The notes beneath the pieces were generated by a model, which saw nothing but the letters and a program-made list of their open reading frames with translations, searched no databases and was not told where the DNA came from. A stretch of 64,000 nucleotides of DNA. Source: Gammaproteobacteria bacterium (lineage in GTDB: Bacteria; Pseudomonadota; Gammaproteobacteria; SZUA-152). Both the position numbers and the translations under genes were made by a program. Positions 1 through 64,000 of the stretch are shown here, one piece after another. The stretch is from positions 1 to 64,000 of the forward strand of contig JAVVEP010000011.1 in assembly GCA_032250735.1 (NCBI GenBank), read 5' to 3'. The first letter of the stretch is position 1. The number at the start of each line of letters is the position of its first letter.

Positions 1-78
1 CCTCACGAAGTCTTCTATGGATCATTGAGTGGTGCACTTGCTACCTGAATTCGCCCCATCTTAAGGTATGCTCCAACC

Positions 79-915
79 ATGGCAAGACCCCTACGAATCG
101 AATTCCCTGGCGCGCTGTATCACGTGACCTCGCGCGGTGACCGGCGCGAGCCGATATTTGAAGACGACGAAAATCGGCTGATGTTTCTTGGTATCTTGGA
201 AGAGGTCGTGACTCGGTTCAACTGGATGTGTCATGCATATTGCCTGATGACGAATCACTATCATCTGGTTGTTGAAACACCGGATGGCAATCTGTCGAAA
301 GGGATGCGGCAGCTCAATGGCATGTATACACAAGCATCAAACCGGCGCCACGGGAGGACAGGACATCTGTTCCAAGGGCGATTCAAAGGCATCCTGGTGG
401 ACAAGGAAAGCTACCTTCTTGAACTGGCCCGCTATGTCGTTCTTAATCCAGTGCGCGCGGGCATGGTCAAGCATCCCGGGAAATATCCCTGGAGTAGCTA
501 TCGCGCAATGTTGGGTGATGCGCCTGTGCCCGGTTGGTTGGCGACGGATGTCACGCTGGCACGATTTGGGAGACGGCGCGCGGAGGCAAGGCGGCGATAC
601 AACGAATTTGTGTTGGAAGGGATCTCGGGAAACAGTATATGGGAAGGACTGCGTCAGCAGATTTATCTGGGCGACGAGAAATTTGTGGCACGGATGCAAA
701 AGAAGGCCGACGTGCAGGGCGACGAACTGAGTATCCCCCGGGCCCAACGACGCGGACCTGCACCCACCCTGGCAAAGATCGCTGCTCGACACCGCACAAG
801 AAATGACGCGATCATCGCCGCCTACGCTACCGGAGCGTATAGCTATCGAGAAATTGCCGAACATTTTGGAATTCACCTTGCAACGGTCGGGCGGCTTGTT
901 CGGACGAGGATGTAA
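79..915 (+). CDS. REP-associated tyrosine transposase (RAYT, Y1/HUH family)
   Basis: A 278-residue single-strand DNA transposase of the IS200-like Y1 family, in the subgroup that handles REP palindromes rather than moving as a classical IS. The HUH motif is His60-Tyr-His62. The likely nucleophile is Tyr119, in the LARYVVLNPVRAG segment typical of RAYTs. The C-terminus (about 245-278) is a helix-turn-helix-like YSYREIAEHFGIHLATVGRL stretch, seen in longer RAYTs. The frame is intact and full length, so it may be active. No terminal inverted repeats flank it, as expected for this family. A tandem 22-nt repeat follows the stop codon directly. Confidence 0.93.
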   Translation: MARPLRIEFPGALYHVTSRGDRREPIFEDDENRLMFLGILEEVVTRFNWMCHAYCLMTNHYHLVVETPDGNLSKGMRQLNGMYTQASNRRHGRTGHLFQGRFKGILVDKESYLLELARYVVLNPVRAGMVKHPGKYPWSSYRAMLGDAPVPGWLATDVTLARFGRRRAEARRRYNEFVLEGISGNSIWEGLRQQIYLGDEKFVARMQKKADVQGDELSIPRAQRRGPAPTLAKIAARHRTRNDAIIAAYATGAYSYREIAEHFGIHLATVGRLVRTRM

Positions 916-920
916 CAATA

Positions 921-964
921 CGAGAACTGACCCCGCTCTCCTCGAGAACTGACCCCGCTCTCCT
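921..964. repeat. Tandem 22-nt repeat, RAYT-associated
   Basis: Two perfect head-to-tail copies of a 22-nt unit (921-942 and 943-964) begin 5 nt after the RAYT stop codon. The unit contains GAACTGACCCCGCTC, whose complement carries GGGGTCAG. From memory, similar GGGGTCAG sequences often flank Y1/RAYT genes, so this may be the recognition sequence or the element end. That role is inferred. Confidence 0.7.
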
Positions 965-1077
965 GTTATGTGAAATATATTCCTGATTTTTAGCGAAATA
1001 ACGCATTGGCGTTGGAGAAGTTGATTTACTCCTATTATTCTGAATTACAAGTCAAATAGAATACGAGGTGATTCAAG

Positions 1078-1335
1078 ATGAAAGAGATGGTTATAGAACT
1101 TAAACAGTACGCAATAATGGCAGCGAACTGTGTCGCACGTAATTTTAGAGGGCAAACTTTAATGATTAATAATGCCTACGTAAGAGCAATATCACTAAAT
1201 AATCCTATTTGCCCTAAGTGCCTAGTAAATAGCGTCGTTGAGAATAATTTGGTAATTGTAGCGTATGGAGAAACAAGTAATATCATGGAGTGCAATAAAT
1301 GCAATTTTAGTGCAGCTCTATATAAGCCAAAATGA
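1078..1335 (+). CDS. Small zinc-ribbon hypothetical protein
   Basis: An 85-residue protein of unknown function. Two CxxC pairs (CPKC near residue 46 and CNKC near residue 72) are spaced as in a zinc ribbon. The ATG start follows an ACGAGGTG Shine-Dalgarno-like stretch. Base composition is clearly more AT-rich than the surrounding core genes, which suggests transfer. An attC-like sequence lies just past the stop codon, so it could be an old gene cassette. I do not recognise a family. Confidence 0.6.
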   Translation: MKEMVIELKQYAIMAANCVARNFRGQTLMINNAYVRAISLNNPICPKCLVNSVVENNLVIVAYGETSNIMECNKCNFSAALYKPK

Positions 1336-1340
1336 ATTAT

Positions 1341-1363
1341 CGCATAACAGGCGCATTCAAGCG
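1341..1363. other. attC-like remnant
   Basis: The 1341-1363 stretch, CGCATAACAGGCGCATTCAAG and following bases, resembles the left half of an integron attC site (RYYYAAC-type box followed by GCGC..TCAAG). The complementary right half (GTTATGC-like) is not found downstream. Instead there is a sequence with AACTTCCCCCG and GGACACC that resembles an insertion-sequence end. This is best read as a truncated recombination site. Chance resemblance is possible. Confidence 0.3.
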
Positions 1364-1461
1364 ATGGTGAACTTCCCCCGTTGAATCGGACACCTCAACC
1401 TAATGAGGAGTCCCCTATTGTCCTATAACTATAATTTTCATGAGAGAGTGAAATAGTCCCT

Positions 1462-2373
1462 TTGGATGCAATAGCTGAATATAAGAAATTTATGATCGTC
1501 AGGTTTATTCAACTGTACATCCTGATAGCGTATATTTTCAATTTCCTAAATAGGAGCATGTTGGGAATATTACTTATTGCCATACTTTTATACATTTGGG
1601 GGCCTATAACTCCATTTACGCCTGCTGAGTTAGTTGACTGGTTTATAGCTTTACCGGAAACAGCTAAGCTATCAATCGGAACCTCATTGCTAACCATGCT
1701 CGGGTTTTTAATTGCATTTCAGGTTGGGTCATCGAATGCTATTAAGCAGCTTAATTTAACTTATCGTATGTCCGCAGCGGATGAAATCATAAATTTTTAT
1801 CAGGATGCATCACAAAAAATTCTTGAAGCTCAATTATTTTCTGACGAGATATTGGATATAATTGAAACTGTTGAGAAAAACGAGGATCACCCTAATTCTA
1901 TTCAATTTAATATTGAATACGCGTTAAGGCGAATGGATAAGCATAAAAAGTCTATATCCAAATTAGCTACACTTAATCGGAGCTACTCACTGGTTGCAAA
2001 GCACAGCATTATTTTAAGTAATTATATTGGTGTATCGAAAAGATTAGATATTGCAAACGGCCTCTTAAGCAATATAGTGACTTATAGTCATGTGCCAACC
2101 GGCATAGGGATTTTGGAAGATGGAAATCCAAGAGATCGATTTTTGGAGCAGATCGAAAAAGAAAAATACAGAAAATTATATAACGCTTGCGATAAAGCCT
2201 ACGATTATATAAATGTTCTTGCAGGCGGTGTTAGAGGCGCCCTTACTTCAGAAGTTATTTCCCAAAATTTAAATGCCACATTATCCATAGTAAAAATTCT
2301 TAATCGTGAAGATACTGCTGTCGCTTTTAATAAACTAATTTTCACGAAGAAATATTTCGGAAAAGAAAAATAG
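1462..2373 (+). CDS. Orphan membrane protein of unknown function
   Basis: A 303-residue AT-rich gene. Residues about 13-48 and 70-90 form two hydrophobic stretches (LYILIAYIFNFL, MLGILLIAILLYIWG, LLTMLGFLIAFQVG), giving two or three membrane segments. About 200 mostly helical, charged residues follow and are presumably cytoplasmic. The frame opens with TTG at 1462, and an in-frame ATG at 1492 is a fair alternative start. I recognise no family. The base composition contrasts with the neighbouring core genes, so acquisition by transfer is likely. A membrane anchor with a helical soluble domain next to mobile DNA would fit a defence or stress accessory gene, but nothing proves it. Confidence 0.7.
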   Translation: MDAIAEYKKFMIVRFIQLYILIAYIFNFLNRSMLGILLIAILLYIWGPITPFTPAELVDWFIALPETAKLSIGTSLLTMLGFLIAFQVGSSNAIKQLNLTYRMSAADEIINFYQDASQKILEAQLFSDEILDIIETVEKNEDHPNSIQFNIEYALRRMDKHKKSISKLATLNRSYSLVAKHSIILSNYIGVSKRLDIANGLLSNIVTYSHVPTGIGILEDGNPRDRFLEQIEKEKYRKLYNACDKAYDYINVLAGGVRGALTSEVISQNLNATLSIVKILNREDTAVAFNKLIFTKKYFGKEK

Positions 2374-2578
2374 CACTATCTATATTGACAATCAAAAGGT
2401 AATAGATTCAGATCTTGCCTCGTGCTTTCTTCGCAGGAAGGTAGCAGCGCGAATACAGGGATAGAATACTAATTTATAATCCGATCAGGTTCAGTAGGTT
2501 AAAGAGGTATGCTGTCCCCGGAATTCGGGGTTGCTCACTTGGCAGCTTATCCGTCTTTACTAGTGAGGCTCGTTGTTT

Positions 2579-3397
2579 ATGGAAAGTTTGATCACCCACT
2601 ATTCGGTCCGTGACATTGAGGCGCGAATCCTCGACGCTCTCCGCGCGGCAGGATTAAATCCCGAGCAACGCCTGACGCCGCAGGAGCTGGGGGCGCTGGA
2701 CCATTTTCACACCGGTGGCTTCCCCGCCTCGCTTAGACTGTTGGAGCTGTCACAGATCCAGGCGGGAGAGCGCGTGCTTGATATTGGGGCCGGACTGGCC
2801 GGCGCCGCCCGGATGCTGGCGGCCTCGCCGGGCTGCAATGTTGATTGCATCGAACTGTCGCGTGATTACTGCATCGGTGCGGAACTGCTGAATCGGCTGA
2901 CCGGCCTTGACGAGCAAATCAACATCCACGAAGGCAGTGCCCTCGCACTGCCTTTTCCTGACGATTCGTTTGATGCCGCCTGGATGCAGAATGTCGGCAT
3001 GAACATCGCGGACAAGCGGACGCTCTACGCCGAGGTCTACCGGGTGCTTAAGCCGGGTGGACGATTTGCCTTTCAGGAGATGGCCGCCGGGGATGCGGCG
3101 GTGTCCTACTTTCCGCTGCCCTGGGCGACTGACCCGGCGGACAATTTGCTGGTTTCCGCCGAACAGATGCAGTCGCTTCTCGGCGAGATAGGGTTCATCA
3201 CGGAATTCTTTGAGGATGCCAGCGACTCGCAGTTGGGTGGTGTCGCCCCGGTAAAAAATACCCCCGAGGTTGCCCCGCCGGCGCCGCTGAGCCTGTCGGC
3301 CTATGTCGACAATCTTGGACAAAAGGCCGAGAACGCCCAGCGCAGTCTGCGGGAAGGCCAGATCCGGTTTGTCAGAGGTGTCTTTCAGGCAAAATAA
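2579..3397 (+). CDS. Class I SAM-dependent methyltransferase (UbiE/Coq5-like)
   Basis: A 272-residue cytosolic methyltransferase. Motif I is VLDIGAGLAGAARMLA (about residues 66-81). The acidic residue of motif II lies in CIELSRDYC, and ALPFPDDSFDAAWMQNVGMNI is the SAM/substrate post-motif typical of the UbiE and sterol or tocopherol methyltransferase group. The substrate cannot be read from the sequence. ATG 2579 is preferred over TTG 2573 because GTGAGG at 2563-2568 is then spaced correctly. Transcription probably ends at the hairpin shared with the convergent MAPEG gene. Confidence 0.85.
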   Translation: MESLITHYSVRDIEARILDALRAAGLNPEQRLTPQELGALDHFHTGGFPASLRLLELSQIQAGERVLDIGAGLAGAARMLAASPGCNVDCIELSRDYCIGAELLNRLTGLDEQINIHEGSALALPFPDDSFDAAWMQNVGMNIADKRTLYAEVYRVLKPGGRFAFQEMAAGDAAVSYFPLPWATDPADNLLVSAEQMQSLLGEIGFITEFFEDASDSQLGGVAPVKNTPEVAPPAPLSLSAYVDNLGQKAENAQRSLREGQIRFVRGVFQAK

Positions 3398-3445
3398 TCA
3401 GCGGTATGACAATCTGCCTGTCTGGGCACTTGATTCCGATAGCCA

Positions 3446-3490
3446 TCAAAAAGGCGCTGATGCCTGGTTACGCATCAGCGCCCTGATTTT
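3446..3490 (-). terminator. Rho-independent terminator between convergent genes
   Basis: A perfect 11-bp stem (GGCGCTGATGC at 3453-3463 pairing with 3472-3482) encloses an 8-nt loop. On the minus strand it is followed by TTTTT, making it a strong terminator for the MAPEG gene. On the plus strand the T run is weaker, but it could also end the methyltransferase transcript. Confidence 0.85.
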
Positions 3491-3529
3491 CGTGTGAAAC
3501 AGATGTTCAGGATAGGCGGCAGCGCCTGA

Positions 3530-3922
3530 TCAGAACAGTTGCAGGATCACCAGTATCTCGCCAACCAGGCCGGCCAGAAAGGCCATCGTTCTCAGCCAGG
3601 TGATGCCGGCAATGTAGATGACCCAGTAGGCCAGACGCGAGTAAAAGAAGATGCTGGCGCCCAGCGCGGACATCTCGTTGGAGAGGCCCAGGATATGCGC
3701 GATGAGGACAAAGGCGGCAAAATGGATCAGGTTTTCATTGAGGTTGCTCTGCGCATCTCTGGCCCGATTGGCCCAGGCCGGTAGCGCCGGCATATTTTCC
3801 CGATTGCCGACAATCCCCGAGATTCCCCAGTGTTTTAGATAGGCGAGGAAATAGGGCACAAACTGCAACAGCGATAACAGGCTGGCCGCAAGCAGCATTT
3901 GAAGGTCGGTGGTCATGGTCAT
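3530..3922 (-). CDS. MAPEG family membrane protein
   Basis: A 130-residue integral membrane protein with four hydrophobic helices (LLAASLLSLLQFVPYFLAYL, FAAFVLIAHILG, SIFFYSRLAYWVIYIAG, AFLAGLVGEILVILQLF). GNRE..PALPAWANRARDAQSNLNENL and the later R..YWVIYIAG..WLR are hallmarks of the MAPEG superfamily (membrane proteins in eicosanoid and glutathione metabolism). Bacterial members are mostly uncharacterised, and glutathione-dependent detoxification is the usual suggestion. It is a single gene convergent with the methyltransferase. Confidence 0.85.
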   Translation of the reverse strand: MTMTTDLQMLLAASLLSLLQFVPYFLAYLKHWGISGIVGNRENMPALPAWANRARDAQSNLNENLIHFAAFVLIAHILGLSNEMSALGASIFFYSRLAYWVIYIAGITWLRTMAFLAGLVGEILVILQLF

Positions 3923-4071
3923 AGAGTGTCTCCGTGGTGATGAATGATTCGCGCAGGTATTGCCGCTGTCTAAGCTAGACTCGTGGGGGATGATGTCAAA
4001 ATTATTACTGATATACTCGGCATTGAATTCAAAATCTGAATTACCACTTTCGCTTTGGTTATTGTCTACTG

Positions 4072-5292
4072 ATGTTGCTCGATACGAAATTAAGCGCTGC
4101 CCGTACCCGGCTTATCCTCGATAAGCCCTTCCTCGGCGCGCTGGTATTACGCCTGCCGATGCAGGCCGGCGATCCGGCATGGTGTCCCACCACCGCCACG
4201 GATGCGCGCAGCTTCTATTTCAATCCCGACTACATTGAGACCCTGAGCAGTGAACAGCTGCAGTTTGTGCTGGCGCACGAGGCCCTACATTGCGCGCTAT
4301 CGCATTTTGCGCGGCGCGGACACCGTGACAAAAAACGCTGGGATATGGCCTGCGACCTGGCGGTAAATGAATTGCTGGTGAAGGACGGTCTCACGCCGCC
4401 GCCAGGTGCGCTGGTGGATATGGGTTTCGAGGGCCTGACGGCGGAGGAGATTTATCCGTCGCTGCTGGACGAAATTGAAGAACCCATGGATCGGCACCTG
4501 TACGATGAGCAGGATGATGCGGACCACGACCAACATCAGGTGCAGGGCAGGCAGCAAGAAATCACCCCCGATCAGGCGCCCCGCGAGGGCGGTACCGGGG
4601 GTGGGGAGCGGACCGAGAAGGGCAGTGTGGGCGGCCCGCCGGCGCCGCTGACACCGGATCAGCGTGAAACCCTGAGCACCCAGTGGCAACAGCGACTGGC
4701 CGGCGCGGCCCAGATCGCCATGCAGGCGGGCAAGATGGGCGGCGCCATGGCGCGGCTGATCGATCATCTGCTGCAGCCGCAGTTGCCGTGGCGAAATCTG
4801 CTGGCGCATCATGTGACCAATGTTGCGCGAGACGATTACAGTTATGCCCGCCCCTCCACCCGGCGTGGTGATCCGGCGGTATACCCCAGTCTGCGCAGCG
4901 CGCAGATCAATGTCACCGTGGTGCTGGATACCAGCGGCTCGATGACCGATGCGGAACTGCATGAGTTTGTTAGTGAGATCGATGCCATCAAGGCGCAGAT
5001 GCGGGCGCGTATTGTCCTGCATGCCTGTGATGCGCAACTGGCCGAGGATGGTCCGTGGCTGTTTGAACCCTGGGAAGAGCTGACCCTGCCGCGTGAATTT
5101 ACCGGAGCCGGTGGCACGCGCTTTACGCCCGTTTTCGACTGGCTGGAGCGGCAGGATCAGCCGCCGGACCTGCTGATCTATTTTACCGACGCCGATGGCG
5201 AGTTTCCCGAGCGGGAACCCGGCTTTGCCGTGTTGTGGCTGGTGAAGGGCAAACAAGCGGTGCCCTGGGGCCGGCGTATCCAGCTGAACTGA
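4072..5292 (+). CDS. VWA-domain putative metallopeptidase (DUF2201-like)
   Basis: A 406-residue protein of the COG3864 type. The N-terminal half carries a zincin-like HEALH motif (residues 69-73, in FVLAHEALHCALSHFARR) followed by WDMACDLAVNELL. A Gly/Gln/Asp-rich linker (about 140-205) leads to a von Willebrand A-like domain with an intact MIDAS DTSGS motif starting at Asp286. Relatives usually sit beside a MoxR-type AAA ATPase that acts on them as a chaperone, but none is next to this gene. Activity as a peptidase has not been shown for the family as far as I know. Confidence 0.85.
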   Translation: MLLDTKLSAARTRLILDKPFLGALVLRLPMQAGDPAWCPTTATDARSFYFNPDYIETLSSEQLQFVLAHEALHCALSHFARRGHRDKKRWDMACDLAVNELLVKDGLTPPPGALVDMGFEGLTAEEIYPSLLDEIEEPMDRHLYDEQDDADHDQHQVQGRQQEITPDQAPREGGTGGGERTEKGSVGGPPAPLTPDQRETLSTQWQQRLAGAAQIAMQAGKMGGAMARLIDHLLQPQLPWRNLLAHHVTNVARDDYSYARPSTRRGDPAVYPSLRSAQINVTVVLDTSGSMTDAELHEFVSEIDAIKAQMRARIVLHACDAQLAEDGPWLFEPWEELTLPREFTGAGGTRFTPVFDWLERQDQPPDLLIYFTDADGEFPEREPGFAVLWLVKGKQAVPWGRRIQLN

Positions 5293-5393
5293 TGTTTGTT
5301 ATTTATCATTCCGCACAATCAATTTATCGTATTCTATTCGTGGCGATCTATTAATAGTTAACAGCGTGTCGCCAGACAATACCAGAGATGCCA

Positions 5394-6533
5394 ATGAACC
5401 TTGCCCCTGAAGACAGCCTCCGCCTCAATGTCCTGCTTGCCCAGGAGCTGCAAGCGGTGCGTATCGACGAATCCAGAATGACGGTGTTCGCGCTCACCGC
5501 ACAGGGTGAGGCGAAGGTGGTGCTGAATCCCACCTGCCGGGATGAGCAGTATCTCAAACAGGTGCGCGAGCTGTTCTCGAACCATGTGCTGGGTTCGCCC
5601 GGTGGTTATCCCGTGTATCTCAAGCGCTGGACCCGCATGGGGCAGGCGCGGGAAAACAGTAGCCTGCATAGCCTGTTGCAGTTAGGTGAGCCGGAGGCGG
5701 TGGTCGCGGTGGTGCACACGCCGGGGCTGACGCCGGAGCTGGCCGAGTTGGCGTGGTGGGTGATGCCGGAGGCGGAAAATGCCCGCCGCATGTTGCGCTC
5801 GCCGCAGGTGGTGGAGGCCGGGATCGGCCGCGAGCTGGCGCAGTTTCTGCTGGAGTATCTGCCCTTTGAGACCGAACCCGAGGCGATTCTCAACAGCGTG
5901 CGGCTGATCCTGCAACCGGGACTGGTGGAGGAGGCCGTGCACCAGGACCTGTGGCAGCGCGCGGCGCGCAAGGGCACCATCTATATCGGTTTTTTGCAGG
6001 CCATGCCGGATGCCCTGCCGGAGATGGACGAGGCCCATCCGGCCTATGCCGAACTGGCCGCGGCCGTCGCCCCCTTGCGGGAGCAGGGCAACGCGGTCGC
6101 CATCCAGCTGTGTCGCGCGCTGAGCCCCGCGGGCCAGGCCTTTCTGAAGACCGTCACCCAGGCGATGGACAAGCTGGCCGACGAGGCGGCGGCGGTGGCG
6201 CTGTTTGATACCCTCGGCGGTTACTTCCGGGCGACCCTGCCGCAAGGCCATCCGGGCGCCATTGCCGCCGGGCGCAGCAGCGAACTGGTCGTGGCCTTTG
6301 CCCGGACCTTTATGGATGAGCTTGACCCTTATCATGCGGAGCTGGCGCAGGTGCAGGCGGTGCTGACGGATCATCGCCCCATGCTGGCCGCGATGGTGGC
6401 CCTGTCCTTTGCCGGTGAGCCTCTGCTGGATGCCTTTTTTTCCCACTCGGATGCGGTCGGCCCATTAATGCGCCGCAAGATGAAGCCGTGGATCGAGCCC
6501 CTGCTGGAGCAGGTCAGCGTGTTGCAGGGTTGA
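5394..6533 (+). CDS. dsrS: DsrS-like sulfur metabolism protein
   Basis: A 379-residue soluble protein without signal peptide or recognisable catalytic motif. The opening MNLAPEDSLRLNVLLAQELQAVRIDES, the GSPGGYPVYLKRWTRMGQ segment and the length match my memory of DsrS, the cytoplasmic protein encoded at the end of the dsr cluster of purple sulfur bacteria. Its role is undefined. No other dsr gene is in this window, so the gene is detached from its classical operon. ATG 5394 is preferred over ATG 5388 because an AGAG ribosome site then has proper spacing. The family assignment rests on recall, not on a search. Confidence 0.6.
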   Translation: MNLAPEDSLRLNVLLAQELQAVRIDESRMTVFALTAQGEAKVVLNPTCRDEQYLKQVRELFSNHVLGSPGGYPVYLKRWTRMGQARENSSLHSLLQLGEPEAVVAVVHTPGLTPELAELAWWVMPEAENARRMLRSPQVVEAGIGRELAQFLLEYLPFETEPEAILNSVRLILQPGLVEEAVHQDLWQRAARKGTIYIGFLQAMPDALPEMDEAHPAYAELAAAVAPLREQGNAVAIQLCRALSPAGQAFLKTVTQAMDKLADEAAAVALFDTLGGYFRATLPQGHPGAIAAGRSSELVVAFARTFMDELDPYHAELAQVQAVLTDHRPMLAAMVALSFAGEPLLDAFFSHSDAVGPLMRRKMKPWIEPLLEQVSVLQG

Positions 6534-6582
6534 TATCGAAGGGCATCGCATCCTGCCTGGGGCGCAGGCGGGAGGTGACCGA

Positions 6583-7050
6583 TCAGAAGTTGCCGGTGGG
6601 GATAAAGTCCATCATATCGCCCTTGTTCATGCGCGCGATGTGATTGGCCAGATTGAGGGTGATGTTGCGCATGATATGGAAACTGATGCGCGGCTCGCGG
6701 GCCAGCAGGTTCTGAAACACATCGCCGTCGATGCGCAGCAGCACCGAAGGCGCGCGGGCAATGGCGGTGGCGGTGCGCTTCTGCTGGCTGATGAGGCCGA
6801 TCTCGCCGAACAGCTCACCGGGCGACAGGGAATGGATGGGGCCCTGGTTGTGGGTGCGCAGCTGGATGTCGCCGGACAGCAGCACATACATGCAGGGGCT
6901 GTTGTCGCCTTCCACAAACAGGGTCTCCCCATCCGCGACGCGGGCGGGCTGGCAGATCTTCTGGATATGGGCATATTCATCCGCGGACAGCCCCGCGAAT
7001 ACGGGCAGCTTTTTCAGAATGGCCGAGATGTCATAGTTATCGGGTGGCAT
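6583..7050 (-). CDS. Cyclic nucleotide-binding domain protein
   Basis: A 155-residue protein consisting essentially of one cNMP-binding beta-roll (about 15-130): LFVEGDNSPCMYVLLSGDIQL, then the PGELFGEIGLISQQKRTATAIA phosphate-binding cassette. No helix-turn-helix follows, so it is not a full CRP/FNR regulator. The last 25 residues are an amphipathic helix plus a short tail. It probably senses cAMP or c-di-GMP, or acts as a partner subunit. The frame is open upstream to 7752, but that extension is antisense to the nucleotidase gene, and the domain begins at ATG 7050. Confidence 0.85.
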   Translation of the reverse strand: MPPDNYDISAILKKLPVFAGLSADEYAHIQKICQPARVADGETLFVEGDNSPCMYVLLSGDIQLRTHNQGPIHSLSPGELFGEIGLISQQKRTATAIARAPSVLLRIDGDVFQNLLAREPRISFHIMRNITLNLANHIARMNKGDMMDFIPTGNF

Positions 7051-7164
7051 AGTGGCGTCAGTCGTGTCGATTCGGGTGGAGTGATACTGTATCTTCGGCC
7101 GCTGGGGGCCAGGGTTTAGGCCTGATTTGGTCCCCGTTCCGGCATTACCGAAACAGACAATAAA

Positions 7165-7860
7165 ATGAGGGTGAGTGGTTTGATTCAATGGGATGATATT
7201 CGCACCGTACTGCTGGACATGGACGGCACCTTGCTGGATCTGCATTTCGACAACCATTTCTGGCTCGAACACATGCCGCGCCGTTATGCCGAGGAGCGGG
7301 AGGTGCCGCTGGAAGAGGCGCGCGCCGTGTTGCGAAAACTCTACCACGCGGTGGAAGGCACCATGGACTGGTACTGTCTCGACTACTGGTCGGGCAAGCT
7401 GAACATGGACGTGGCGGCGCTCAAGGAGGAGGTCGATCACCTCATCGCGGTGCACCCCAACGTGGTCAGGTTTCTCGATGCGGTGCGGGCCAGCCAGCGC
7501 CGCGCCGTGCTGGTGACCAACGCCCACATGAAGAGCCTCACCCTGAAAATGGACCGCACCCGGCTGGCCGGCCATCTTGACGCGATTATCTGCGCCCACG
7601 ACCTCGGTGTGCCCAAGGAGGATCCGGGCTTCTGGAACCGGCTGCACACCGTGGAGCCGTTCGAGCGGGAGAAGACCCTGCTGGTGGATGACAGCCTGCC
7701 GGTGCTGCGTTCGGCGCAGGAATACGGCATGGGCAGTCTGTTGTGCGTGCATCGGCCGGACAGCAAGGCGCCGGACAAGGATGTGGGTGAGTTTGCGGCA
7801 ATTCGGGGTTTTGCCGACATCATGCCGCCGCTGGCCGCTGGCCGCTGGGTCAGCGGATAG
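7165..7860 (+). CDS. yrfG: GMP/IMP nucleotidase, HAD superfamily
   Basis: A 231-residue HAD hydrolase. Motif I is LLDMDGTLLD (nucleophile Asp18, acid/base Asp20), motif II is VLVTNAH, motif III is the Lys of GVPKEDPGFW, and motif IV is LLVDDSLPVL. The helical cap, FDNHFWLEHMPRRYAEE with MDWYCLDYWS, is typical of YrfG, which dephosphorylates GMP and IMP to nucleosides. It is divergent from the cyclic nucleotide-binding gene, with about 115 bp between them holding both promoters. Confidence 0.88.
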   Translation: MRVSGLIQWDDIRTVLLDMDGTLLDLHFDNHFWLEHMPRRYAEEREVPLEEARAVLRKLYHAVEGTMDWYCLDYWSGKLNMDVAALKEEVDHLIAVHPNVVRFLDAVRASQRRAVLVTNAHMKSLTLKMDRTRLAGHLDAIICAHDLGVPKEDPGFWNRLHTVEPFEREKTLLVDDSLPVLRSAQEYGMGSLLCVHRPDSKAPDKDVGEFAAIRGFADIMPPLAAGRWVSG

Positions 7861-7874
7861 CTGATCCCTGCCTG

Positions 7875-8303
7875 TTATGCGTACTCCTTGGCGAACTTCT
7901 TAAAGCGTTTATTCCAGCCCTTGAATTTCTTCTTGCAGTATTTGGTGAGCTGCTCGAAGTCGTGGAAATAGAGGTCGAAGCCATCCTCGGCCGGGGCATC
8001 AAATTCGCAATAGTCATTGCTGTGCTCGCGGCAGACATGCGGGCGATCGTGGTAGATGCCGCAGCGGCCGTCTTTCTGCAGGTGCAGGCAGGTGTTCTCC
8101 ACCAGCAGATACCAGCCATCCTCATCTTTGTAGATGCGGATATTCTCATGCGAGATCTGCCACAGCAGGTGGTCGAAGTCGTGCATGGAGCGCGGTGTTT
8201 CCAGCTGCTGCGTGATGTAGGTACAGCACTTGGCGCCATCACAGAAGCCGCACTTGTTTTCGGTGGTGATGGTGATGCCGTTAAAGGTGGTTCTCTGGGT
8301 CAT
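7875..8303 (-). CDS. YkgJ family cysteine cluster protein
   Basis: A 142-residue cytosolic protein with the cysteine pattern of the YkgJ/UPF0153 family. CGFCDGAKCC (Cys18, 21, 26, 27) is followed by CLHLQKDGRCGIYHDRPHVCREH and a final DYC, which together would bind a metal or an iron-sulfur cluster. No activity is established. ATG 8303 gives the natural N-terminus. The open frame continues upstream across the intergenic region, but codon use there does not look coding. It is convergent with the nucleotidase gene. Confidence 0.85.
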   Translation of the reverse strand: MTQRTTFNGITITTENKCGFCDGAKCCTYITQQLETPRSMHDFDHLLWQISHENIRIYKDEDGWYLLVENTCLHLQKDGRCGIYHDRPHVCREHSNDYCEFDAPAEDGFDLYFHDFEQLTKYCKKKFKGWNKRFKKFAKEYA

Positions 8304-8546
8304 GTCATAACTCGTCTGCAATAGGTCGAATGTCGGCGAGTTGGCCGCCAGGGCGATCAACCGCCGCAGTTTATCAGTATTCTCCGGCCTCCGGGCAAGC
8401 CGCCGGCGGCGCGCGTCAAGCGGCAGGCCGATATGGGCAGGCCGCCTGTGGGCGAGTATACTGCGCGGTTGATTTCGCGGTGATTGTCCCCAATCTTGGT
8501 GGGTGCCGCCACTGTTGGCCGTTAGGTAATTGTTGAGGAAGTTGTC

Positions 8547-8840
8547 ATGCCGATCTACGAATATGAATGCAAGAGCTGTGGCCACCGTCAGGAGGCCATT
8601 CAGAAAATGAGTGATGCCCCCCTGGTGGACTGTCCCGAGTGCGGTAAGCCGGAACTGAAGAAGCTGATCTCGGCCGCGGGGTTCCGCCTCAAGGGCGGTG
8701 GCTGGTATGAAACCGACTTTAAGGGGGGCAGTAAAAAGAATGTCGCCAAGACCGATTCGGACAGCAAGCCCAGCAGCAGCGAGACCAAACCCAAGGCATC
8801 GGCCGGCGGTTGTGGCGGCGGTGGCTGTGGCTGTCATTAA
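8547..8840 (+). CDS. FmdB family zinc ribbon protein
   Basis: A 97-residue protein beginning MPIYEYECKSCGHRQE, the signature of the FmdB zinc-ribbon family. Zinc is bound by Cys8, Cys11, Cys29 and Cys32. The tail is Ser/Lys-rich and ends in a Gly/Cys-rich GGCGGGGCGCH stretch that could hold further metal. In many proteobacteria the gene sits directly upstream of a DUF502 gene and aspS, exactly as here, which suggests a conserved but unexplained link to translation. FmdB was named as a regulator of formamidase and amidase genes, but that role is doubtful for most members. Confidence 0.92.
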   Translation: MPIYEYECKSCGHRQEAIQKMSDAPLVDCPECGKPELKKLISAAGFRLKGGGWYETDFKGGSKKNVAKTDSDSKPSSSETKPKASAGGCGGGGCGCH

Positions 8841-8868
8841 CCGGCCTGCCGTTGTCGCCTTCCCGGTC

Positions 8869-8964
8869 ATGGTTATGAGTGCTGTCTACATGAGTGCTGT
8901 CTATATGAGTACTACCCGCATGAGTGCTTTCTACATGGGTACTATCTACATGGGTAACACCTAG
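8869..8964 (+). repeat. Six 15-nt repeats forming a small ORF before the DUF502 gene
   Basis: Positions 8875-8964 consist of six imperfect 15-nt units of the type ATGAGTGCTGTCTAC. Each begins with an ATG in the same frame. With the ATG at 8869 they encode a possible 31-residue peptide built from M-[SG]-x-x-Y units. It ends with TAG at 8962-8964, directly followed by the DUF502 start codon at 8965. The layout would allow translational coupling, and slippage on the repeat could change the leader length in 5-codon steps. Whether the peptide is made is unknown. Confidence 0.6.
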
Positions 8965-9624
8965 ATGAAACGTTATCTGATCGCCGGGCTGCTGGTCTGG
9001 GTTCCGCTGGGCGTGACCGTGATGGTCATCAACCTGCTGGTCGGCATCATGGACAAGACCCTGCTGTGGCTGCCGGCGGCCTTTCGGCCCGATGCCCTGC
9101 TGGGCTTTCACCTGCCCGGCCTTGGGGTGTTGTTGTCGGTGATCGTGGTGATGGTGACCGGCGTGGTGGTGGCCAATCTGTTTGGCCGCAAGCTGGTCCG
9201 GGGCTGGGAGATGCTGCTCGCCCGCATCCCCCTGGTGCGCACCATCTACGCCAGCGTCAAACAGATCCTGGAGACGGTGTTTTCCTCAGGCCAGGCCTTC
9301 CGCAAGGTGCTGTTGATCGAATATCCCCGCAAGGGGCTGTGGACGCTGGGCTTTCAGTCCGGCAAGACGCGCGGTGAGGCGCAGGCCAAGACCGGGGTGG
9401 AGGTGCTGAATGTCTTCATTCCCACCACCCCCAACCCCACCTCCGGGTTTTTTATCATGGTGCCGCGCAGCGAGGTGATCGAACTGGACATGAGTGTGGA
9501 TGATGGCCTGAAGATGATCATCTCGGCCGGGGTGGTGGTGCCGGAATGGAACCACGAATGGTCGCCGGAGCTGGATGAGCGGCAGGCCAAATCCCTCGGC
9601 AGGACGACTCCTGAGAGCCCCTGA
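8965..9624 (+). CDS. DUF502 family inner membrane protein
   Basis: A 219-residue protein with two N-terminal membrane helices (LIAGLLVWVPLGVTVMVINLLV and LGVLLSVIVVMVTGVVVANLFG) and a soluble C-terminal domain carrying IPLVRTIYASVKQILETVF and FIPTTPNPTSGFFIMVP, both hallmarks of DUF502. The function is unknown, and related plant proteins (COV-like) are also membrane-bound. Its position between fmdB and aspS is a widespread arrangement. The start codon abuts the stop of the repetitive small ORF. Confidence 0.9.
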   Translation: MKRYLIAGLLVWVPLGVTVMVINLLVGIMDKTLLWLPAAFRPDALLGFHLPGLGVLLSVIVVMVTGVVVANLFGRKLVRGWEMLLARIPLVRTIYASVKQILETVFSSGQAFRKVLLIEYPRKGLWTLGFQSGKTRGEAQAKTGVEVLNVFIPTTPNPTSGFFIMVPRSEVIELDMSVDDGLKMIISAGVVVPEWNHEWSPELDERQAKSLGRTTPESP

Positions 9625-9627
9625 GTA

Positions 9628-9655
9628 GGTTGGAGCGCCACGCTCCGCCACCCCT
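9628..9655. repeat. REP-like hairpin between DUF502 and aspS
   Basis: GGAGCG (9632-9637) and CGCTCC (9641-9646) form a 6-bp stem around CCA, within GTTGGAGCGCCACGCTCC. This resembles the short REP palindromes mobilised by RAYT proteins, one of which is encoded at 79-915. There is no T run, so it is not a standard terminator. Only this copy was noticed in the window. Confidence 0.45.
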
Positions 9656-9744
9656 TCGGGTTGCAAGCCAGGGGCCCAATCCGTACCATTCCCGCCTTTC
9701 CCCATTTAGACGTATCTAGCTACTACCAACAGGACAGAATCACC

Positions 9745-11544
9745 ATGCGCAGTCATTATTGCGGCCAGATCAACGAATCCCATACCGACGAAACGGTCAC
9801 GCTGTGTGGCTGGGCGCACCGCCGCCGCGACCATGGCGGGGTGATCTTCATCGACCTGCGCGACCGGGAGGGCATCGCCCAGCTGGTGTTCGATCCGGAC
9901 ACCGTCGAGGCCTTTAGCCTGGCCGAGAGCGTGCGCAACGAGTTTGTGCTGAAGGTGGTCGGTCTGGTGCGCCGGCGTCCCGCGGGCACGGAAAACGCCG
10001 ACATGCCCACGGGGATGGTCGAGGTGCTGGGCAGGCAGCTGGAGATACTCAACCGCGCCGATACCCCGCCGTTCATGCTGGATGTGGCGGACGACGAGGT
10101 GTCCGAAGAACACCGCCTGCGTTATCGCTATATCGACCTGCGCCGCCCGGCCATGTTCCAGCGCCTCAAGCTGCGTTCCGAGATCGCCCGTGCGCTGCGC
10201 AATTCGCTGGATGAGAAGGGCTTTCTTGACGTTGAAACCCCCATGCTCACCGCCGCCACCCCGGAGGGCGCACGCGATTATCTGGTGCCCAGCCGCACCC
10301 ATCCCGGCCAGTTTTTTGCCCTGCCCCAGTCACCGCAGCTGTTCAAGCAACTGCTGATGATGTCCGGCATCGACCGCTACTACCAGATCGTGCGCTGTTT
10401 CCGCGACGAGGACCTGCGCGCCGACCGTCAGCCCGAGTTCACCCAGCTGGATATCGAGGCCTCGTTCATGGACGAGGAGGAGCTGATGTCGCTGATGGAA
10501 GAGATGATGCGCGACATCTTCGCCCACGTGCTGGAGGTGCCGCTGCCCAAGCCCTTCCCGCGCATGACCTATGCCGAGGCGATCCGGCGTTTTGGTTCCG
10601 ACAAGCCCGATCTGCGCATCCCGCTGGAACTGGTGGATGTGGCGGACCTGATGCAGGCCGTGGAGTTCAAGGTCTTCTCCGGCCCGGCCAGTGATCCGCA
10701 GGGCCGGGTTACCGCGCTGCGCCTGCCCAGGGGCGGCGAGCTGACCCGCAAGGAGATCGACGATTACACCCAATACGTCGGCATCTACGGCGCCAAGGGG
10801 CTGGCCTATATCAAGGTCAACGAACGGGCCAAGGGCCGCGACGGCCTGCAATCACCGATCCTTAAATTCCTGCCCGACGCCACCATCGAGGGCATCATGA
10901 GTCGCACCGGTGCCGAAGACGGCGACCTGGTGTTCTTTGGTGCCGACAAGGCCAGTATCGTCACCGAGGCGCTGGGTGCGTTGCGCATCAAGCTCGGCCA
11001 CGACCGCGGCATGGTGGAGAAGGGCTGGCGTCCGCTGTGGGTGGTGGACTTCCCCATGTTTGAGCACGACGGCACGCGCTGGACGGCCCTGCATCACCCC
11101 TTCACCGCGCCCAAGGAAGAGCACCTGGAGCTGCTCCATACCGATCCGGGCGCCTGCCTGTCCCGCGCCTACGACATGGTGCTCAACGGCACGGAAGTGG
11201 GTGGTGGCTCGCAACGCATCTACCGCAAAGAGGTCCAACAGGAAGTGTTTACCCACCTGGGTATCGACGACTACGAGGCACAGGAAAAGTTTGGCTTTCT
11301 GCTGGACGCGCTCAAGTACGGCTGCCCGCCCCACGGCGGTATCGCCTTCGGCCTCGACCGTCTGGTGATGCTGATGACCGGCGCGTCTTCCATTCGCGAG
11401 GTGATGGCCTTCCCCAAGACGCAGACGGCCGCCTGCCTGCTCACCCAGGCCCCCTCCACGGTGAGCGATACGCAGCTGCGCGAACTGGGCATCAAGCTGC
11501 GCAGCAAGCCCAAGGCCGATGCGGCCGCGCCAGTCGCGGAGTGA
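9745..11544 (+). CDS. aspS: Aspartyl-tRNA synthetase
   Basis: A 599-residue class II synthetase that charges tRNA-Asp (or Asp plus Asn if non-discriminating). The order is an OB-fold anticodon-binding domain ([32 protein letters not shown]), motif 2 ([26 protein letters not shown]), the bacterial GAD insertion (about 290-410), and motif 3 ([27 protein letters not shown]). ATG 9745 is chosen because the family starts at MRSHYCG and an AGGA site precedes it. The open frame extends 84 nt further upstream without coding support. Length is normal for a bacterial AspRS. Confidence 0.97.
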
Positions 11545-11826
11545 AATCGGCGATCAGGCGCGTTGCCACGGGCTGCGGCCCTGGCGGATGCCCGCACACC
11601 AGTGCGGGCGATCGTCGGGCGCGACAGTGCGGCTCGCCGGCTCCTGAGGCTGTCCCACTGCCGGGGCGCCTTTCCCTGTGGTAAGCCTTGTTACCAGGAC
11701 ATATTGCTGAGACATATGCAAAGGATCCCCTTTCCATGTTCCCTGTCGGGTACCCCTTAAGGCTAAGTTGTACTTGAAATTCAAAATGATACCATCATCT
11801 GTCGGTTATGGCTGAGAGAGAATTAG
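11545..11826. other. Hairpin-rich intergenic region between aspS and nadA
   Basis: The 282 bp hold a series of hairpins: a perfect 8-bp stem GCCCGCAC-ACCA-GTGCGGGC (11590-11609), TGGTAA/TTACCA around GCCTTG, CATAT/ATATG around TGCTGAGAC, and AAAGG/CCTTT around ATCC. A weak promoter (TTGTAC, 16 nt, TACCAT) and the small palindrome TTGAAATTCAA (11774-11784) lie close to nadA. A minus-strand ORF (11554-11784) fills the gap exactly but has no recognisable product. It could be a leader RNA of nadA or a degraded element. Confidence 0.35.
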
Positions 11827-12939
11827 ATGTCTGCAAATTCCCCGTTGTTACAAACAGAAATGCAAAACTTCACCGCCCTGGGTGAAGACGAAATTCAGCA
11901 GCGTATCGTCGCGGCCAAGGCCGCGCTGGGTGAGCGTTTGATCATCCTTGGTCACCACTATCAGCGCGAAGAGACCTTCTGCCATGCCGATGTCAGTGGC
12001 GACTCGCTGAAGCTGTCGCGCAGTGCGGCCAATTCCAAAGCGGAATTCATCGTGTTCTGCGGCGTGCATTTCATGGCCGAGGTGGCGGACATCGTCTCCC
12101 GCCCGGAGCAGATCGCCATCCTGCCCGACCTGGCCGCCGGCTGTTCCATGGCCGACATGGCCAACCTCGCCAAGGTGGAGCGCGCCTGGCGTGAGCTGTC
12201 CGAGGTTTTGGCGCCGGACGAACAGATCACCCCCATGACCTACATCAATTCCGCGGCGGACCTGAAGGCCTTTTGCGGCCGCCACGGCGGCATCGTCTGC
12301 ACCTCCACCAATGCGCGGCACGTGCTGGAGTGGGCCTTCAGGCAGCGCGAAAAGGTGCTGTTTTTCCCGGACCAGCACCTGGGCCGCAACACCGGCTACA
12401 GCATGGGCATCCCGCTGGACGAGATGGTGGTGTGGGATTTTGATTTGCCGTTAGGCGGGCTGACGCCGGAGCAGATCAAAAACGCGAGGATGATTTTGTG
12501 GAAGGGTTTTTGTTCGGTGCATCAGCTGTTTACCCCCGAGTACATCGACGAGTTCAAAGAAAAATATCCCGAGACCCAGGTGATCGCGCATCCCGAGGCA
12601 TGTTTCGAGGTCTGCCAGAAGTCTGATTACGTGGGTTCCACCGAATACATCATCAACACCATTCGTGATTCCTCGCCCGGCACGCGCTGGCTGGTGGGCA
12701 CTGAACTGAACCTCGTCAACCGGCTGCACCAGCAGTTCAAACACGAAGGCAAAAATGTGCACTTCATGTCCGGTACCGTGTGCATGTGCTCGACCATGTT
12801 CCGCATCGGACCATCCAGCCTGTTGTGGGTGCTGGAAAACCTGCTGGAAGGCAAGGTGGTCAACCAGATCAAGGTGCCGGCCGCCGAAGCCGAGCAGGCC
12901 CTGCTGGCCCTGAACCGCATGCTGGAAGTCTCGCCGTAG
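11827..12939 (+). CDS. nadA: Quinolinate synthase NadA
   Basis: A 370-residue 4Fe-4S enzyme that condenses iminoaspartate with dihydroxyacetone phosphate to quinolinate in de novo NAD synthesis. Visible family motifs are ILGHHYQREETFCHADVSGDSL, FCGVHFMAEVADI, VCTSTNARHVLEW, FFPDQHLGRNTGY, AHPEACFEVC and GTVCMCSTMFRI. The three cluster cysteines lie in the second, sixth and seventh of these segments. Its partner nadC is in the same window at 51.5 kb on the other strand. A strong terminator follows. Confidence 0.96.
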   Translation: MSANSPLLQTEMQNFTALGEDEIQQRIVAAKAALGERLIILGHHYQREETFCHADVSGDSLKLSRSAANSKAEFIVFCGVHFMAEVADIVSRPEQIAILPDLAAGCSMADMANLAKVERAWRELSEVLAPDEQITPMTYINSAADLKAFCGRHGGIVCTSTNARHVLEWAFRQREKVLFFPDQHLGRNTGYSMGIPLDEMVVWDFDLPLGGLTPEQIKNARMILWKGFCSVHQLFTPEYIDEFKEKYPETQVIAHPEACFEVCQKSDYVGSTEYIINTIRDSSPGTRWLVGTELNLVNRLHQQFKHEGKNVHFMSGTVCMCSTMFRIGPSSLLWVLENLLEGKVVNQIKVPAAEAEQALLALNRMLEVSP

Positions 12940-12988
12940 CGGGCGCTGATCCGGCCTGAAGATTCATCCCGGTTTAAAATCCCGGCCG

Positions 12989-13026
12989 AAAAAAACCCGC
13001 CCCTGCTGCCAGAGGCGGGTTTTTTT
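12989..13026. terminator. Bidirectional Rho-independent terminator after nadA
   Basis: AAAAAACCCGCC and GGCGGGTTTTTT pair around a 12-nt loop. The A run on one side and the T run on the other make it work in both directions, ending nadA on the plus strand and the convergent DUF2892 gene on the minus strand. Confidence 0.93.
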
Positions 13027-13044
13027 GCGGCCAGGCGAAGCGTC

Positions 13045-13248
13045 CTAGTTGAAGGCCTGGCCCGGTCTCGCACCCAGTTTTTTCAGGATCAATGCCAGTG
13101 GGCAAAATCCGGTGAAGGCGGCCTGTAGCAGGTTTGCGCCCACGAAGGCCGACAGCCATAACCAGTTGACGGAGTGCAGCTGGGACAAGGCCAGGCTGCA
13201 GAGGATGACGATGCCGGCAAAGGCCATAACGATTTTATCAATACTCAT
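13045..13248 (-). CDS. DUF2892 inner membrane protein (YgaP-like)
   Basis: A 67-residue protein with two hydrophobic helices (IVMAFAGIVILCSLALSQL and WLWLSAFVGANLLQAAFTGFCPLALIL) and the ATGFCP-like element of DUF2892. The same module forms the membrane anchor of YgaP-type rhodaneses, but no rhodanese is fused here. ATG 13248 has a clear GAGGAG ribosome site. It is a single gene convergent with nadA. Confidence 0.85.
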   Translation of the reverse strand: MSIDKIVMAFAGIVILCSLALSQLHSVNWLWLSAFVGANLLQAAFTGFCPLALILKKLGARPGQAFN

Positions 13249-13493
13249 AGAAACTCCTCGATGCAATATGCAAGACACACGGTGTTGCCGGTGATTGTAT
13301 CAACATTCGCCACCCGGCTATACAGGACGGGACAGCTGGGCGGTAAACATTTGGTGCTAAAAGAACGGCGGCTTAGCTGGTTTTCGCAGTAGGCGGCGGC
13401 GTGACGGGCGACCGCGCCGCGCGGAAAAATCCCAGGACCCACGGACCGGCCTGCATGGTAAGCTGGCATTTTTTTCGCAGGGATTGACCGCAG

Positions 13494-14366
13494 ATGAAGC
13501 GACAAACGCTGGCAGTATTTGGCACCGGCCTGATGGGCGCGCCGCTGGTAGAGCGTCTGCTGGAGGCCGGCTACAAGGTGGTGGTGTGGAACCGCAGCCC
13601 CGAGAAGCTCGATCCGCTGGTGGCCCGGGGTGCCCTGCGGGCACAGACGCCGGCGCAGGCGGTGCGCTCGGCCGAGGTGCTGATCACCTGGCTGGCGGAT
13701 CGGGTGGCGATTCAGGAGGTGCTGTTTCCGGCCGAGCGCGCCAGCCTGTTAAAGGGTAAAACCATTCTGCAAATGGCCACCATTGGTCCGGCGCACAGCC
13801 GGGGGCTGGAGGATGCCGCCATCGCCCATGGCGCCGAATACCTGGAGGCGCCGGTGCTGGGTAGCATCCCCGAGGCGAAAAAGGGTCGACTGCTGCTGAT
13901 GGTGGGGGCGACGGAACAGCAGTTTGAACGCTTTCTGCCGCTGTTGTCGGTGTTCGGCGAAAATCCCGTTTACGTGGGCGAGGTGGGTAAAGCGGCGGCC
14001 ATGAAGCTGGCCTTTAATCAGCTGATCGCCGGACTGACGGCCAGCTTCAGCCTCAGCCTCGGGCTGATCCAGAAAGAGGGGCTGCGGGTCGAGCAATTCA
14101 TGGACATCCTGCGGGATTCCGCCCTGTACGCGCCGACCTTCGACAAGAAGCTGCTGCGCATGCTGGAACGCGACTATGCCAACCCCAACTTCCCTACCCG
14201 CCATCTACTCAAAGATACCGAACTGTTTATCGATGCCGCGGCCGATCAGGGGCTGACCACCGTGGGGCTGGAGGGGGTGCGGGATATCATCGCCCTGGCG
14301 CTGGCCAAGGGGCTGGCGGACGCGGACTATTCGGCGATCAATGAGGTGATCCATCCGCCTAAATAG
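13494..14366 (+). CDS. NAD(P)-dependent beta-hydroxyacid dehydrogenase
   Basis: A 290-residue soluble oxidoreductase of the 3-hydroxyisobutyrate/tartronate semialdehyde/glyoxylate reductase family. The Rossmann motif is AVFGTGLMGAPLVERLL (residues 6-22). The substrate loop is QMATIGPAHSRGLED, the linker is APVLGSIPEAKKGRLLLMVG, and the catalytic Lys is in VGKAAAMKLAFNQL. The preference for NADPH or NADH and the actual substrate (succinic semialdehyde or glyoxylate are candidates) cannot be told from the sequence. It stands alone, 96 nt before yebC. Confidence 0.88.
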   Translation: MKRQTLAVFGTGLMGAPLVERLLEAGYKVVVWNRSPEKLDPLVARGALRAQTPAQAVRSAEVLITWLADRVAIQEVLFPAERASLLKGKTILQMATIGPAHSRGLEDAAIAHGAEYLEAPVLGSIPEAKKGRLLLMVGATEQQFERFLPLLSVFGENPVYVGEVGKAAAMKLAFNQLIAGLTASFSLSLGLIQKEGLRVEQFMDILRDSALYAPTFDKKLLRMLERDYANPNFPTRHLLKDTELFIDAAADQGLTTVGLEGVRDIIALALAKGLADADYSAINEVIHPPK

Positions 14367-14462
14367 AGCGACTCGCCTCCAGGAACCGGGGGTGGCAGTC
14401 TTTGCGGTACGCAACGGTATGATAGAATCGACAGCACTTTATGATGGCAAATTGAGGTTTTT

Positions 14463-15206
14463 ATGGCAGGACATAGTAAGTGGGCCAATATCAAACACCG
14501 CAAGGCCGCCCAGGATGCCAAGCGCGGTAAGATTTTCACCAAACTGATTCGTGAGATCGTGGTCGCCGCCAAGACCGGCGGTGCCGACATGGAAAGCAAT
14601 CCCCGGCTGCGGGATGTGGTGAGCAAGGCGCTGAGCGCCAACATGAAGAGGGACACCGTCGACAATGCCATCAAGCGTGGCGCCGGCGCCGATGACAGTG
14701 AAAATTACGACGAAATTCGTTACGAGGGCTACGGCCCCAGCGGCGTGGCGGTGATGGTGGAGTGTCTCACGGACAACCGCAATCGTACCGTCTCCGAGGT
14801 GCGTCACGCCTTCACCAAGAGCGGCGGCAATCTGGGCACCGACGGTTCCGTGGCCTACCTGTTCACCAAGCGGGGGATTATCAGTTACGGCCCGGGGGCG
14901 AACGAGGACACCATCATGGAGGCGGCGCTGGAGGTGGGTGCTGACGATATCGTCAGCAATGAAGATGGCAGCGTTGATGTGCTGACTGCCTGGGAGAGCC
15001 TGGTGGACGTCAAGGAGGCGATGGCCGCCGCCGGTCTCGAGCCGCAGAATGCCGAAGTCATTCAGCAGGCTTCCGTCTCTGTTGATCTCGAACTGGAAGA
15101 GGCCGAAAAGGTCATGCGCCTGATCGATATGCTGGAAGATCTCGACGATGTGCAGAGCGTCCACACCAATGCGGACTTCTCCGACGAGGTCATGGCGCAG
15201 CTTTGA
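14463..15206 (+). CDS. yebC: YebC/PmpR family protein (TACO1 family)
   Basis: A 247-residue protein starting [23 protein letters not shown], the invariant N-terminus of the YebC/TACO1 family. Members are described as transcription regulators, and more recently as translation factors that relieve ribosome stalling on proline-rich stretches. The gene begins the usual gammaproteobacterial block yebC-ruvC-ruvA. There are 48 nt to ruvC, so co-transcription is likely. Confidence 0.96.
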
Positions 15207-15254
15207 CGGCCCTAACGCATTTGCCATCATGAGTGCCACAGGCGAGCAGGCCAT

Positions 15255-15803
15255 TTGAACACTGACAAGACGATTCGCATTCTCGGCATCGACCCCGGTT
15301 CCCGGTTCACCGGTTTTGGTGTGATCGAAAGCGATGGCCGTCAGGCACGCTATATCACCAGCGGTTTTATTCGCGTCACCGGCGAGACCTGGGCCGAGCG
15401 GCTGGGGGTCGTTTTCAAGGGCATCACCGAACTGGTGCTGACCCATCGGCCGGACGAGATGTCCATCGAACGGGTTTTCATGCACCGCAATGCCGACTCC
15501 GCCCTCAAGCTGGGGCAGGCGCGCGGCGCCGCCATCTGCGCGGTGATTACCAATGACGTGCCGGTGCATGAATATTCTCCCACCGAGATCAAGCAGTCCG
15601 TGGTCGGCAAGGGCAACGCCGCCAAGGCGCAGGTGCAGCATATGGTGCGGGTGTTGCTGAATCTGCCCGGCAATCCGCAGGAGGATGCCGCCGATGCGCT
15701 GGCGGCGGCGCTGTGTCACGGCAATACCCGAATCCTGACCCAGCGACTGAATGCGTCGATTGAGGCGCAGCTGAACGACAATAAAAACAGTAAAAAACGA
15801 TAA
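15255..15803 (+). CDS. ruvC: Holliday junction endonuclease RuvC
   Basis: A 182-residue resolvase that cuts four-way junctions as a dimer alongside RuvAB. The RNase H-fold acidic residues are seen in [25 protein letters not shown] and [14 protein letters not shown]. The start is TTG, supported by GGCGAGCAGG upstream and by the family rule that only a few residues precede ILGIDPGS. There is no nearby ATG. The gene is 20 nt before ruvA. Confidence 0.95.
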
Positions 15804-15823
15804 AAAATAAAAATGGAAAAACG

Positions 15824-16426
15824 ATGATCGGTAGATTGCATGGCACCCTGATAGAAAAGAAACCTCCCCAGTTATTGTTAGACGTGGGCGGCGTGGGTTA
15901 TGAGATCTCCGCGCCGATGACCACCTTTTATGAGCTGCCGGAAACCGGCAATGACATTACCCTGCACACCCATCTTGCCGTGCGTGAAGATGCCCATGTG
16001 CTGTACGGTTTCCTGCGCGAGCAGGATCGGATGTTGTTCCGCAGCCTGATCAAGGTTTCCGGCGTTGGCCCCAAGCTGGCGCTGGCCATACTCTCCGGCA
16101 TGTCTGCCGACCAGTTTGCCGGTTGCGTGCAGACCGGCGACAGCAGCTCGCTCACCAGACTGCCGGGCGTCGGCAAGAAAACGGCCGAGCGTCTGGTGGT
16201 CGAAATGAAAGACCGCCTGAAAGACTGGCAGGGTGTGACGTTTGCGACCGAAGCCGCAGGACAGCCTGTAATGCCGGCCAATGCCGCCGTGAAAGATGCC
16301 GTCAGCGCGCTGGTGTCGCTGGGCTACAAGCCGCAGGAGGCGAGTCGAATGGTGAGCCAGGTGGAAGATGCCGCGCTGAGCAGCGAGGAGATGATCCGTC
16401 TGGCATTACGGGCGGCGGCATCATGA
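15824..16426 (+). CDS. ruvA: Holliday junction branch migration protein RuvA
   Basis: A 200-residue protein that binds junction DNA as a tetramer and loads the RuvB motors. The OB-fold domain (1-65) begins [28 protein letters not shown]. Two helix-hairpin-helix motifs follow ([16 protein letters not shown] and [19 protein letters not shown]), then the C-terminal RuvB-contact domain (about 150-200). ruvB is not directly downstream, as it would be in most relatives, but 2.7 kb away. Confidence 0.96.
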
Positions 16427-16477
16427 ATCATTTTTTATCCATCGCAATTTTATAAAAAAGGGACCGGGGGCTTACCG

Positions 16478-17077
16478 ATGTTTACACGATCATTCAGCGA
16501 TCCAATCACTATTGTTCGAATCATGCCGACCTTGCTGGCGGTTTCCCTGCTGGCTTCCTGCAAGACCATCGAGTCGAGCGGGCTGCACGACTACTCCAAC
16601 GGCATTCACATGGCGGTTGCTAAAGACGCACAAAATCCTGCCTATGTGATCGGCGAGACAATGGGGGCAGCGGGTTATGGTTATGCCTATCTGCTCGAGA
16701 AGACCGATGGCCGCTGGCGGGTGATGTACGATTCTTACGATGCCAAGGCCTTTGCAAAAACGGCAGGTGATGTCAAAGAGGTGCCGGCTGACACCGAGGT
16801 GTTGTGGACGGATGGTAAAGAGGTCGTTGCCTATTTTGGCACGCAGGCCCTGAGCTTCAGTAGGATCGATGGTTCTTTTGGTTGTCCGAAAGACAAGGCC
16901 CTGCCAGGCCACCGCGCCTGCCGCAGTCTGCTGACCCGGCCGAATAGCGTGTTTGATGGATTGAGTGCCAGTGATGGCAATCGACCCTATGTGCTGGATT
17001 TCGAGGCGATCCAGCAGGCGGTGGCGGACACCGGAATTGTCGGTATCGCCAAAAACCGCCTAGCCAGGGAAAAATAG
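16478..17077 (+). CDS. Predicted lipoprotein of unknown function
   Basis: A 199-residue protein with a lipoprotein signal: MPTLLAVSLLASC, with Cys28 as the lipidated residue after LLAS. The mature part has no motif I recognise. It includes VIGETMGAAGYGYAYLLEKTDGRWRVMYDSYDAKAF and two later cysteines (FGCPKDK, HRACRS) that may form a disulfide. An AAAAGGGACCGGGGG stretch precedes the start. It lies between ruvA and the convergent hexahaem cytochrome gene, a position not usual for ruv loci. Confidence 0.75.
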   Translation: MFTRSFSDPITIVRIMPTLLAVSLLASCKTIESSGLHDYSNGIHMAVAKDAQNPAYVIGETMGAAGYGYAYLLEKTDGRWRVMYDSYDAKAFAKTAGDVKEVPADTEVLWTDGKEVVAYFGTQALSFSRIDGSFGCPKDKALPGHRACRSLLTRPNSVFDGLSASDGNRPYVLDFEAIQQAVADTGIVGIAKNRLAREK

Positions 17078-17119
17078 CCTTTCCGCGAGCGCACTAGTGG
17101 CGGGCGCCGGTGATAACGG

Positions 17120-18862
17120 CTATTGCCGCGAATAGTGGGCGGCGATGGCCTCGATCTCGAGCTGGCTGAGCTCGGCGGTCATCTTGTTCATGGTGGAGTT
17201 CAGGCGGTCTTTGTTTTTGTAACCGTTTAATGCCTTGACCAGATAGGCCTGGCGCTGCCCCGCAATACGGGGTTTGTCCGCATCCGGGTTTCCGCCCCCC
17301 TCACCATGACAGCGATCACATTTTTGCGAGAGCACGGCCGGCGCCTCCATGATGTGCACCGGTGAATTTTTCGGTGCTAACCGCGAGTAGTAAACCCCGA
17401 GTTTCTGGCTGGCGGATTTGTCCAGCGCCTGGGCGGCATTTTTCATGTCGCTGTGCTGGCGCTGATCATTGCGGTAGGCCGCAAGGGCGGCGGCAATATA
17501 ACGGGCATCCTGTCCCGCCAGGCTCGGTATGGCGCTGTCCTGACTGTTGCCGTCTTCGCCATGGCAGCCCGCGCAGCCGGCGGCGAGTTCGGTGACAGTG
17601 CTGTCGGGCTGCGCGGCCTGCGCTACGGGTGCCGGCGGCATTGGTGTCTGGCTGGCATAGTACAGCGCCAGTTTCTCGATGTCGGTGTCGCCGAGATAGC
17701 GGGTCAGCATCTGCATCATGGCGTGCTGCCGGTCGCCGTTACGGTAGTGGGCGATGGCCGTCTGCAGGTAGTCCTCCGACAGCCCGGCCAGTCTGGGGGT
17801 GCCGGGTGTTTTACTGTTGCCGCGTTCGCCGTGGCAGGCATTGCAGGAGGCGGCGAGTTTTTCGCCATCTCCCAGGGGGTCGAAATTTTCCGTGCCGGTT
17901 TGGGACGCCTGCGCAACGCCGACGGCCCGCGGGGTACGGGTGGCGAAATAGACGGCATTGCGCTGAATCGCCTCGTCGCTGAGGCCCTGGGCGATATCGG
18001 TCATCATCCGGTTCTGGCGTTCCCGGTCGCGATAGGTCTGCATGGCCTTGATGAGATAACCGGCGTTCTGGCCGGCCAGGCTCGGCATGGCCGGGTGCGT
18101 GCTGTTGCCGTCCTCGCCGTGGCAGCCCAGGCAGCGATGGGCGAGCTCATCACTGGCGTCGCTGGCCTTGAGCTGTCGTCCCAGGGGCGAGCGCTGGCGT
18201 TTCTGTGCCGCAAAAAAGGCCGCGAGCTGGCGGATATCCGCTTCGCTCAGGCTCAGTTTGAAGTTTTTCATGATCGCCGCCCCCTGCCGCTCACCCTGCA
18301 GATAACTCTTCAGCGCCGGGATAAAATACGCGGGCTGCAGTCCCGCCAAACTCGGTACCCCCTCGATGATGCTGTTGCCGTCCCTGCCGTGGCAGCCGGC
18401 GCAGGGTCGAGACAAGGCCTGTCCCGCGCGTAGGTCGCGCGGTTGCCCGCTAGCGGCGGGCGCGGCCCCAGTTTTTGCCGTCCAGGGCGCATCGAGCTGG
18501 GCATAGTGTTCGGCCAGCTGTTGGCGTTCGAGTGCGTCAATGTCAAACACCGCAGCCCGCATCACCTCATGCTGGCGGTCACCGATAAGGTAGCCGCGCA
18601 TGGCGGATTCGAGATAATTGGCATCCTGGCCGGCAATAAAAGGCACCTCCGGATTATTGCCCACGCCATCCTCACCGTGGCAGCTATTGCAGCCGGCAAC
18701 CAGGGTCACATCCTGTGCGGCCGGGGTCGGCGGGGCGGGGGTGTCCGTGGTCTCCGACGGGGTATTGGCATCACAGGCGGACAGGCTGGCAAGCATCAGA
18801 ATCATGCCCAACAGAATCATGTTTGGCAGAAACGGTATCGATGGCGGTGCAGTGTGTGGCAT
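17120..18862 (-). CDS. Hexahaem c-type cytochrome lipoprotein, six cytochrome c domains
   Basis: A 580-residue exported protein. A lipobox (LASLSAC, Cys30) anchors it, probably to the outer membrane facing the periplasm. A Thr/Pro linker precedes six consecutive class I cytochrome c domains with haem motifs CNSCH (58), CAGCH (154), CLGCH (244), CNACH (340), CAGCH (430) and CDRCH (515). The spacing is 85-96 residues, and each is followed by a conserved P..AGQ..YL..A...Y..G.R....M segment with a Met as the likely sixth ligand. The repeats resemble cytochrome c4 halves. It probably carries electrons between periplasmic partners or to a terminal oxidase. The gene is alone and splits ruvA from ruvB. 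Confidence 0.93.
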   Translation of the reverse strand: MPHTAPPSIPFLPNMILLGMILMLASLSACDANTPSETTDTPAPPTPAAQDVTLVAGCNSCHGEDGVGNNPEVPFIAGQDANYLESAMRGYLIGDRQHEVMRAAVFDIDALERQQLAEHYAQLDAPWTAKTGAAPAASGQPRDLRAGQALSRPCAGCHGRDGNSIIEGVPSLAGLQPAYFIPALKSYLQGERQGAAIMKNFKLSLSEADIRQLAAFFAAQKRQRSPLGRQLKASDASDELAHRCLGCHGEDGNSTHPAMPSLAGQNAGYLIKAMQTYRDRERQNRMMTDIAQGLSDEAIQRNAVYFATRTPRAVGVAQASQTGTENFDPLGDGEKLAASCNACHGERGNSKTPGTPRLAGLSEDYLQTAIAHYRNGDRQHAMMQMLTRYLGDTDIEKLALYYASQTPMPPAPVAQAAQPDSTVTELAAGCAGCHGEDGNSQDSAIPSLAGQDARYIAAALAAYRNDQRQHSDMKNAAQALDKSASQKLGVYYSRLAPKNSPVHIMEAPAVLSQKCDRCHGEGGGNPDADKPRIAGQRQAYLVKALNGYKNKDRLNSTMNKMTAELSQLEIEAIAAHYSRQ

Positions 18863-18931
18863 GCGATGAATTCCTTTGCGGGTAGTGCCAGTGATGCCCT
18901 ATTGTACGGCCGAACAGGGCAAGGGCACTAA

Positions 18932-19104
18932 CCCGGATATTTCATAAGCGCCTGCTGCGTGGCCGTAAGCCCATGAGTCTGCCGCGTTGCGCTGGAAAAA
19001 TGTGCTCAACGTACGTTAAGTACGTCTGCGCGTATTATCCTTCGCGCGCCTTGCATCTTCATGGTTTTACGGCCTCGCGCAACGCCATTTATGAAATATC
19101 CGGG
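18932..19104. mobile_element. MITE-like palindromic element with 16-nt terminal inverted repeats
   Basis: Perfect 16-nt terminal inverted repeats, CCCGGATATTTCATAA at 18932-18947 and its complement at 19089-19104, bound a 173-bp element. Its two halves stay partly complementary toward a centre near AACGTACGTTAAGTACGT. A CTAA lies directly outside each end (18928-18931 and 19105-19108), consistent with a target-site duplication. It has no coding capacity. It sits between the cytochrome gene start and ruvB, so it may carry or disturb promoters of both. A folded RNA copy would be a long hairpin. Confidence 0.8.
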
Positions 19105-19129
19105 CTAATGCTGTAGTACACTCTAGCCC

Positions 19130-20188
19130 ATGATCGAAACCGACCGCCTCATTGCCCCCACGGCCACCGCCCGCGACGATCGGGAAGAGGCCCAGGATCG
19201 GGCGATTCGTCCCAGGACGCTGGCCGATTATGTGGGCCAGCCCGCGGTCAAGGAACAGATGGAAATCTTTGTCGCCGCCGCGCGGGGCCGCGGCGAGGCG
19301 CTGGATCACACGCTGATCTTTGGTCCGCCCGGTCTGGGCAAGACCACCCTGGCGCATATTATCGCCACCGAGATGGGCGTCAACATGCGCCACACCTCCG
19401 GGCCGGTGCTGGAGCGCCCCGGCGATCTTGCCGCCCTGCTGACCAATCTTGAGCCGCACGACGTCCTGTTTGTGGACGAGATTCATCGTCTCTCCGCCGT
19501 GGTGGAGGAGGTGCTGTATCCCGCCATGGAGGATTATCAGCTGGACATCATGATCGGCGAGGGGCCGGCGGCGCGCTCGGTGAAACTGGACCTGCCGCCG
19601 TTCACCCTGGTGGGGGCGACCACGCGCGCGGGCCTGCTGACCTCGCCGCTGCGCGACCGCTTCGGCATCGTGCAGCGGCTGGAATTCTATTCGATCCCGG
19701 ATCTTGCCCACATCGTGCAGCGTGCGGCGGCCATTCTCGGTGTGCACATGGACCCCGAGGGTGCCGGCGAACTCGCCCGGCGTGCCCGTGGCACCCCCCG
19801 CATTGCCAACCGCCTGCTGCGACGGGTGCGGGATTTTGCCGAGGTGAAGGCCGATGGGCGGATCACCGCCGAGGTGGCGAGTCGCGCCCTGGATCTGCTG
19901 GACGTGGACGACAATGGTTTTGATATGCTGGATCGCAAGCTGATGCTGGCGGTGATCGAAAAGTTTGACGGCGGCCCGGTGGGCGTCGACAACCTCGCCG
20001 CGGCGATTGGCGAGGAGCGGGGCACCATCGAGGATGTACTGGAGCCCTATCTGATTCAGCAGGGCTTTCTGATGCGCTCCCCCCGCGGTCGCGTGGCGAC
20101 ACGCAGTGCCTATCTGCATTTTGGTCTGCCCGTGCCCGCCCGGGTGGCACCGCTGGAAGACCTGTTTGAGGGCCCGGAATCCGCCTGA
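19130..20188 (+). CDS. ruvB: Holliday junction DNA helicase RuvB
   Basis: A 352-residue AAA+ motor that drives branch migration as hexamers on RuvA. Walker A is [14 protein letters not shown] and Walker B is [10 protein letters not shown]. Sensor 1 is [11 protein letters not shown], the arginine finger segment is PLRDRFGI, and the C-terminal winged helix runs from about 270 ([29 protein letters not shown]). The start matches the family. It stands apart from ruvCA, with a MITE directly upstream, and is followed by ybgC after about 120-140 nt. Confidence 0.97.
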
Positions 20189-20329
20189 TGCGACGACGAA
20201 TCAGAACCGACCGATCATCACAAAAACTATCGGTTGCAGATCCGGCGAGAAGACCGACGCAACGCGGGTGGAATCTTTGCGCCCGCCTGTGGTCATTAGC
20301 AGGGAATGGGAAAGGGGAGCGTGACCGCC

Positions 20330-20770
20330 GTGGCTGATTTTCGCTGGCCGGTGCGGGTGTACTACGAAGACACCGATAACGGCGGGGTCGTCTATTATGC
20401 CAATTACCTGAAATTCATGGAGCGGGCGCGTACCGAATGGTTGCGGGCCCGGGGCGTGGAGCAGGACCTCCTGGCACAACAGCAAGGGCTGATTTTTGCG
20501 GTGCGCTCGGCGCAGCTGGATTACCTCAAACCCGGTCGATTCAATCAGCGGCTCTCCGTCAGCGTCAGCGTGGCGCAGGCCGGCAGGGCCAGTCTGAGCT
20601 TTGAGCAGCGTGTTATGCTCGTGGATGAAAACAGTTTACTAACAGAGGGAGAGGGAGACGGTTTGTTGTTGTGTCAGGGGAAAATCAAGATCGCCTGTCT
20701 GGACGCCAGCAGCCTGAAACCGCGCGCCATCCCCATTGCTATCCGACAGGAGATTCTCGGTGACGGCTGA
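20330..20770 (+). CDS. ybgC: Tol-Pal associated acyl-CoA thioesterase YbgC
   Basis: A 146-residue hotdog-fold thioesterase that opens the tol-pal operon. The catalytic segment is VRVYYEDTDNGGVVYYANYLKFMERARTEWL, with the conserved Asp. GTG 20330 is chosen because AAAGGGGAG at 20311-20319 then has usable spacing. ATG 20306 is the longer alternative. The end overlaps tolQ by 11 nt, indicating translational coupling. Confidence 0.93.
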   Translation: MADFRWPVRVYYEDTDNGGVVYYANYLKFMERARTEWLRARGVEQDLLAQQQGLIFAVRSAQLDYLKPGRFNQRLSVSVSVAQAGRASLSFEQRVMLVDENSLLTEGEGDGLLLCQGKIKIACLDASSLKPRAIPIAIRQEILGDG

Positions 20771-21434
20771 TCTATCGATTCTTTCATTAATCACCAATGC
20801 CAGCGTACTGGTGCAGGTGGTGATGTTGCTCTTGCTTATCGCGTCGCTGTTTTCCTGGAATATCATCTTTCAGAAACTCAGGATGTTGTCCAGGGCGCGT
20901 AGCGCGGCCGATGAGTTTGAGGAAAAATTCTGGTCCGGTGGCGATCTTTCCAATCTCTATAATCAGGTGACCTCCGGGCGTCACGGGAATGCGGGCATGG
21001 CGATCATCTTTGAGGCGGGCTTCAAGGAGTTTGCCCGTCTGCGCAAGCAGCCCGGTATCGATCCCGCGGCGACGCTGGAGGGCGCGCAGCGCGCCATGCG
21101 GGTGGCCCTGTCACGCGAGACCGACAAGCTCGAGGTCCATCTGCCGTTTCTGGCGACGGTGGGATCGACCAGCCCGTACGTGGGTCTGTTCGGTACGGTG
21201 TGGGGCATCATGAATTCCTTTCGCGCGCTGGGCAATGTCAAACAGGCGACCATCGCCATGGTCGCGCCCGGCATCGCCGAGGCCCTGGTGGCCACGGCGA
21301 TGGGCCTGTTTGCGGCGATTCCGGCGGTGATCTTTTTTAACCGCTTCAACACCGATCTGGAACGCCTGATAAATCGTTACGATGCCTTTCTGGAGGAATT
21401 CTCCAGCATCCTGCAACGGCAGGCGCACAAATAG
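20760..21434 (+). CDS. tolQ: Tol-Pal proton channel subunit TolQ
   Basis: A 224-residue inner membrane protein of the ExbB/MotA family with three membrane helices: about 10-35 (VLVQVVMLLLLIASLFSWNIIF), then GLFGTVWGIMNSFRAL, and AEALVATAMGLFAAIPAVIFFNRF. With TolR it uses proton flow to energise TolA during envelope constriction. GTG 20760 is preferred because AGGAG at 20748-20752 lies 7 nt upstream. An in-frame TTG at 20736 is less likely. Confidence 0.96.
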   Translation: MTADLSILSLITNASVLVQVVMLLLLIASLFSWNIIFQKLRMLSRARSAADEFEEKFWSGGDLSNLYNQVTSGRHGNAGMAIIFEAGFKEFARLRKQPGIDPAATLEGAQRAMRVALSRETDKLEVHLPFLATVGSTSPYVGLFGTVWGIMNSFRALGNVKQATIAMVAPGIAEALVATAMGLFAAIPAVIFFNRFNTDLERLINRYDAFLEEFSSILQRQAHK

Positions 21435-21875
21435 ATGGCGGCTCCGGCGAAAAGGCTGCGACGTCGGCCGATGTCCGACATCAACGTGGTGCCCTATATC
21501 GACGTGATGTTGGTGCTGCTGGTGATCTTTATGATCACCGCGCCGCTGTTGACCCAGGGGGTGGCCGTGGAATTGCCGCAGGCCGAGGCCGAACCCATGG
21601 CGGGCGAGACTGACGAACCGCTGGTGGTGACGGTCACCGCTAGCGGCGATTACTACCTCAGCGTGGGCGACAATCCCGACAAGCCTATTGATCATCAATT
21701 GCTGGTCACCAAGGTCGCGGCGGTCCTGCGACACCGGCCAAAGACCCCGATTATGGTGCGCGGCGACAGCCAGGTGGAATACGGTAAGGTGGTCGTGGCC
21801 ATGGCCTTGTTGCAAAAGGCCGGCGCGCCCAGTGTGGGCCTGATCACCCAGGCGCCCGAAAATCGTCAACCGTAA
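21435..21875 (+). CDS. tolR: Tol-Pal stator protein TolR
   Basis: A 146-residue ExbD-family protein with a basic N-terminus, one membrane helix carrying the proton-relay aspartate (Asp23, in VPYIDVMLVLLVIFMITAPL), and a periplasmic domain ending in GAPSVGLITQAP. The ATG follows the tolQ stop directly, with no gap. Confidence 0.96.
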   Translation: MAAPAKRLRRRPMSDINVVPYIDVMLVLLVIFMITAPLLTQGVAVELPQAEAEPMAGETDEPLVVTVTASGDYYLSVGDNPDKPIDHQLLVTKVAAVLRHRPKTPIMVRGDSQVEYGKVVVAMALLQKAGAPSVGLITQAPENRQP

Positions 21876-21919
21876 CGCCCGGGTAAACAAAATTAGACAT
21901 GCATAAATAGATATCGATC

Positions 21920-22810
21920 GTGAGAGCCCTGTTAAAAGAAATCCTGCAAAACCCGCTGGCCATGACCCTGGCCATCCTGGTGCACCTGCTGCTGGCGGGC
22001 GTGCTGTTCATCAGCCTGGAGTGGACCGATGTGCCCACCCCGGCACAGCCCAAGGTGGATATCGTCAAGGCCGTGGTGGTGGACGAATCCAGGGTTGCTG
22101 AGGAGCTAGAGAAGCTCAAAAAGGCCGAGCAAAAAAAGAGCAAGCAAGAGCAGGCCAAACAGAAGGCGCTGGAAAAGCAGGCCCTGGAGGCGAAGAAAAA
22201 GCGCGAACGCGAAGAGCAGCGGCTGGCCACGTTGCGCAAGGAACGCGAGGCGGAAAAAATACAGCAAAAGAAACTGCAAAAGCAACGCGAGGTCGAAGAG
22301 CAGCGAATTGCCGCCGAGCGGATCAAAAAACAGCAAGAGGTGGAGCGCCTGAAGACCGAACAGGCGCGACTCGAACAGCAGCGCATCGCCGAGGAAAAAC
22401 GTCTGGCGGATGCCGAGGCCAGGCGGCAGCAGCTTGAGGCCCAGCAGCGACGTGAAGCCGAGGCCGCGGCGCGCCGTGCCGAGTTCGAGGCGGAACAGCA
22501 GCGCATGGAGGCGGCCAAGCAGCAACGCCTCAGTACGCTACGCGGCAGTTATATTGCCGACATCCAGAATAAGGTCGAGCGTAACTGGATTCGTCCCGCC
22601 AGTGCCAGGGAGGGTCTGAAGTGCAAGGTGGTGGTGCACCAGATTCCGGGCGGCGAGGTGATTAATGTTACCGTCACCGAGTGCACCGGTGATGATGTGT
22701 TCCGGCGCTCAGTGGAGGCGGCAGTCTATAAGGCCTCGCCCTTGCCGCGACCCTCGGATCCCGATCTGTTTGACCGTGAGATCGTATTTAACTTTAAACC
22801 CAAGACCTAG
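21920..22810 (+). CDS. tolA: Cell envelope protein TolA
   Basis: A 296-residue protein with a single N-terminal membrane helix (about 14-34, MTLAILVHLLLAGVLFISLEW). A long Lys/Glu/Gln/Ala-rich coiled coil (about 60-195) spans the periplasm. The C-terminal TolA domain (YIADIQNKVERNWIRP..., FRRSVEAAVYKASPLPRP) contacts Pal and TolB. The start is GTG. The lysine- and glutamate-rich helix makes both strands read open, which explains several shadow frames here. Confidence 0.95.
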   Translation: MRALLKEILQNPLAMTLAILVHLLLAGVLFISLEWTDVPTPAQPKVDIVKAVVVDESRVAEELEKLKKAEQKKSKQEQAKQKALEKQALEAKKKREREEQRLATLRKEREAEKIQQKKLQKQREVEEQRIAAERIKKQQEVERLKTEQARLEQQRIAEEKRLADAEARRQQLEAQQRREAEAAARRAEFEAEQQRMEAAKQQRLSTLRGSYIADIQNKVERNWIRPASAREGLKCKVVVHQIPGGEVINVTVTECTGDDVFRRSVEAAVYKASPLPRPSDPDLFDREIVFNFKPKT

Positions 22811-22905
22811 TCGGCCAGGCAGATATCAGAAACTGAACAATACAAGCCATGCCCATTCGTACCGAAATTCATAGCAAAAAACACGTGAGACATATAAAAA
22901 ATCTG

Positions 22906-24252
22906 ATGCTTAAAATGAAACTACTTTTTTCTGCCCTGCTGGGCCTCTATTTCGTATTGCTGGCTGGGACCGCCCATGCCGTGCTGAATATTGAAATCAC
23001 CCAGGGCGTCGAGGGTGCCGTGCCGGTGGCCATCGTGCCCTTTGGCTGGGAGGTGCCACCGCAAAGCGCCCAGATGCCGACCGCACTGACGGCGCCACTA
23101 AAGCCCCCCGTCGATGTGGCGGCGATTATTAGTGCCGATCTGGCGCGCAGCGGGCGGTTTGCACCGCTGCCGCCCAAGGATATGGTGGCCAGGCCACATG
23201 CCGATACGACGATCAATTTTTCCAACTGGCGGGTTTTTCAGACGGAAAATCTGGTGGTGGGCACCCTGCAATACGTTGGGGCGAATCGATACAAGATCCG
23301 TTTCCGCCTGTTCGATGTCTTCAAGGGAAAGCAGCTTGAGGGGGTCAGCCTTTCGGCCAGTGGCAACGATCTGCGCCGCGCGGCCCACCAGGTCAGCGAT
23401 ATCATCTATGAAAAGCTCACGGGTGAGCGCGGGGCATTTAGCACAAATGTGGCCTATGTCACGGCAGATGGACAGGGTAATGCGCGACGATACTCTCTGT
23501 GGATTGCCGATGCAGATGGTCATGGTGCGCAGTCGATGATGCGTTCACGCGAGCCGATCCTGTCGCCGGCGTGGTCACCTGACGGAACCCGGATCGCCTA
23601 TGCCTCACTGGAAGATGCGGGTCATCAGGTGGTATTTGTACAGGAAGTAGCCAGTGGTCGCCGCGAGAAGGTGTCAGCCCAAAAAGGACTGAATGGCGCA
23701 CCGGCCTGGTCGCCGGATGGCCAATCCCTGGCCATCAGCCTTTCCAAGGATGGCAACGCTGAGATATATGTCATAGACTTGAAGAGCAAAAAACAGCGGC
23801 GTTTGACGCGTCACTGGGCGATAGATACAGAGCCGGCCTGGATGCCGGATGGCAAGAGCATCATTTTCACCTCGGATCGTGGCGGACGACCGCAGTTGTA
23901 CAGGGTCCCGGCCATGGGCGGCCAGGCGGAGCGTCTGACCTTCGAAGGTCACTCTAACGCCAGGGCATCGGTATCATCGGATGGCACAAAGGTGGCAATG
24001 ATCCACCGTATAGATGGCCATTACCGGGTGGCGGTTATGGAGCTGTCGAGCGGTAATCTGCGGGTATTAACGGATGGGGATCTGGATGAATCGCCCAGTT
24101 TTTCACCAAATGGCAGTATGGTGATTTACGCGACCAGTGCCAGAGGCCGCGGCATATTGAAGGCAGTATCGGTAGAGGGCGGTGTACAACAACGCTTCAC
24201 GGATACAGCGGGCGATGTCCGTGAACCGGCATGGTCCCCGTTTATGCAGTGA
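22906..24252 (+). CDS. tolB: Tol-Pal system protein TolB
   Basis: A periplasmic protein of about 448 residues. The signal peptide (MLKMKLLFSALLGLYFVLLAGTAHA) is followed by the N-terminal D1 domain and a beta-propeller built from repeats with WSPDG or similar (AWSPDGTRIAY, AWSPDGQSLAI, AWMPDGKSIIF, ...). TolB links Pal to TolA and the outer membrane. ATG 22906 or 22915 gives a normal signal peptide. The open frame reaches 22849, but this would place 19 extra basic residues in front. Confidence 0.93.
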   Translation: MLKMKLLFSALLGLYFVLLAGTAHAVLNIEITQGVEGAVPVAIVPFGWEVPPQSAQMPTALTAPLKPPVDVAAIISADLARSGRFAPLPPKDMVARPHADTTINFSNWRVFQTENLVVGTLQYVGANRYKIRFRLFDVFKGKQLEGVSLSASGNDLRRAAHQVSDIIYEKLTGERGAFSTNVAYVTADGQGNARRYSLWIADADGHGAQSMMRSREPILSPAWSPDGTRIAYASLEDAGHQVVFVQEVASGRREKVSAQKGLNGAPAWSPDGQSLAISLSKDGNAEIYVIDLKSKKQRRLTRHWAIDTEPAWMPDGKSIIFTSDRGGRPQLYRVPAMGGQAERLTFEGHSNARASVSSDGTKVAMIHRIDGHYRVAVMELSSGNLRVLTDGDLDESPSFSPNGSMVIYATSARGRGILKAVSVEGGVQQRFTDTAGDVREPAWSPFMQ

Positions 24253-24410
24253 TTTATGCAATAATGAATGGTCCGCGCTGAACTCGATCGTCATGCGTTG
24301 GTAACACAATGGTAGTATTATGCTCCATTTTGCAGGATGAACCGTCATTATTGAGGCCGGTAGCATTTTTTTGCCTATTTTCACAAAATGGACAAAAACC
24401 AACGCAACTA

Positions 24411-24444
24411 TTTTAGTTATTAAACAGTTTTAGTTATTACACAG
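24411..24444. repeat. 17-nt tandem duplication in the pal leader
   Basis: TTTTAGTTATTAAACAG (24411-24427) is followed at once by a copy with one change (24428-24444). The pair ends 31 nt before the pal start codon and brings two TATTA-type -10-like sequences. It may duplicate a promoter or a leader element. The rest of the 24253-24475 gap is AT-rich with no clear terminator for tolB. Confidence 0.5.
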
Positions 24445-24475
24445 TAATTTACAGAACAAACCGAGGGAGTTAGCT

Positions 24476-25054
24476 ATGAAATTCTGGATCAAGACAGTGC
24501 TCGTACTTTTGCCTGCACTGATGCTGCTGGGTTGCGGTACGTCAGGTGAAGTGGAAGATGCAAGTGATACAGGCGTCAGCACGTCTACGCCAGCTGCCGG
24601 CTCAGAGGCCACCACCAGTGGCGTGGGTGCAGGTGGTGTAACCAGTGGTGAAGGTATGACAGCAGAAGATACCTCGGCTGCCGCAGCCCAGGGTGATCCG
24701 CTGGATGATCCCAATAGCCTGCTCGCCACTCGCGTGATCTATTTTGATTTCGACAAGAGCGATATTCGCAGTGATGTGCGCGATGTGATTCAGGCGCATG
24801 CCGAATACCTGGCCAGCCATCCCGATGTGATGATCACCCTGGAAGGTCATGCCGACGAGCGCGGTACCCGTGAATACAATATTGCCCTGGGTGAACGCCG
24901 CGCCAACGCCGTGCAGCGTATGCTGACTTTGCAGGGGGCCTCGGCCGGCCAGATCCGTGTAGTCAGCTACGGTGAAGAACGCCCGGCAGCCCTGGGGCAC
25001 GATGAAGATGCATGGGCGCTCAATCGCCGTGCCGAATTTATCTACCAGCGCTAG
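24476..25054 (+). CDS. pal: Peptidoglycan-associated lipoprotein Pal
   Basis: A 192-residue outer membrane lipoprotein. The lipobox is LMLLGC (Cys20), followed by a Ser/Thr/Gly-rich linker (about 21-75) and an OmpA-like peptidoglycan-binding domain: VIYFDFDKSDIRSD, then TLEGHADERGTREYNIALGERRANAV, with the Asp and Arg that bind diaminopimelate. It anchors the outer membrane to the cell wall and partners TolB. It has its own likely promoter in the 223-nt gap after tolB. Confidence 0.97.
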   Translation: MKFWIKTVLVLLPALMLLGCGTSGEVEDASDTGVSTSTPAAGSEATTSGVGAGGVTSGEGMTAEDTSAAAAQGDPLDDPNSLLATRVIYFDFDKSDIRSDVRDVIQAHAEYLASHPDVMITLEGHADERGTREYNIALGERRANAVQRMLTLQGASAGQIRVVSYGEERPAALGHDEDAWALNRRAEFIYQR

Positions 25055-25093
25055 GTTGTTGTCTTATTTTACGTGTAAAGAGACAGGTATCTC

Positions 25094-26014
25094 GTGACGC
25101 AAGCTTTTGTTAGCTCGGTATTAAGAGGTTCGTCAATCAGGTCTGCAGGCATGGCGTTGGTCATTTTGGCCGCGCCATGTTTCGTTTTTGATGTGGCGGC
25201 ACGTGAACCGGCGCCGGTGATAGAGGCCTCTGGTGATCTGTCGACGTCCAGGTCGGACTTCCTGGAGAAACGCATCGAAAAGCTGGAACGATTACTGGAA
25301 AACCAGACCCTGGTTGATCTGGTGATGCGCATGGATGGCCTGCAAAATGAGATCCAGCAGCTGTCCGGGCGGACGGAAGAACAGGCGCACAATATCGAGC
25401 AACTGAAAAACCGGCAGCGGGATCTGTATCTGGATATTGATCGGCGTTTGCGTCAGGCGGAACAGGCGCGGGCCAGTACGCCCGCCGCACCGGCAACAGG
25501 TTCGGTTTTTGGAGAGGTGATACCGGATGGGGCCGTGGCAGGTGGCGCCAGTGGACAGCCTGCGGGTTCCTCTGCTATGTCAGGCGCAACGCAGCCGGAT
25601 GTTTCGGCCGGCGTCCAGGCTGCGGCCGATCCGCAGCAGGAGCGTGACGATTACGAGCGTGCCTTCAATCTGCTCAAGGAAGGTCGGTACGATCTCGCCG
25701 TAGCGGCCTTTAAAACCTTTGTACAGAAATATCCTCGCGGGCAGTTTTCCGATAATGCGCAATACTGGTTAGGCGAAGCCAATTATGTGCAACGTCATTT
25801 TCAGGTTGCCTTGGCTGAATTTGAAAAAGTCATAAAAGACTATCCGGCCAGTCCCAAACGCGCCGATGCCCTGTTGAAAATGGGTTACACCTACCAGGCA
25901 TTGGGACAGCACGACAAGGCCCGTTTGTCCCTCAATGATGTGGTGATGAATCACCCCAATACCACCGCGGCGAGTCTGGCCAAAAAACGATTGCAGGATC
26001 TGAAGCAGCTGTAA
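25094..26014 (+). CDS. cpoB: Cell division coordinator CpoB (YbgF)
   Basis: A 306-residue periplasmic protein. The signal peptide (about 1-35, GMALVILAAPCFVFDVAA) is followed by an N-terminal coiled coil (FLEKRIEKLERLLENQTLVDLVMRMDGLQNEIQQL), an Ala/Gly-rich linker, and C-terminal TPR repeats (YERAFNLLKEGRYDLAVAAFKTFVQKYPRGQ, AQYWLGEANYVQRHFQVALAEFEKVIKDYP, KRADALLKMGYTYQALGQHDKARLSL). It coordinates Tol with septal peptidoglycan synthesis. The start is GTG, 39 nt after pal. Confidence 0.94.
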   Translation: MTQAFVSSVLRGSSIRSAGMALVILAAPCFVFDVAAREPAPVIEASGDLSTSRSDFLEKRIEKLERLLENQTLVDLVMRMDGLQNEIQQLSGRTEEQAHNIEQLKNRQRDLYLDIDRRLRQAEQARASTPAAPATGSVFGEVIPDGAVAGGASGQPAGSSAMSGATQPDVSAGVQAAADPQQERDDYERAFNLLKEGRYDLAVAAFKTFVQKYPRGQFSDNAQYWLGEANYVQRHFQVALAEFEKVIKDYPASPKRADALLKMGYTYQALGQHDKARLSLNDVVMNHPNTTAASLAKKRLQDLKQL

Positions 26015-26110
26015 GGTTTCACGTTGGTAAGCTTGATGTTGCTATCATAGCTTTCGTCGGTTCTCGATTTTCCCCTGTGCATTGTTGCTGGACTGGCAAA
26101 AGTACATTTC

Positions 26111-26815
26111 ATGACGACAGATTTCCCCATCACACCCACCACTCAAAGCCGGCAGCAGGATGTCGATTCCCGCACCGATCAGTTGCGCATCACAGAAATC
26201 TTTCTATCTCTGCAAGGGGAGTCGCGCACGGTAGGTTTCCCCACTGTGTTTGTGCGTCTCACCGGCTGCCCCCTGCGCTGTGGTTACTGTGATACGAGCT
26301 ATGCCTTTCAGGGTGGGCGGTGGATGGCGATGGACGCAATCCTTGCCGACATTGCCGCCCTGCAAACGCATCATGTCACCGTTACTGGCGGCGAGCCCCT
26401 CGCACAACGTGCATGCACCGCCTTGTTGAGCCGGCTGTGCGATGCCGGGTATGCCGTTTCCCTGGAGACCAGCGGCGCACTGGATGTGTCCGCGGTGGAT
26501 GCGCGCGTGGTGAAGGTGATGGATCTCAAGACACCGGGTTCGGGTGAGGAAGCCAGAAATCGCTGGGAAAATCTTCCGCACCTGACAGCGCAGGATCAAA
26601 TCAAGTTTGTCATCTGTGATCGTGCCGATTATGACTGGGCAAAGCAAAAGATCGAGCAATATGATCTGCTGTCCCGTTGTGAAATCCTGTTTTCTCCCTG
26701 TTTTGGTCAGCTGGCACCGGTCACCCTGGCCGACTGGATTCTCGGCGATAAATTACCGGTGCGTTTCCAGCTGCAGTTACACAAATTACTTTGGGGTGAT
26801 GAGCCGGGCCGATGA
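26111..26815 (+). CDS. queE: 7-carboxy-7-deazaguanine synthase QueE
   Basis: A 234-residue radical SAM enzyme in the synthesis of preQ0 and queuosine. The cluster motif [12 protein letters not shown] (CxxxCxxC) follows the [19 protein letters not shown] segment. VTVTGGEPL is the SAM-binding GGE motif. The stop codon overlaps the queC start by 4 nt (ATGA), so the two are translationally coupled. Confidence 0.96.
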
Positions 26816-27501
26816 ACAGTCTGGAAAAAAAGGCGGTAGTGCTGGTATCCGGTGGCTTGGACTCAGCCACCACTCTGGCAATGGCGAGGGATGAACATTT
26901 TTCCTGTTATGCCCTGAGTTTTGATTATGGGCAGCGACATCGCTCTGAACTGGATGCCTCGGCCCGGGTGGCAAAAACCCTGGGTGCTGTATCGCATCGC
27001 GTCATCTCGCTGGACCTGCGGGCCATCGGCGGTTCTGCGCTGACCGATGACGCCATTGACGTGCCAACGGGGCAGACTGGCTCACATGAGCTTATCCCTG
27101 TTACCTATGTGCCGGCACGAAATACCATCTTTCTGTCGTATGCGCTTGCCTGGGCGGAAGTGTTGCAGGCGCAGCATATTTTTATTGGCGTGAATGCGGT
27201 GGATTATTCCGGTTACCCCGATTGCAGGCCGGAATATATCGCCGCCTATCAGGCCATGGCCAAGCTTGCTACCAAGGCGGGAGTGGAAGGGGATGCCGTT
27301 ACCATTCACGCACCACTGATTCAGCTGACCAAGGCGGATATCATCCGCAAGGGCGTGGCTCTGGGAGTGGACTATGGAATGACCGTTTCATGTTATGGCG
27401 CCGATGCCGCCGGTCGTGCCTGTGGCCAGTGCGACTCCTGCCGTCTGCGCGCCGCCGGCTTCCGGGAGGCGGGCATAAGCGATCCTACCGTCTACCAGTG
27501 A
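26812..27501 (+). CDS. queC: 7-cyano-7-deazaguanine synthase QueC
   Basis: A 229-residue ATP-dependent amidoligase-like enzyme converting carboxy-deazaguanine to preQ0. The PP-loop is [17 protein letters not shown]. The zinc site is in [20 protein letters not shown] near the C-terminus. It overlaps queE at its start and the SAM hydrolase gene at its end, each by 4 nt, giving a tight three-gene operon. Confidence 0.97.
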
Positions 27502-28232
27502 TTGTCCTGTTTACAGACTTTGGTGATGGTGGGCCCTATGTGGGACAGATGAAGGCCGTGCTCGCACAGCACGCCCCTGCGGTAGCGGTCATCGATCTGC
27601 TCAATGACGCGCCTGCGTTTGATGTCACCGCTTCCGCGCATCTGCTGGCAGCGTATATGGGCAGCTTTTCTGTTGGCACCATTTTTCTGGCGATTATTGA
27701 TCCCACGGTTGGTAGTGCTGAGCGTAAGCCGGTGATCGCGAAAGTGGATGGTCGCTATTTTGTCGGGCCCGGAAATGGTCTGTTTGATGTGGTGGCGGCA
27801 CGTGGCAGTGAGGTGCAGTGGTGGGAGATTGACTGGCGTCCGGAATCGCTCTCCCATAGTTTTCACGGCCGAGACCTGTTTGCACCCGTGGCGGCCCGGC
27901 TGGCTATGGGCGAATTTCCACAGGTTAGACTGCTGCCTTTTCCGCGGCCCTCTGTCGATACGGGTGATCTGTGCAGGATTATCTACATTGATCATTACGG
28001 TAACGCGATTACCGGTCTGCGCGCCGGCAAGCTGGATAGGCGTTCGGGCTTGCGGCTGGGCGAAACCCTGCTCCGTTACGCGCGCACGTTTTCCAGTGTC
28101 CCGCACGGGCAGGCCTTCTGGTACGAAAATGCCAACGGCCTGGTCGAGATCGCCGCCAATCAGGGGCATGCCGCCCGGCTGCTGTCACTGGGCCTGGGCG
28201 ATACTATTACTATTGTTCCCGAACTGCGCTAG
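27498..28232 (+). CDS. SAM hydrolase / SAM hydroxide adenosyltransferase (DUF62)
   Basis: A 244-residue member of the DUF62 family, which hydrolyses S-adenosylmethionine to adenosine and methionine and is related to the fluorinase and chlorinase. Motifs are [20 protein letters not shown] at the very N-terminus, [32 protein letters not shown] and [10 protein letters not shown]. The start is GTG 27498, which overlaps the queC stop (GTGA). The longer upstream frame is only the shadow of queC. Its link to queuosine genes may be positional. Confidence 0.92.
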
Positions 28233-28286
28233 GTTCATTGCTACCGCGATGCGTGATGTCGGTCCCAACCTATACGAGTGGAAACT

Positions 28287-29909
28287 ATGACGAATTTAGA
28301 AGAACGGGCAGCAACTCCTAACCTGAGCCGGACCATGGTTGCGGCGAATTCCAGGGCCTTCCTGGCTTTTCTGCTCTGCACCGCGGTGCTGAGCGGTGCC
28401 CTGGTGATGGTCATCCAAGTGCTGGGTTCCCGCGTGGTCGGTCCCTTTTTCGGCGTCAGCCTGTTTGTCTGGACTTCCCTGATCACCGTGACGCTGCTGG
28501 CCCTGGCCGTGGGCTACGCCATCGGGGGGCTGTTGTCGGATCGCTTTCATCAGCCGGGTTATCTGTTCGGCATTATTTTGCTAGCCGGGGTGCTGGCCTT
28601 ATTCATTCCGATTCTAAAGGGTCCCGTGTTGAAGGCCTGCCTTCCGCTAGGCCTGAAGGCCGGGGCCTTTGCCAGCACCCTGATTCTGTTCGGGCCGGTG
28701 TTGTTGTTGCTGGGCTGTGTCTCGCCGTATCTGGTAAAACTGGCCGCGCGCGAGTTGCAGAATCTGGGGCGCATGGTAGGTGGGCTGTATGCCCTGTCGA
28801 CCATCGGTAGCACGGCGGGTACGGTACTGACGGGTTTTGTGTTGATCGCCTATCTGAGTGTCGATCAGATCTTTGCGCTGACGGGCGGTCTGCTGATGGC
28901 CCTGGCGGCGATCTATTTTGTGGCCTTTCAGCGCCGCTGGTGGGTGCTGGTGATACTGGTTTTACCCTTTTTGCTGTACCAGCCACAGGAGGCGGTATCT
29001 CGCACCATGGCGGATGGCACCCAGGTGGATCTTGTGCATCGGCAGGATAATTATTACGGCGACATTAAGGTGGTGGATTATAGTTTTGGGAAAACCCACT
29101 ACCGGGAAATGATTATCGATGGCATGGTTCAGGGTGGGATTGATCTTGCGGATAACCTGTCGGTTTATGAATATACCTATTTTATGAAATTCCTTCCCTT
29201 TATGCTGGCGCCGGAGGGGAAGCGATGCCTGATGATCGGGCTTGGTTTGGGGGTTATTCCCAGCTGGTATGAGCAACAGGGCATCCAGTGTGACGTGGTC
29301 GATATCAACCAGGCCGTGGCAGAGATTGCACGTGACTATTTTAATTTCAGGATTTCCGGCGATCTGTTTATTGAAGATGCGCGCTATTTTCTCAACAGCA
29401 CCGATCGTGATTATGACTATATATTGTTAGATGTTTTTAGTGGCGATATTACCCCGGCACATCTGTTGAGCAGGGAGGCGTTGTCATTAATGCGCGAACG
29501 CCTGCGGCCCAATGGCGTGCTGGCCATCAACCTGATTGGCAGCCTGCAACGGGAAACCTTCATGACTGCGTCCATAGTGAAGACCCTGCAATCCGTCTTC
29601 AACGTGGTCGATATTTATCCCACCTTTAACACGGAAAAATCCACGATCGGTGTAGGAAATCTTGCGTTGATGTCCTATCAGGGCGAGCGCAGGGAATTGC
29701 GGATTGATCACGCCCGGTTTCAGAGTCATGCCCGCGTCAGCGAACAGGTGTTTGCCAATCTGGGGCGGCGTTACGAGTTTCCGGCCCATACCCCGGCGAT
29801 GATATTGACCGACGCGTACAACCCTGTCGATTTCTTTGATGGCTGGCTGCGTGAAACGGTACGCAAAAGCATTCTGGAATCGACGAATTGGGACATTCTG
29901 ATCAGTTAA
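28287..29909 (+). CDS. Membrane-fused spermidine synthase-like protein
   Basis: A 540-residue protein. Its first 225 residues hold seven or so hydrophobic helices, and residues about 240-520 form a spermidine synthase-like Rossmann domain: CLMIGLGLGVIPSWYEQQG, DVVDINQAVAEIARDYF, YILLDVFSGDITPAHLLSREAL. Such fusions are common in bacteria and mostly lack a proven aminopropyltransferase activity. The family name is therefore structural. ATG 28287 is preferred to GTG 28278 on ribosome-site spacing. Confidence 0.85.
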   Translation: MTNLEERAATPNLSRTMVAANSRAFLAFLLCTAVLSGALVMVIQVLGSRVVGPFFGVSLFVWTSLITVTLLALAVGYAIGGLLSDRFHQPGYLFGIILLAGVLALFIPILKGPVLKACLPLGLKAGAFASTLILFGPVLLLLGCVSPYLVKLAARELQNLGRMVGGLYALSTIGSTAGTVLTGFVLIAYLSVDQIFALTGGLLMALAAIYFVAFQRRWWVLVILVLPFLLYQPQEAVSRTMADGTQVDLVHRQDNYYGDIKVVDYSFGKTHYREMIIDGMVQGGIDLADNLSVYEYTYFMKFLPFMLAPEGKRCLMIGLGLGVIPSWYEQQGIQCDVVDINQAVAEIARDYFNFRISGDLFIEDARYFLNSTDRDYDYILLDVFSGDITPAHLLSREALSLMRERLRPNGVLAINLIGSLQRETFMTASIVKTLQSVFNVVDIYPTFNTEKSTIGVGNLALMSYQGERRELRIDHARFQSHARVSEQVFANLGRRYEFPAHTPAMILTDAYNPVDFFDGWLRETVRKSILESTNWDILIS

Positions 29910-30014
29910 GCCGTCGCCGTAATCACGGAACCCTGGTTTTTTTCGCCATTGTGCATCTCAATCATTTCCCTCAACCATTCCTCTCAACTTTGGGCCTGAG
30001 CCTGCCGCTATGTC

Positions 30015-30034
30015 GATACATATCTATATGTATC
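30015..30034. promoter_or_regulatory. 20-bp near-perfect palindrome before gpmI
   Basis: GATACATAT and ATATGTATC (30015-30023, 30026-30034) are exact inverted repeats around CT, ending 25 nt before the gpmI start codon. The length and symmetry suit a dimeric repressor operator. As RNA it would form an AU-rich hairpin in the 5' leader. No T run follows, so it is not a terminator. Confidence 0.5.
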
Positions 30035-30059
30035 AACCTTTGGAAATGCTCGCGATATC

Positions 30060-31619
30060 ATGACTGAAAAATCCCCCCGCCGTCCGGTCGTATTGATCAT
30101 CCTCGACGGTTTTGGTGTGAGTCCCAGCAGGCTCAATAATGCGGTGGCTCAGGCGCACACCCCGCAGCTGGATAAATATTTCTCCCGCCACGTCCATACC
30201 TTGTTGCAGGCCTCGGGCAGCGCGGTGGGCCTGCCAGACGGCCAAATGGGCAATTCCGAGGTCGGACACCTGACCATGGGCTGTGGCGCGATCGTGCGGC
30301 AAGATCTGGTACGCATCGATAGCGCCATTAACGATATGAGTTTCTTTGAAAATCTCGCGCTCATGGATGCCGTGGGACATGCCCGCAATAACCAGCGCCC
30401 CCTGCATCTGGCGGGGCTGGTTTCCGATGGTGGTGTGCACAGCGATATCGCCCATCTGCTGGCGCTGATTGAACTGTGTCGGCGCAACGATGTACGGCCG
30501 GTGCTGCATATGTTCACCGATGGGCGCGATACCGCGCCGGTTTCCGCCCTGCATTATCTGGATCAGATCGAACCATCGCTGCGCTCGGCCGGTGGCAGCA
30601 TCGCCTCGGTGAGCGGGCGTTATTTCGCGATGGATAGGGACAATCGCTGGCTGCGCACCGAGCAGGCCTGGCGGGCCATCACCCTTGCGCAGGGCGTGCA
30701 TGCCGAATCGGCGCGGGATGCCATTGAGGCGGCCTATGCCGCAGGCAAAACCGATGAATTTATTGTGCCCACGGTGATCAATGGCGGCGAACCTGTTCAG
30801 TGGGGCGACCCGCTGCTGTTTTTCAATTTCCGCAAGGATCGCGCGCGTCAGCTGACGGCGGCGCTGGCTAAGCAGGAGTTCAGCCATTTTGATCGCGGCG
30901 ATTACACGCCCATCAGCGTCACCTGCATGACCGAATATGACGAATGGTACCGTTTGCCGTTTGCGTTCAAGCAAGACCGGCCCCAAACCACCATGGCCGA
31001 GGTGATCAGCCGCGCCGGCCTGCGCCAGTTCCATTGTGCCGAGACCGAAAAATACGCCCACGTCACCTATTTTCTAAACGGTGGCAAGGGGGATCCCTTT
31101 GCCGGGGAGGAGCGGGTGATCATCGATTCGCCCAGGGTTGCCACCTACGATCTGCAGCCGGAGATGAGTGCGGACAAGGTGGCGGATGCCGTCATTGAAG
31201 CTATGAATAGCAAGGATTTCGCCTTTATTGTGGTGAATTTTGCCAATGGCGACATGGTGGGGCATTCCGGTATTCCCGCTGCCGCGATAAAGGCCGTGGA
31301 GGCCCTGGATCGTGAGGTGGGCCGTCTGCTGGATGTAGCCGATGGCGCGAACTGGTCGGTGGTACTCACGGCCGATCACGGCAACTGCGAACAGATGGTG
31401 GACCCCGTGAGTGGAGAGCCCCATACGCGACACACGGTCTACCCGGTGCCCTGTCTGATTATCGATGAAGTGCCCTGGCAATTGGCGGTGGGGGCGGGCC
31501 TGAGCGCGATTGCGCCCACGGTGCTGCACCTGCTGGGCCTGCCGATCCCCGAGGCGATGAGCGGTCGTTCGCTGTTGCTGAAGCCGATTGCCCGCCAGGC
31601 GTCGTCTTCCCCTGCATAA
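30060..31619 (+). CDS. gpmI: 2,3-bisphosphoglycerate-independent phosphoglycerate mutase
   Basis: A 519-residue cytosolic glycolytic enzyme interconverting 3- and 2-phosphoglycerate with two manganese ions. The N-terminal metal motif is LIILDGFGVS. The phosphoserine is in DGQMGNSEVGHLTMG. HMFTDGRDTAP and a later ADHGNCEQM supply further metal ligands. Length is normal. A palindrome lies in its leader. No close terminator follows, so the first hairpin terminator at 31831-31866 may serve it. Confidence 0.97.
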   Translation: MTEKSPRRPVVLIILDGFGVSPSRLNNAVAQAHTPQLDKYFSRHVHTLLQASGSAVGLPDGQMGNSEVGHLTMGCGAIVRQDLVRIDSAINDMSFFENLALMDAVGHARNNQRPLHLAGLVSDGGVHSDIAHLLALIELCRRNDVRPVLHMFTDGRDTAPVSALHYLDQIEPSLRSAGGSIASVSGRYFAMDRDNRWLRTEQAWRAITLAQGVHAESARDAIEAAYAAGKTDEFIVPTVINGGEPVQWGDPLLFFNFRKDRARQLTAALAKQEFSHFDRGDYTPISVTCMTEYDEWYRLPFAFKQDRPQTTMAEVISRAGLRQFHCAETEKYAHVTYFLNGGKGDPFAGEERVIIDSPRVATYDLQPEMSADKVADAVIEAMNSKDFAFIVVNFANGDMVGHSGIPAAAIKAVEALDREVGRLLDVADGANWSVVLTADHGNCEQMVDPVSGEPHTRHTVYPVPCLIIDEVPWQLAVGAGLSAIAPTVLHLLGLPIPEAMSGRSLLLKPIARQASSSPA

Positions 31620-31757
31620 TGACCGCCCCGGTTATCGCTTCCCCCGCCGTCTTGCATCTGTGGGACAAGGGATGTGGGCAAGGACGCTGATTGAAGCAGC
31701 GGGGCACGCGAACCGTCTCTTATATAATAAAAAGATATATTTATTGAAAATTATCAC

Positions 31758-31786
31758 TTCCAGTGAAAATGTGGGTTTGCTATATT
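31758..31786 (+). promoter_or_regulatory. Extended -10 promoter of small RNA candidate 1
   Basis: TTCCAG (31758-31763), a 17-nt spacer ending in TTGC, and TATATT (31781-31786). The TGC before the -10 box makes it an extended -10 promoter, which offsets the weak -35. A start near 31793 is predicted. An AT-rich tract (31718-31752) lies upstream and could act as an UP element. Confidence 0.55.
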
Positions 31787-31792
31787 GATCTT

Positions 31793-31866
31793 ACTTTAAA
31801 CAAACCCCCTATATTGTTTAAACGAAAAAGCCGCCACCTCAGCCCTGCTGATGGCGGTATTTTTTT
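31793..31866 (+). ncRNA. Predicted small RNA 1 (C-rich loop hairpin, sibling of RNA 2)
   Basis: A predicted transcript of about 74 nt. It opens with an 8-bp stem, TTTAAACA (31795-31802) pairing with TGTTTAAA (31815-31822), around the 12-nt loop AACCCCCTATAT. A short A-rich linker follows, then a terminator stem CCGCCA/TGGCGG (31831-31836, 31852-31857) and a T run to 31866. The exposed C-rich loop could pair with Shine-Dalgarno-like AGGGGG sequences. There is no ORF. The alternative is that this is only the distal terminator of gpmI, but that would not explain the conserved 5' hairpin or the second copy. Confidence 0.55.
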
Positions 31867-31975
31867 GGTGGGTGTTTTTCTGGGCGGGAGGCGGGAACGA
31901 AAAAACCGTCCATGGGCGCTGCATGAAAAGGGTGCATTTATCTGCAATCGGGATGTTTTTATTGGAAATAATCAT

Positions 31976-32004
31976 TTCTCACGAGAAGCACCGCTTGCTA
32001 CTGT
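31976..32004 (+). promoter_or_regulatory. Extended -10 promoter of small RNA candidate 2
   Basis: TTCTCA (31976-31981), a 17-nt spacer again ending in CTTGC, and TACTGT (31999-32004). The spacing and the TGC extension match the promoter of candidate 1, giving a predicted start near 32011. It is weaker at the -10 box than the first. Confidence 0.45.
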
Positions 32005-32010
32005 GGAGTC

Positions 32011-32077
32011 ACTTCCAAACAAACCCCCTATCTGTTTGAATCCAGCCGCGCCATCCCCATAGCGCGGTTTTTTTTTT
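32011..32077 (+). ncRNA. Predicted small RNA 2 (sibling of RNA 1)
   Basis: A predicted transcript of about 67 nt. A 6-bp stem, CAAACA (32016-32021) with TGTTTG (32033-32038), holds the loop AACCCCCTATC, nearly the same as in RNA 1. At the stem base, a T-A pair of RNA 1 is replaced by a C-G pair here, a compensatory change. The terminator stem CCGCGC/GCGCGG (32046-32051, 32062-32067) and a run of ten T follow. It differs from RNA 1 outside the hairpin, which supports selection on the loop. Confidence 0.55.
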
Positions 32078-32134
32078 GCGTTTTGTTACGTAAAGGCTGG
32101 CCAGCGCTGTGGGTCCGGTCGCCTCAGAGCCGCG

Positions 32135-32560
32135 CTAGCGCTGGGCGGCGATCAATTCCTCAATGACCTTGGCCAAGGCCTCACGTTGCAGTTTGGGTAA
32201 TTTCATCCACATTAAACCGAGATCAAAGGCCTCTTTGCTGAGCTTGTCCCTGCCGATGAGGGGGAGATTTTTGCCCTCACCGCGGGGGTTTTCACTCTTG
32301 TTATAGGGCTCCCCCTGTCCCGAGAGTAACCAATTGGAGCGTACCTTGGTGAGGTCGGAGAGCTTGACCAGGGCAGATGTCCGCGGAAAGGCATCGCCCT
32401 TAAGCCAATGGCCGACATCCTGAACGGGGACATTCAGTAATTCGGCGAGGCGTGACTGGCGCCCGCCCCCCAGTTTGGGGAACTGGATATTGTCCAGGGC
32501 ATCGTTGAGCCGCTCGGCAAAACGCATTCTTTCACTGGAGGTGGTTTTCTTGTTTGGCAT
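32135..32560 (-). CDS. XRE-like helix-turn-helix transcriptional regulator
   Basis: A 141-residue protein with a lambda-repressor-like DNA-binding domain (about 12-80): RMRFAERLNDAL, then GGRQSRLAELLNVPVQDVGHWLKGDAFPRTSALVKLSDLTKVRSNWLLSGQGEP, as in phage-type regulators. The C-terminal part (95-141) is a short helical tail, LGLMWMKLPKLQREALAKVIEELI, without the peptidase fold of CI/LexA. It is convergent with the two small RNA candidates and divergent from YjbQ. No phage genes are nearby, so it is probably a chromosomal regulator. Confidence 0.83.
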   Translation of the reverse strand: MPNKKTTSSERMRFAERLNDALDNIQFPKLGGGRQSRLAELLNVPVQDVGHWLKGDAFPRTSALVKLSDLTKVRSNWLLSGQGEPYNKSENPRGEGKNLPLIGRDKLSKEAFDLGLMWMKLPKLQREALAKVIEELIAAQR

Positions 32561-32840
32561 GTCGACCTTTGCTATCTGTGAACGATCTCTGTGTGGGTGG
32601 GCATAATAGACGGTTTGAGGGTAAGTATTTTCTAAAACATGTCAACAAATAGCGGCTGCAGGTCGGATCTCTGTAAGGTACACAGGAGCCGGTGTTATCG
32701 GGGCGCCCAAGGGGCGATTTTTATCAAGTAAGCCGTCGTCGCTGCCGATGTGCTAGTGGGGGACTGATGCCAGCAGGACTCATTTTTTCCACTATAAATA
32801 TAGGGTTAAAGGCAGGACGGTGTTGCCAGGGGAAGAGGAG

Positions 32841-33275
32841 ATGTTTGTCCAGGAATCTTTGTCGATCACCACCCAGGGGCGTGGCAGTTACAGCATTACC
32901 GACGCTGTCCAGGCGGTTGTCGCTGCATCCGGCGTCAGTGTTGGGCTTTGCCACCTGTTTGTGACGCATACGAGTGCATCACTGATGCTTTGCGAAAATG
33001 CCGACCCCAGTGTCCGGCAGGATTTGGAAACCTTTATGGCCCGTTTAATCCCGGATGGTGATCCGATGTTTGCACATCAGGATGAGGGGCCGGATGACAT
33101 GCCCGCCCATGTCCGGACGATCTTGACCCATAGCGAACTGACTCTGCCGATATCCAGGCAACGCTGCGCCCTGGGGATCTGGCAGGGTATCTATTTGTGG
33201 GAACACCGTACCCAGGCTCACGAGCGGAGATTGATTGTGACACTAAACGGTAATCGCCATGCTGTGTCGGGCTAA
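32841..33275 (+). CDS. YjbQ family protein (UPF0047)
   Basis: A 144-residue protein of the YjbQ/UPF0047 family, sometimes annotated as a secondary thiamine-phosphate synthase. Motifs are LCHLFVTHTSASLMLCENADPSV, DDMPAHVRTILTHSELTLPI and GIWQGIYLWEHR, which carry the conserved His residues of the putative active site. ATG 32841 matches the usual family start (MFVQESLSI). GTG 32820 would add seven residues. The end overlaps the rhodanese gene by 17 nt. Confidence 0.9.
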   Translation: MFVQESLSITTQGRGSYSITDAVQAVVAASGVSVGLCHLFVTHTSASLMLCENADPSVRQDLETFMARLIPDGDPMFAHQDEGPDDMPAHVRTILTHSELTLPISRQRCALGIWQGIYLWEHRTQAHERRLIVTLNGNRHAVSG

Positions 33276-34191
33276 GCGGCACAGGGAAGGCAGGGTCATC
33301 CGGCGGATCTTATCACCGCTGTTATTGGCGCTTTGTATTTTTCCGATGCCGCTTCCGGCCGACACCGCCGCGCGCGTGGCGGCGAAGACGATGGATGAAC
33401 GGCTGTTGACGGAGGCCGCATGGCTACAGAAAAGCCTGGCGGGACATGATCTGGTGGTGGTTGATGTGCGTATCCCCGAGCTGTATCAGCAGGGCCATAT
33501 TCCGGGTGCGGTCAATATCCCCACGGCGCTGACTTTCCGGCAGCACGGCCAGACGGATCGGCTGGGCTCAGTGGCCTATATCGAAAAGCTGTTTGGCGCC
33601 GCGGGCATCGATCGGCACAGCCATGTTGTTTTGTACGATGACGGCAGGTTGGTGGATGCCAGTCGTGTATTCTGGATATTTGAGGTGTATGGCCATCGTC
33701 ATGTTGCGGTGCTGAATGGGGGTTACCAGGGGTGGATTGAACAGGAGTATGCGGTTTCCGTGCATCCGGCAGAGCGAAAGCCCAGGCGATTTGTGGCTTC
33801 GATTACACCGGATAAACTGGCGACCCGATTGCATGCGTATCTGGCCATAAAAGACCCTGACAGGATATTGATCGATGCCCGAGCCAAAGAGGAATATCGG
33901 GGGAAACAATCCATAACACCGCGCCTGGGCCATATTCCAACGGCGATGAGCATCCCGTGGGATGAAAATATAGTCCGTGACAGTGGTGGGTTAAGGAGTA
34001 AAACGCTCCGCGAGCTGGAAAATGTTTACCAGAAACTTTCGCAGGATAAAAAAATAATTACCTATTGTAATAAAGGCAGAGAATCTTCACTCACCTATTT
34101 TATGCTGCGCAGGCTGGGCCGTGATGTCGCGCATTATGATGGGTCATGGTTTGAGTGGGGGAACATGGTGGACATGCCGGTTGAAAAATAA
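33259..34191 (+). CDS. Exported two-domain rhodanese-like sulfurtransferase
   Basis: A 310-residue protein with a signal peptide (RRILSPLLLALCIFPMPLPADTAA). Two rhodanese domains follow, at about 55-175 and 195-305. The first is inactive-looking (VVLYDDGR in place of a Cys loop). The second has the catalytic Cys270 in IITYCNKGRESS. The arrangement is that of thiosulfate or 3-mercaptopyruvate sulfurtransferases, but secreted. A role in periplasmic sulfur transfer fits the exported thioredoxin-fold genes at 44 kb. It is translationally coupled to yjbQ. Confidence 0.88.
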   Translation: MLCRAKRHREGRVIRRILSPLLLALCIFPMPLPADTAARVAAKTMDERLLTEAAWLQKSLAGHDLVVVDVRIPELYQQGHIPGAVNIPTALTFRQHGQTDRLGSVAYIEKLFGAAGIDRHSHVVLYDDGRLVDASRVFWIFEVYGHRHVAVLNGGYQGWIEQEYAVSVHPAERKPRRFVASITPDKLATRLHAYLAIKDPDRILIDARAKEEYRGKQSITPRLGHIPTAMSIPWDENIVRDSGGLRSKTLRELENVYQKLSQDKKIITYCNKGRESSLTYFMLRRLGRDVAHYDGSWFEWGNMVDMPVEK

Positions 34192-34251
34192 TGAGGAATA
34201 ATGGGCTTTTGAATGATATTTATAAAAGCGTTAAGCACCGTGAGCCATTAG

Positions 34252-36090
34252 ATGTTTAGATTGTTTCAGGACCTACCCATTAAAACCAAGCTGATTATGG
34301 TTATCTTCAGTGCGGCAATGGTGGTGACGATCATTGGGTTTTCATTCTTCATGTTTCTGAATGTGCAGTCTGCGCGTGCTGAGGCGGTGGACCGTGCGCA
34401 GTCAGAAATGAATGTTCTGGCGCAGGACTTTGTGAAGCTGGTGATGTTTTCAGATGCCTATGTTGCTTCCGATATAGTCTCCAAGTTGCGCCAGTTTGAT
34501 CTGGTAAAAAATGTCTTTCTCTATGATGCGGAGGGAAATCAGATCTTTCGCTACGAGGATTCGCCATCTTCTGCCATGGAGCCGCCTGACTTCATCCCCG
34601 GTCTGGCCAATACAAGGCCCACATTTAGTGATCAGCATTTTCAGTTTCTGATGCCAATGCGCTACGCCGGCGGAAAATATGGCTGGGTTTTTGCCCGCAT
34701 TTCCACGGCTGCAATCAGTGAAAAGCTGGCCGGGTATTATCAGCTGATTGCGATCGCTATCCCTGCCATGTTTCTGGTTTCCTATCTGTTGGCGTTGTGG
34801 TTGCAGCGCTACTTCAGTGCCCCCATTATTCGATTGGCAGAGCGTGTGAGCCGTATTGCGGATGATGGCGATTTTGACCAGCGTGTAACATCGGATCAGC
34901 CCAATGAGATTGGCGGTTTGTATCGCAGCATCGGGCAGCTGCTGGAGGCGATAAGGTATTCACAGAGCCGATTGCATCAGAGTGAGGAAAGGCTTGAGGC
35001 AATCATCGATCTGGCGGGCAGCGCCTTGATTTCTGTCGACGAGGATTACCGGATAACCCTGTTTAATCATCAGGCAGAACAGATTTTCGGCTACGCTGCG
35101 CGCGAGGTAATTGGCAAGCCTCTGGATCTGTTGTTGCCGGAGAGATTTAGGGGTTCACATAATCAGAAAATCGACGCGTTCTCCGAGAAAGGTATGGCGT
35201 TACGTAATGCCATGTTCCGGTCTGATGTGCGGGGCCTGCGTAAAAATGGGGAGGAATTTCCCGTTGAGGCATCCATCTCAAAAAAGGTGCTGGCGGGTAA
35301 AAAGATATTCACCGTTGCGCTGGGGGATATCACCCAGCGTCGGCAAACAGAAGAGGAGTTGGCGGCGTATCGTTCCCATCTTGAAGACGTGGTCGAAGTG
35401 CGTACCGCAGAGCTGCGGGCAAAAAACAGCGAGCTGGAAGCTTTCAGTTATTCAATCGCGCATGATCTGCGCGCACCGTTGAGGTCCATTACCAGTTTCA
35501 GTCAGGTGTTGCTGGATGATGTTGGCGATACGCTGGGAGCAAAAGATCTGGAAAGCCTGATGCGTATTGTCAGTTCTGGCCAACACATGGCGGAATTGAT
35601 CGACGGCATTCTGGATCTGGCCCGCATAGGGCGGACGCAACTTTCCAGTGCCGAAGTGGATTTGAGTGCATTTGTGCAAAAAGTGGAAACCCGTTTGAGC
35701 GGTGAGCTTGCCTCGCGCGATGTGCGGTGGGAAGTCGCGCCCAACATCGTGGCGCGAGGAGACCGGCAGCTGTTGGGGATGATGCTGGAAAACCTGATCG
35801 AAAATGCCTGGAAATACACCAGTAAAAAGGCTCGCGCCGTCATAGAGTTTGGTGTGGTGAATCAGCGGGGAAAACGGGTATATTTCGTAAAAGATAACGG
35901 TGTGGGTTTTGATATGAAATACGCCGACCATCTATTTAGTGTCTTTCACCGGTTGCATGCGGTTGAGGATTTCGAGGGCACAGGGGTGGGGCTGGCAACG
36001 GTGCAACGCATCATTCATCGACATGGCGGTTCGATCTGGGCGGAGGCGGCTGTGGACAAGGGCGCCACGTTTTATTTTACCTTGCCGTAG
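34252..36090 (+). CDS. PAS-containing sensor histidine kinase
   Basis: A 612-residue inner membrane kinase. The order is a membrane helix (about 14-38), a periplasmic sensor domain (about 40-155), a second helix (LIAIAIPAMFLVSYLLALWL), HAMP (about 185-240), PAS (IIDLAGSALISVDEDYRITLFNHQAEQIFGYAAREVIGKPL), HisKA with phospho-acceptor His404 (SYSIAHDLRAPLRS), and HATPase_c with N box ENLIENAWKYT, DNGVGFDM and GTGVGLATVQRIIHRHGG. There is no receiver domain and no neighbouring response regulator, so the partner is elsewhere (an orphan kinase). Confidence 0.92.
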   Translation: MFRLFQDLPIKTKLIMVIFSAAMVVTIIGFSFFMFLNVQSARAEAVDRAQSEMNVLAQDFVKLVMFSDAYVASDIVSKLRQFDLVKNVFLYDAEGNQIFRYEDSPSSAMEPPDFIPGLANTRPTFSDQHFQFLMPMRYAGGKYGWVFARISTAAISEKLAGYYQLIAIAIPAMFLVSYLLALWLQRYFSAPIIRLAERVSRIADDGDFDQRVTSDQPNEIGGLYRSIGQLLEAIRYSQSRLHQSEERLEAIIDLAGSALISVDEDYRITLFNHQAEQIFGYAAREVIGKPLDLLLPERFRGSHNQKIDAFSEKGMALRNAMFRSDVRGLRKNGEEFPVEASISKKVLAGKKIFTVALGDITQRRQTEEELAAYRSHLEDVVEVRTAELRAKNSELEAFSYSIAHDLRAPLRSITSFSQVLLDDVGDTLGAKDLESLMRIVSSGQHMAELIDGILDLARIGRTQLSSAEVDLSAFVQKVETRLSGELASRDVRWEVAPNIVARGDRQLLGMMLENLIENAWKYTSKKARAVIEFGVVNQRGKRVYFVKDNGVGFDMKYADHLFSVFHRLHAVEDFEGTGVGLATVQRIIHRHGGSIWAEAAVDKGATFYFTLP

Positions 36091-36117
36091 AGGCTTGCCT
36101 GATCAGCAGCAGGACGT

Positions 36118-36996
36118 CTATCGGTTTTCCTTGCGGGACACCCTGAGCAATACCCTGTCCAGCATCCGCGTGCTGAAAATTCGGCGCAGTACACCAAATA
36201 GATAAGTGGGAAAGGTGACGTAGTAACGCGGCCTGGGTCGCGGTGATTCCAGTGCATGGATCACCTTTTTGAGCACTGCCTCAGGCGTCAGCGTAAAGGG
36301 GGCGGCGGCCCCGCGTTTCTGCAACCGTTGTTCCATCTTGCGATAGGTGTCACGGTGTGCGCTGCTGTCAGCGTTGATGTGTTGCTGATAGGCCGCAAAG
36401 GCATTCTCTCGAAACCGGCTTTCAATGGGGCCGGGCTCGATGAGGGAGACCGAGATGCCCGTGCCGCTGAGTTCCTGGCGTAGTGTGTCGCTGATACCTT
36501 CCAGGGCAAACTTGCTGGCATTGTACGCGCCGCGATACGGCAATGAGATGAGGCCGAGGACCGAGCTGTTCTGGATGATTCGCCCATACCCCTGTTTGCG
36601 CAGTGTGGGGATGAGGAGGTTGGTGAGCTCTACCGTGCCGAACACATTTGTCTCAAACTGCTGGCGTAGTACCGCGCGGGAGAGATCCTCCACCGCACCG
36701 GGCTGTCCATAGGCGCCATTGTTAAACAGGGCAAATAGCCTGTTGCCGGCGATCTCCAGGGTGGCCGCGACGGCGGCGCGAATGGAGTCCGGGTCCGCCA
36801 GATCCAGCGGGATGGCGGCAAAACCCTCTTGTTGTAAACGGACGACATCGTCGGCCTTGCGTGCGCTGGCAATCACACGGTAGCCGCGCCTGTGTAGGCC
36901 GCGTGCGACGTGTAGGCCGATGCCACTGGAGCAGCCGGTAATGAGAATGGCGCGTTCGCTACGGCTTGGGTCGGGCTTGTGGTGGGAGGCGGACAT
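36118..36996 (-). CDS. Short-chain dehydrogenase/reductase
   Basis: A 292-residue SDR. The cofactor motif LITGCSSGIGLHVARGL (about 18-34) is followed by NNGAYGQPGAVED, the catalytic Ser of QNSSVLGLI and the YNASK motif (Tyr/Lys). The C-terminal extension ends in RPRYYVTFPTYLFGVLRRIFSTRMLDRVLLRVSRKE, amphipathic and possibly membrane-associated. This type often reduces ketones of lipids or steroids. ATG 36996 is chosen over the upstream GTG 37050. Confidence 0.88.
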   Translation of the reverse strand: MSASHHKPDPSRSERAILITGCSSGIGLHVARGLHRRGYRVIASARKADDVVRLQQEGFAAIPLDLADPDSIRAAVAATLEIAGNRLFALFNNGAYGQPGAVEDLSRAVLRQQFETNVFGTVELTNLLIPTLRKQGYGRIIQNSSVLGLISLPYRGAYNASKFALEGISDTLRQELSGTGISVSLIEPGPIESRFRENAFAAYQQHINADSSAHRDTYRKMEQRLQKRGAAAPFTLTPEAVLKKVIHALESPRPRPRYYVTFPTYLFGVLRRIFSTRMLDRVLLRVSRKENR

Positions 36997-37304
36997 AATT
37001 TTGGCTTGGTTAAGGGGAAAATGCGGTGTGCAGCGCGTAATTTCGCCCACTGTAGCGCTATGCGCGCCCTACGCCAAGCGGGTGATGATCGCCGATAAGG
37101 AACTTTTCGTGGCTGGTTGGCGTTATAATCTGAGCGCCTTGTGGAAGCGAGGGGCTAGTGTGCCAATAGGCTGCTACGTAGTGGTCTGTGCCATGGGCCC
37201 GCAGTGCCACATTTATTCGCCCCAATTATTCGTTCCAATTATTCGTTCAAATAATAGGTTTAACGGTTTCTCAATCTAGTGCCGATGCTGAAATCTTCCG
37301 TGGT
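36997..37304. other. Divergent intergenic region with 13-nt tandem repeats
   Basis: This 308-bp gap separates the SDR gene from the ECF sigma gene. It holds the GGAACT-N16-CGT promoter at 37099-37123 and two head-to-tail copies of CAATTATTCGTTC (37223-37248), with partial copies on either side. I see no coding sequence. The repeats lie downstream of the predicted start and would be in the 5' leader of the sigma gene. Confidence 0.5.
37099..37126 (+). promoter_or_regulatory. Candidate ECF-type promoter before the sigma gene
   Basis: GGAACT (37099-37104), 16 nt, then CGTTAT (37121-37126). The GGAAC element, the 16-nt spacing and the CGT -10 core are typical of promoters read by ECF sigma factors, pointing to autoregulation. 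A perfect TATAAT overlaps the -10 region, so a housekeeping promoter here is the alternative. Confidence 0.45.
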
Positions 37305-37877
37305 ATGAAAATATTTCCCTTCGACGCTGTCGATACCAAGCAGGGTTCCGCCGCGCGTTTTGACGCGCTGGTGCGCCCCCATCTGACCTATCTTTATCGG
37401 CTGGCCTTCCGCTTTTGTGGTAATCAGGCGGATGCGGAGGATCTGGTGCAGGATCTCCTACTCAAGCTTTTTCCGCGCTGTGCAGAGCTTGAAACGGTCG
37501 ACAAGCTGCGCCCGTGGATGGTGACCTCGCTGTATCGCATGTTTGTCGATGGCACGCGTCGCCAGAAGCGCTCGCCACTGGAGCTGATCGATGACGAGAT
37601 CATGTTTTACGAGACCTCCGCCAGCGGCGAGGCCTGTCCGGCCCAGGATCTGGCCGAAGACCAGCGGATTGGCCAGATCCAGTCCGCTTTTGAGCGGCTG
37701 TCGGAAGATCACCGGGTATTGCTAACCCTGCACGACATCGAAGGCTATCGCCTGGTGGAACTGGAAAAAATCCTCGAGGTACCCTTGGGGACGCTGAAAT
37801 CACGAATACACCGGGCCCGGGCCCGGATGCGCGAACTGCTGGAATCGGCCGAAATCAATCCCGCAGCGGTCTCTTAA
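37305..37877 (+). CDS. ECF-family RNA polymerase sigma factor
   Basis: A 190-residue sigma factor. Region 2 is FDALVRPHLTYLYRLAFRFCGNQADAEDLVQDLLLKLF (about 17-55). A linker leads to region 4, LSEDHRVLLTLHDIEGYRLVELEKILEVPLGTLKSRIHRARARMREL (about 133-180). There is no region 3, as in extracytoplasmic-function types. ATG 37305 gives a normal length. It is followed after 100 nt by a zinc-binding anti-sigma gene, so the pair forms a membrane-signalled switch. Confidence 0.92.
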   Translation: MKIFPFDAVDTKQGSAARFDALVRPHLTYLYRLAFRFCGNQADAEDLVQDLLLKLFPRCAELETVDKLRPWMVTSLYRMFVDGTRRQKRSPLELIDDEIMFYETSASGEACPAQDLAEDQRIGQIQSAFERLSEDHRVLLTLHDIEGYRLVELEKILEVPLGTLKSRIHRARARMRELLESAEINPAAVS

Positions 37878-37928
37878 GTGGGTATGTGCGGCGAATAGTG
37901 CGGAAAAGCAGACCAAATGCGAAATAAG

Positions 37929-37956
37929 GGAACACTTTTGATCCACCGGGCGTGTT
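37929..37956 (+). promoter_or_regulatory. Candidate ECF-type promoter before the anti-sigma gene
   Basis: GGAACA (37929-37934), 16 nt, then CGTGTT (37951-37956). This matches the GGAAC-N16-CGT layout in front of the sigma gene. The start would lie very close to the anti-sigma ATG (37978), giving a short leader. Confidence 0.4.
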
Positions 37957-37977
37957 GATGATCAACAAGGCATATTT

Positions 37978-38811
37978 ATGAACTGTACTGAATTTAACAA
38001 CATCCTCATCAACGTCGGCGCTATCGGCCTGGACGGGCTCAGTGCCGACCAGCAGGCGGGCTTCGACGCCCATCAGGCAGGCTGTCCTGCGTGTCAGGCC
38101 CGGCTTGTGGCCGAGGCTGAGGCCACGGCAGCCTTGACGATGGCGTTACGAAAGCTGCCTGTGCCTGCCCCTTCGGCCGGTTTCGCCGATCGCGTATTGC
38201 GGGCCGCCGTCATTCAGGCAACGGTGCAGACAGCCACCCAGGCAGCCGCTCAGCAGCGGCCGGCAGCGGGCGCTGACCGGGTCGGGCGACACCAGCAGCG
38301 ACGCAGTTTTATGCTGGGATTTGGCAGCGCCGCGGCCGCCGCGCTGGCGCTTTGGGTGGTGGTTGGCGCCTTTCCCGAGGCGGTGTCGCCGGTGCAGGTC
38401 GTTTCCGAGGAGGCGGTCGCCATCAACACGGCAGCCGTGATACCCGCCAGTACCGCATCCGCGAAAATGGCCCCCAGGCCTGAATTGTCCATCACGCTGA
38501 ACAAGCAGCAGGATATCAAGCTGGCCTTCTATTCCGGTCAGTCACTGGAGGGCGCCAGGATTACCATTCGTCTGCCGGAAAACGTGGCCCTGGTGGGTTA
38601 CCCCGGTCGCCGTGAATTGAGCTGGACCACCAGCCTGAAAAAGGGCGATAACCTGCTGCGCCTGCCCGTGATTGCGACCCAGATTGCCCACGGTGAGTTG
38701 GTGGCCGATATCGAATACCAGGACCAGGTTAAGACCCTGACACTGGGTCTTGAGGCGAAGGCGACAGACGCCTCACGGACAGGGCCTGGCTGGGTGGCCG
38801 TTGTCGGCTAG
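37978..38811 (+). CDS. Membrane-anchored zinc anti-sigma factor
   Basis: A 277-residue protein. The N-terminus carries HQAGCPAC (His32, Cys36, Cys39), the HxxxCxxC zinc site of ZAS-type anti-sigma factors. An Ala-rich linker leads to one membrane helix (about 111-131, FMLGFGSAAAAALALWVVVGAF). The periplasmic domain (about 155-270, LSITLNKQQDIKLAFYSGQSLEGARITIRLPENVALVGYPG) looks all-beta and may be the signal sensor. It presumably binds the preceding ECF factor until an envelope signal releases it. Confidence 0.87.
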   Translation: MNCTEFNNILINVGAIGLDGLSADQQAGFDAHQAGCPACQARLVAEAEATAALTMALRKLPVPAPSAGFADRVLRAAVIQATVQTATQAAAQQRPAAGADRVGRHQQRRSFMLGFGSAAAAALALWVVVGAFPEAVSPVQVVSEEAVAINTAAVIPASTASAKMAPRPELSITLNKQQDIKLAFYSGQSLEGARITIRLPENVALVGYPGRRELSWTTSLKKGDNLLRLPVIATQIAHGELVADIEYQDQVKTLTLGLEAKATDASRTGPGWVAVVG

Positions 38812-38812
38812 A

Positions 38813-38848
38813 GAGTTGGGTAAGGAGTTGGGTAAGGAGTTGGGTAAG
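38813..38848. repeat. Three 12-nt tandem repeats after the anti-sigma gene
   Basis: GAGTTGGGTAAG occurs three times in a row with no change, starting 2 nt after the anti-sigma stop codon. The units are a multiple of three but are not in an ORF of note. Each has a GGGTAAGGAG-like purine stretch. Confidence 0.75.
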
Positions 38849-38925
38849 GTCGGCCAGGAAATACAGTAGGGTTAATGGCTTGTAGCGATGTGCATACGGA
38901 AGATGCAAAACCAGGAGTTACGATT

Positions 38926-39372
38926 TTGAGATTGGTGCAAACCATAATATTGGCAGGGGTTTCGTTTTTCCTGTCGGCAGGCATAGGTTACGCGGCGGAT
39001 CTGGGTGATCTCGATCTCACGATCCGCGTCATCGAAACCGATGATGTCCAGCAAATTCACAACGAGCTCAGCCTGCCCGCCATCGCCGCCGAGGCCGCTC
39101 ATGAACCGGCAGGGGGTGGCCTGACCCAGGCCGCGGCTTCCCGGAAACCGGAAGAGAAGCAACAAACAGGGGAACAAGAGACTGCCGCGGGCCAAGCCAA
39201 TGGCCTGCGTGAGGAAGAGCATGAGGTACATCTTGATCGCGATGAACACATCGAAGATCGTGATGACCGGGAAGATGAGCACCAGGAGGCCCGGGAGACG
39301 GAAAACCTTGAGGATGATCATGAAAAAGAACATAACAGCGAGCAACTCACTGTGCGGGATGCCCAGATTTAG
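38926..39372 (+). CDS. Exported acidic low-complexity protein
   Basis: A 148-residue protein of unknown family. The signal peptide (LRLVQTIILAGVSFFLSAGIGYA) precedes a short ordered part (ADLGDLDLTIRVIETDDVQQIHNELSLP) and a Glu/Asp/His-rich tail (about 65-148). The TTG start at 38926 has an AGGAG site 8 nt upstream and gives a clean signal peptide. ATG 38875 would add 17 residues. A minus-strand frame covers the same DNA but lacks a signal sequence or codon support. It lies in the ECF sigma cluster and is followed by a terminator. Confidence 0.72.
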   Translation: MRLVQTIILAGVSFFLSAGIGYAADLGDLDLTIRVIETDDVQQIHNELSLPAIAAEAAHEPAGGGLTQAAASRKPEEKQQTGEQETAAGQANGLREEEHEVHLDRDEHIEDRDDREDEHQEARETENLEDDHEKEHNSEQLTVRDAQI

Positions 39373-39423
39373 CGGTCTGGTGTCTCCAGACAAGACTGGA
39401 TAAGCCGGCTGCACGATAGAATG

Positions 39424-39461
39424 AAATCCCTCTCCTGCCTTTTCGGGGGGAGGGATTTTTT
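39424..39461 (+). terminator. Rho-independent terminator after the acidic protein gene
   Basis: AAATCCCTCTCC pairs with GGGGAGGGATTT around a short loop and is followed by TTTTT. It ends the sigma/anti-sigma/acidic-protein unit. The ATG at 39421 that opens the long frame lies in this hairpin and is therefore not the real start of the next gene. Confidence 0.85.
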
Positions 39462-39609
39462 GTGCCTGCCTGAGATCGGCTTTTTCAGTCGGTGGCTAGC
39501 ACAATTGAGGATGAATGATGCCGCGGCTTTTTGTAAACTGATGCCCCCTATGAAAGTTGCTGCAAGAAAAGCCCCCTGTGAAGATGATGCGAGCGTGACG
39601 CTGCCGCCA

Positions 39610-40929
39610 ATGAACCTTCGGCTCTTGCCCTGGTGTCTGTGTGTTGTGTTGAGCCTGGCGGTGGCCACTAGCGCATATGCCGCTTCGGGAGAGGACGATT
39701 TTGAGCGTGGTGTTGCGGCCGCGGCTGCGGGTGATGCTGCTGCTGCGCTGAAGTATTTTAAACAGGCCGAACAGGCAGGGCTGGATACGCTGGCGCTGAA
39801 ATACAATCTGGCCGTCAGTTATTACCGACTGCAGCAATATGAGTCCGCGCGTAAAATCTTTGCCGAGCTTGCGGATGTGCCGAGCTTTGAACAGCTGGCC
39901 TATTTTAATCTGGGCCTGATTGCCAACCAGCAAAAAGATGAGGCCGAAGCGATCGCCTGGTTCCGTCGGGCCTATCGTAATCCCGGTAGTGAAAAGCTGC
40001 GGAAATTGTCGGCAATTGCACTGGACCGGTTGGGTGCTTCCGTTGACGAGCGACGGCGAGAGGATAAGCGCTGGACGGGGCTGATATCCAGTTCCCTCAC
40101 CCATGATAGCAATGTTGCCCTGGCTAATAACGAGCTGATTGGCGTCACCAGTGAGAGCGATACTGCAGCGGATGTTTCCGTGTCGGCCGGACGCTGGCTG
40201 AAAGGTACGATCAACAGCGGTGTGCGCATGACACTGGGGGCCAGCCTGCGGAAGTTCGGCAGCCTCAGCCAAAATGATGACGCTCAGTTGAGCGCACGGG
40301 TGTTACGCTATGACCGCCTGGCTGACTGGAGGGTGCGGCTGGGCGGTAGCTGGGATGAGATATATTTTGATGGCAGTGGTTATCAGCGCATTGTCAGCGC
40401 CGATGTGCGCGCGCTTAAAGACCTGTCGAGCACCAATCAGTTGCGCCTGCGTTACAAATTGAGCCGCATCCAGGCCACCGATGCGGTGTTTGATTATCTT
40501 GATGGCTGGCGGCAACAATTCCGCATAGGCCTGCAGCAACGTCGTGAATCGCTGCGCCTGCGTTACTACTATCAGTTGGAGCTGAACGCCCGGGAGGACC
40601 GGGTCGGCAGCTTCGATCCCTTTATCAGTTATTCGCCAACCCGGCACAGTCTGCGCGCCAGCAGTTGGTGGGACTTTGCAGGTCAGTGGCAAGCGCAGCT
40701 GGACGCGCGTTTTCGTTACAGTCGATATAACGATGACAATATCCTGAATGGTGGGATCACCGAGCGTCGGGAAGACAGCCAGCTGCGCCTGTCGGTGCGC
40801 CTGAGTCGCAGCTTTGCCCGGCACTGGGAGGCGCATATGCAGTTCACGGCCATCACCAATGAATCAAACGTCGATCTCAGGAGCTATGACCGGTCGATTA
40901 TCAAGGCGGGCGTGAGCCGGTCATTCTGA
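39610..40929 (+). CDS. Exported TPR protein with C-terminal beta-barrel
   Basis: A protein of about 439 residues from ATG 39610. The signal peptide is MNLRLLPWCLCVVLSLAVATSAYA. TPR-like helices (about 30-140; FERGVAAAAAGDAAAALKYFKQAEQAGLD, LKYNLAVSYYRLQQYESARKIFAEL) are followed by about 300 residues of alternating strands ending in Phe (AGVSRSF), as in an outer membrane barrel. The layout resembles Slam/DUF560 proteins, which move surface lipoproteins, but I cannot confirm the family. ATG 39511 is an alternative start that would add 33 residues before the signal peptide. Confidence 0.75.
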   Translation: MNLRLLPWCLCVVLSLAVATSAYAASGEDDFERGVAAAAAGDAAAALKYFKQAEQAGLDTLALKYNLAVSYYRLQQYESARKIFAELADVPSFEQLAYFNLGLIANQQKDEAEAIAWFRRAYRNPGSEKLRKLSAIALDRLGASVDERRREDKRWTGLISSSLTHDSNVALANNELIGVTSESDTAADVSVSAGRWLKGTINSGVRMTLGASLRKFGSLSQNDDAQLSARVLRYDRLADWRVRLGGSWDEIYFDGSGYQRIVSADVRALKDLSSTNQLRLRYKLSRIQATDAVFDYLDGWRQQFRIGLQQRRESLRLRYYYQLELNAREDRVGSFDPFISYSPTRHSLRASSWWDFAGQWQAQLDARFRYSRYNDDNILNGGITERREDSQLRLSVRLSRSFARHWEAHMQFTAITNESNVDLRSYDRSIIKAGVSRSF

Positions 40930-41015
40930 CTGGCACTCCGCTAGCTGCATGACGTTTGCATTACCACTGGCAGCATGGTTCGATACGGTGCGAAACGGGA
41001 GTCTGGGGAAAGTAA

Positions 41016-42086
41016 ATGCCACAACGGCTTGATGCACTGACCAACTGGTTGCACGATGTGTTGAATGCTGACGCGAGCGACGCGCGGCCGGTCGTGGATG
41101 TTCGGTTAACACCCGCATCGACGGATGCAAGCTTTCGCCGCTATTTTCGTCTGCAGGTTCCACTATCACATGCGGGACCCTTGAATACCGCCCAGATGAA
41201 ACCCGGTACCACTCAGCCTGCCGACGCGCAGCTGGTGAGCTTGATAGCGATGGATGCCCCGCCTGGCAAGGAAGAGACGGGGCCCTTTGTGCGCATTGCA
41301 AACCTGCTGGCGGAACTCCGGCTTAATGCTCCCCGGGTGTTGGCGCAGAATACCGAGCAGGGATTTTTGCTGCTAAGTGATTTGGGTGTGCAATCCTATC
41401 TCGATGTCCTCGACGAGCACAATGTCGATGCCCTGTACGCCGACGCCCTGGATGCCCTGTTGACCATGCAACGGGACGCTCCCCGTGACAGCACGTTGCT
41501 GCCGGCCTACGACCATGGCCTGCTGCTGCGGGAGATGGGCCTGTTCCGTGACTGGTATTGTGATCAATACTGCAAGGCGCCGTTTTCTGCGACGCAATGG
41601 TCTGACCTCGAGGCGATCTTTCAGCAGCTTGCCGATGCCGCCCTGGCGCAACCCCAGGTATTCGTGCATCGCGATTATCATTCACGCAACTTGATGCGCA
41701 CCATTACCGATAACCCGGGCATTCTGGATTTTCAGGATGCGGTGATCGGCCCGGTCACCTACGATCTGGTGTCGCTGTTGCGCGATTGTTATATCGCCTG
41801 GCCGCGTTCCCGGGTGGAGGCCTGGGCACTGGATTACCTGCACCGTGCGGCGAGGGAGGGGCTCATCGCCCGGCAATCCGATGCGACCTATTTGTGCTGG
41901 TTTGACTGGATGGGAGTGCAACGCCACCTGAAGGCGGTGGGGATTTTTGCCCGCTTGTGCCTGCGGGATGGCAAGCCGGGTTATCTCAATGATATCCCCC
42001 GCACCTTGAATTATGTGCGTGATGTCTCAGCCCGTTACCCCGAGTTGAAGCCGCTACGGCTGCTGCTCGAGGCCCTGCCCCGATGA
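41016..42086 (+). CDS. amgK: N-acetylmuramate/N-acetylglucosamine kinase AmgK
   Basis: A 356-residue aminoglycoside phosphotransferase-fold kinase. The catalytic loop is VFVHRDYHSRNLM and the metal motif is ILDFQDAVIGPVTYDLVSLLRD. With MurU, encoded next, it turns recycled MurNAc into UDP-MurNAc, bypassing fosfomycin-sensitive MurA. The adjacency of a nucleotidyltransferase with the MurU signature, 45 nt downstream, supports the assignment over a drug-resistance kinase. Confidence 0.9.
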   Translation: MPQRLDALTNWLHDVLNADASDARPVVDVRLTPASTDASFRRYFRLQVPLSHAGPLNTAQMKPGTTQPADAQLVSLIAMDAPPGKEETGPFVRIANLLAELRLNAPRVLAQNTEQGFLLLSDLGVQSYLDVLDEHNVDALYADALDALLTMQRDAPRDSTLLPAYDHGLLLREMGLFRDWYCDQYCKAPFSATQWSDLEAIFQQLADAALAQPQVFVHRDYHSRNLMRTITDNPGILDFQDAVIGPVTYDLVSLLRDCYIAWPRSRVEAWALDYLHRAAREGLIARQSDATYLCWFDWMGVQRHLKAVGIFARLCLRDGKPGYLNDIPRTLNYVRDVSARYPELKPLRLLLEALPR

Positions 42087-42815
<729 letters not shown>

Positions 42816-42857
42816 GATTTAAGAATATAAGCATGGTCTTATATAACCTGACGACAA

Positions 42858-42900
42858 TATAATGCTTGCATCCTGTAGGCATTTTCCTACACTGTGTAGG
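42858..42900 (+). promoter_or_regulatory. Promoter and inverted-repeat operator before uvrY
   Basis: A perfect TATAAT at 42858-42863 is followed by TGTAGG-N6-CCTACA (42874-42891) and, overlapping it, CCTACAC-T-GTGTAGG (42886-42900). The 18-bp form matches the layout of GacA/UvrY sites (TGTAAG-N6-CTTACA) with one base changed in each half. It lies just past the predicted start, which suggests feedback control of the regulator gene. Confidence 0.5.
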
Positions 42901-42952
42901 GCAACACGGCCCATGCTGTGTCGGTGCGGTTCCGGGAGGGGTGGCGAGTCGG

Positions 42953-43600
42953 ATGATTAAAGTGATGGTCGTGGACGACCACGAGTTGGTTCGAACAGGG
43001 ATTACCCGGATTTTGAACGATGCCCCCGGTATTCGCGTCGTGGGCGAGGCCGCCAGTGGTGAAGAGGCACTGGATGTGGTGCGCGAAAAATCGCCCGACG
43101 TCCTGCTGATGGACGTCAGCATGCCCGGCATCGGTGGCCTCGAGGCCACCCGCAAACTTGTGCAGCATGATCCCCGACTAAAGGTCATTGTGGTATCGGT
43201 GCATGCGGAGGAACCCTTTCCCAGCCGCATGATGAAGGCAGGCGCCAGCGGTTATCTCACCAAGGGCTGCGCCGTAGACGAGATCGTTGCGGCCATCAAG
43301 GCCGTGCATGCCGGTGAACGTTACATTGGCGCCGACATCGCCCAGACCCTGGCCCTGAAGATGATCCCGGGCGGCGACCTGTCCCCCTTTGATGCCCTCT
43401 CTCCGCGTGAAATGCAGGTGATGCTAATGCTGACCCAGGGCCAACGTTTACAGGTGATCTCTGACAAGCTGTGCCTGAGTCCCAAGACCGTCAGTACCTA
43501 TCGTCACCGGCTGTATGAAAAACTGAAAGTGGGCAGCGACGTCGATCTGGCGCGACTGGCCATGAATTACGGCATTATTGATGCCGTAGCGGATGCATAA
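42953..43600 (+). CDS. uvrY: UvrY/GacA-type response regulator
   Basis: A 215-residue two-component regulator. The receiver domain has MVVDDHELVRTGI, the phosphorylated Asp in VLLMDVSMPGIGGLEATR, VIVVSVH and the Lys of GYLTKG. The LuxR-type helix-turn-helix domain (LSPREMQVMLMLTQGQRLQVISDKLCLSPKTVSTYRHRLYEKLKV) closes it. Close sequence likeness to UvrY/GacA suggests control of Csr/Rsm small RNAs under a BarA/GacS-like kinase. ATG 42953 is preceded by GGGAGGGG/GGCGAG. No kinase gene is adjacent. Confidence 0.88.
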   Translation: MIKVMVVDDHELVRTGITRILNDAPGIRVVGEAASGEEALDVVREKSPDVLLMDVSMPGIGGLEATRKLVQHDPRLKVIVVSVHAEEPFPSRMMKAGASGYLTKGCAVDEIVAAIKAVHAGERYIGADIAQTLALKMIPGGDLSPFDALSPREMQVMLMLTQGQRLQVISDKLCLSPKTVSTYRHRLYEKLKVGSDVDLARLAMNYGIIDAVADA

Positions 43601-43766
43601 CCATCACGGGAGCGATTCCGCCTTCCCGTCGTACTTTCTCTGTCTGATACTCCACTTAGCATCCAAGATGGTGTGATGGGGTGAACACTCGCCGGAAGTG
43701 GTTGTCATAGCTAGGCACATTCAGGCACTATTTTGCCTGGCATTTAATCGAGGAGTCAGCACCAAT

Positions 43767-44324
43767 ATGAGCGTTTTTTACCGTGCAAGGGCAGGTGTCT
43801 TGTGTTTGCTGACCGTACTGCTGCTGACCGCCAATGCCCAGGCCGAACCTGTCGAGTTTGAGCTGCTCGACATGAAGGGGGCGAAACACAAATTATCGGA
43901 CTACCGCGGAAAATGGGTGGTGGTGAATTACTGGGCGACCTGGTGCCCCCCTTGCCTTACGGAGATCCCGGAGCTGGTGGATTTTCATGAAGACCACAAA
44001 GACCGAGATGCCGTGGTGCTGGGAATCAATTTTGAGGATATCAGTCTCAATGGTCTGAAACAGTTCTCCGAGGAATACTTTATGAATTACCCTGTGCTGC
44101 GCACCAGTCCGGGCCCCGCGTCCGAACTTGGGCCCATCCCCGGCCTGCCGACCACCTATATGGTGTCGCCATCGGGTGAGGTGGTTGCCCGTCAGGTGGG
44201 GCCTGTGACGGCAAAGCTGATTAATGATTTCATTGCCCAGCAATCGGAACAATCCGCTGCACAACAAGCGGATCAACAACCGGAACAACAGCCAGAGCAA
44301 CAACAGGAGCAGCAAGTGCCGTAA
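43767..44324 (+). CDS. Exported TlpA-like thioredoxin-fold protein with Gln-rich tail
   Basis: A 185-residue periplasmic thiol-disulfide protein. The signal peptide (VLCLLTVLLLTANAQA) is followed by a thioredoxin fold with the active site WCPPC (Cys60, Cys63) and the cis-Pro of GLPTTYMV. It ends in a Gln/Glu/Pro-rich tail of about 28 residues (QQSEQSAAQQADQQPEQQPE...). TlpA/ResA-like proteins reduce apocytochrome or other thiols. It may support maturation of the c-type cytochromes encoded in this window. GAGGAG precedes ATG 43767. Confidence 0.88.
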   Translation: MSVFYRARAGVLCLLTVLLLTANAQAEPVEFELLDMKGAKHKLSDYRGKWVVVNYWATWCPPCLTEIPELVDFHEDHKDRDAVVLGINFEDISLNGLKQFSEEYFMNYPVLRTSPGPASELGPIPGLPTTYMVSPSGEVVARQVGPVTAKLINDFIAQQSEQSAAQQADQQPEQQPEQQQEQQVP

Positions 44325-44411
44325 TGTCATAACGGCTTGATTGACCTGCATGTGTGTTCCCGGCTTGGCCGCAATATGACCGGCACCAAAACTGACTGTG
44401 AGCCTGTTGAG

Positions 44412-44981
44412 ATGATGAAACTTCTATACTGTCGTTATTGCCTGATGCTGCTCCTGTCGGTGGCCGGGATGTTGGCCTGGACGGGTTCCGTACAGGCGGC
44501 CGTCGGCAAGGATCCCTATACCTATTTCTTTCATAGCACCTGGGGGCAGTTTCCGGAGGAACTGGAAAAGGCCCGTGCCGAGGGCAAGAAGGGAATCTTA
44601 CTGTTCTTTGAGCTGGACGAATGTCCGTTCTGCCATCGCATGAAGACCCAGGTGCTGAATCAGCCCGAGGTGCAGGCCTTTTTTCGCGAGCATTTCCTGA
44701 ACTTCCATATCGATATCGAAGGTGACGTGGAAATGACCGATTTCGATGGTCAGGTCACCACGCAAAAGGTGTTTTCCGCGAAGGATAACCGCGTACGGGC
44801 CACCCCCGTGTTCGCCTTTTATGATCTCGAGGGTAAGCAAATTGTGCGTTATACCGGGGCAACCTCGGGGGTGGATGAGTTCCTGTTGCTGGGTGACTAC
44901 GTGACCCAGGGAATCTATAAACAGATGCCCTTCACCAAATATAAACGGCAGCAGGCCAAGGCCGCGTCACAGGCGCAATGA
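44412..44981 (+). CDS. Exported thioredoxin-like protein (SoxW-related fold)
   Basis: A 189-residue protein with a signal peptide (LMLLLSVAGMLAWTGSVQA) and a thioredoxin fold: GILLFFELDECPFCHRMKTQVLNQPEV, with CPFC at Cys71/Cys74, and VRATPVFAFYDLEGKQIVRYTG with the cis-Pro. The long insertion and the acidic N-terminal part recall SoxW-type periplasmic thioredoxins, but without sox genes nearby this is only a fold-level match. It overlaps the next gene by 4 nt (ATGA). Confidence 0.82.
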   Translation: MMKLLYCRYCLMLLLSVAGMLAWTGSVQAAVGKDPYTYFFHSTWGQFPEELEKARAEGKKGILLFFELDECPFCHRMKTQVLNQPEVQAFFREHFLNFHIDIEGDVEMTDFDGQVTTQKVFSAKDNRVRATPVFAFYDLEGKQIVRYTGATSGVDEFLLLGDYVTQGIYKQMPFTKYKRQQAKAASQAQ

Positions 44982-46369
44982 GCTTGCTGTATGGTGTTGC
45001 GCGCAAGGCGGTGAGCGATAGCGTTAACGGCTGCTGCCGCCGGCCCGCCGGCATTCTGCTGGCGCTGTTGTGTCTGCCGTTCATCGCGCAGGCCGCTGAG
45101 CCAGAGGACTGGCCCGACATATTAAGCCTTGACTACGCACTGTCCCAGGCCTCTCATGAACACCCACAACTGCAAATAGCGGTCGCCCGGATTGACCAGC
45201 AGCGCGCCTCTGTGGCTGCGACCGAGGCACAGACCGGCCTGCAGAGCGGGATTGCTGCACGCCTGCGCTGGGTTGAGCCTCCCGCCATCGCCCCGGATCA
45301 GTCGCAGGATGATCACAGCCTCAGTCTTTATGTCGATAAGGTGCTGTATGACTTCGGGCGTAGTGCGGCGCAGCTGGCGGCGGGCGAGGCTGCGACGCTG
45401 AGCGTTGAGCAGCGTTATCGGGAGGCCGAAAATCGTCATCGGCTGGCGATTCTGGCCGCCTATTTTGATGTGCTGCTGGCCGACCAGGCCTATGCGCGTG
45501 ACAACGAGGATATGTCGATGTTCTATGTGCGTGCCGATCGCGCCAGTCAGCGCAATGAGCTGGGCCAGTTGTCGGACATCGAGTTGCTGGAGCAGCGCAG
45601 TCAGTATCAGGAGTCGCGGGTGCGACGTTATCGCAGCAGCGTGGCACAGCGCACAACCCGTGCCCAGCTGGCGAATGTGCTGAACCGCCCGGGCCGGTTG
45701 CCGCGTGATCTGGAGGAGCCGAAGCTGGATATCCTGCAGCGTGCCATTCCGGACGATACCCAGGCCTGGCTGTCCGAGGCCGAGGAAAATAATCCGCTGT
45801 TAGCGGCCTATCGGCTGCGTGTGGAGGCGGCGACGGCACAGTTGGATGCCGCCAGCGCCAGCGATAATCCGACCCTGCTGGGCAGCGCCGAGGTGTCGCG
45901 TTATTCCCGGGAACTGGGCTCAAACGACAACTGGCGTGCGGGGGTGTCGGTGGACGTGCCCTTGACCACGGGTGGGCGCAGTCAGGCCGAGCGCGCCAAA
46001 CGCCGTGCCGAAGTGGCGGCCGCCCGTGCCGAGCTGGAGCAGCAGCGGCGGGACATCCGTCAGGCCATCATGGAGACCTGGGGCGAGTTGCAGTCATTAA
46101 AGGTGACGCGTGATCAGGTACAGGCCGAGACCGAGTTTCGTGATCTCTATCTGGACCGCAGCCGCGCGCTGTATGAAATGGAAGTGAAGTCTGATCTGGG
46201 TGATGCGATGGTCAAAACCACCGCCGCGCGTTACCAGATGATGAAAACGGATCTTATGATGGGCCTGGCCTGGGCGCGACTGGAAGCCCTGTTGGGCCGA
46301 ACGGTGTTTGCCGAACATTCCGCTACCCCATCTGCTGTGTCATCAGCTCAAGTGGAGAAAAACCCATGA
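44978..46369 (+). CDS. TolC family outer membrane efflux protein
   Basis: A 463-residue protein with a signal peptide ending in FIAQAAEP. It has the two-fold coiled-coil/barrel repeats of TolC-type exporters (LDYALSQASHEHPQLQIAVARIDQQRASVAAT; later YRLRVEAATAQLDAASASDNP..., GVSVDVPLTTGGRSQAERAKRRAEVAAARAELEQQRRDI). It forms an outer membrane channel. It is coupled by 4-nt overlaps to both neighbours, so it is co-made with the thioredoxin-like protein and the adaptor. No inner membrane pump is encoded here. Confidence 0.9.
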   Translation: MSLLYGVARKAVSDSVNGCCRRPAGILLALLCLPFIAQAAEPEDWPDILSLDYALSQASHEHPQLQIAVARIDQQRASVAATEAQTGLQSGIAARLRWVEPPAIAPDQSQDDHSLSLYVDKVLYDFGRSAAQLAAGEAATLSVEQRYREAENRHRLAILAAYFDVLLADQAYARDNEDMSMFYVRADRASQRNELGQLSDIELLEQRSQYQESRVRRYRSSVAQRTTRAQLANVLNRPGRLPRDLEEPKLDILQRAIPDDTQAWLSEAEENNPLLAAYRLRVEAATAQLDAASASDNPTLLGSAEVSRYSRELGSNDNWRAGVSVDVPLTTGGRSQAERAKRRAEVAAARAELEQQRRDIRQAIMETWGELQSLKVTRDQVQAETEFRDLYLDRSRALYEMEVKSDLGDAMVKTTAARYQMMKTDLMMGLAWARLEALLGRTVFAEHSATPSAVSSAQVEKNP

Positions 46370-47187
46370 TACCCGCCGTCCCTTTTTCGACCACGCCACC
46401 GCAGCACACCGCCACTCGTAAAAAGAGTCACCGCTGGCGTTATGCCTTGCTGCTGATGCTGGGCCCGATCTTTTCAGGCGTGGTGAATGCGGAAGAGCTG
46501 GAGGCAACGGTGTTGTGGGCCAATAAGACCCCGCTGGGCACGCCGACATCCGGTGTGGTGGTGGCGGTGAATGCCGGTGTCGGCGACTTTGTGAAACGCG
46601 GCAGCGTCCTGATGAGCCTCGATCGTCGAAGTCAGCAGGCCGACGTGCTGGCCCAGCGGGCGGCGCTCAAGCGGGCGGAAAATGATCTGGCGGAGGCCGG
46701 GCGTGAACTGCAGCGCACACAGGAACTGTACGATCGCACCCTGCTGTCGAACCATGAGCTGGAGGTCGCGGTCATCCAGCGCGATGCCGCCGAGGCCAAC
46801 CTGCAGATGACCAGGGCCAGCCTGCTGCAGGCTGAGCTGGATCTGGAATACGCAACTCTAACGGCTCCATTTGACGCCTGGGTCATCAGCCGCGACGTTG
46901 CGGTCGGGCAGACCATCGTCAGCCGCCTGCAGGCGACACCGCTGTTCGAGCTGGCCGAGGCCGGCGCCATGCTGGCGCGCACCGCGGTATCGGCCAAACG
47001 CCTGTCTTCGCTGCAAAAGGGGAGTAAGGCGACGGTGAGCGTGGCCGGAAAATCCTATACGGGGCAGGTGGCGCATATTGCGCTGGAGCCCATAGCACCG
47101 GGCGCCACAGAATATGCGGTCGACGTGATGTTTGCTTCGGGCAAAACCCTGCTGCGTGCGGGCCTGCCGGCGAAGGTGAGTTTTTAG
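46366..47187 (+). CDS. HlyD-type periplasmic adaptor subunit
   Basis: A 273-residue membrane fusion protein. An N-terminal signal or anchor (WRYALLLMLGPIFSGVVNA) is followed by the first lipoyl half (SGVVVAVNAGVGDFVKRGSVLMSLD), a short helical hairpin (about 90-150), the second lipoyl half (TLTAPFDAWVISRDVAVGQTIV) and a beta-barrel domain ending the protein. It is shorter than RND adaptors, which also have a membrane-proximal domain. It pairs with the upstream TolC protein. The absence of a pump gene is notable. Confidence 0.88.
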   Translation: MIPAVPFSTTPPQHTATRKKSHRWRYALLLMLGPIFSGVVNAEELEATVLWANKTPLGTPTSGVVVAVNAGVGDFVKRGSVLMSLDRRSQQADVLAQRAALKRAENDLAEAGRELQRTQELYDRTLLSNHELEVAVIQRDAAEANLQMTRASLLQAELDLEYATLTAPFDAWVISRDVAVGQTIVSRLQATPLFELAEAGAMLARTAVSAKRLSSLQKGSKATVSVAGKSYTGQVAHIALEPIAPGATEYAVDVMFASGKTLLRAGLPAKVSF

Positions 47188-47453
47188 TGGCGTGTCTGCG
47201 CTGTACGGTATCCGGCCATGTGCAGGGTGTGTTTTATCGCGCCTCTGCCCGGCATGAGGCCGAACGGCGCGGTATTTCTGGTTATGCCCGGAATCTGGAG
47301 GATGGTTCGGTCGAGGTGCTGGCCTGCGCTGATAAAACCGCACTGGATGAGCTGTGCGCCTGGCTGGCCAAGGGTCCACCACAGGCAAGCGTCACCCGCG
47401 TGAGTTGTGTGCCGGTAGATTGTGCCTTTACGCCAGGCTTCAGTGTGGAGTAA
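47187..47453 (+). CDS. acyP: Acylphosphatase
   Basis: An 88-residue small enzyme hydrolysing acyl phosphates. The phosphate cradle GHVQGVFYRASARHEA supplies the catalytic Arg, and the Asn is in GYARNLEDGSVEV. The start is GTG 47187, overlapping the adaptor stop codon by one base (TAGTG), so it belongs to the same transcript. A link to the efflux proteins is unlikely to be functional. Confidence 0.93.
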   Translation: MACLRCTVSGHVQGVFYRASARHEAERRGISGYARNLEDGSVEVLACADKTALDELCAWLAKGPPQASVTRVSCVPVDCAFTPGFSVE

Positions 47454-47481
47454 CCGGGTGGCGAGGGGGGATGTACGGGTT

Positions 47482-47865
47482 ATGGAGCATAGCTTGAAAA
47501 CGCGCTATCAGGCGGCCACTCCCTACGTGACCCGGGACGGTTCCGTTATCCGCGAGCTGCTGCACCCCGCGCAGCATGCCGCCGCGCTGGGCGCGGAGCG
47601 GCAGAGCCTGGCGGAGGCGACGGTGACGGCCGGCCAGTCGACCAGCCTGCATCGGCACCATCGCAGTGAAGAGCTCTATCATATTACCGCCGGCCATGGC
47701 CTGATGACCCTGGCGGCGGAAAGCTTTGCGGTTTGTGCGGGCGATACGGTCTGTATCCCGCCGGGCACGCCACACCGGATCGAGAATACCGGCGATGTCG
47801 AACTGAAGATATTGTGTTGTTGCGCGCCGGCCTATGCCCACGAGGATACCGAGCTACTGGAATAA
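47482..47865 (+). CDS. Single-domain cupin protein
   Basis: A 127-residue cupin. Motif 1 is TSLHRHHRSEELYHITAGHG, with the His/His/Glu metal ligands, and motif 2 is GDTVCIPPGTPHRIENTG, with the last His. It probably binds iron, manganese or zinc and may be a sugar-phosphate isomerase or small dioxygenase. The substrate is unknown. ATG 47482 follows a GAGGGGGG ribosome site. The longer frame from 47422 overlaps acyP. Confidence 0.88.
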   Translation: MEHSLKTRYQAATPYVTRDGSVIRELLHPAQHAAALGAERQSLAEATVTAGQSTSLHRHHRSEELYHITAGHGLMTLAAESFAVCAGDTVCIPPGTPHRIENTGDVELKILCCCAPAYAHEDTELLE

Positions 47866-47908
47866 CGGATGACCGCTGTCGGACGAGACAGGGGATGGGT
47901 CTATTAAA

Positions 47909-48358
47909 ATGGGAATGAAAACGGGAATGAAAACGGGAATAGGGGTCTGCGTGGCCCTGCTGCTGTTGCTGGTGATGTCGTCGTTCAGCTGGGCACAAGC
48001 GGACAGCCGTCAGAAGATAGAGCTACCGGAGATGATGCAGGCGCATATGCTCGCCAATATGCGTGACCACCTGGAGGCCATCAACCGCATCTTGCTGCAG
48101 CTGTCCGCCGGTGAACTTGAGCGGGCCGCAGATACCGCCGAGCAGGCCCTGGGCATGAGTTCACTGGACAAGCACGGCGCGGAACATCTTACCCGGTTTA
48201 TGCCGGAGGCGATGCGCCAGGCCGGCACGGACATGCATCGTGCGGCGAGCCGGTTTGCCCTGCAGGCGCAGGAAGGTGATGTGTTGCGGGCGTATGCCGC
48301 CTTGCAGGAGGTCACTGCCGCCTGTGTGGCCTGTCACGCGGCCTATCGCATTCACTGA
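47909..48358 (+). CDS. Exported cytochrome c'-like protein
   Basis: A 149-residue protein with a signal peptide (IGVCVALLLLLVMSSFSWAQA). It has a helical-bundle body and a single haem motif near the C-terminus, VTAACVACHAAYRIH, the position used by cytochrome c' and related four-helix cytochromes. These bind NO or act as electron carriers. Tandem 12-nt repeats at the start encode MKTG twice, so ATG 47909, 47915 and 47927 are all possible starts. Confidence 0.85.
   Translation: MGMKTGMKTGIGVCVALLLLLVMSSFSWAQADSRQKIELPEMMQAHMLANMRDHLEAINRILLQLSAGELERAADTAEQALGMSSLDKHGAEHLTRFMPEAMRQAGTDMHRAASRFALQAQEGDVLRAYAALQEVTAACVACHAAYRIH
47911..47940. repeat. 12-nt tandem repeat at the cytochrome c'-like gene start
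   Basis: GGGAATGAAAAC is repeated exactly (47911-47922, 47923-47934), with a further half unit to 47940. It overlaps the first codons and supplies two purine-rich ribosome-site-like tracts and several ATGs. Unit loss or gain would keep the frame. Confidence 0.7.
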
Positions 48359-48444
48359 CGTCATGGGCAGGAGGGCGCCGCAATGGCGCCTCCTGGTGTG
48401 CTGTTGTATCCCTGACCTCCATCCATGGATCTGTGATTGGAGAC

Positions 48445-49050
48445 CTAACGGGATCGGAACCAGCGGTCGCGCAGGGTATTGAATACGCGGTTGGGATACC
48501 ATTCCTTGCCGAGGCTGCCGTTGTAGCGGGCCAGGGCGCGCTGGAAATCGCCTTTCTCCCGTTGCAGGTAGTGTTTGAGGATGGTGCAGCCAAAGCGCAG
48601 ATTGGTGCGGGTGTCGAACAGGTTGTCGCCGGCCTGGGGGATCTCCTTGAGCCAGAAAGGCATGATCTGCATCAGGCCCTGGGCGCCGACCCGGGAGATG
48701 GCCCAACGGTTGAAGTTACTCTCGACGTTGATGACCGCCAGTACCAGCTCCGGGGCCAGCTCGGCCCGCGTGGCCTCATAGTGAATATTCTTCAGCAGCT
48801 CGAGCCGTTCGGCGTCATCCGGCACCCGCGACTTGAGCCGGGTGGACATATCCATCAGCCAGACCTCGGCCTCGAAGCGGTCGCTGAAGCTGTCGGATTC
48901 GCCGATGGCCTTTTCCAGCACCTCCCGCAGGTTGGCGTCGGGCCGCTCCTGGGTGGCCGCCGGCGAGAGGCCTGGGACCAGCGTCAGCGCCAACACTAGC
49001 AACGCCTGTGGGGCGATGTGGCATGACGGAGAGGAGGGCAGAAAGGGCAT
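48445..49050 (-). CDS. Lytic transglycosylase, Slt/MltC-like domain
   Basis: A 201-residue exported muramidase-like enzyme. The signal peptide (ALLVLALTLVPGLSPAA) is followed by the transglycosylase domain, with the catalytic Glu in VINVESNFNRWAISRVGAQGLMQIMP, then NLFDTRTNLRFGCTILKHYL and ALARYNGSLG. It cleaves peptidoglycan between MurNAc and GlcNAc. It starts 5 nt after the proS stop codon, so they share a transcript. The link with AmgK/MurU recycling is thematic. Confidence 0.9.
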   Translation of the reverse strand: MPFLPSSPSCHIAPQALLVLALTLVPGLSPAATQERPDANLREVLEKAIGESDSFSDRFEAEVWLMDMSTRLKSRVPDDAERLELLKNIHYEATRAELAPELVLAVINVESNFNRWAISRVGAQGLMQIMPFWLKEIPQAGDNLFDTRTNLRFGCTILKHYLQREKGDFQRALARYNGSLGKEWYPNRVFNTLRDRWFRSR

Positions 49051-49055
49051 GGTGT

Positions 49056-50780
49056 TTATGTCGACGGAGTGCTCTTTTCCTTGAGGAAATGGATCACAGC
49101 GGCGAGCTCGACATCCTGGCTGTCGGCGTCGCTGCGGCCCTTGTATTCGATGCTGCCGGCATCCAGCCCACGCTCGCCCAGTACCAGGCGATGGGGAATG
49201 CCCACCAGCTCCATATCGGCAAACATCACCCCAGGGCGTTCCTTGCGATCATCCAGCAGCACCTCAAAGCCGGCGGCCCGCAGTTCGGTGTATAGCTGCT
49301 CCGCGGCCTCACGCACCCGTTGTGACTTGTGCAGGTTCATCGGCACCAGGGCCACCTGAAAGGGGGCAATGGCCGCGGGCCAGACGATGCCCCGCTCATC
49401 GTTGTTCTGCTCGATAGCAGCGGCCACCACACGGGATACGCCGATACCGTAACAGCCCATGGTCATCACCGTGGCCTTGCCATTTTCATCCAGCACCGTG
49501 GCCTTCATGGCCTCGGCGTATTTCTGGCCTAACTGGAAGATGTGACCTACCTCGATGCCGCGCTTGATGGAGAGCGTGCCATGACCGTCGGGGCTGGGAT
49601 CACCCTCGACCACGCTGCGCAGGTCGGCGACCTCGGGCAGGGGCAGGTCGCGTTGCCAGTTGATGCCGAAATAGTGGCGGTCATCGATGTTGGCGCCGGC
49701 GCTGAAGTCGCTCATGGCCGCCACGCTGCGGTCGGCGAGGCAGGGGATCGGCAGGTTCATCGGGCCCAGCGAGCCCGGGCCGGCGCCGATGGCGGCGCGG
49801 ATGGCTTCCTCGCTGGCGAACTCCAGGGGGCTGGCAACCTGCGGCAGTTTTTCCGCCTTGATGGCGTTGAGCTCGTGGTCGCCGCGCACCAGCAGGGCCA
49901 GCAGCGGGCACTCGGCGCCCTCGCTGGCATGCACCACCAGGGTCTTGACGGTTTTCTCGATGGGCAGGGCAAACTGGCTCACCAGCTCGTCGATGGTTTT
50001 GGCCTTGGGGGTCTCCACCAGGGTCAGCTCGGCCGTGGGGGCCGGACGCTCACCGGCCGGGGCCAGGGCCTCGGCCAGCTCCACATTAGCCGCGTAATCG
50101 CTCTCGCTGGAGAAGGCAATAGCATCCTCGCCGGACTCCGCCAGCACATGGAATTCATGTGAGGCGTTGCCGCCGATGGAGCCGGTGTCCGCCTGTACGG
50201 GACGGAATTCCAGCCCCAGCCGGGTGAAGATATTGCTATAGGCGGCGAACATGACCTCATAGGTCTCCTGCAACGAGGCCTCGGTGGCATGGAAGGAGTA
50301 GGCGTCCTTCATCAGGAATTCGCGGGCCCGCATCACCCCGAAGCGCGGTCGGGTCTCGTCGCGAAACTTGGTCTGGATCTGGTAAAAATTGGCGGGCAGT
50401 TGTTTGTAGCTGCGCAGTTCACGGCGACAGAGATCGGTGATGACCTCTTCGTGGGTGGGGCCGAAACAGAATTCGCGCTGGTGACGGTCGCGCAGGCGCA
50501 GCAGCTCGCCGCCATACTGTTCCCAGCGCCCCGATTCCTGCCATAGCTCGGCCGGTTGCACGGCGGGCATCAGCAGCTCCTGCGCGCCGGCGCGATCCAT
50601 CTCCTCGCGCACGATGCCTTCCACTTTGCGTAGCACCCGCAGCCCCATCGGCAGCCAGGTGTACAGGCCGGCGGCCAGCTTGCGGATCATGCCTGCGCGC
50701 AGCATTAACTGGTGACTAATGATCTCTGCATCGGCAGGGGTCTCTTTTTCGGTGGCGAGCAGGAACTGGGATGTGCGCAT
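49056..50780 (-). CDS. proS: Prolyl-tRNA synthetase
   Basis: A 574-residue bacterial type class II synthetase. Motif 1 and motif 2 regions are [39 protein letters not shown] and [29 protein letters not shown]. The editing (INS) domain spans about 230-390 and motif 3 is [27 protein letters not shown]. The C-terminal anticodon domain ends it. The terminator upstream at 50831-50859 separates it from the lipoprotein gene. Confidence 0.97.
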
Positions 50781-50830
50781 GGGGCGGGTGGTCTCTTGGA
50801 GTGTGGGGGAGAATTGTAAACGCCGGGCAT

Positions 50831-50859
50831 AAAAAAGGGGAGCCTGCGAAAGGCTCCCC
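50831..50859 (-). terminator. Rho-independent terminator after the lipoprotein gene
   Basis: GGGGAGCCT and AGGCTCCCC (50837-50845, 50851-50859) form a 9-bp stem around GCGAA. On the minus strand it is followed by TTTTTT. It ends the minus-strand lipoprotein transcript just before the proS promoter region. Confidence 0.9.
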
Positions 50860-50891
50860 GGCCGGTGCTGTCGTTCGTCGGTGGGCGTGTT

Positions 50892-51305
50892 TTACTGCAC
50901 CACTGCGGCGTTGGAGACAAACAGAATCTCGTCAAAGGTGCGATGCAGACTGGAGCTGTTGAAGTTGTGCATCACGGCGGCATCGGCCCATTGCACGGTA
51001 TTTTCCGGCTTGACGCGCATCATTGTCGCGGCGATCCACACGTTTTTGCCGTTACCGGTGTCGACGTTCATGTAGGTGTAGCCGGCGGCGTGCATCATCT
51101 CTTTCACCACACCCTGTTTGGGCATGCCCTTGGCCTCATCAATGGCCGCCTGCTGCTGGGCGTTGAGTGCTGGCGCCTGGGGTGCGACCTGGGTTGGAGC
51201 TGGGGACGCTGTCTGTGCATCCTGGCTGGGCGCATCGCTGGATTCCGAACAGCCCGCCAGGGCAATCATTGCGGCGCAGAGGGCGAGTATTGGTAGGTGT
51301 TTCAT
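50892..51305 (-). CDS. Small lipoprotein with NrfJ-like C-terminal domain
   Basis: A 137-residue protein. The lipobox is ALAGC (Cys19 of MKHLPILALCAAMIALAGC), followed by a Ser/Pro/Ala-rich linker. The domain KQGVVKEMMHAAGYTYMNVDTGNGKNVWIAA resembles the small beta domain of NrfJ-like proteins found beside nitrite or haem-related genes. The function is not established. ATG 51305 is preferred over 51314 because of AGAGG spacing. Confidence 0.75.
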   Translation of the reverse strand: MKHLPILALCAAMIALAGCSESSDAPSQDAQTASPAPTQVAPQAPALNAQQQAAIDEAKGMPKQGVVKEMMHAAGYTYMNVDTGNGKNVWIAATMMRVKPENTVQWADAAVMHNFNSSSLHRTFDEILFVSNAAVVQ

Positions 51306-51464
51306 AGTAGTCATTCCTCTTGAAGTCAGCGCGCACTTTAGCACAGCGGAAGCTTTTTCGGCCAATGGATATGGGGATGTGATCGCCATTTCAGGGGTAT
51401 TTTTTCTGCAGCGCGGTGCTGCTGGCGGGAGCGTTTATATGCTCGGGTGATAGTGCGCAGGCGC

Positions 51465-52304
51465 TCAGTCCAGCAGCCGCATGGAGAGGTCGATGGCGCG
51501 GATGTCCTTGCTGAGGCTGCCGATGGAGATATAGTCCACGCCGGTGTGGGCGATGTCGCGGATGGTCTCAAGGCTGACCCCGCCCGAGGCCTCCAACAGG
51601 GTCTGGCCGTTGTTCAGCGCCACGGCCTCCCGCAGCCGGGGCAGGTTCATGTTGTCCAGCAGGATCTGGTCGACACCCGCATCCAGCGCCTGCTGCAGCT
51701 CCTCCAGATTCTCCACCTCGACCTCGACCTTGGTGCCAGGCTGTTGTGCCCGGGCGGACTGCACCGCGGCGCCGATCGAGCCGACCGCGAGGATGTGATT
51801 TTCCTTGATGAGGAAGGCATCAAACAGGCCGAAGCGGTGGTTGTGGCCGCCGCCGCAGCGCACCGCGTATTTTTGCGCGCTGCGCAGGCCGGGCAGGGTT
51901 TTGCGGGTATCCAGCACGCGGGTGTCGGTATCGTCGATGGCGCGGACAAATTGCCGGGTCTGGGTCGCGGTGGCCGAGAGCGTCTGCAGGAAATTCAGTG
52001 CGGTGCGTTCGCCGGTCAGCAACTGGCGTGCATTGCCGCTGAGGATGCAGAGCACCTGATCGGCGACAATGGCGTCCCCGTCCCTGGCCTGCCAGTCGAT
52101 GCGGATCTGTTGATCCAGTTGCCGAAACACCTCATCGACCCAGGCCGTGCCGCACAGCACCGCATCCTCGCGACTGATGATGTGCGCGCGGGACTGGGTC
52201 TGCGGCGGAATCAAGGCGGCGGTAATGTCCCCGCTGCCGACGTCTTCGGCCAGCGCGGTCTGCACCACGCGCTGGAGGTCGGCGGGCAGGGGGAGGCTAC
52301 TCAT
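51465..52304 (-). CDS. nadC: Nicotinate-nucleotide pyrophosphorylase NadC
   Basis: A 279-residue enzyme that turns quinolinate and PRPP into nicotinate mononucleotide, the step after NadA. Motifs are LAEDVGSGDITAALIP, VLDTRKTLPGLRSAQKYAVRCGGGHNHRFGLFDAFLIKENHI, LDNMNLP and ASGGVSLETIRDIAHTGVDYISIG. Its start overlaps the preceding methyltransferase stop by 8 nt on the minus strand. Confidence 0.96.
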   Translation of the reverse strand: MSSLPLPADLQRVVQTALAEDVGSGDITAALIPPQTQSRAHIISREDAVLCGTAWVDEVFRQLDQQIRIDWQARDGDAIVADQVLCILSGNARQLLTGERTALNFLQTLSATATQTRQFVRAIDDTDTRVLDTRKTLPGLRSAQKYAVRCGGGHNHRFGLFDAFLIKENHILAVGSIGAAVQSARAQQPGTKVEVEVENLEELQQALDAGVDQILLDNMNLPRLREAVALNNGQTLLEASGGVSLETIRDIAHTGVDYISIGSLSKDIRAIDLSMRLLD

Positions 52305-53187
52305 CGCGTTTCAATACCAGCAGCCGATAGGTCTTGTAGCGCTCAAACACGGCCTGGGTGCGGTTGCCCGCGAAGTATTTGTGTTTTTGCCGAGCGATCT
52401 TTTTCCCCAGCAGCAGGGTGAATATCCCCTTGATGGCCTTCCAGCTCAGCGGATAGTTGTCGGTCAGATAACGGTTAAGGGTCTGGCCGGCGGGCAGCAG
52501 CCGTAACATCAGCGTCTCATCCAGCAACTTAATGTTAGGACTGACCTTGTGGGTGATATCTTCATCGCGCAGTAGTGTGAACGGGTGTTTCTCCAGTTCG
52601 CGATAAAACTGTGCCATTTTGTGGCCGCCGCCGAAGCTTCTGTCGCCGGGCAGGCCATCGCCGGCGTGTTCGGTTTTGAAGAAATCACAAATCACTACCG
52701 TGCCGCCGGGTTTGAGAATCTGCGCCAGAATGGGGAACGAGGCGGACATGGGAATGTACTGGTAACTTTCACTGAATAGCGCGGCATCGTAATAGGCGCG
52801 GCGCTCCTCGACGGGGAACTGCTCGAAGGTGGTCTCGAACAGCCGGGCCGACCGCTCGGCATGTTCAGCCAGTCGTCGGCGCACCTGTTCGGCCAGCTTG
52901 GGGGCGGGTACCAGTCCATCCGCCACAAATCCCCGCTCGAGCAGCTGGCTGAGAATATGGCCGGTGCCACAGCCAATGTCGATCACCCGGGTGTCACCGC
53001 CCTCGGCGGAGGGCAGGGCCTGGATGATCAGGTCCGTGTAGCGCTGCTGGGCCGCCGCCAGATTGGAAAATCCCAGCGGCAGATCATCCTCCCACAGCCC
53101 ATAGTGCAGGTCGTCGACGCCGAGGATCTGCTGGCCCAGTACCAGGCCCAGTTCCTTGCTGTTCATTTTTTCGGTGGAGTGACCCAT
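52297..53187 (-). CDS. Class I SAM-dependent methyltransferase
   Basis: A 296-residue methyltransferase. Motif I is RVIDIGCGTGHILSQLLERG, and GGTVVICDFFKTEHAGDG is the later strand motif. It is related to methyltransferases of fatty-acid or small-molecule type (SESYQYIPMSASFPILAQILKPGG). The substrate is unknown. ATG 53187 is chosen from the N-terminal layout (MGHSTEKMNSKELG). The frame reaches 53253. It is the first gene of an operon with nadC. Confidence 0.82.
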   Translation of the reverse strand: MGHSTEKMNSKELGLVLGQQILGVDDLHYGLWEDDLPLGFSNLAAAQQRYTDLIIQALPSAEGGDTRVIDIGCGTGHILSQLLERGFVADGLVPAPKLAEQVRRRLAEHAERSARLFETTFEQFPVEERRAYYDAALFSESYQYIPMSASFPILAQILKPGGTVVICDFFKTEHAGDGLPGDRSFGGGHKMAQFYRELEKHPFTLLRDEDITHKVSPNIKLLDETLMLRLLPAGQTLNRYLTDNYPLSWKAIKGIFTLLLGKKIARQKHKYFAGNRTQAVFERYKTYRLLVLKRDE

Positions 53188-53526
53188 GGTTCGCTTCTCT
53201 TGCTCGTTGCTTCGGTATTTTTTTATGGCCTCGCCACAAAATAAAGGCGCCACCAGGGCGCCGCGGCCGATACTAAAGGGTTAGTAGAAACCATTCAAGT
53301 TGCGGGGCGGAAGGGCCACAGGGCATGTCGGGGTGCAAGGGCCGGCAGCCGGACAATGGGCGGAAATTCCGCAAAAAAAACCAGACTTTAGCTACAGAAT
53401 CCACCACCACAGGCCGAATTAGTAGTGATAGAGGCCTGGGCGGCGGAGCGAACTGCGTATCATCCGACAGGTAATGTTCAACCATTTGATTTGAATGGAT
53501 TATTTAGATTTTTCAGGGAGACCGCG
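53188..53526. other. Intergenic region between the divergent methyltransferase and binding-protein genes
   Basis: These 339 bp contain a 6-bp GGCGCC/GGCGCC hairpin around ACCAG (53246-53262) and the two promoter regions. I see no ORF with coding character, although frames are open on both strands. The GGGAG ribosome site of the binding protein is at its right end. Confidence 0.45.
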
Positions 53527-54585
53527 ATGTTGTTCGATAAGTTGTCTGTTGTCTGGAAGGCGCATCTGCTGATAGGTTTCGGTGTGGTCTGCCTGTGGGC
53601 AGGGCAGGCGTTGGCGGAGGTCCCCGACCACCACGCGCATCACTCCCATGAGGGCAAGTTTAGTGATCCGGCGGTCCTGACACCGGTGCCGGAGGGGTGG
53701 TCAGAAAGGCCCATTCAGCATCTGCCGAAATACCAGGACGCCGATCTGGTCCTCTCGCTGGGGCAACAGAGCCATCCCCTGTTTAACGACCTCATCGCCC
53801 AATATGCCAGGGAACACAAGCTCAATATCGTCGTGGAGCATGGCACCTGCGGAATCACCTCCGGGCGTCTGCTGAAGAAAAAGGTGGATGTCGGTTCCTT
53901 CTGCTGTCCCGTAGGTGCAGATGACCGCCTGCCAGGTCTGAAATTTTATTCGATTGGTATCTCGCCGATTGCCCTGGTGGTCCATCCCGATAACCCCCTG
54001 CAGAATGTGACCACAGCACAGGCCAAAGAGATCTTCGCGGGCCAGATCTCCAACTGGTCGGAGATCTCTCCCGGCGTCAATCAGCTCATCAAACCGGTGG
54101 GACGCCTGCACTGTAAAACCCGCCCCGGGCATTGGCGCGCCTTATTGAAAAACGAGGATGAATTCAGCCCCCGTCTGTTTGAGGTGGGTGTGATCGGGGA
54201 CATGATCTCGCAGGTGTCCCGCAGTGCCAGCAGTATTGGCTGGGAGACCCCACTGATGCTGGACGTCTATCAGGACAAGGGCGATGTGAAGGTGCTGGAT
54301 ATTGATGGGCATTCGCCTTCGGATATTGATTATGTATTAACCGGAAAATATCCGTTGTACCGCAGTTATAGCCTCTCTGCCTGGACCACCAAAAATAAGA
54401 TCAATGATGAGGCCATTAAACTGATCAACTACCTGCGCCAGCACGTGGAAAAGGTGCATGCGGAGATCGGCTTTATTCCGGTATCACGATTAAAGGCGGC
54501 AGGTTGGAAATTCCTGGGCGATGAGTTGGTGGGTGAGCCGGGAATGGATGCTGCGGCAACCGACATGAGCCATCATGGCCATTAA
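53527..54585 (+). CDS. PstS-like periplasmic binding protein with His-rich ends
   Basis: A 352-residue exported protein. The signal peptide (LIGFGVVCLWAGQALA) leaves a mature N-terminus EVPDHHAHHSHEG, and the C-terminus is MSHHGH. The body is a type II periplasmic binding protein of the phosphate/PstS class (GAD-like loop ISPIALVVHPDNPLQNVTTAQAKEIFAGQISNWSEI, a family hallmark). Unlike PstS it has Cys108, Cys126, Cys127 and Cys196, so metal or thiophilic ligands are possible. It lies 17 nt before a GGDEF-EAL gene, which suggests it delivers a signal instead of feeding a transporter. There are no pstCAB genes nearby. Confidence 0.83.
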   Translation: MLFDKLSVVWKAHLLIGFGVVCLWAGQALAEVPDHHAHHSHEGKFSDPAVLTPVPEGWSERPIQHLPKYQDADLVLSLGQQSHPLFNDLIAQYAREHKLNIVVEHGTCGITSGRLLKKKVDVGSFCCPVGADDRLPGLKFYSIGISPIALVVHPDNPLQNVTTAQAKEIFAGQISNWSEISPGVNQLIKPVGRLHCKTRPGHWRALLKNEDEFSPRLFEVGVIGDMISQVSRSASSIGWETPLMLDVYQDKGDVKVLDIDGHSPSDIDYVLTGKYPLYRSYSLSAWTTKNKINDEAIKLINYLRQHVEKVHAEIGFIPVSRLKAAGWKFLGDELVGEPGMDAAATDMSHHGH

Positions 54586-54602
54586 CCAATGACGGTGAAT
54601 TT

Positions 54603-57002
54603 GTGCGAGGCCTGATGGTGTCCCTGCGGAATTGTTCGCTGACCCTTAAGATGCTGCTGTTGACGGCAGTGGTTGGCGTAGTGGTATGGGCGCTGTCCGA
54701 TGCGGTGCAGACCTCGGTGCTCAGCGAGGTGTTTCGCGAAAAACTATCCGAACGCCTGAGTCGCGAGGCGGAAAAGCAGCGGATCATGTTTGACCGTTAT
54801 GTAAAAGGACACCACACCGCCGTAAAGCTATTCGTTACCACTTCCCATCTGCACGACTATATCGAGAATACCGACTGGGCCACCAAACCCGCTGTGACCA
54901 AGGACATTAAATATTACAGCCGGCCGCCCAGCTGGTTGCCGCGGCTTTCGGTTATGCGAAATTTTCTACAGCCTCGCTATTTGTTGTTGCTGGACACCGA
55001 TAATCATGTGCGTGAAGTTTATCAGGCGAGTAAGGAAGGTCTGCCCGATAAGTTGTTACGGCCGGATAACATGTTGCTGCGGCTAAGTCATGATCAAGGA
55101 TATCTGACGAAAATTGACAATGCGCCCTATCTGGTCGCCTCGGAAAAGATTTTGGATAAAACCGGCAAGGCTGTAGCGACACTTGTGCTGGCTTCACCGC
55201 TGGATGAGCAGTTCCTCATTGCCTCGCAAGGCTCCCTGTTGTCGGATCAGAGTGCGATCGCCCTGTTGGCAGAACATGATCCACTAATACTGGTAAGCAG
55301 TAATCCCGCGCTTATCCAGGCCGGCAATTATCTGGGTGATCTGAAGAGCGGCTATTTGATGATCGGCCAGGGTTTTTTCGACTATGGTGCGACCGATATT
55401 ATTATTGAGCTGGCCTCATTCGTGTCTATGGCCGAGATGAAAATGCTCACCCGGGAAGTAATCTCCGAAGAGCGGATGGTGCGTGGAATGACGGCGCTGG
55501 CGTTTATCGTGTCCTTTGTACTGATCATGTATCTGGTGACACGTCGGCTACAGAAATTTACCAGCTATGTCGTGAAGTTTTCAAAACACATCAATCATGA
55601 CGAAGCTCCGGAAGAGAGTGGCGGGGATGAGATCGATATTCTGGAGCGCAATTTCAATCGTTTGGCGGATGCCGTTGAATCAGAAACGGCAGCGCTGGAA
55701 TATCAGGCCCTGCACGATCCCCTGACAGAGCTGCCGAATCGAAAACTGCTGAACAATCGTCTGCAACAGGAGATATTACGGGTCGGACGTAATAAAAAAT
55801 CCCTGGTGTTAATCATGAGTGACCTGAATCACTTTAAGGAGATTAACGACACCCTGGGGCACCATGTGGGTGATATTGTGTTGCAACAGGCTGCGACACG
55901 TCTGTTCCGTACCTTCCGAAAAACCGACAGCGTGGCGCGGCTTGGGGGTGATGAGTTTGCCATCTTGTTGCCCGAGACGTCCCTTGAGCAGGCCAGGCAC
56001 ATTTCACAAAAGGTGGTTGAGGCGTTTGAGATCCCCTTCGTGGTGGAAGGCAATAATCTGAGCCTGGGGATCAGCATGGGGCTGGTGGAATGTCCCACGC
56101 ACGGTGATGACGTCAACATTCTTGTGCAGCGTGCTGATGTCGCCATGTATATCGCCAAACGCAACAATCTGGGGTTCAGTGTTTACGACCCCGACAAGGA
56201 TACGCACAGCGTTGGTCGTCTGGCCCTGATGACCGAGTTCAGGACGGCGATCGAGGAATGCTCGCTGGATATTGTCTATCAGCCCAAGGTGGATTTTTCG
56301 ACCCGGGAAATTATCGGTGCCGAGGCCCTGTTGCGTTGGAATCATCCCCAGCGGGGTTGCATTGAACCGGATGAATTTATTCCCCTGGCGGAGCAAACAG
56401 GCCTGATCAAACCGCTGACTACCTGGGTGCTGGACATGGCCGTGCAGCAGTGTCTGGAATGGCGGAGCATCTGGCCTGAATTCAATGTGGCCGTGAACCT
56501 GTCCGTGCACAATCTGCATGATGCGGCATTGCTTGATCAGGTCCGGCGCCTGATTGATGAACATCATATGCCGCCATCGTGCCTCACGCTGGAAATCACG
56601 GAAGGCGACATCATGTCAAATCCGATTCGTGCGCGAGAGATACTCGAGACACTCGATATGATGGGGATCGCCCTCTCGGTTGATGACTTTGGCACAGGCT
56701 ATTCCTCATTAAGCTATCTGAAACAGTTGCCCGTCAGTGAGCTGAAGATTGATAAGTCCTTCGTCATGGAAATGATCGAGGACGAGAATGACGAGGTGAT
56801 TGTGAAGGCGACCATCGACCTTGCGCATAACCTGGGGCTAAAGACTGTTGCCGAAGGTGTTGCTGATCAGAAGACCTGGGATTTCCTGCGCTCGCTCAAC
56901 TGCGACATTGCGCAGGGCTATTTTATCTCGCGACCGGTGTCGGCAGAGGAATTCGCCCGTCTGGCATCATCCAGCCACTGGCCGGTATCTGCGTCGGGCT
57001 AG
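54603..57002 (+). CDS. Membrane GGDEF-EAL protein (c-di-GMP turnover)
   Basis: A 799-residue bifunctional c-di-GMP enzyme. The N-terminal membrane helix (MLLLTAVVGVVVWALSDAVQ) and a periplasmic sensor domain (about 45-290) are followed by a second helix (ALAFIVSFVLIMYLV), HAMP-like linker, GGDEF domain with intact active site RLGGDEFAILLPE (about 447-459), and EAL domain with GAEALLRWNHP (about 570-580), ending DDFGTGYSSLSYLKQLPVSELKIDKSFV. Both catalytic signatures are intact. GTG 54603 or ATG 54615 could be the start. The periplasmic domain probably meets the upstream binding protein. Confidence 0.92.
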   Translation: MRGLMVSLRNCSLTLKMLLLTAVVGVVVWALSDAVQTSVLSEVFREKLSERLSREAEKQRIMFDRYVKGHHTAVKLFVTTSHLHDYIENTDWATKPAVTKDIKYYSRPPSWLPRLSVMRNFLQPRYLLLLDTDNHVREVYQASKEGLPDKLLRPDNMLLRLSHDQGYLTKIDNAPYLVASEKILDKTGKAVATLVLASPLDEQFLIASQGSLLSDQSAIALLAEHDPLILVSSNPALIQAGNYLGDLKSGYLMIGQGFFDYGATDIIIELASFVSMAEMKMLTREVISEERMVRGMTALAFIVSFVLIMYLVTRRLQKFTSYVVKFSKHINHDEAPEESGGDEIDILERNFNRLADAVESETAALEYQALHDPLTELPNRKLLNNRLQQEILRVGRNKKSLVLIMSDLNHFKEINDTLGHHVGDIVLQQAATRLFRTFRKTDSVARLGGDEFAILLPETSLEQARHISQKVVEAFEIPFVVEGNNLSLGISMGLVECPTHGDDVNILVQRADVAMYIAKRNNLGFSVYDPDKDTHSVGRLALMTEFRTAIEECSLDIVYQPKVDFSTREIIGAEALLRWNHPQRGCIEPDEFIPLAEQTGLIKPLTTWVLDMAVQQCLEWRSIWPEFNVAVNLSVHNLHDAALLDQVRRLIDEHHMPPSCLTLEITEGDIMSNPIRAREILETLDMMGIALSVDDFGTGYSSLSYLKQLPVSELKIDKSFVMEMIEDENDEVIVKATIDLAHNLGLKTVAEGVADQKTWDFLRSLNCDIAQGYFISRPVSAEEFARLASSSHWPVSASG

Positions 57003-57100
57003 TCGATCATCAACAACGTGACGTATGTTGTTTCAGTTATGTTTTTGGGATTGCTTTCGGAATTGCATAAATCGGGTTTTCTGCGTAGTGCTTAGGAGTA

Positions 57101-59122
57101 TTGATTGGATCGAATATTGTGACAAAACCGAACCCTTCAGCTTCGCAAACCGCTCCGCGACGACGCCAACCGATGCCGCTCTGGGCGCAGCTGGGGTTTG
57201 TCCTGTTGTTGCTGGCAGGGCTGATTGCCTATGCGGCCGGTGAGTTCATCCATGCACGGGAATCTACCCAGCTTTTGGCCAGAGCCCAGATCCAGATTGA
57301 ACAGCAGTTGTTGTTATTGCGGGATGGCGTGGTGGAGATTCTGTTGTGGCCAGAGGCGGCGGCAGCGACGGCCCCAGCAGAAGGCCCGCAACAACTGGTC
57401 TTGAATAAACTGTTGGGCGAGTTCACGCGTCTGGTGCCGCATGTTGATCAACTGGAGATCGTTGGTGCGGATGGCCAGCGCATCATCGGCTGGCGTCGCC
57501 CCGGCGCGGAGACCAATAAACACGTTCCCCTTGTCCTTGCATTGGCACATGAGGGTGTCTCGCTGGGTGTCCTGCAGGCGGGCTGGGATGCCAGTGACAG
57601 CTACGCGCTGACGGAGTCCGTTGTGGCGGGTGTGCGCGCTACCGTTTTTGTGGTGCTGCTGATAATGGTCGGCGCGCTATTGTTGTGGCTGCGCATTCTG
57701 GTTATTCGGCCCTTGAATCTGGTGCAGCAACGCCTGCAACCGGGTGCGGCCAATACAGAGATACCGATTCCGTCATGGATGGCCGCCGAATTTCAGCACT
57801 TGATGCGTGCCGCAAAACGCATTGATGAAGTGACTGTGACGAATGACAAGCTGGCGCAAGAGATGGAGCGCCGAAAAGATGCCGAGGTTGCACTGCTGTC
57901 TCTGCGTGATGAGGCGCTGGATGCCAATCGCGCCAAAAGCGTGTTCCTCGCCAATATGAGTCATGAATTGCGTACGCCGTTAAACGCCATTCTGGGTTAC
58001 AGCGAGATTCTGGGAGAGGAGGTCTGCGCCAAGGGGCATGCGGAATATGCCAAGGATCTGGAAAGGATCAATCAGGCGGGACGCCATCTACTGGTGCTGA
58101 TTAATGAGGTGCTGGATATATCGAAAATCGAGGCGGGCAAGATGGAGTTACATCTTGAGGCCTTTCATTTTCATGAAATCGTCAATGTCGTGGTGATGAC
58201 CGTACAGCCAATGATGCTGAAAAACGGCAATGTGATTCGCATCGAGGGAGTTAATTCGATCCCGCCGATGCGGGGGGATGTCACCAGGGTGCGGCAGATC
58301 CTGTTTAATCTGCTCAGTAACGCCATCAAGTTCACTGATCACGGCGAGATTGTGCTTTCCGTGAAACCGCAGGCCCGCAATGACATCGATGGCCTTGAGC
58401 TGCTAGTGACTGATTCGGGGATTGGCCTGAGTGCCGAAGATATCGACATGCTGTTTGTACCCTTCCAGCAGGTGGATACCTCGACCACACGAAAATACGG
58501 CGGCACCGGCCTGGGTCTGTCACTGTGTCGGCATTTGTGCGAAATGATGCAGGGTGAAATCTGGGTGGAAAGTGAGGCCGGACACGGGGCGACATTCGGG
58601 GTGTGGTTGCCGCTGTCGCTCGACCAACCCCTTGGCATAGCACCGGCTACTTACTGTCTGGTGAATGCCGGCCCCGACCCGAAGAGCGTGCGGCTGCCGG
58701 ACGAGGTGATGCGGCGCATGCAGGGTGATGAACGCCGCAAGCGTATCTCAACCGTGTTGACGATCGATGATGATCCCAATGTGCTGGATCTCATGGCGCG
58801 CGTCTATCAGCGTGAGGGGTTTCGTCCGGTGTCGGCCACCAATGGCAAGGCCGGAATCGAACTGGCGCGGCAGCTCAGGCCGGATCTGATCACGCTGGAT
58901 ATTATGATGCCGGAGATGGATGGCTGGTCGGTGCTTAAGGCCTTGAAGGAGGACCCCGAACTAAAAGACATTCCGGTGATCATGGTCAGCATCGTCGAAA
59001 ACAAGCCTATGGCGCTGGATGTGGGTGCGCTCGACTCCCTGACCAAGCCGATCGCCTGGGATCGGTTGCTCGATCTGACGCGTAATATTGTCAGAAATGT
59101 GGACACGAAGTCGGAAGAATAG
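57101..59122 (+). CDS. Hybrid sensor histidine kinase with receiver domain
   Basis: A 673-residue membrane kinase. Helix 1 is about 25-50 (LWAQLGFVLLLLAGLIAYAAGEF), a periplasmic sensor domain follows, helix 2 is about 180-200 (VFVVLLIMVGALLLWLRILVI), then HisKA with the acceptor His near residue 288 (LANMSHELRTPLNAILGYSEIL), HATPase_c (NLLSNAIKFTDHG, VTDSGIGLS, GTGLGLSLCRHLCEMMQG) and a receiver domain with phosphorylated Asp600 (LITLDIMMPEMDG). TTG 57101 has AGGAG just upstream. ATG 57173 is a shorter alternative. The output protein is not encoded next to it. Confidence 0.9.
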   Translation: MIGSNIVTKPNPSASQTAPRRRQPMPLWAQLGFVLLLLAGLIAYAAGEFIHARESTQLLARAQIQIEQQLLLLRDGVVEILLWPEAAAATAPAEGPQQLVLNKLLGEFTRLVPHVDQLEIVGADGQRIIGWRRPGAETNKHVPLVLALAHEGVSLGVLQAGWDASDSYALTESVVAGVRATVFVVLLIMVGALLLWLRILVIRPLNLVQQRLQPGAANTEIPIPSWMAAEFQHLMRAAKRIDEVTVTNDKLAQEMERRKDAEVALLSLRDEALDANRAKSVFLANMSHELRTPLNAILGYSEILGEEVCAKGHAEYAKDLERINQAGRHLLVLINEVLDISKIEAGKMELHLEAFHFHEIVNVVVMTVQPMMLKNGNVIRIEGVNSIPPMRGDVTRVRQILFNLLSNAIKFTDHGEIVLSVKPQARNDIDGLELLVTDSGIGLSAEDIDMLFVPFQQVDTSTTRKYGGTGLGLSLCRHLCEMMQGEIWVESEAGHGATFGVWLPLSLDQPLGIAPATYCLVNAGPDPKSVRLPDEVMRRMQGDERRKRISTVLTIDDDPNVLDLMARVYQREGFRPVSATNGKAGIELARQLRPDLITLDIMMPEMDGWSVLKALKEDPELKDIPVIMVSIVENKPMALDVGALDSLTKPIAWDRLLDLTRNIVRNVDTKSEE

Positions 59123-59339
59123 TGCACGGCAATGACGCGCCCGTCCCCCCCACGGTCGCAGCCGGATTGCGTGCCACTGTCTGCACTGTTCGGCCGGTGC
59201 GCCACGCGTTGAGGCCCCTGGGGGTACTGTACGCGCCGTTCAGTTTTCATGAGATTGGCCGATAAATAGGCAAATAGCCGGTGCGTGTGCGCCGGGACAT
59301 AACTCGAAGAGTAGACTCAAAACGGAGCCGAGGTGTGAA

Positions 59340-59843
59340 ATGAGACCAGTCCAACGAGCCCTGTTCGTACTGCTCGCCATGTTGGTGGGCCTGCCCGCCC
59401 TCGCGCTGGGCCGCGACCTCAATGCCGAGCTGATCAATGCCGCCGCCCAGGGCCGCCTGGCGATGCTGCGCTCCCTGATCACCGAGGGCGCCGACGTCAA
59501 TACCGTCAATCCCAATGGCAAAACACCGCTGATGAGCGCGGCCTATTACGGTAATGAGCGCGCGGTGCGATTGCTGCTGTCCGCGGGCGCCGATGTCAAT
59601 GCCAAGGATAAGACCGAGGCAACGGCCCTGATGGCGGCCGCCTTTGGCGGTAATCTCAGCGTTGTGCAGGCGTTGCTTGCCGAGGGTGCCGATGTCAATG
59701 CGAAATCCAAAACCGGTGCCTCTGCCCTGAATAATGCCAATACGCGGGGCTTTGAGACGGTGGCCCAGGTGTTGGAAGACGCCGGTGCCGTTGATGAGGG
59801 TGGTGGTAAAAAGAAGAAGAAAAAGAAGAAAAAGAAGCGATAG
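59340..59843 (+). CDS. Exported ankyrin-repeat protein with polylysine tail
   Basis: A 167-residue protein. The signal peptide (ALFVLLAMLVGLPALALG) is followed by three to four ankyrin repeats with the usual LL..GADVN.. pattern (LRSLITEGADVNTVNPNGKTPLMSAAYYGNERAVRLLLSAGADVNAK..., VVQALLAEGADVNAKSKTGASALNNANTRGFETV). It ends with a GGG linker and ten lysines plus arginine, made of mixed AAA/AAG codons. The strongly basic exported tail is unusual. Binding to a surface anion or lipid A is a guess. Confidence 0.85.
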   Translation: MRPVQRALFVLLAMLVGLPALALGRDLNAELINAAAQGRLAMLRSLITEGADVNTVNPNGKTPLMSAAYYGNERAVRLLLSAGADVNAKDKTEATALMAAAFGGNLSVVQALLAEGADVNAKSKTGASALNNANTRGFETVAQVLEDAGAVDEGGGKKKKKKKKKKR

Positions 59844-59948
59844 TCCCCCGTTAGAATCTTGTTGCGGACGGTGGCGCCAGGACCGGTACAGCGACCCTGA
59901 ATTTCCCCATGCTAGTTTTATTTCCCTTTCCCGATCACACTAAGCCCT

Positions 59949-60659
59949 ATGTTGATGTCCTGGTTATTTGCGCTTGGCGTGCTGCTTGCGGCGGCTGTGC
60001 TGTGGTTGCTATATCGGTTGCTGCGCGCCGGCGAGGCCGCCACGCACGCCGACTGGGGTGATCCCTGGACGTCACGCATCGCCGGCCTGATCGGCCTGTT
60101 TTGCCGTTATGTGCACCGCTTTGAGTATGACCCGATCCCCCTGCCCACCGAGGGCGGTGCCGTGGTGGTGGCGAATCACATCTCCGGCCTCGATCCCTTT
60201 CTGTTGATTGTGGCCAGCCCCCGCCCCTTACGCTTTCTCATCGCCCGTGAACAATACGAGCGCTTTGGCCTGAAATGGTTATTCCGCCGTGCCCAGTGCA
60301 TTCCTGTGGATCGTGAACGGCGACCGGAGCGCGCCATGCGTGAGGCCTTGCGTGCGCTGCAGGCGGGGGATGTGGTGGCCCTGTTTCCGCAGGGGCGGAT
60401 ACATGTGCCGACCGCGGGGCCGCGTAAATTGAAGGGCGGAGCGGTGCGTCTGGCCCATCAGTGTCACTGCCGGATCTATCCCGTGCAGGTGAGTGGTGTG
60501 CGGGCGCAGGGGCATACCGCCCTGGCGATTATTGTCCCCAGTCGGTCAAGGATGCGGACCCTGCCGACCCTGGATTGTCAGGAATTGTCCCATGAGGATT
60601 GTCTTGCCGCGCTTGCGGAGCGTCTGGGGCTGGTGGCGCAGCACCAGCAGGCCCGATAG
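59949..60659 (+). CDS. Lysophospholipid acyltransferase family protein (PlsC-like)
   Basis: A 236-residue membrane-linked acyltransferase. The N-terminal hydrophobic helix (LMSWLFALGVLLAAAVLWLLYRLL) is followed by the HX4D motif in VANHISGLDPFLLI. RAQCIPVDRERRPERAM and LFPQGRIHVPT are the glycerophosphate- and acyl-binding blocks. It likely transfers a fatty acyl chain to a lysophospholipid or related lipid. It is monocistronic by position. Confidence 0.88.
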   Translation: MLMSWLFALGVLLAAAVLWLLYRLLRAGEAATHADWGDPWTSRIAGLIGLFCRYVHRFEYDPIPLPTEGGAVVVANHISGLDPFLLIVASPRPLRFLIAREQYERFGLKWLFRRAQCIPVDRERRPERAMREALRALQAGDVVALFPQGRIHVPTAGPRKLKGGAVRLAHQCHCRIYPVQVSGVRAQGHTALAIIVPSRSRMRTLPTLDCQELSHEDCLAALAERLGLVAQHQQAR

Positions 60660-60838
60660 TCTGCGTCCCACAGGCGCGGTTTCTCAGAGCGTCTCGGTGC
60701 TATCCAGTGATGCGATGTGACCGGCTGTCCCTGCGCCCCGCGTCGGCCTCTGCCCGTTTTGGGCTTGCCTAGAGGCCGAGCGCTGGCTACCATGGTTTAT
60801 GTATATTCCATGCAGCCCATAACACGAGGTAGTCGGTG

Positions 60839-61063
60839 ATGGAACTTGAATTGATGCCCATGAACGAGCCCGATCCGGGGGCGGGTGATCTGGCCCCGCA
60901 GGATCGACCCTTGAAGTATACCGGCCCGGAGCGGCGTAAAATCGCGGTGCGCAGGGTGACGGTCGATCGTCGCGAGATGGCCCGCTTTGAGGCCAAAACG
61001 GATCGCCGCCATGGGATGGATCGACGCGGCGACCTGAAGCTGTGGGACGGGCGTAATTTCTGA
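60839..61063 (+). CDS. Small basic hypothetical protein
   Basis: A 74-residue protein with no signal peptide. The ordered-looking part is arginine-rich: YTGPERRKIAVRRVTVDRREMARFEAKTDRRHGMDRRGDL. Repeated RR and DRR motifs resemble the N-terminal tails found before some regulatory or PilZ-type domains. It is not recognised further. ATG 60839 is used with ACGAGGT upstream. GTG 60836 is the longer frame. Confidence 0.65.
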   Translation: MELELMPMNEPDPGAGDLAPQDRPLKYTGPERRKIAVRRVTVDRREMARFEAKTDRRHGMDRRGDLKLWDGRNF

Positions 61064-61255
61064 TCCGGGCGGTCTGCATGGCGTCGGTGTGCGCGGCGCC
61101 CTTTTCGACCCCCACCGACGATGGCCGCCACGCCTGGCCCCGTCTCCGCTAGCACTGCCAACCTATCCCCATCACTCATCCATCGTTGTTGACTGCCGTT
61201 CTCGCCGCCACTGACGTTCTCGCACGCACCGTCCCATAGCGATTTTCCGCAATCG

Positions 61256-61284
61256 CTTGAATCACGATTCCCTGCCCCCATCTA
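61256..61284 (+). promoter_or_regulatory. Sigma-32 heat-shock promoter of clpB
   Basis: CTTGAA at 61256-61261, a 14-nt spacer, and CCCCATCTA at 61276-61284 match the sigma-32 consensus (CTTGAA, 11-16 nt, CCCCATNT) almost exactly. Transcription would start near 61291, about 60 nt before the clpB ATG at 61353. Confidence 0.88.
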
Positions 61285-61352
61285 AGGTCTATTAACCGCA
61301 CCGGCCTGCGGGTCGTGCCGAGCTACGTTCTGTTTTATGGGGGCAACATCAC

Positions 61353-63953
61353 ATGCGTATGGACAAAATGACAAGCAAATTTCAGGCGGCGCTGGCGGAT
61401 GCGCAAAGCCTGGCGGTAGGGCGGGATCATCAGTTTATCGAACCCGTCCATCTCATGCTGGCGATCCTGGATCAGGACGCCAGTACCGTCCGTCATCTGC
61501 TGAATAACGCCGGGGTGAACGTCAATCAGTTGCGCACCCTCCTGGGTGAGGCGCTGGAAAAGATGCCCAGCGTGGAAGGGGCCGCCGGTGATGTGCATAT
61601 CTCTAACGAACTGGGCCGTCTGCTCAATGTCACCGACAAGCTGGCGCAGGATCGAAAGGACAGCTACATCTCCAGTGAGCTGTTTGCCCTGGCCGCAGTG
61701 CAGAGCAAGGGTCAGCTCAGCGAATTAATGCATAAGGCCGGCGCTGCCAAGGGTAGCGTTGAACAGGCCATCGATGAGGTCCGCGGCGGGGAAAAAATTG
61801 ATGATCCCAATGCCGAGGAGAGTCGACAGGCGCTGGAAAAATATACCATCGATTTCACCGAGCGCGCCGAACAGGGCAAGCTGGATCCGGTGATTGGTCG
61901 TGACGACGAGATTCGTCGGACCATCCAGGTATTGCAGCGGCGGACCAAAAACAACCCCGTGCTCATCGGTGAGCCTGGCGTGGGCAAGACGGCGATTGTC
62001 GAAGGCCTGGCGCAGCGGATCATCAACGGCGAGGTGCCGGAAGGCATGAAAGGGAAACGCCTGTTGTCGTTAGACATGGGGTCGCTGATTGCCGGCGCCA
62101 AGTTTCGGGGTGAGTTTGAGGAACGCCTCAAGGCGGTATTGAATGATCTGTCCAAGCAGGAGGGGCAGATCATCCTGTTCATTGATGAATTGCATACCAT
62201 GGTCGGCGCAGGCAAGGCCGAGGGCTCGATGGATGCGGGCAATATGCTGAAGCCCGCGCTGGCGCGGGGTGAGTTGCACTGCGTGGGCGCCACCACCCTG
62301 GATGAGTATCGCCAGTACGTGGAAAAAGACGCCGCCCTGGAACGTCGGTTCCAGAAGGTGCAGGTCGATGAGCCCAGTGTGGAAGATACCATCGCCATCC
62401 TGCGCGGCCTGAAAGAGAAATATGAGGTGCACCATGGTGTGGATATCACCGATCCCGCTATCGTCGCGGCTGCGACTTTGTCGCATCGCTATATTACGGA
62501 TCGGCAGTTGCCGGACAAGGCCATCGATCTGATTGACGAGGCCGCCTCGCGTATCCGCATGGAGATCGACTCCAAGCCAGAGAGCATGGATCGCCTGGAT
62601 CGTCGCCTGATTCAGCTGAAGATAGAACGTGAGGCGCTGAAAAAGGAGTCCGACGAGGCCTCCAAGCGGCGGCTAACCGATCTGGAATCCGAGGTCGAAA
62701 AACTGAGCCGCGAATATGCCGACCTCGAAGAGGTATGGAAATCGGAGAAGGCGGCGTTGCAGGGTACCCAGCACATCAAGGAGGCGCTGGACCGCGCCCG
62801 CCAGGAGCTGGAAACCGCACATCGCGCGGGCGATCTCGCCCGCATGTCGGAGCTGCAATACGGGCAGATTCCCAGTCTGGAAAAAGAGCTCGACATGGCA
62901 TCGCAGGCCGAGATGATGGACATGACCTTGCTGCGCAACAAGGTCTCCGAAGAGGAGGTTGCCGAGGTGGTGGCCAAGTGGACCGGCATCCCGGTGAGCA
63001 AAATGCTGGAAGGCGAGCGTGACAAACTGCTGAAAATGGAGGATGGGCTGCGCCAGCGAGTGGTGGGCCAGGAGGAGGCGGTAAAGGCCGTTGCCGATGC
63101 CATCCGGCGCTCGCGCGCGGGCCTGTCGGATCCGAATCGACCCAATGGTTCATTCCTGTTCCTGGGGCCGACCGGGGTCGGCAAGACCGAACTGACCAAG
63201 AGCCTGGCGGCATTCCTGTTCGACACCGAAGAGGCCATGGTGCGTATCGACATGTCCGAGTTCATGGAAAAACACTCGGTGGCCCGCTTGATTGGTGCCC
63301 CGCCGGGTTATGTCGGTTATGAGGAGGGGGGTTACCTGACCGAGGCGGTGCGGCGCAAACCCTATTCGGTGGTGCTGTTGGACGAGATCGAAAAGGCGCA
63401 CCCGGATGTGTTCAATATTCTGTTGCAGGTGCTGGATGACGGACGGCTGACCGATGGCCACGGGCGTACCGTGGACTTTCGTAACACGGTGATTGTGATG
63501 ACCTCCAATCTGGGCTCCGAACTGATCCAGCAAATGGCGGGCGAGGAAAACTACGCCGCGATGAAGTCCGCGGTCATGGAGGTGGTTGGCGCCCATTTCC
63601 GTCCGGAGTTCATCAACCGCGTGGATGAATCCGTGGTATTCCATCCGCTGGGGCGTGAGCAGATTCGGGTGATCACCGGCATCCAGGTGGAGCACCTCAG
63701 GGCACGCCTGCAGGATCGGGATATGGATCTGCGGCTCACTGATGCTGCGCTGGATTTTCTGGGCGAGGCGGGGTTCGATCCCGTCTACGGCGCCCGGCCG
63801 CTGAGACGCGCGATTCAACAGGGTATCGAGAATCGGCTCGCGCAGGAGATTCTGTCGGCACATTTCCAGCCGGGTGATGTCATCCTGGTGGATAAAAAGG
63901 GCGCTGAGCTGGTGTTCAGCAAGCAGGCCGCCGTGGGCGCCAGTGCGGCCTGA
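61353..63953 (+). CDS. clpB: ATP-dependent disaggregase ClpB
   Basis: An 866-residue Hsp100 chaperone that dissolves aggregates together with DnaK. The N domain (1-145) begins [21 protein letters not shown]. The first AAA+ module has Walker [16 protein letters not shown] and Walker [12 protein letters not shown]. The coiled-coil middle domain (about 405-530) identifies ClpB over ClpA or ClpC. The second AAA+ module has [15 protein letters not shown] and [16 protein letters not shown]. It ends at 63953 and the last 47 bp of the window hold nothing visible. Confidence 0.98.
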
Positions 63954-64000
63954 TGGCGAAAACGGCAACGCTGGCAGTGGAGACTGCATAACATTCATTA

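Follow-up and report, generated by a model that had tools for sequence, protein, structure and literature searches.

A family of tandem small RNA genes with C-rich loops in uncultured marine gammaproteobacteria, and a candidate cytochrome target

The window analyzed here, 64,000 nucleotides of a contig from an uncultured marine gammaproteobacterium (positions 1 to 64,000 of JAVVEP010000011.1), carries two short units within the 515 bp that separate the end of gpmI at 31619 from the next gene (Table 1). In agreement with the first-pass annotation, which had proposed twin small RNA (sRNA) genes, each unit presents an extended -10 element, a 17-nt spacer, a 5′ hairpin and a terminator with a T run. 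No consensus sigma-70 promoter was found at the units, and the -35 boxes match poorly. Neither predicted RNA has a start codon before its terminator, so both are noncoding by inspection; we presume that both are transcribed. The hairpin loop AACCCCCUAU is common to the two units, and the 3.43-Mb host genome has exactly two copies of the sequence CAAACCCCCTAT. In a pairwise alignment the likeness of the units extends about 45 nt into promoter DNA (TTATTGnAAATnATCAnTTC...GAnAA...TTGCTA, from ~45 nt upstream of the -10). Since this likeness reaches beyond the hairpin into the promoter, the units are true duplicates, promoter included.

Table 1 Features of the sRNA locus in the window
Feature	Coordinates	Strand	Remarks
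Spermidine-synthase-like membrane protein	28278..29909	+	Conserved neighbor; adjoins sRNA directly upstream in sister genus
gpmI (phosphoglycerate mutase)	30060..31619	+	Upstream neighbor; 77% identity, same order in G005, G007, G008, G010, G011
Unit 1 upstream element TTGAAAATTATCACTTCCAGTGAAAAT	31744..31770	+	Spans -35 region; type-A relatives have TATCAYTTCCNNTGANAAG
Unit 1 -35-like TTCCAG	31758-31763	+	17-nt spacer to -10
Unit 1 extended -10 TGC TATATT	31778..31786 (hexamer 31781-31786)	+	Predicted transcription start about 31792
Unit 1 sRNA	31790..31866	+	~75 nt predicted; covariance model R1 61.0 bits; corrected model R2 60.4 bits, E 7e-13
Unit 1 5′ hairpin TTTAAACA-AACCCCCTATAT-TGTTTAAA	31795..31822	+	Stem 31795-31802/31815-31822, loop 31803-31814
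Unit 1 intrinsic terminator	31830..31866	+	T7 ending 31866; helix 2 covaries
Unit 2 upstream element TTGGAAATAATCATTTCTCACGAGAA	31962..31987	+	Spans -35 region
Unit 2 -35-like TTCTCA	31976-31981	+	17-nt spacer to -10
Unit 2 extended -10 TGC TACTGT	31996..32004 (hexamer 31999-32004)	+	Predicted transcription start about 32010
Unit 2 sRNA	32009..32077	+	~68 nt predicted; R1 75.7 bits; R2 70.1 bits, E 1.6e-15
Unit 2 5′ hairpin CAAACA-AACCCCCTATC-TGTTTG	32016..32038	+	Stem 32016-32021/32033-32038, loop 32022-32032
Unit 2 intrinsic terminator, loop CATCCCCATA	32045..32077	+	T10 at 32068-32077
CI-repressor-like gene, convergent	32135-32560	-	Next after the units

The same architecture recurs in relatives, where a pattern search gave 14 clear copies. 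A covariance model (R1), run on related genomes, finds members at E<1e-8 in 11 of the 12 genomes of the genus and in six of the seven of its sister genus, g3. The terminator helix of R1 was one column out of register. With the rebuilt model R2, which has the corrected pairing, every type-B copy (see below) scores E<1e-11, and a member in a third genus (G014, g4), outside the training set, is recovered at E 3e-9. This diverged copy lies at an unlinked locus near a tRNA gene (L093 4476-4554, minus strand) and has a longer stem and a double C-rich loop, ACCCAUGCCCCCAA. A third copy in the host was not found by R2 in 864 kb of its genome. The class-wide distribution rests on R1, which gave no convincing member beyond the family's own among 369 evenly sampled class genomes; a match in G176 (E 0.008) was set aside as chance (13.8 bits with R2), and weak matches in G016 and G018 were not accepted as members. 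A scan of 84,980 species with the core hairpin returned Gammaproteobacteria metagenome assemblies only (isolate names HyVt-444, HyVt-583, NORP100, SZUA-152, S013_42 and others), apart from one Enterococcus contig that we treat as chance, a few chance matches being expected for the pattern. Viral contigs gave no match to the family. No Rfam family matches in the window at its gathering score; RF02278, Bp1_781, ErsA, GcvB and αr14 gave below-threshold matches only. We regard it as practically certain that the family is real. Judged by these searches, it is undescribed, not in Rfam and restricted to a single group of uncultured marine bacteria.

Comparison of the members indicates which parts of the RNA are held constant. 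The pairwise difference is 0.016 in the loop and 0.08/0.02 in the two sides of the 5′ stem; it reaches 0.30-0.33 in the terminator stem and 60% in the terminator loop. Because loop and 5′ stem both differ so little across members, both are under constraint. The earlier proposal that the stems differ while the loop is kept holds for the two copies in the window, which are distinguished by one compensatory C-G to U-A pair plus two extra pairs, all in unit 1, but it fails family-wide, where conservation of the 5′ stem almost equals that of the loop. The near-invariant portion of the RNA is ACAAACCCCCUAU...UGUUUG. Over the whole structure 28 two-sided changes are counted, against 9.0 ± 2.3 in shuffles; the terminator stem covaries, and two helices are conserved. 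With the corrected pairing 95% of cells are paired, and the signal collapses on a one-column slide. Nearly all members have a -10-like hexamer at constant distance, the U tail is mostly 7-10 nt, and terminator loops are often C/U-rich, most strongly in type B (CCUCCCCCUCCC).

An element over the -35 region is conserved as TATCAYTTCCNNTGANAAG in type A and takes the variant form AAATAAGTTCCAATGATAAG in type B. As a regulon marker it was uninformative: outside the sRNA loci there is one one-mismatch site (G007), plus scattered two-mismatch sites. The family promoters hold no consistent Fur site (mean best match 10.7/19, against 10.4 in shuffles) and no consistent FNR site (6.9/10, against a shuffled 6.35, sd 0.78); sigma-54 and CRP sites are not consistently above shuffles. 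The family was accordingly not placed with the Fur- or FNR-controlled sRNAs of the RyhB/PrrF and FnrS type, which are defined here by such promoter sites.

The usual gene order around the locus is queC, a SAM-hydroxide adenosyltransferase (SAM-HAT) gene, the spermidine-synthase-like gene, gpmI and the sRNA; gpmI is absent between the last two genes in g3 and in G006. Whether relatives keep the AACCCCCTAT hairpin next to gpmI had been set beforehand as the test on which the sRNA proposal could fail, and the outcome was strongly in its favor. Tandem pairs are present in eight genomes (G000, the host, with G002, G004, G005, G007, G008, G010 and G011). A tree of promoter and RNA separates an A clade, with both units of the window, from a clade of B copies plus g3 (support 98/97); B-clade loops are, for example, ACCUCCCCCC. 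The tandem siblings are thus old. Three copies are found in G011, one B and two A (contigs C132 and C169; L217, L218). Its B copy sits at the end of a contig with ~2.8 kb between it and gpmI, an arrangement suggesting that the locus has undergone insertion or rearrangement. The sRNA is gone from G003, where the neighbor of gpmI is the SRP RNA gene (RF00169; L213 5228-5324) and the RNase P RNA lies ~4.3 kb further; nor was the OmcE-like gene discussed below found in this 73%-complete assembly. The uniqueness of CAAACCCCCTAT to the two units, the conservation of promoter and pair across species and the covarying terminator argue that the pair is more than chance. The siblings had been called redundant. 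Units 1 and 2 do share their loop, but elsewhere in the genus the C-rich loops and the promoters differ between A and B siblings, a sign that the regulators have diverged and are not simply redundant. Type B, with its more generic anti-Shine-Dalgarno (anti-SD) loop, may serve other mRNAs.

A candidate target emerges from the loop itself. Its reverse complement, ATAGGGGGTTT, is found at only three places in the host genome, opposite the two sRNA genes and at one ribosome-binding site (RBS). There, an 11-mer match (G000:C7:45858-45868) lies over the Shine-Dalgarno (SD) sequence, four bases before the ATG at G000:C7:45872, and the RBS, AUAGGGGGUUU, is complementary to the sRNA loop at all 11 nt. 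The encoded protein has four CxxCH motifs (c-type heme) and matches PDB 7TFS, the Geobacter OmcE filament (PMC12954529), at E 7e-19. On the strength of these motifs, this match and its position at the head of a cytochrome cluster, we identify it as an OmcE-like tetraheme cytochrome; by homology it might also form filaments. The cluster lies outside the window in the same genome (G000:C7:45872-about 67000; L200, L201). Behind the OmcE-like gene it encodes a SurA/PpiC-type PPIase, three 3-heme c7-type proteins, two 11-heme cytochromes with MtrC/MtrF-like domains and a lactonase-like beta-propeller protein, and it is probably an extracellular electron transfer island in this uncultured marine gammaproteobacterium.

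The same 11-mer stands at the RBS of orthologs in 12 genomes of three genera (G000, G001, G005 with three gene copies, G009, G011, G013, G015, G017 and G019-G022). It belongs to a conserved leader block, CGAGACCATAGGGGGTTTC, with the predicted fold GAGACC(AUAGGG)GGUUUC, in which the SD occupies the loop. The predicted hairpin has -6 to -8 kcal/mol in nearly all orthologs and -3.3 in G011, and is absent from the leaders of g2, g4 and G018. Genera without a clear type-A sRNA (g2, g4 and g6) have the RBS CAGGGGGUUACAU/CAGGGGGTTACAT or similar, and no hairpin. In G002, G008 and G010 the RBS variants AUAUGGGGG pair more weakly. The next gene of the cluster, for the PPIase, has no conserved leader block.

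In a test with the loop AAACCCCCUAU, the candidate target ranks 1/757 among sampled host start regions, and 7 of 300 shuffled loops reach an 11-nt match. The chance of such a match is ~2% for the sampled set of 757 starts and higher for the whole genome, and the match counts as one evolutionary event; taken alone it is suggestive, and it is its conservation that carries the weight. Full-length duplex energies, calculated without accessibility, place the candidate only 13th/74th, because long imperfect duplexes dominate; we judge the loop-only ranking the fair test, although it was picked second, after the full-length one. Many start regions come within 2-3 kcal/mol of the best duplex energy. 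The expectation of the first-pass annotation that a C-rich loop pairs with SD sequences is thus supported by the conserved exact match over the OmcE-like SD. The search near start codons that it had called for gave a divided answer, an exact 11-nt match at one RBS but no enrichment of TAGGGGGT before ATG over a reversed control. By a rough count AGGGGGTT is enriched ~1.8-fold before ATG; few of the loci examined show a gene start.

The reading that we favor, and hold to be likely, is that the units encode sibling trans-acting double-hairpin sRNAs that repress translation of the OmcE-like cytochrome mRNA, and of other mRNAs too, by pairing of their loop with the SD. The 5′ hairpin would present the C-rich anti-SD loop AAACCCCCUAU, and the second hairpin would be the terminator with its long U tail. 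As the complementary RBS sits in a conserved mRNA hairpin, contact would probably start loop to loop, between the sRNA loop and the SD loop of GAGACC(AUAGGG)GGUUUC; pairing would then extend to 11 pairs, and ribosome binding and initiation would be blocked. An RNA chaperone is presumably used; no Hfq, CsrA or Fur was found in host stretches covering about a quarter of the genome. Control of this class of protein by an sRNA is plausible, since RyhB controls cytochromes in Shewanella (PMC5826389). The OmcE-like gene cannot be the sole target, as four genomes (G004, G006, G007 and G023) keep the sRNA without a close ortholog; there, either the sRNA has additional targets or the assemblies lack the gene. 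A bolder version, to which we give a little less than even weight, is that sRNA loop CCCUAU and mRNA loop AUAGGG form a dedicated, co-evolved kissing pair that controls how much of an OmcE-type extracellular cytochrome (nanowire) these marine bacteria make, and that the tandem siblings, diverged in promoter and loop, allow the capacity for electron export to be set by two signals. The anti-SD C-rich-loop riboregulators would be joined by an undescribed sRNA family from bacteria for which only metagenomes are available; such regulators seem to have arisen repeatedly, and the family is tied to a concrete, testable candidate target. The sRNA loop may switch off production of a cytochrome that has a conductive 'nanowire' protein as its relative; if this is true, an OmcE-like nanowire-type cytochrome, and probably extracellular electron transfer too, would be under direct sRNA control.

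The strongest competitor, to which we assign roughly a one-in-five standing, holds that these RNAs are general translation dampers for growth control, whose C-rich loops pair promiscuously with many G-rich SDs, the OmcE-like gene being one strong example. The type-B siblings, with near-perfect anti-SD loops (ACCUCCCCCCAG) and C/U-rich terminator loops, fit this, as do the four genomes that have the sRNA but no close OmcE-like gene, the many near-best start regions and the slowed growth on overexpression of Burkholderia RF02278 RNAs (PMC5688073). But C-richness does not require a type-A loop that is almost invariant outside the C run too (AAAC..UAU), nor a match to one gene conserved on either side of the G run. 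Rather unlikely is that the hairpin in the cytochrome leader acts in cis on its own, for example as a thermosensor or as the site of a leader-binding protein, with accidental complementarity to the sRNA. The conserved block does run 5′ past the complementary part (CGAGACC) and folds alone, and the match is complete in G015, where the sRNA was not found; the flanking spermidine-synthase-like gene was not found there either, so the sRNA locus may just be missing from the assembly. Against a purely cis role, the loop AUAGGG and its flank GGUUU are the exact complement of the sRNA loop, and g2, g4 and g6, the genera without a clear type-A sRNA, have a different RBS and no hairpin.

Two further explanations carry little weight with us. 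A conserved hairpin whose stem letters are conserved along with the loop could be a protein site, so that the loop would act as a sponge for a C-rich-RNA-binding regulator instead of binding mRNA; that reading makes a coincidence of the exact, conserved complementarity at the SD of an mRNA, and no protein partner is known, which makes this improbable. That the units are decaying terminator or promoter debris and not transcribed genes is hardly credible: the poor -35 boxes and the lack of a consensus sigma-70 promoter would suit debris, but an extended -10 at constant spacing in almost every member, the covarying terminator stem and the near-invariant loop over two genera would not.

Comparison with known systems places the units, as putative sRNAs, in a functional kind, sibling sRNAs with C-rich anti-SD loops, which is not one homologous family: they are homologous copies with the same loop, and SD complementarity is present as the exact conserved match at one RBS (rank 1/757). 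One close likeness is to the Burkholderia double-hairpin RNAs of RF02278 (Betaproteobacteria_toxic_sRNA; ncS03, ncS05, ncS27 and ncS62), in which CU-rich regions cover RBSs and overexpression slows growth (PMC5688073). Their short members (57-67 nt) have only two hairpins, their CU-rich unpaired regions are complementary to RBSs, there are several homologs per genome, and three of the four share a common upstream motif (PMC5688073). The units, too, are short RNAs with two hairpins, the second being the terminator. However, the loop here is AACCCCCUAU against a CCUCC type there, and the genes are in tandem, while those of Burkholderia are dispersed. Unit 2 scores 23.0 bits against the RF02278 gathering cut-off of 50, and in a genome-wide search with this model unrelated places score first, none over the cut-off.

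The αr14/NfeR1 RNAs of rhizobia (RF02344) likewise have anti-SD motifs in hairpin loops, differing stems and several copies, but they are alphaproteobacterial and have three hairpins with an identical ultraconserved CCUCCUCCC (PMC10746234), in contrast to type A, which has two hairpins, the loop AACCCCCUAU and no such motif. Type-B siblings reach a weak, sub-threshold 28.6 (G010, the best score) and 25.9 bits with the αr14 model, whose gathering score is 58.8; membership was rejected. The Neisseria siblings NmsR and NgncR_162/163 are similar in their adjacent genes, a loop that pairs with RBSs and metabolism targets (PMC9973317); they are betaproteobacterial and have three stem-loops, and no Neisseria family is among the Rfam matches to units 1 and 2. 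Shewanella RyhB, which represses c-type cytochromes at their 5′ ends (PMC5826389), is unrelated in sequence and under Fur/iron control, unlike the present family, whose promoters give no Fur-box signal.

Two other loci carry related sequences before gene starts. In G018, a genome without a clear family sRNA, ATAGGGGGTTTC stands directly before the gene of a ~400-aa exported protein (L148, G018:C123:7649; start TTG/ATG). In the host, AATATAGGGGGT lies immediately ahead of the gene for a small class-I cytochrome c (L120, G000:C1:105696-105710) and is complementary over 12 nt to the unit-1 loop ACCCCCUAUAU(U); this gene is a possible second cytochrome target.
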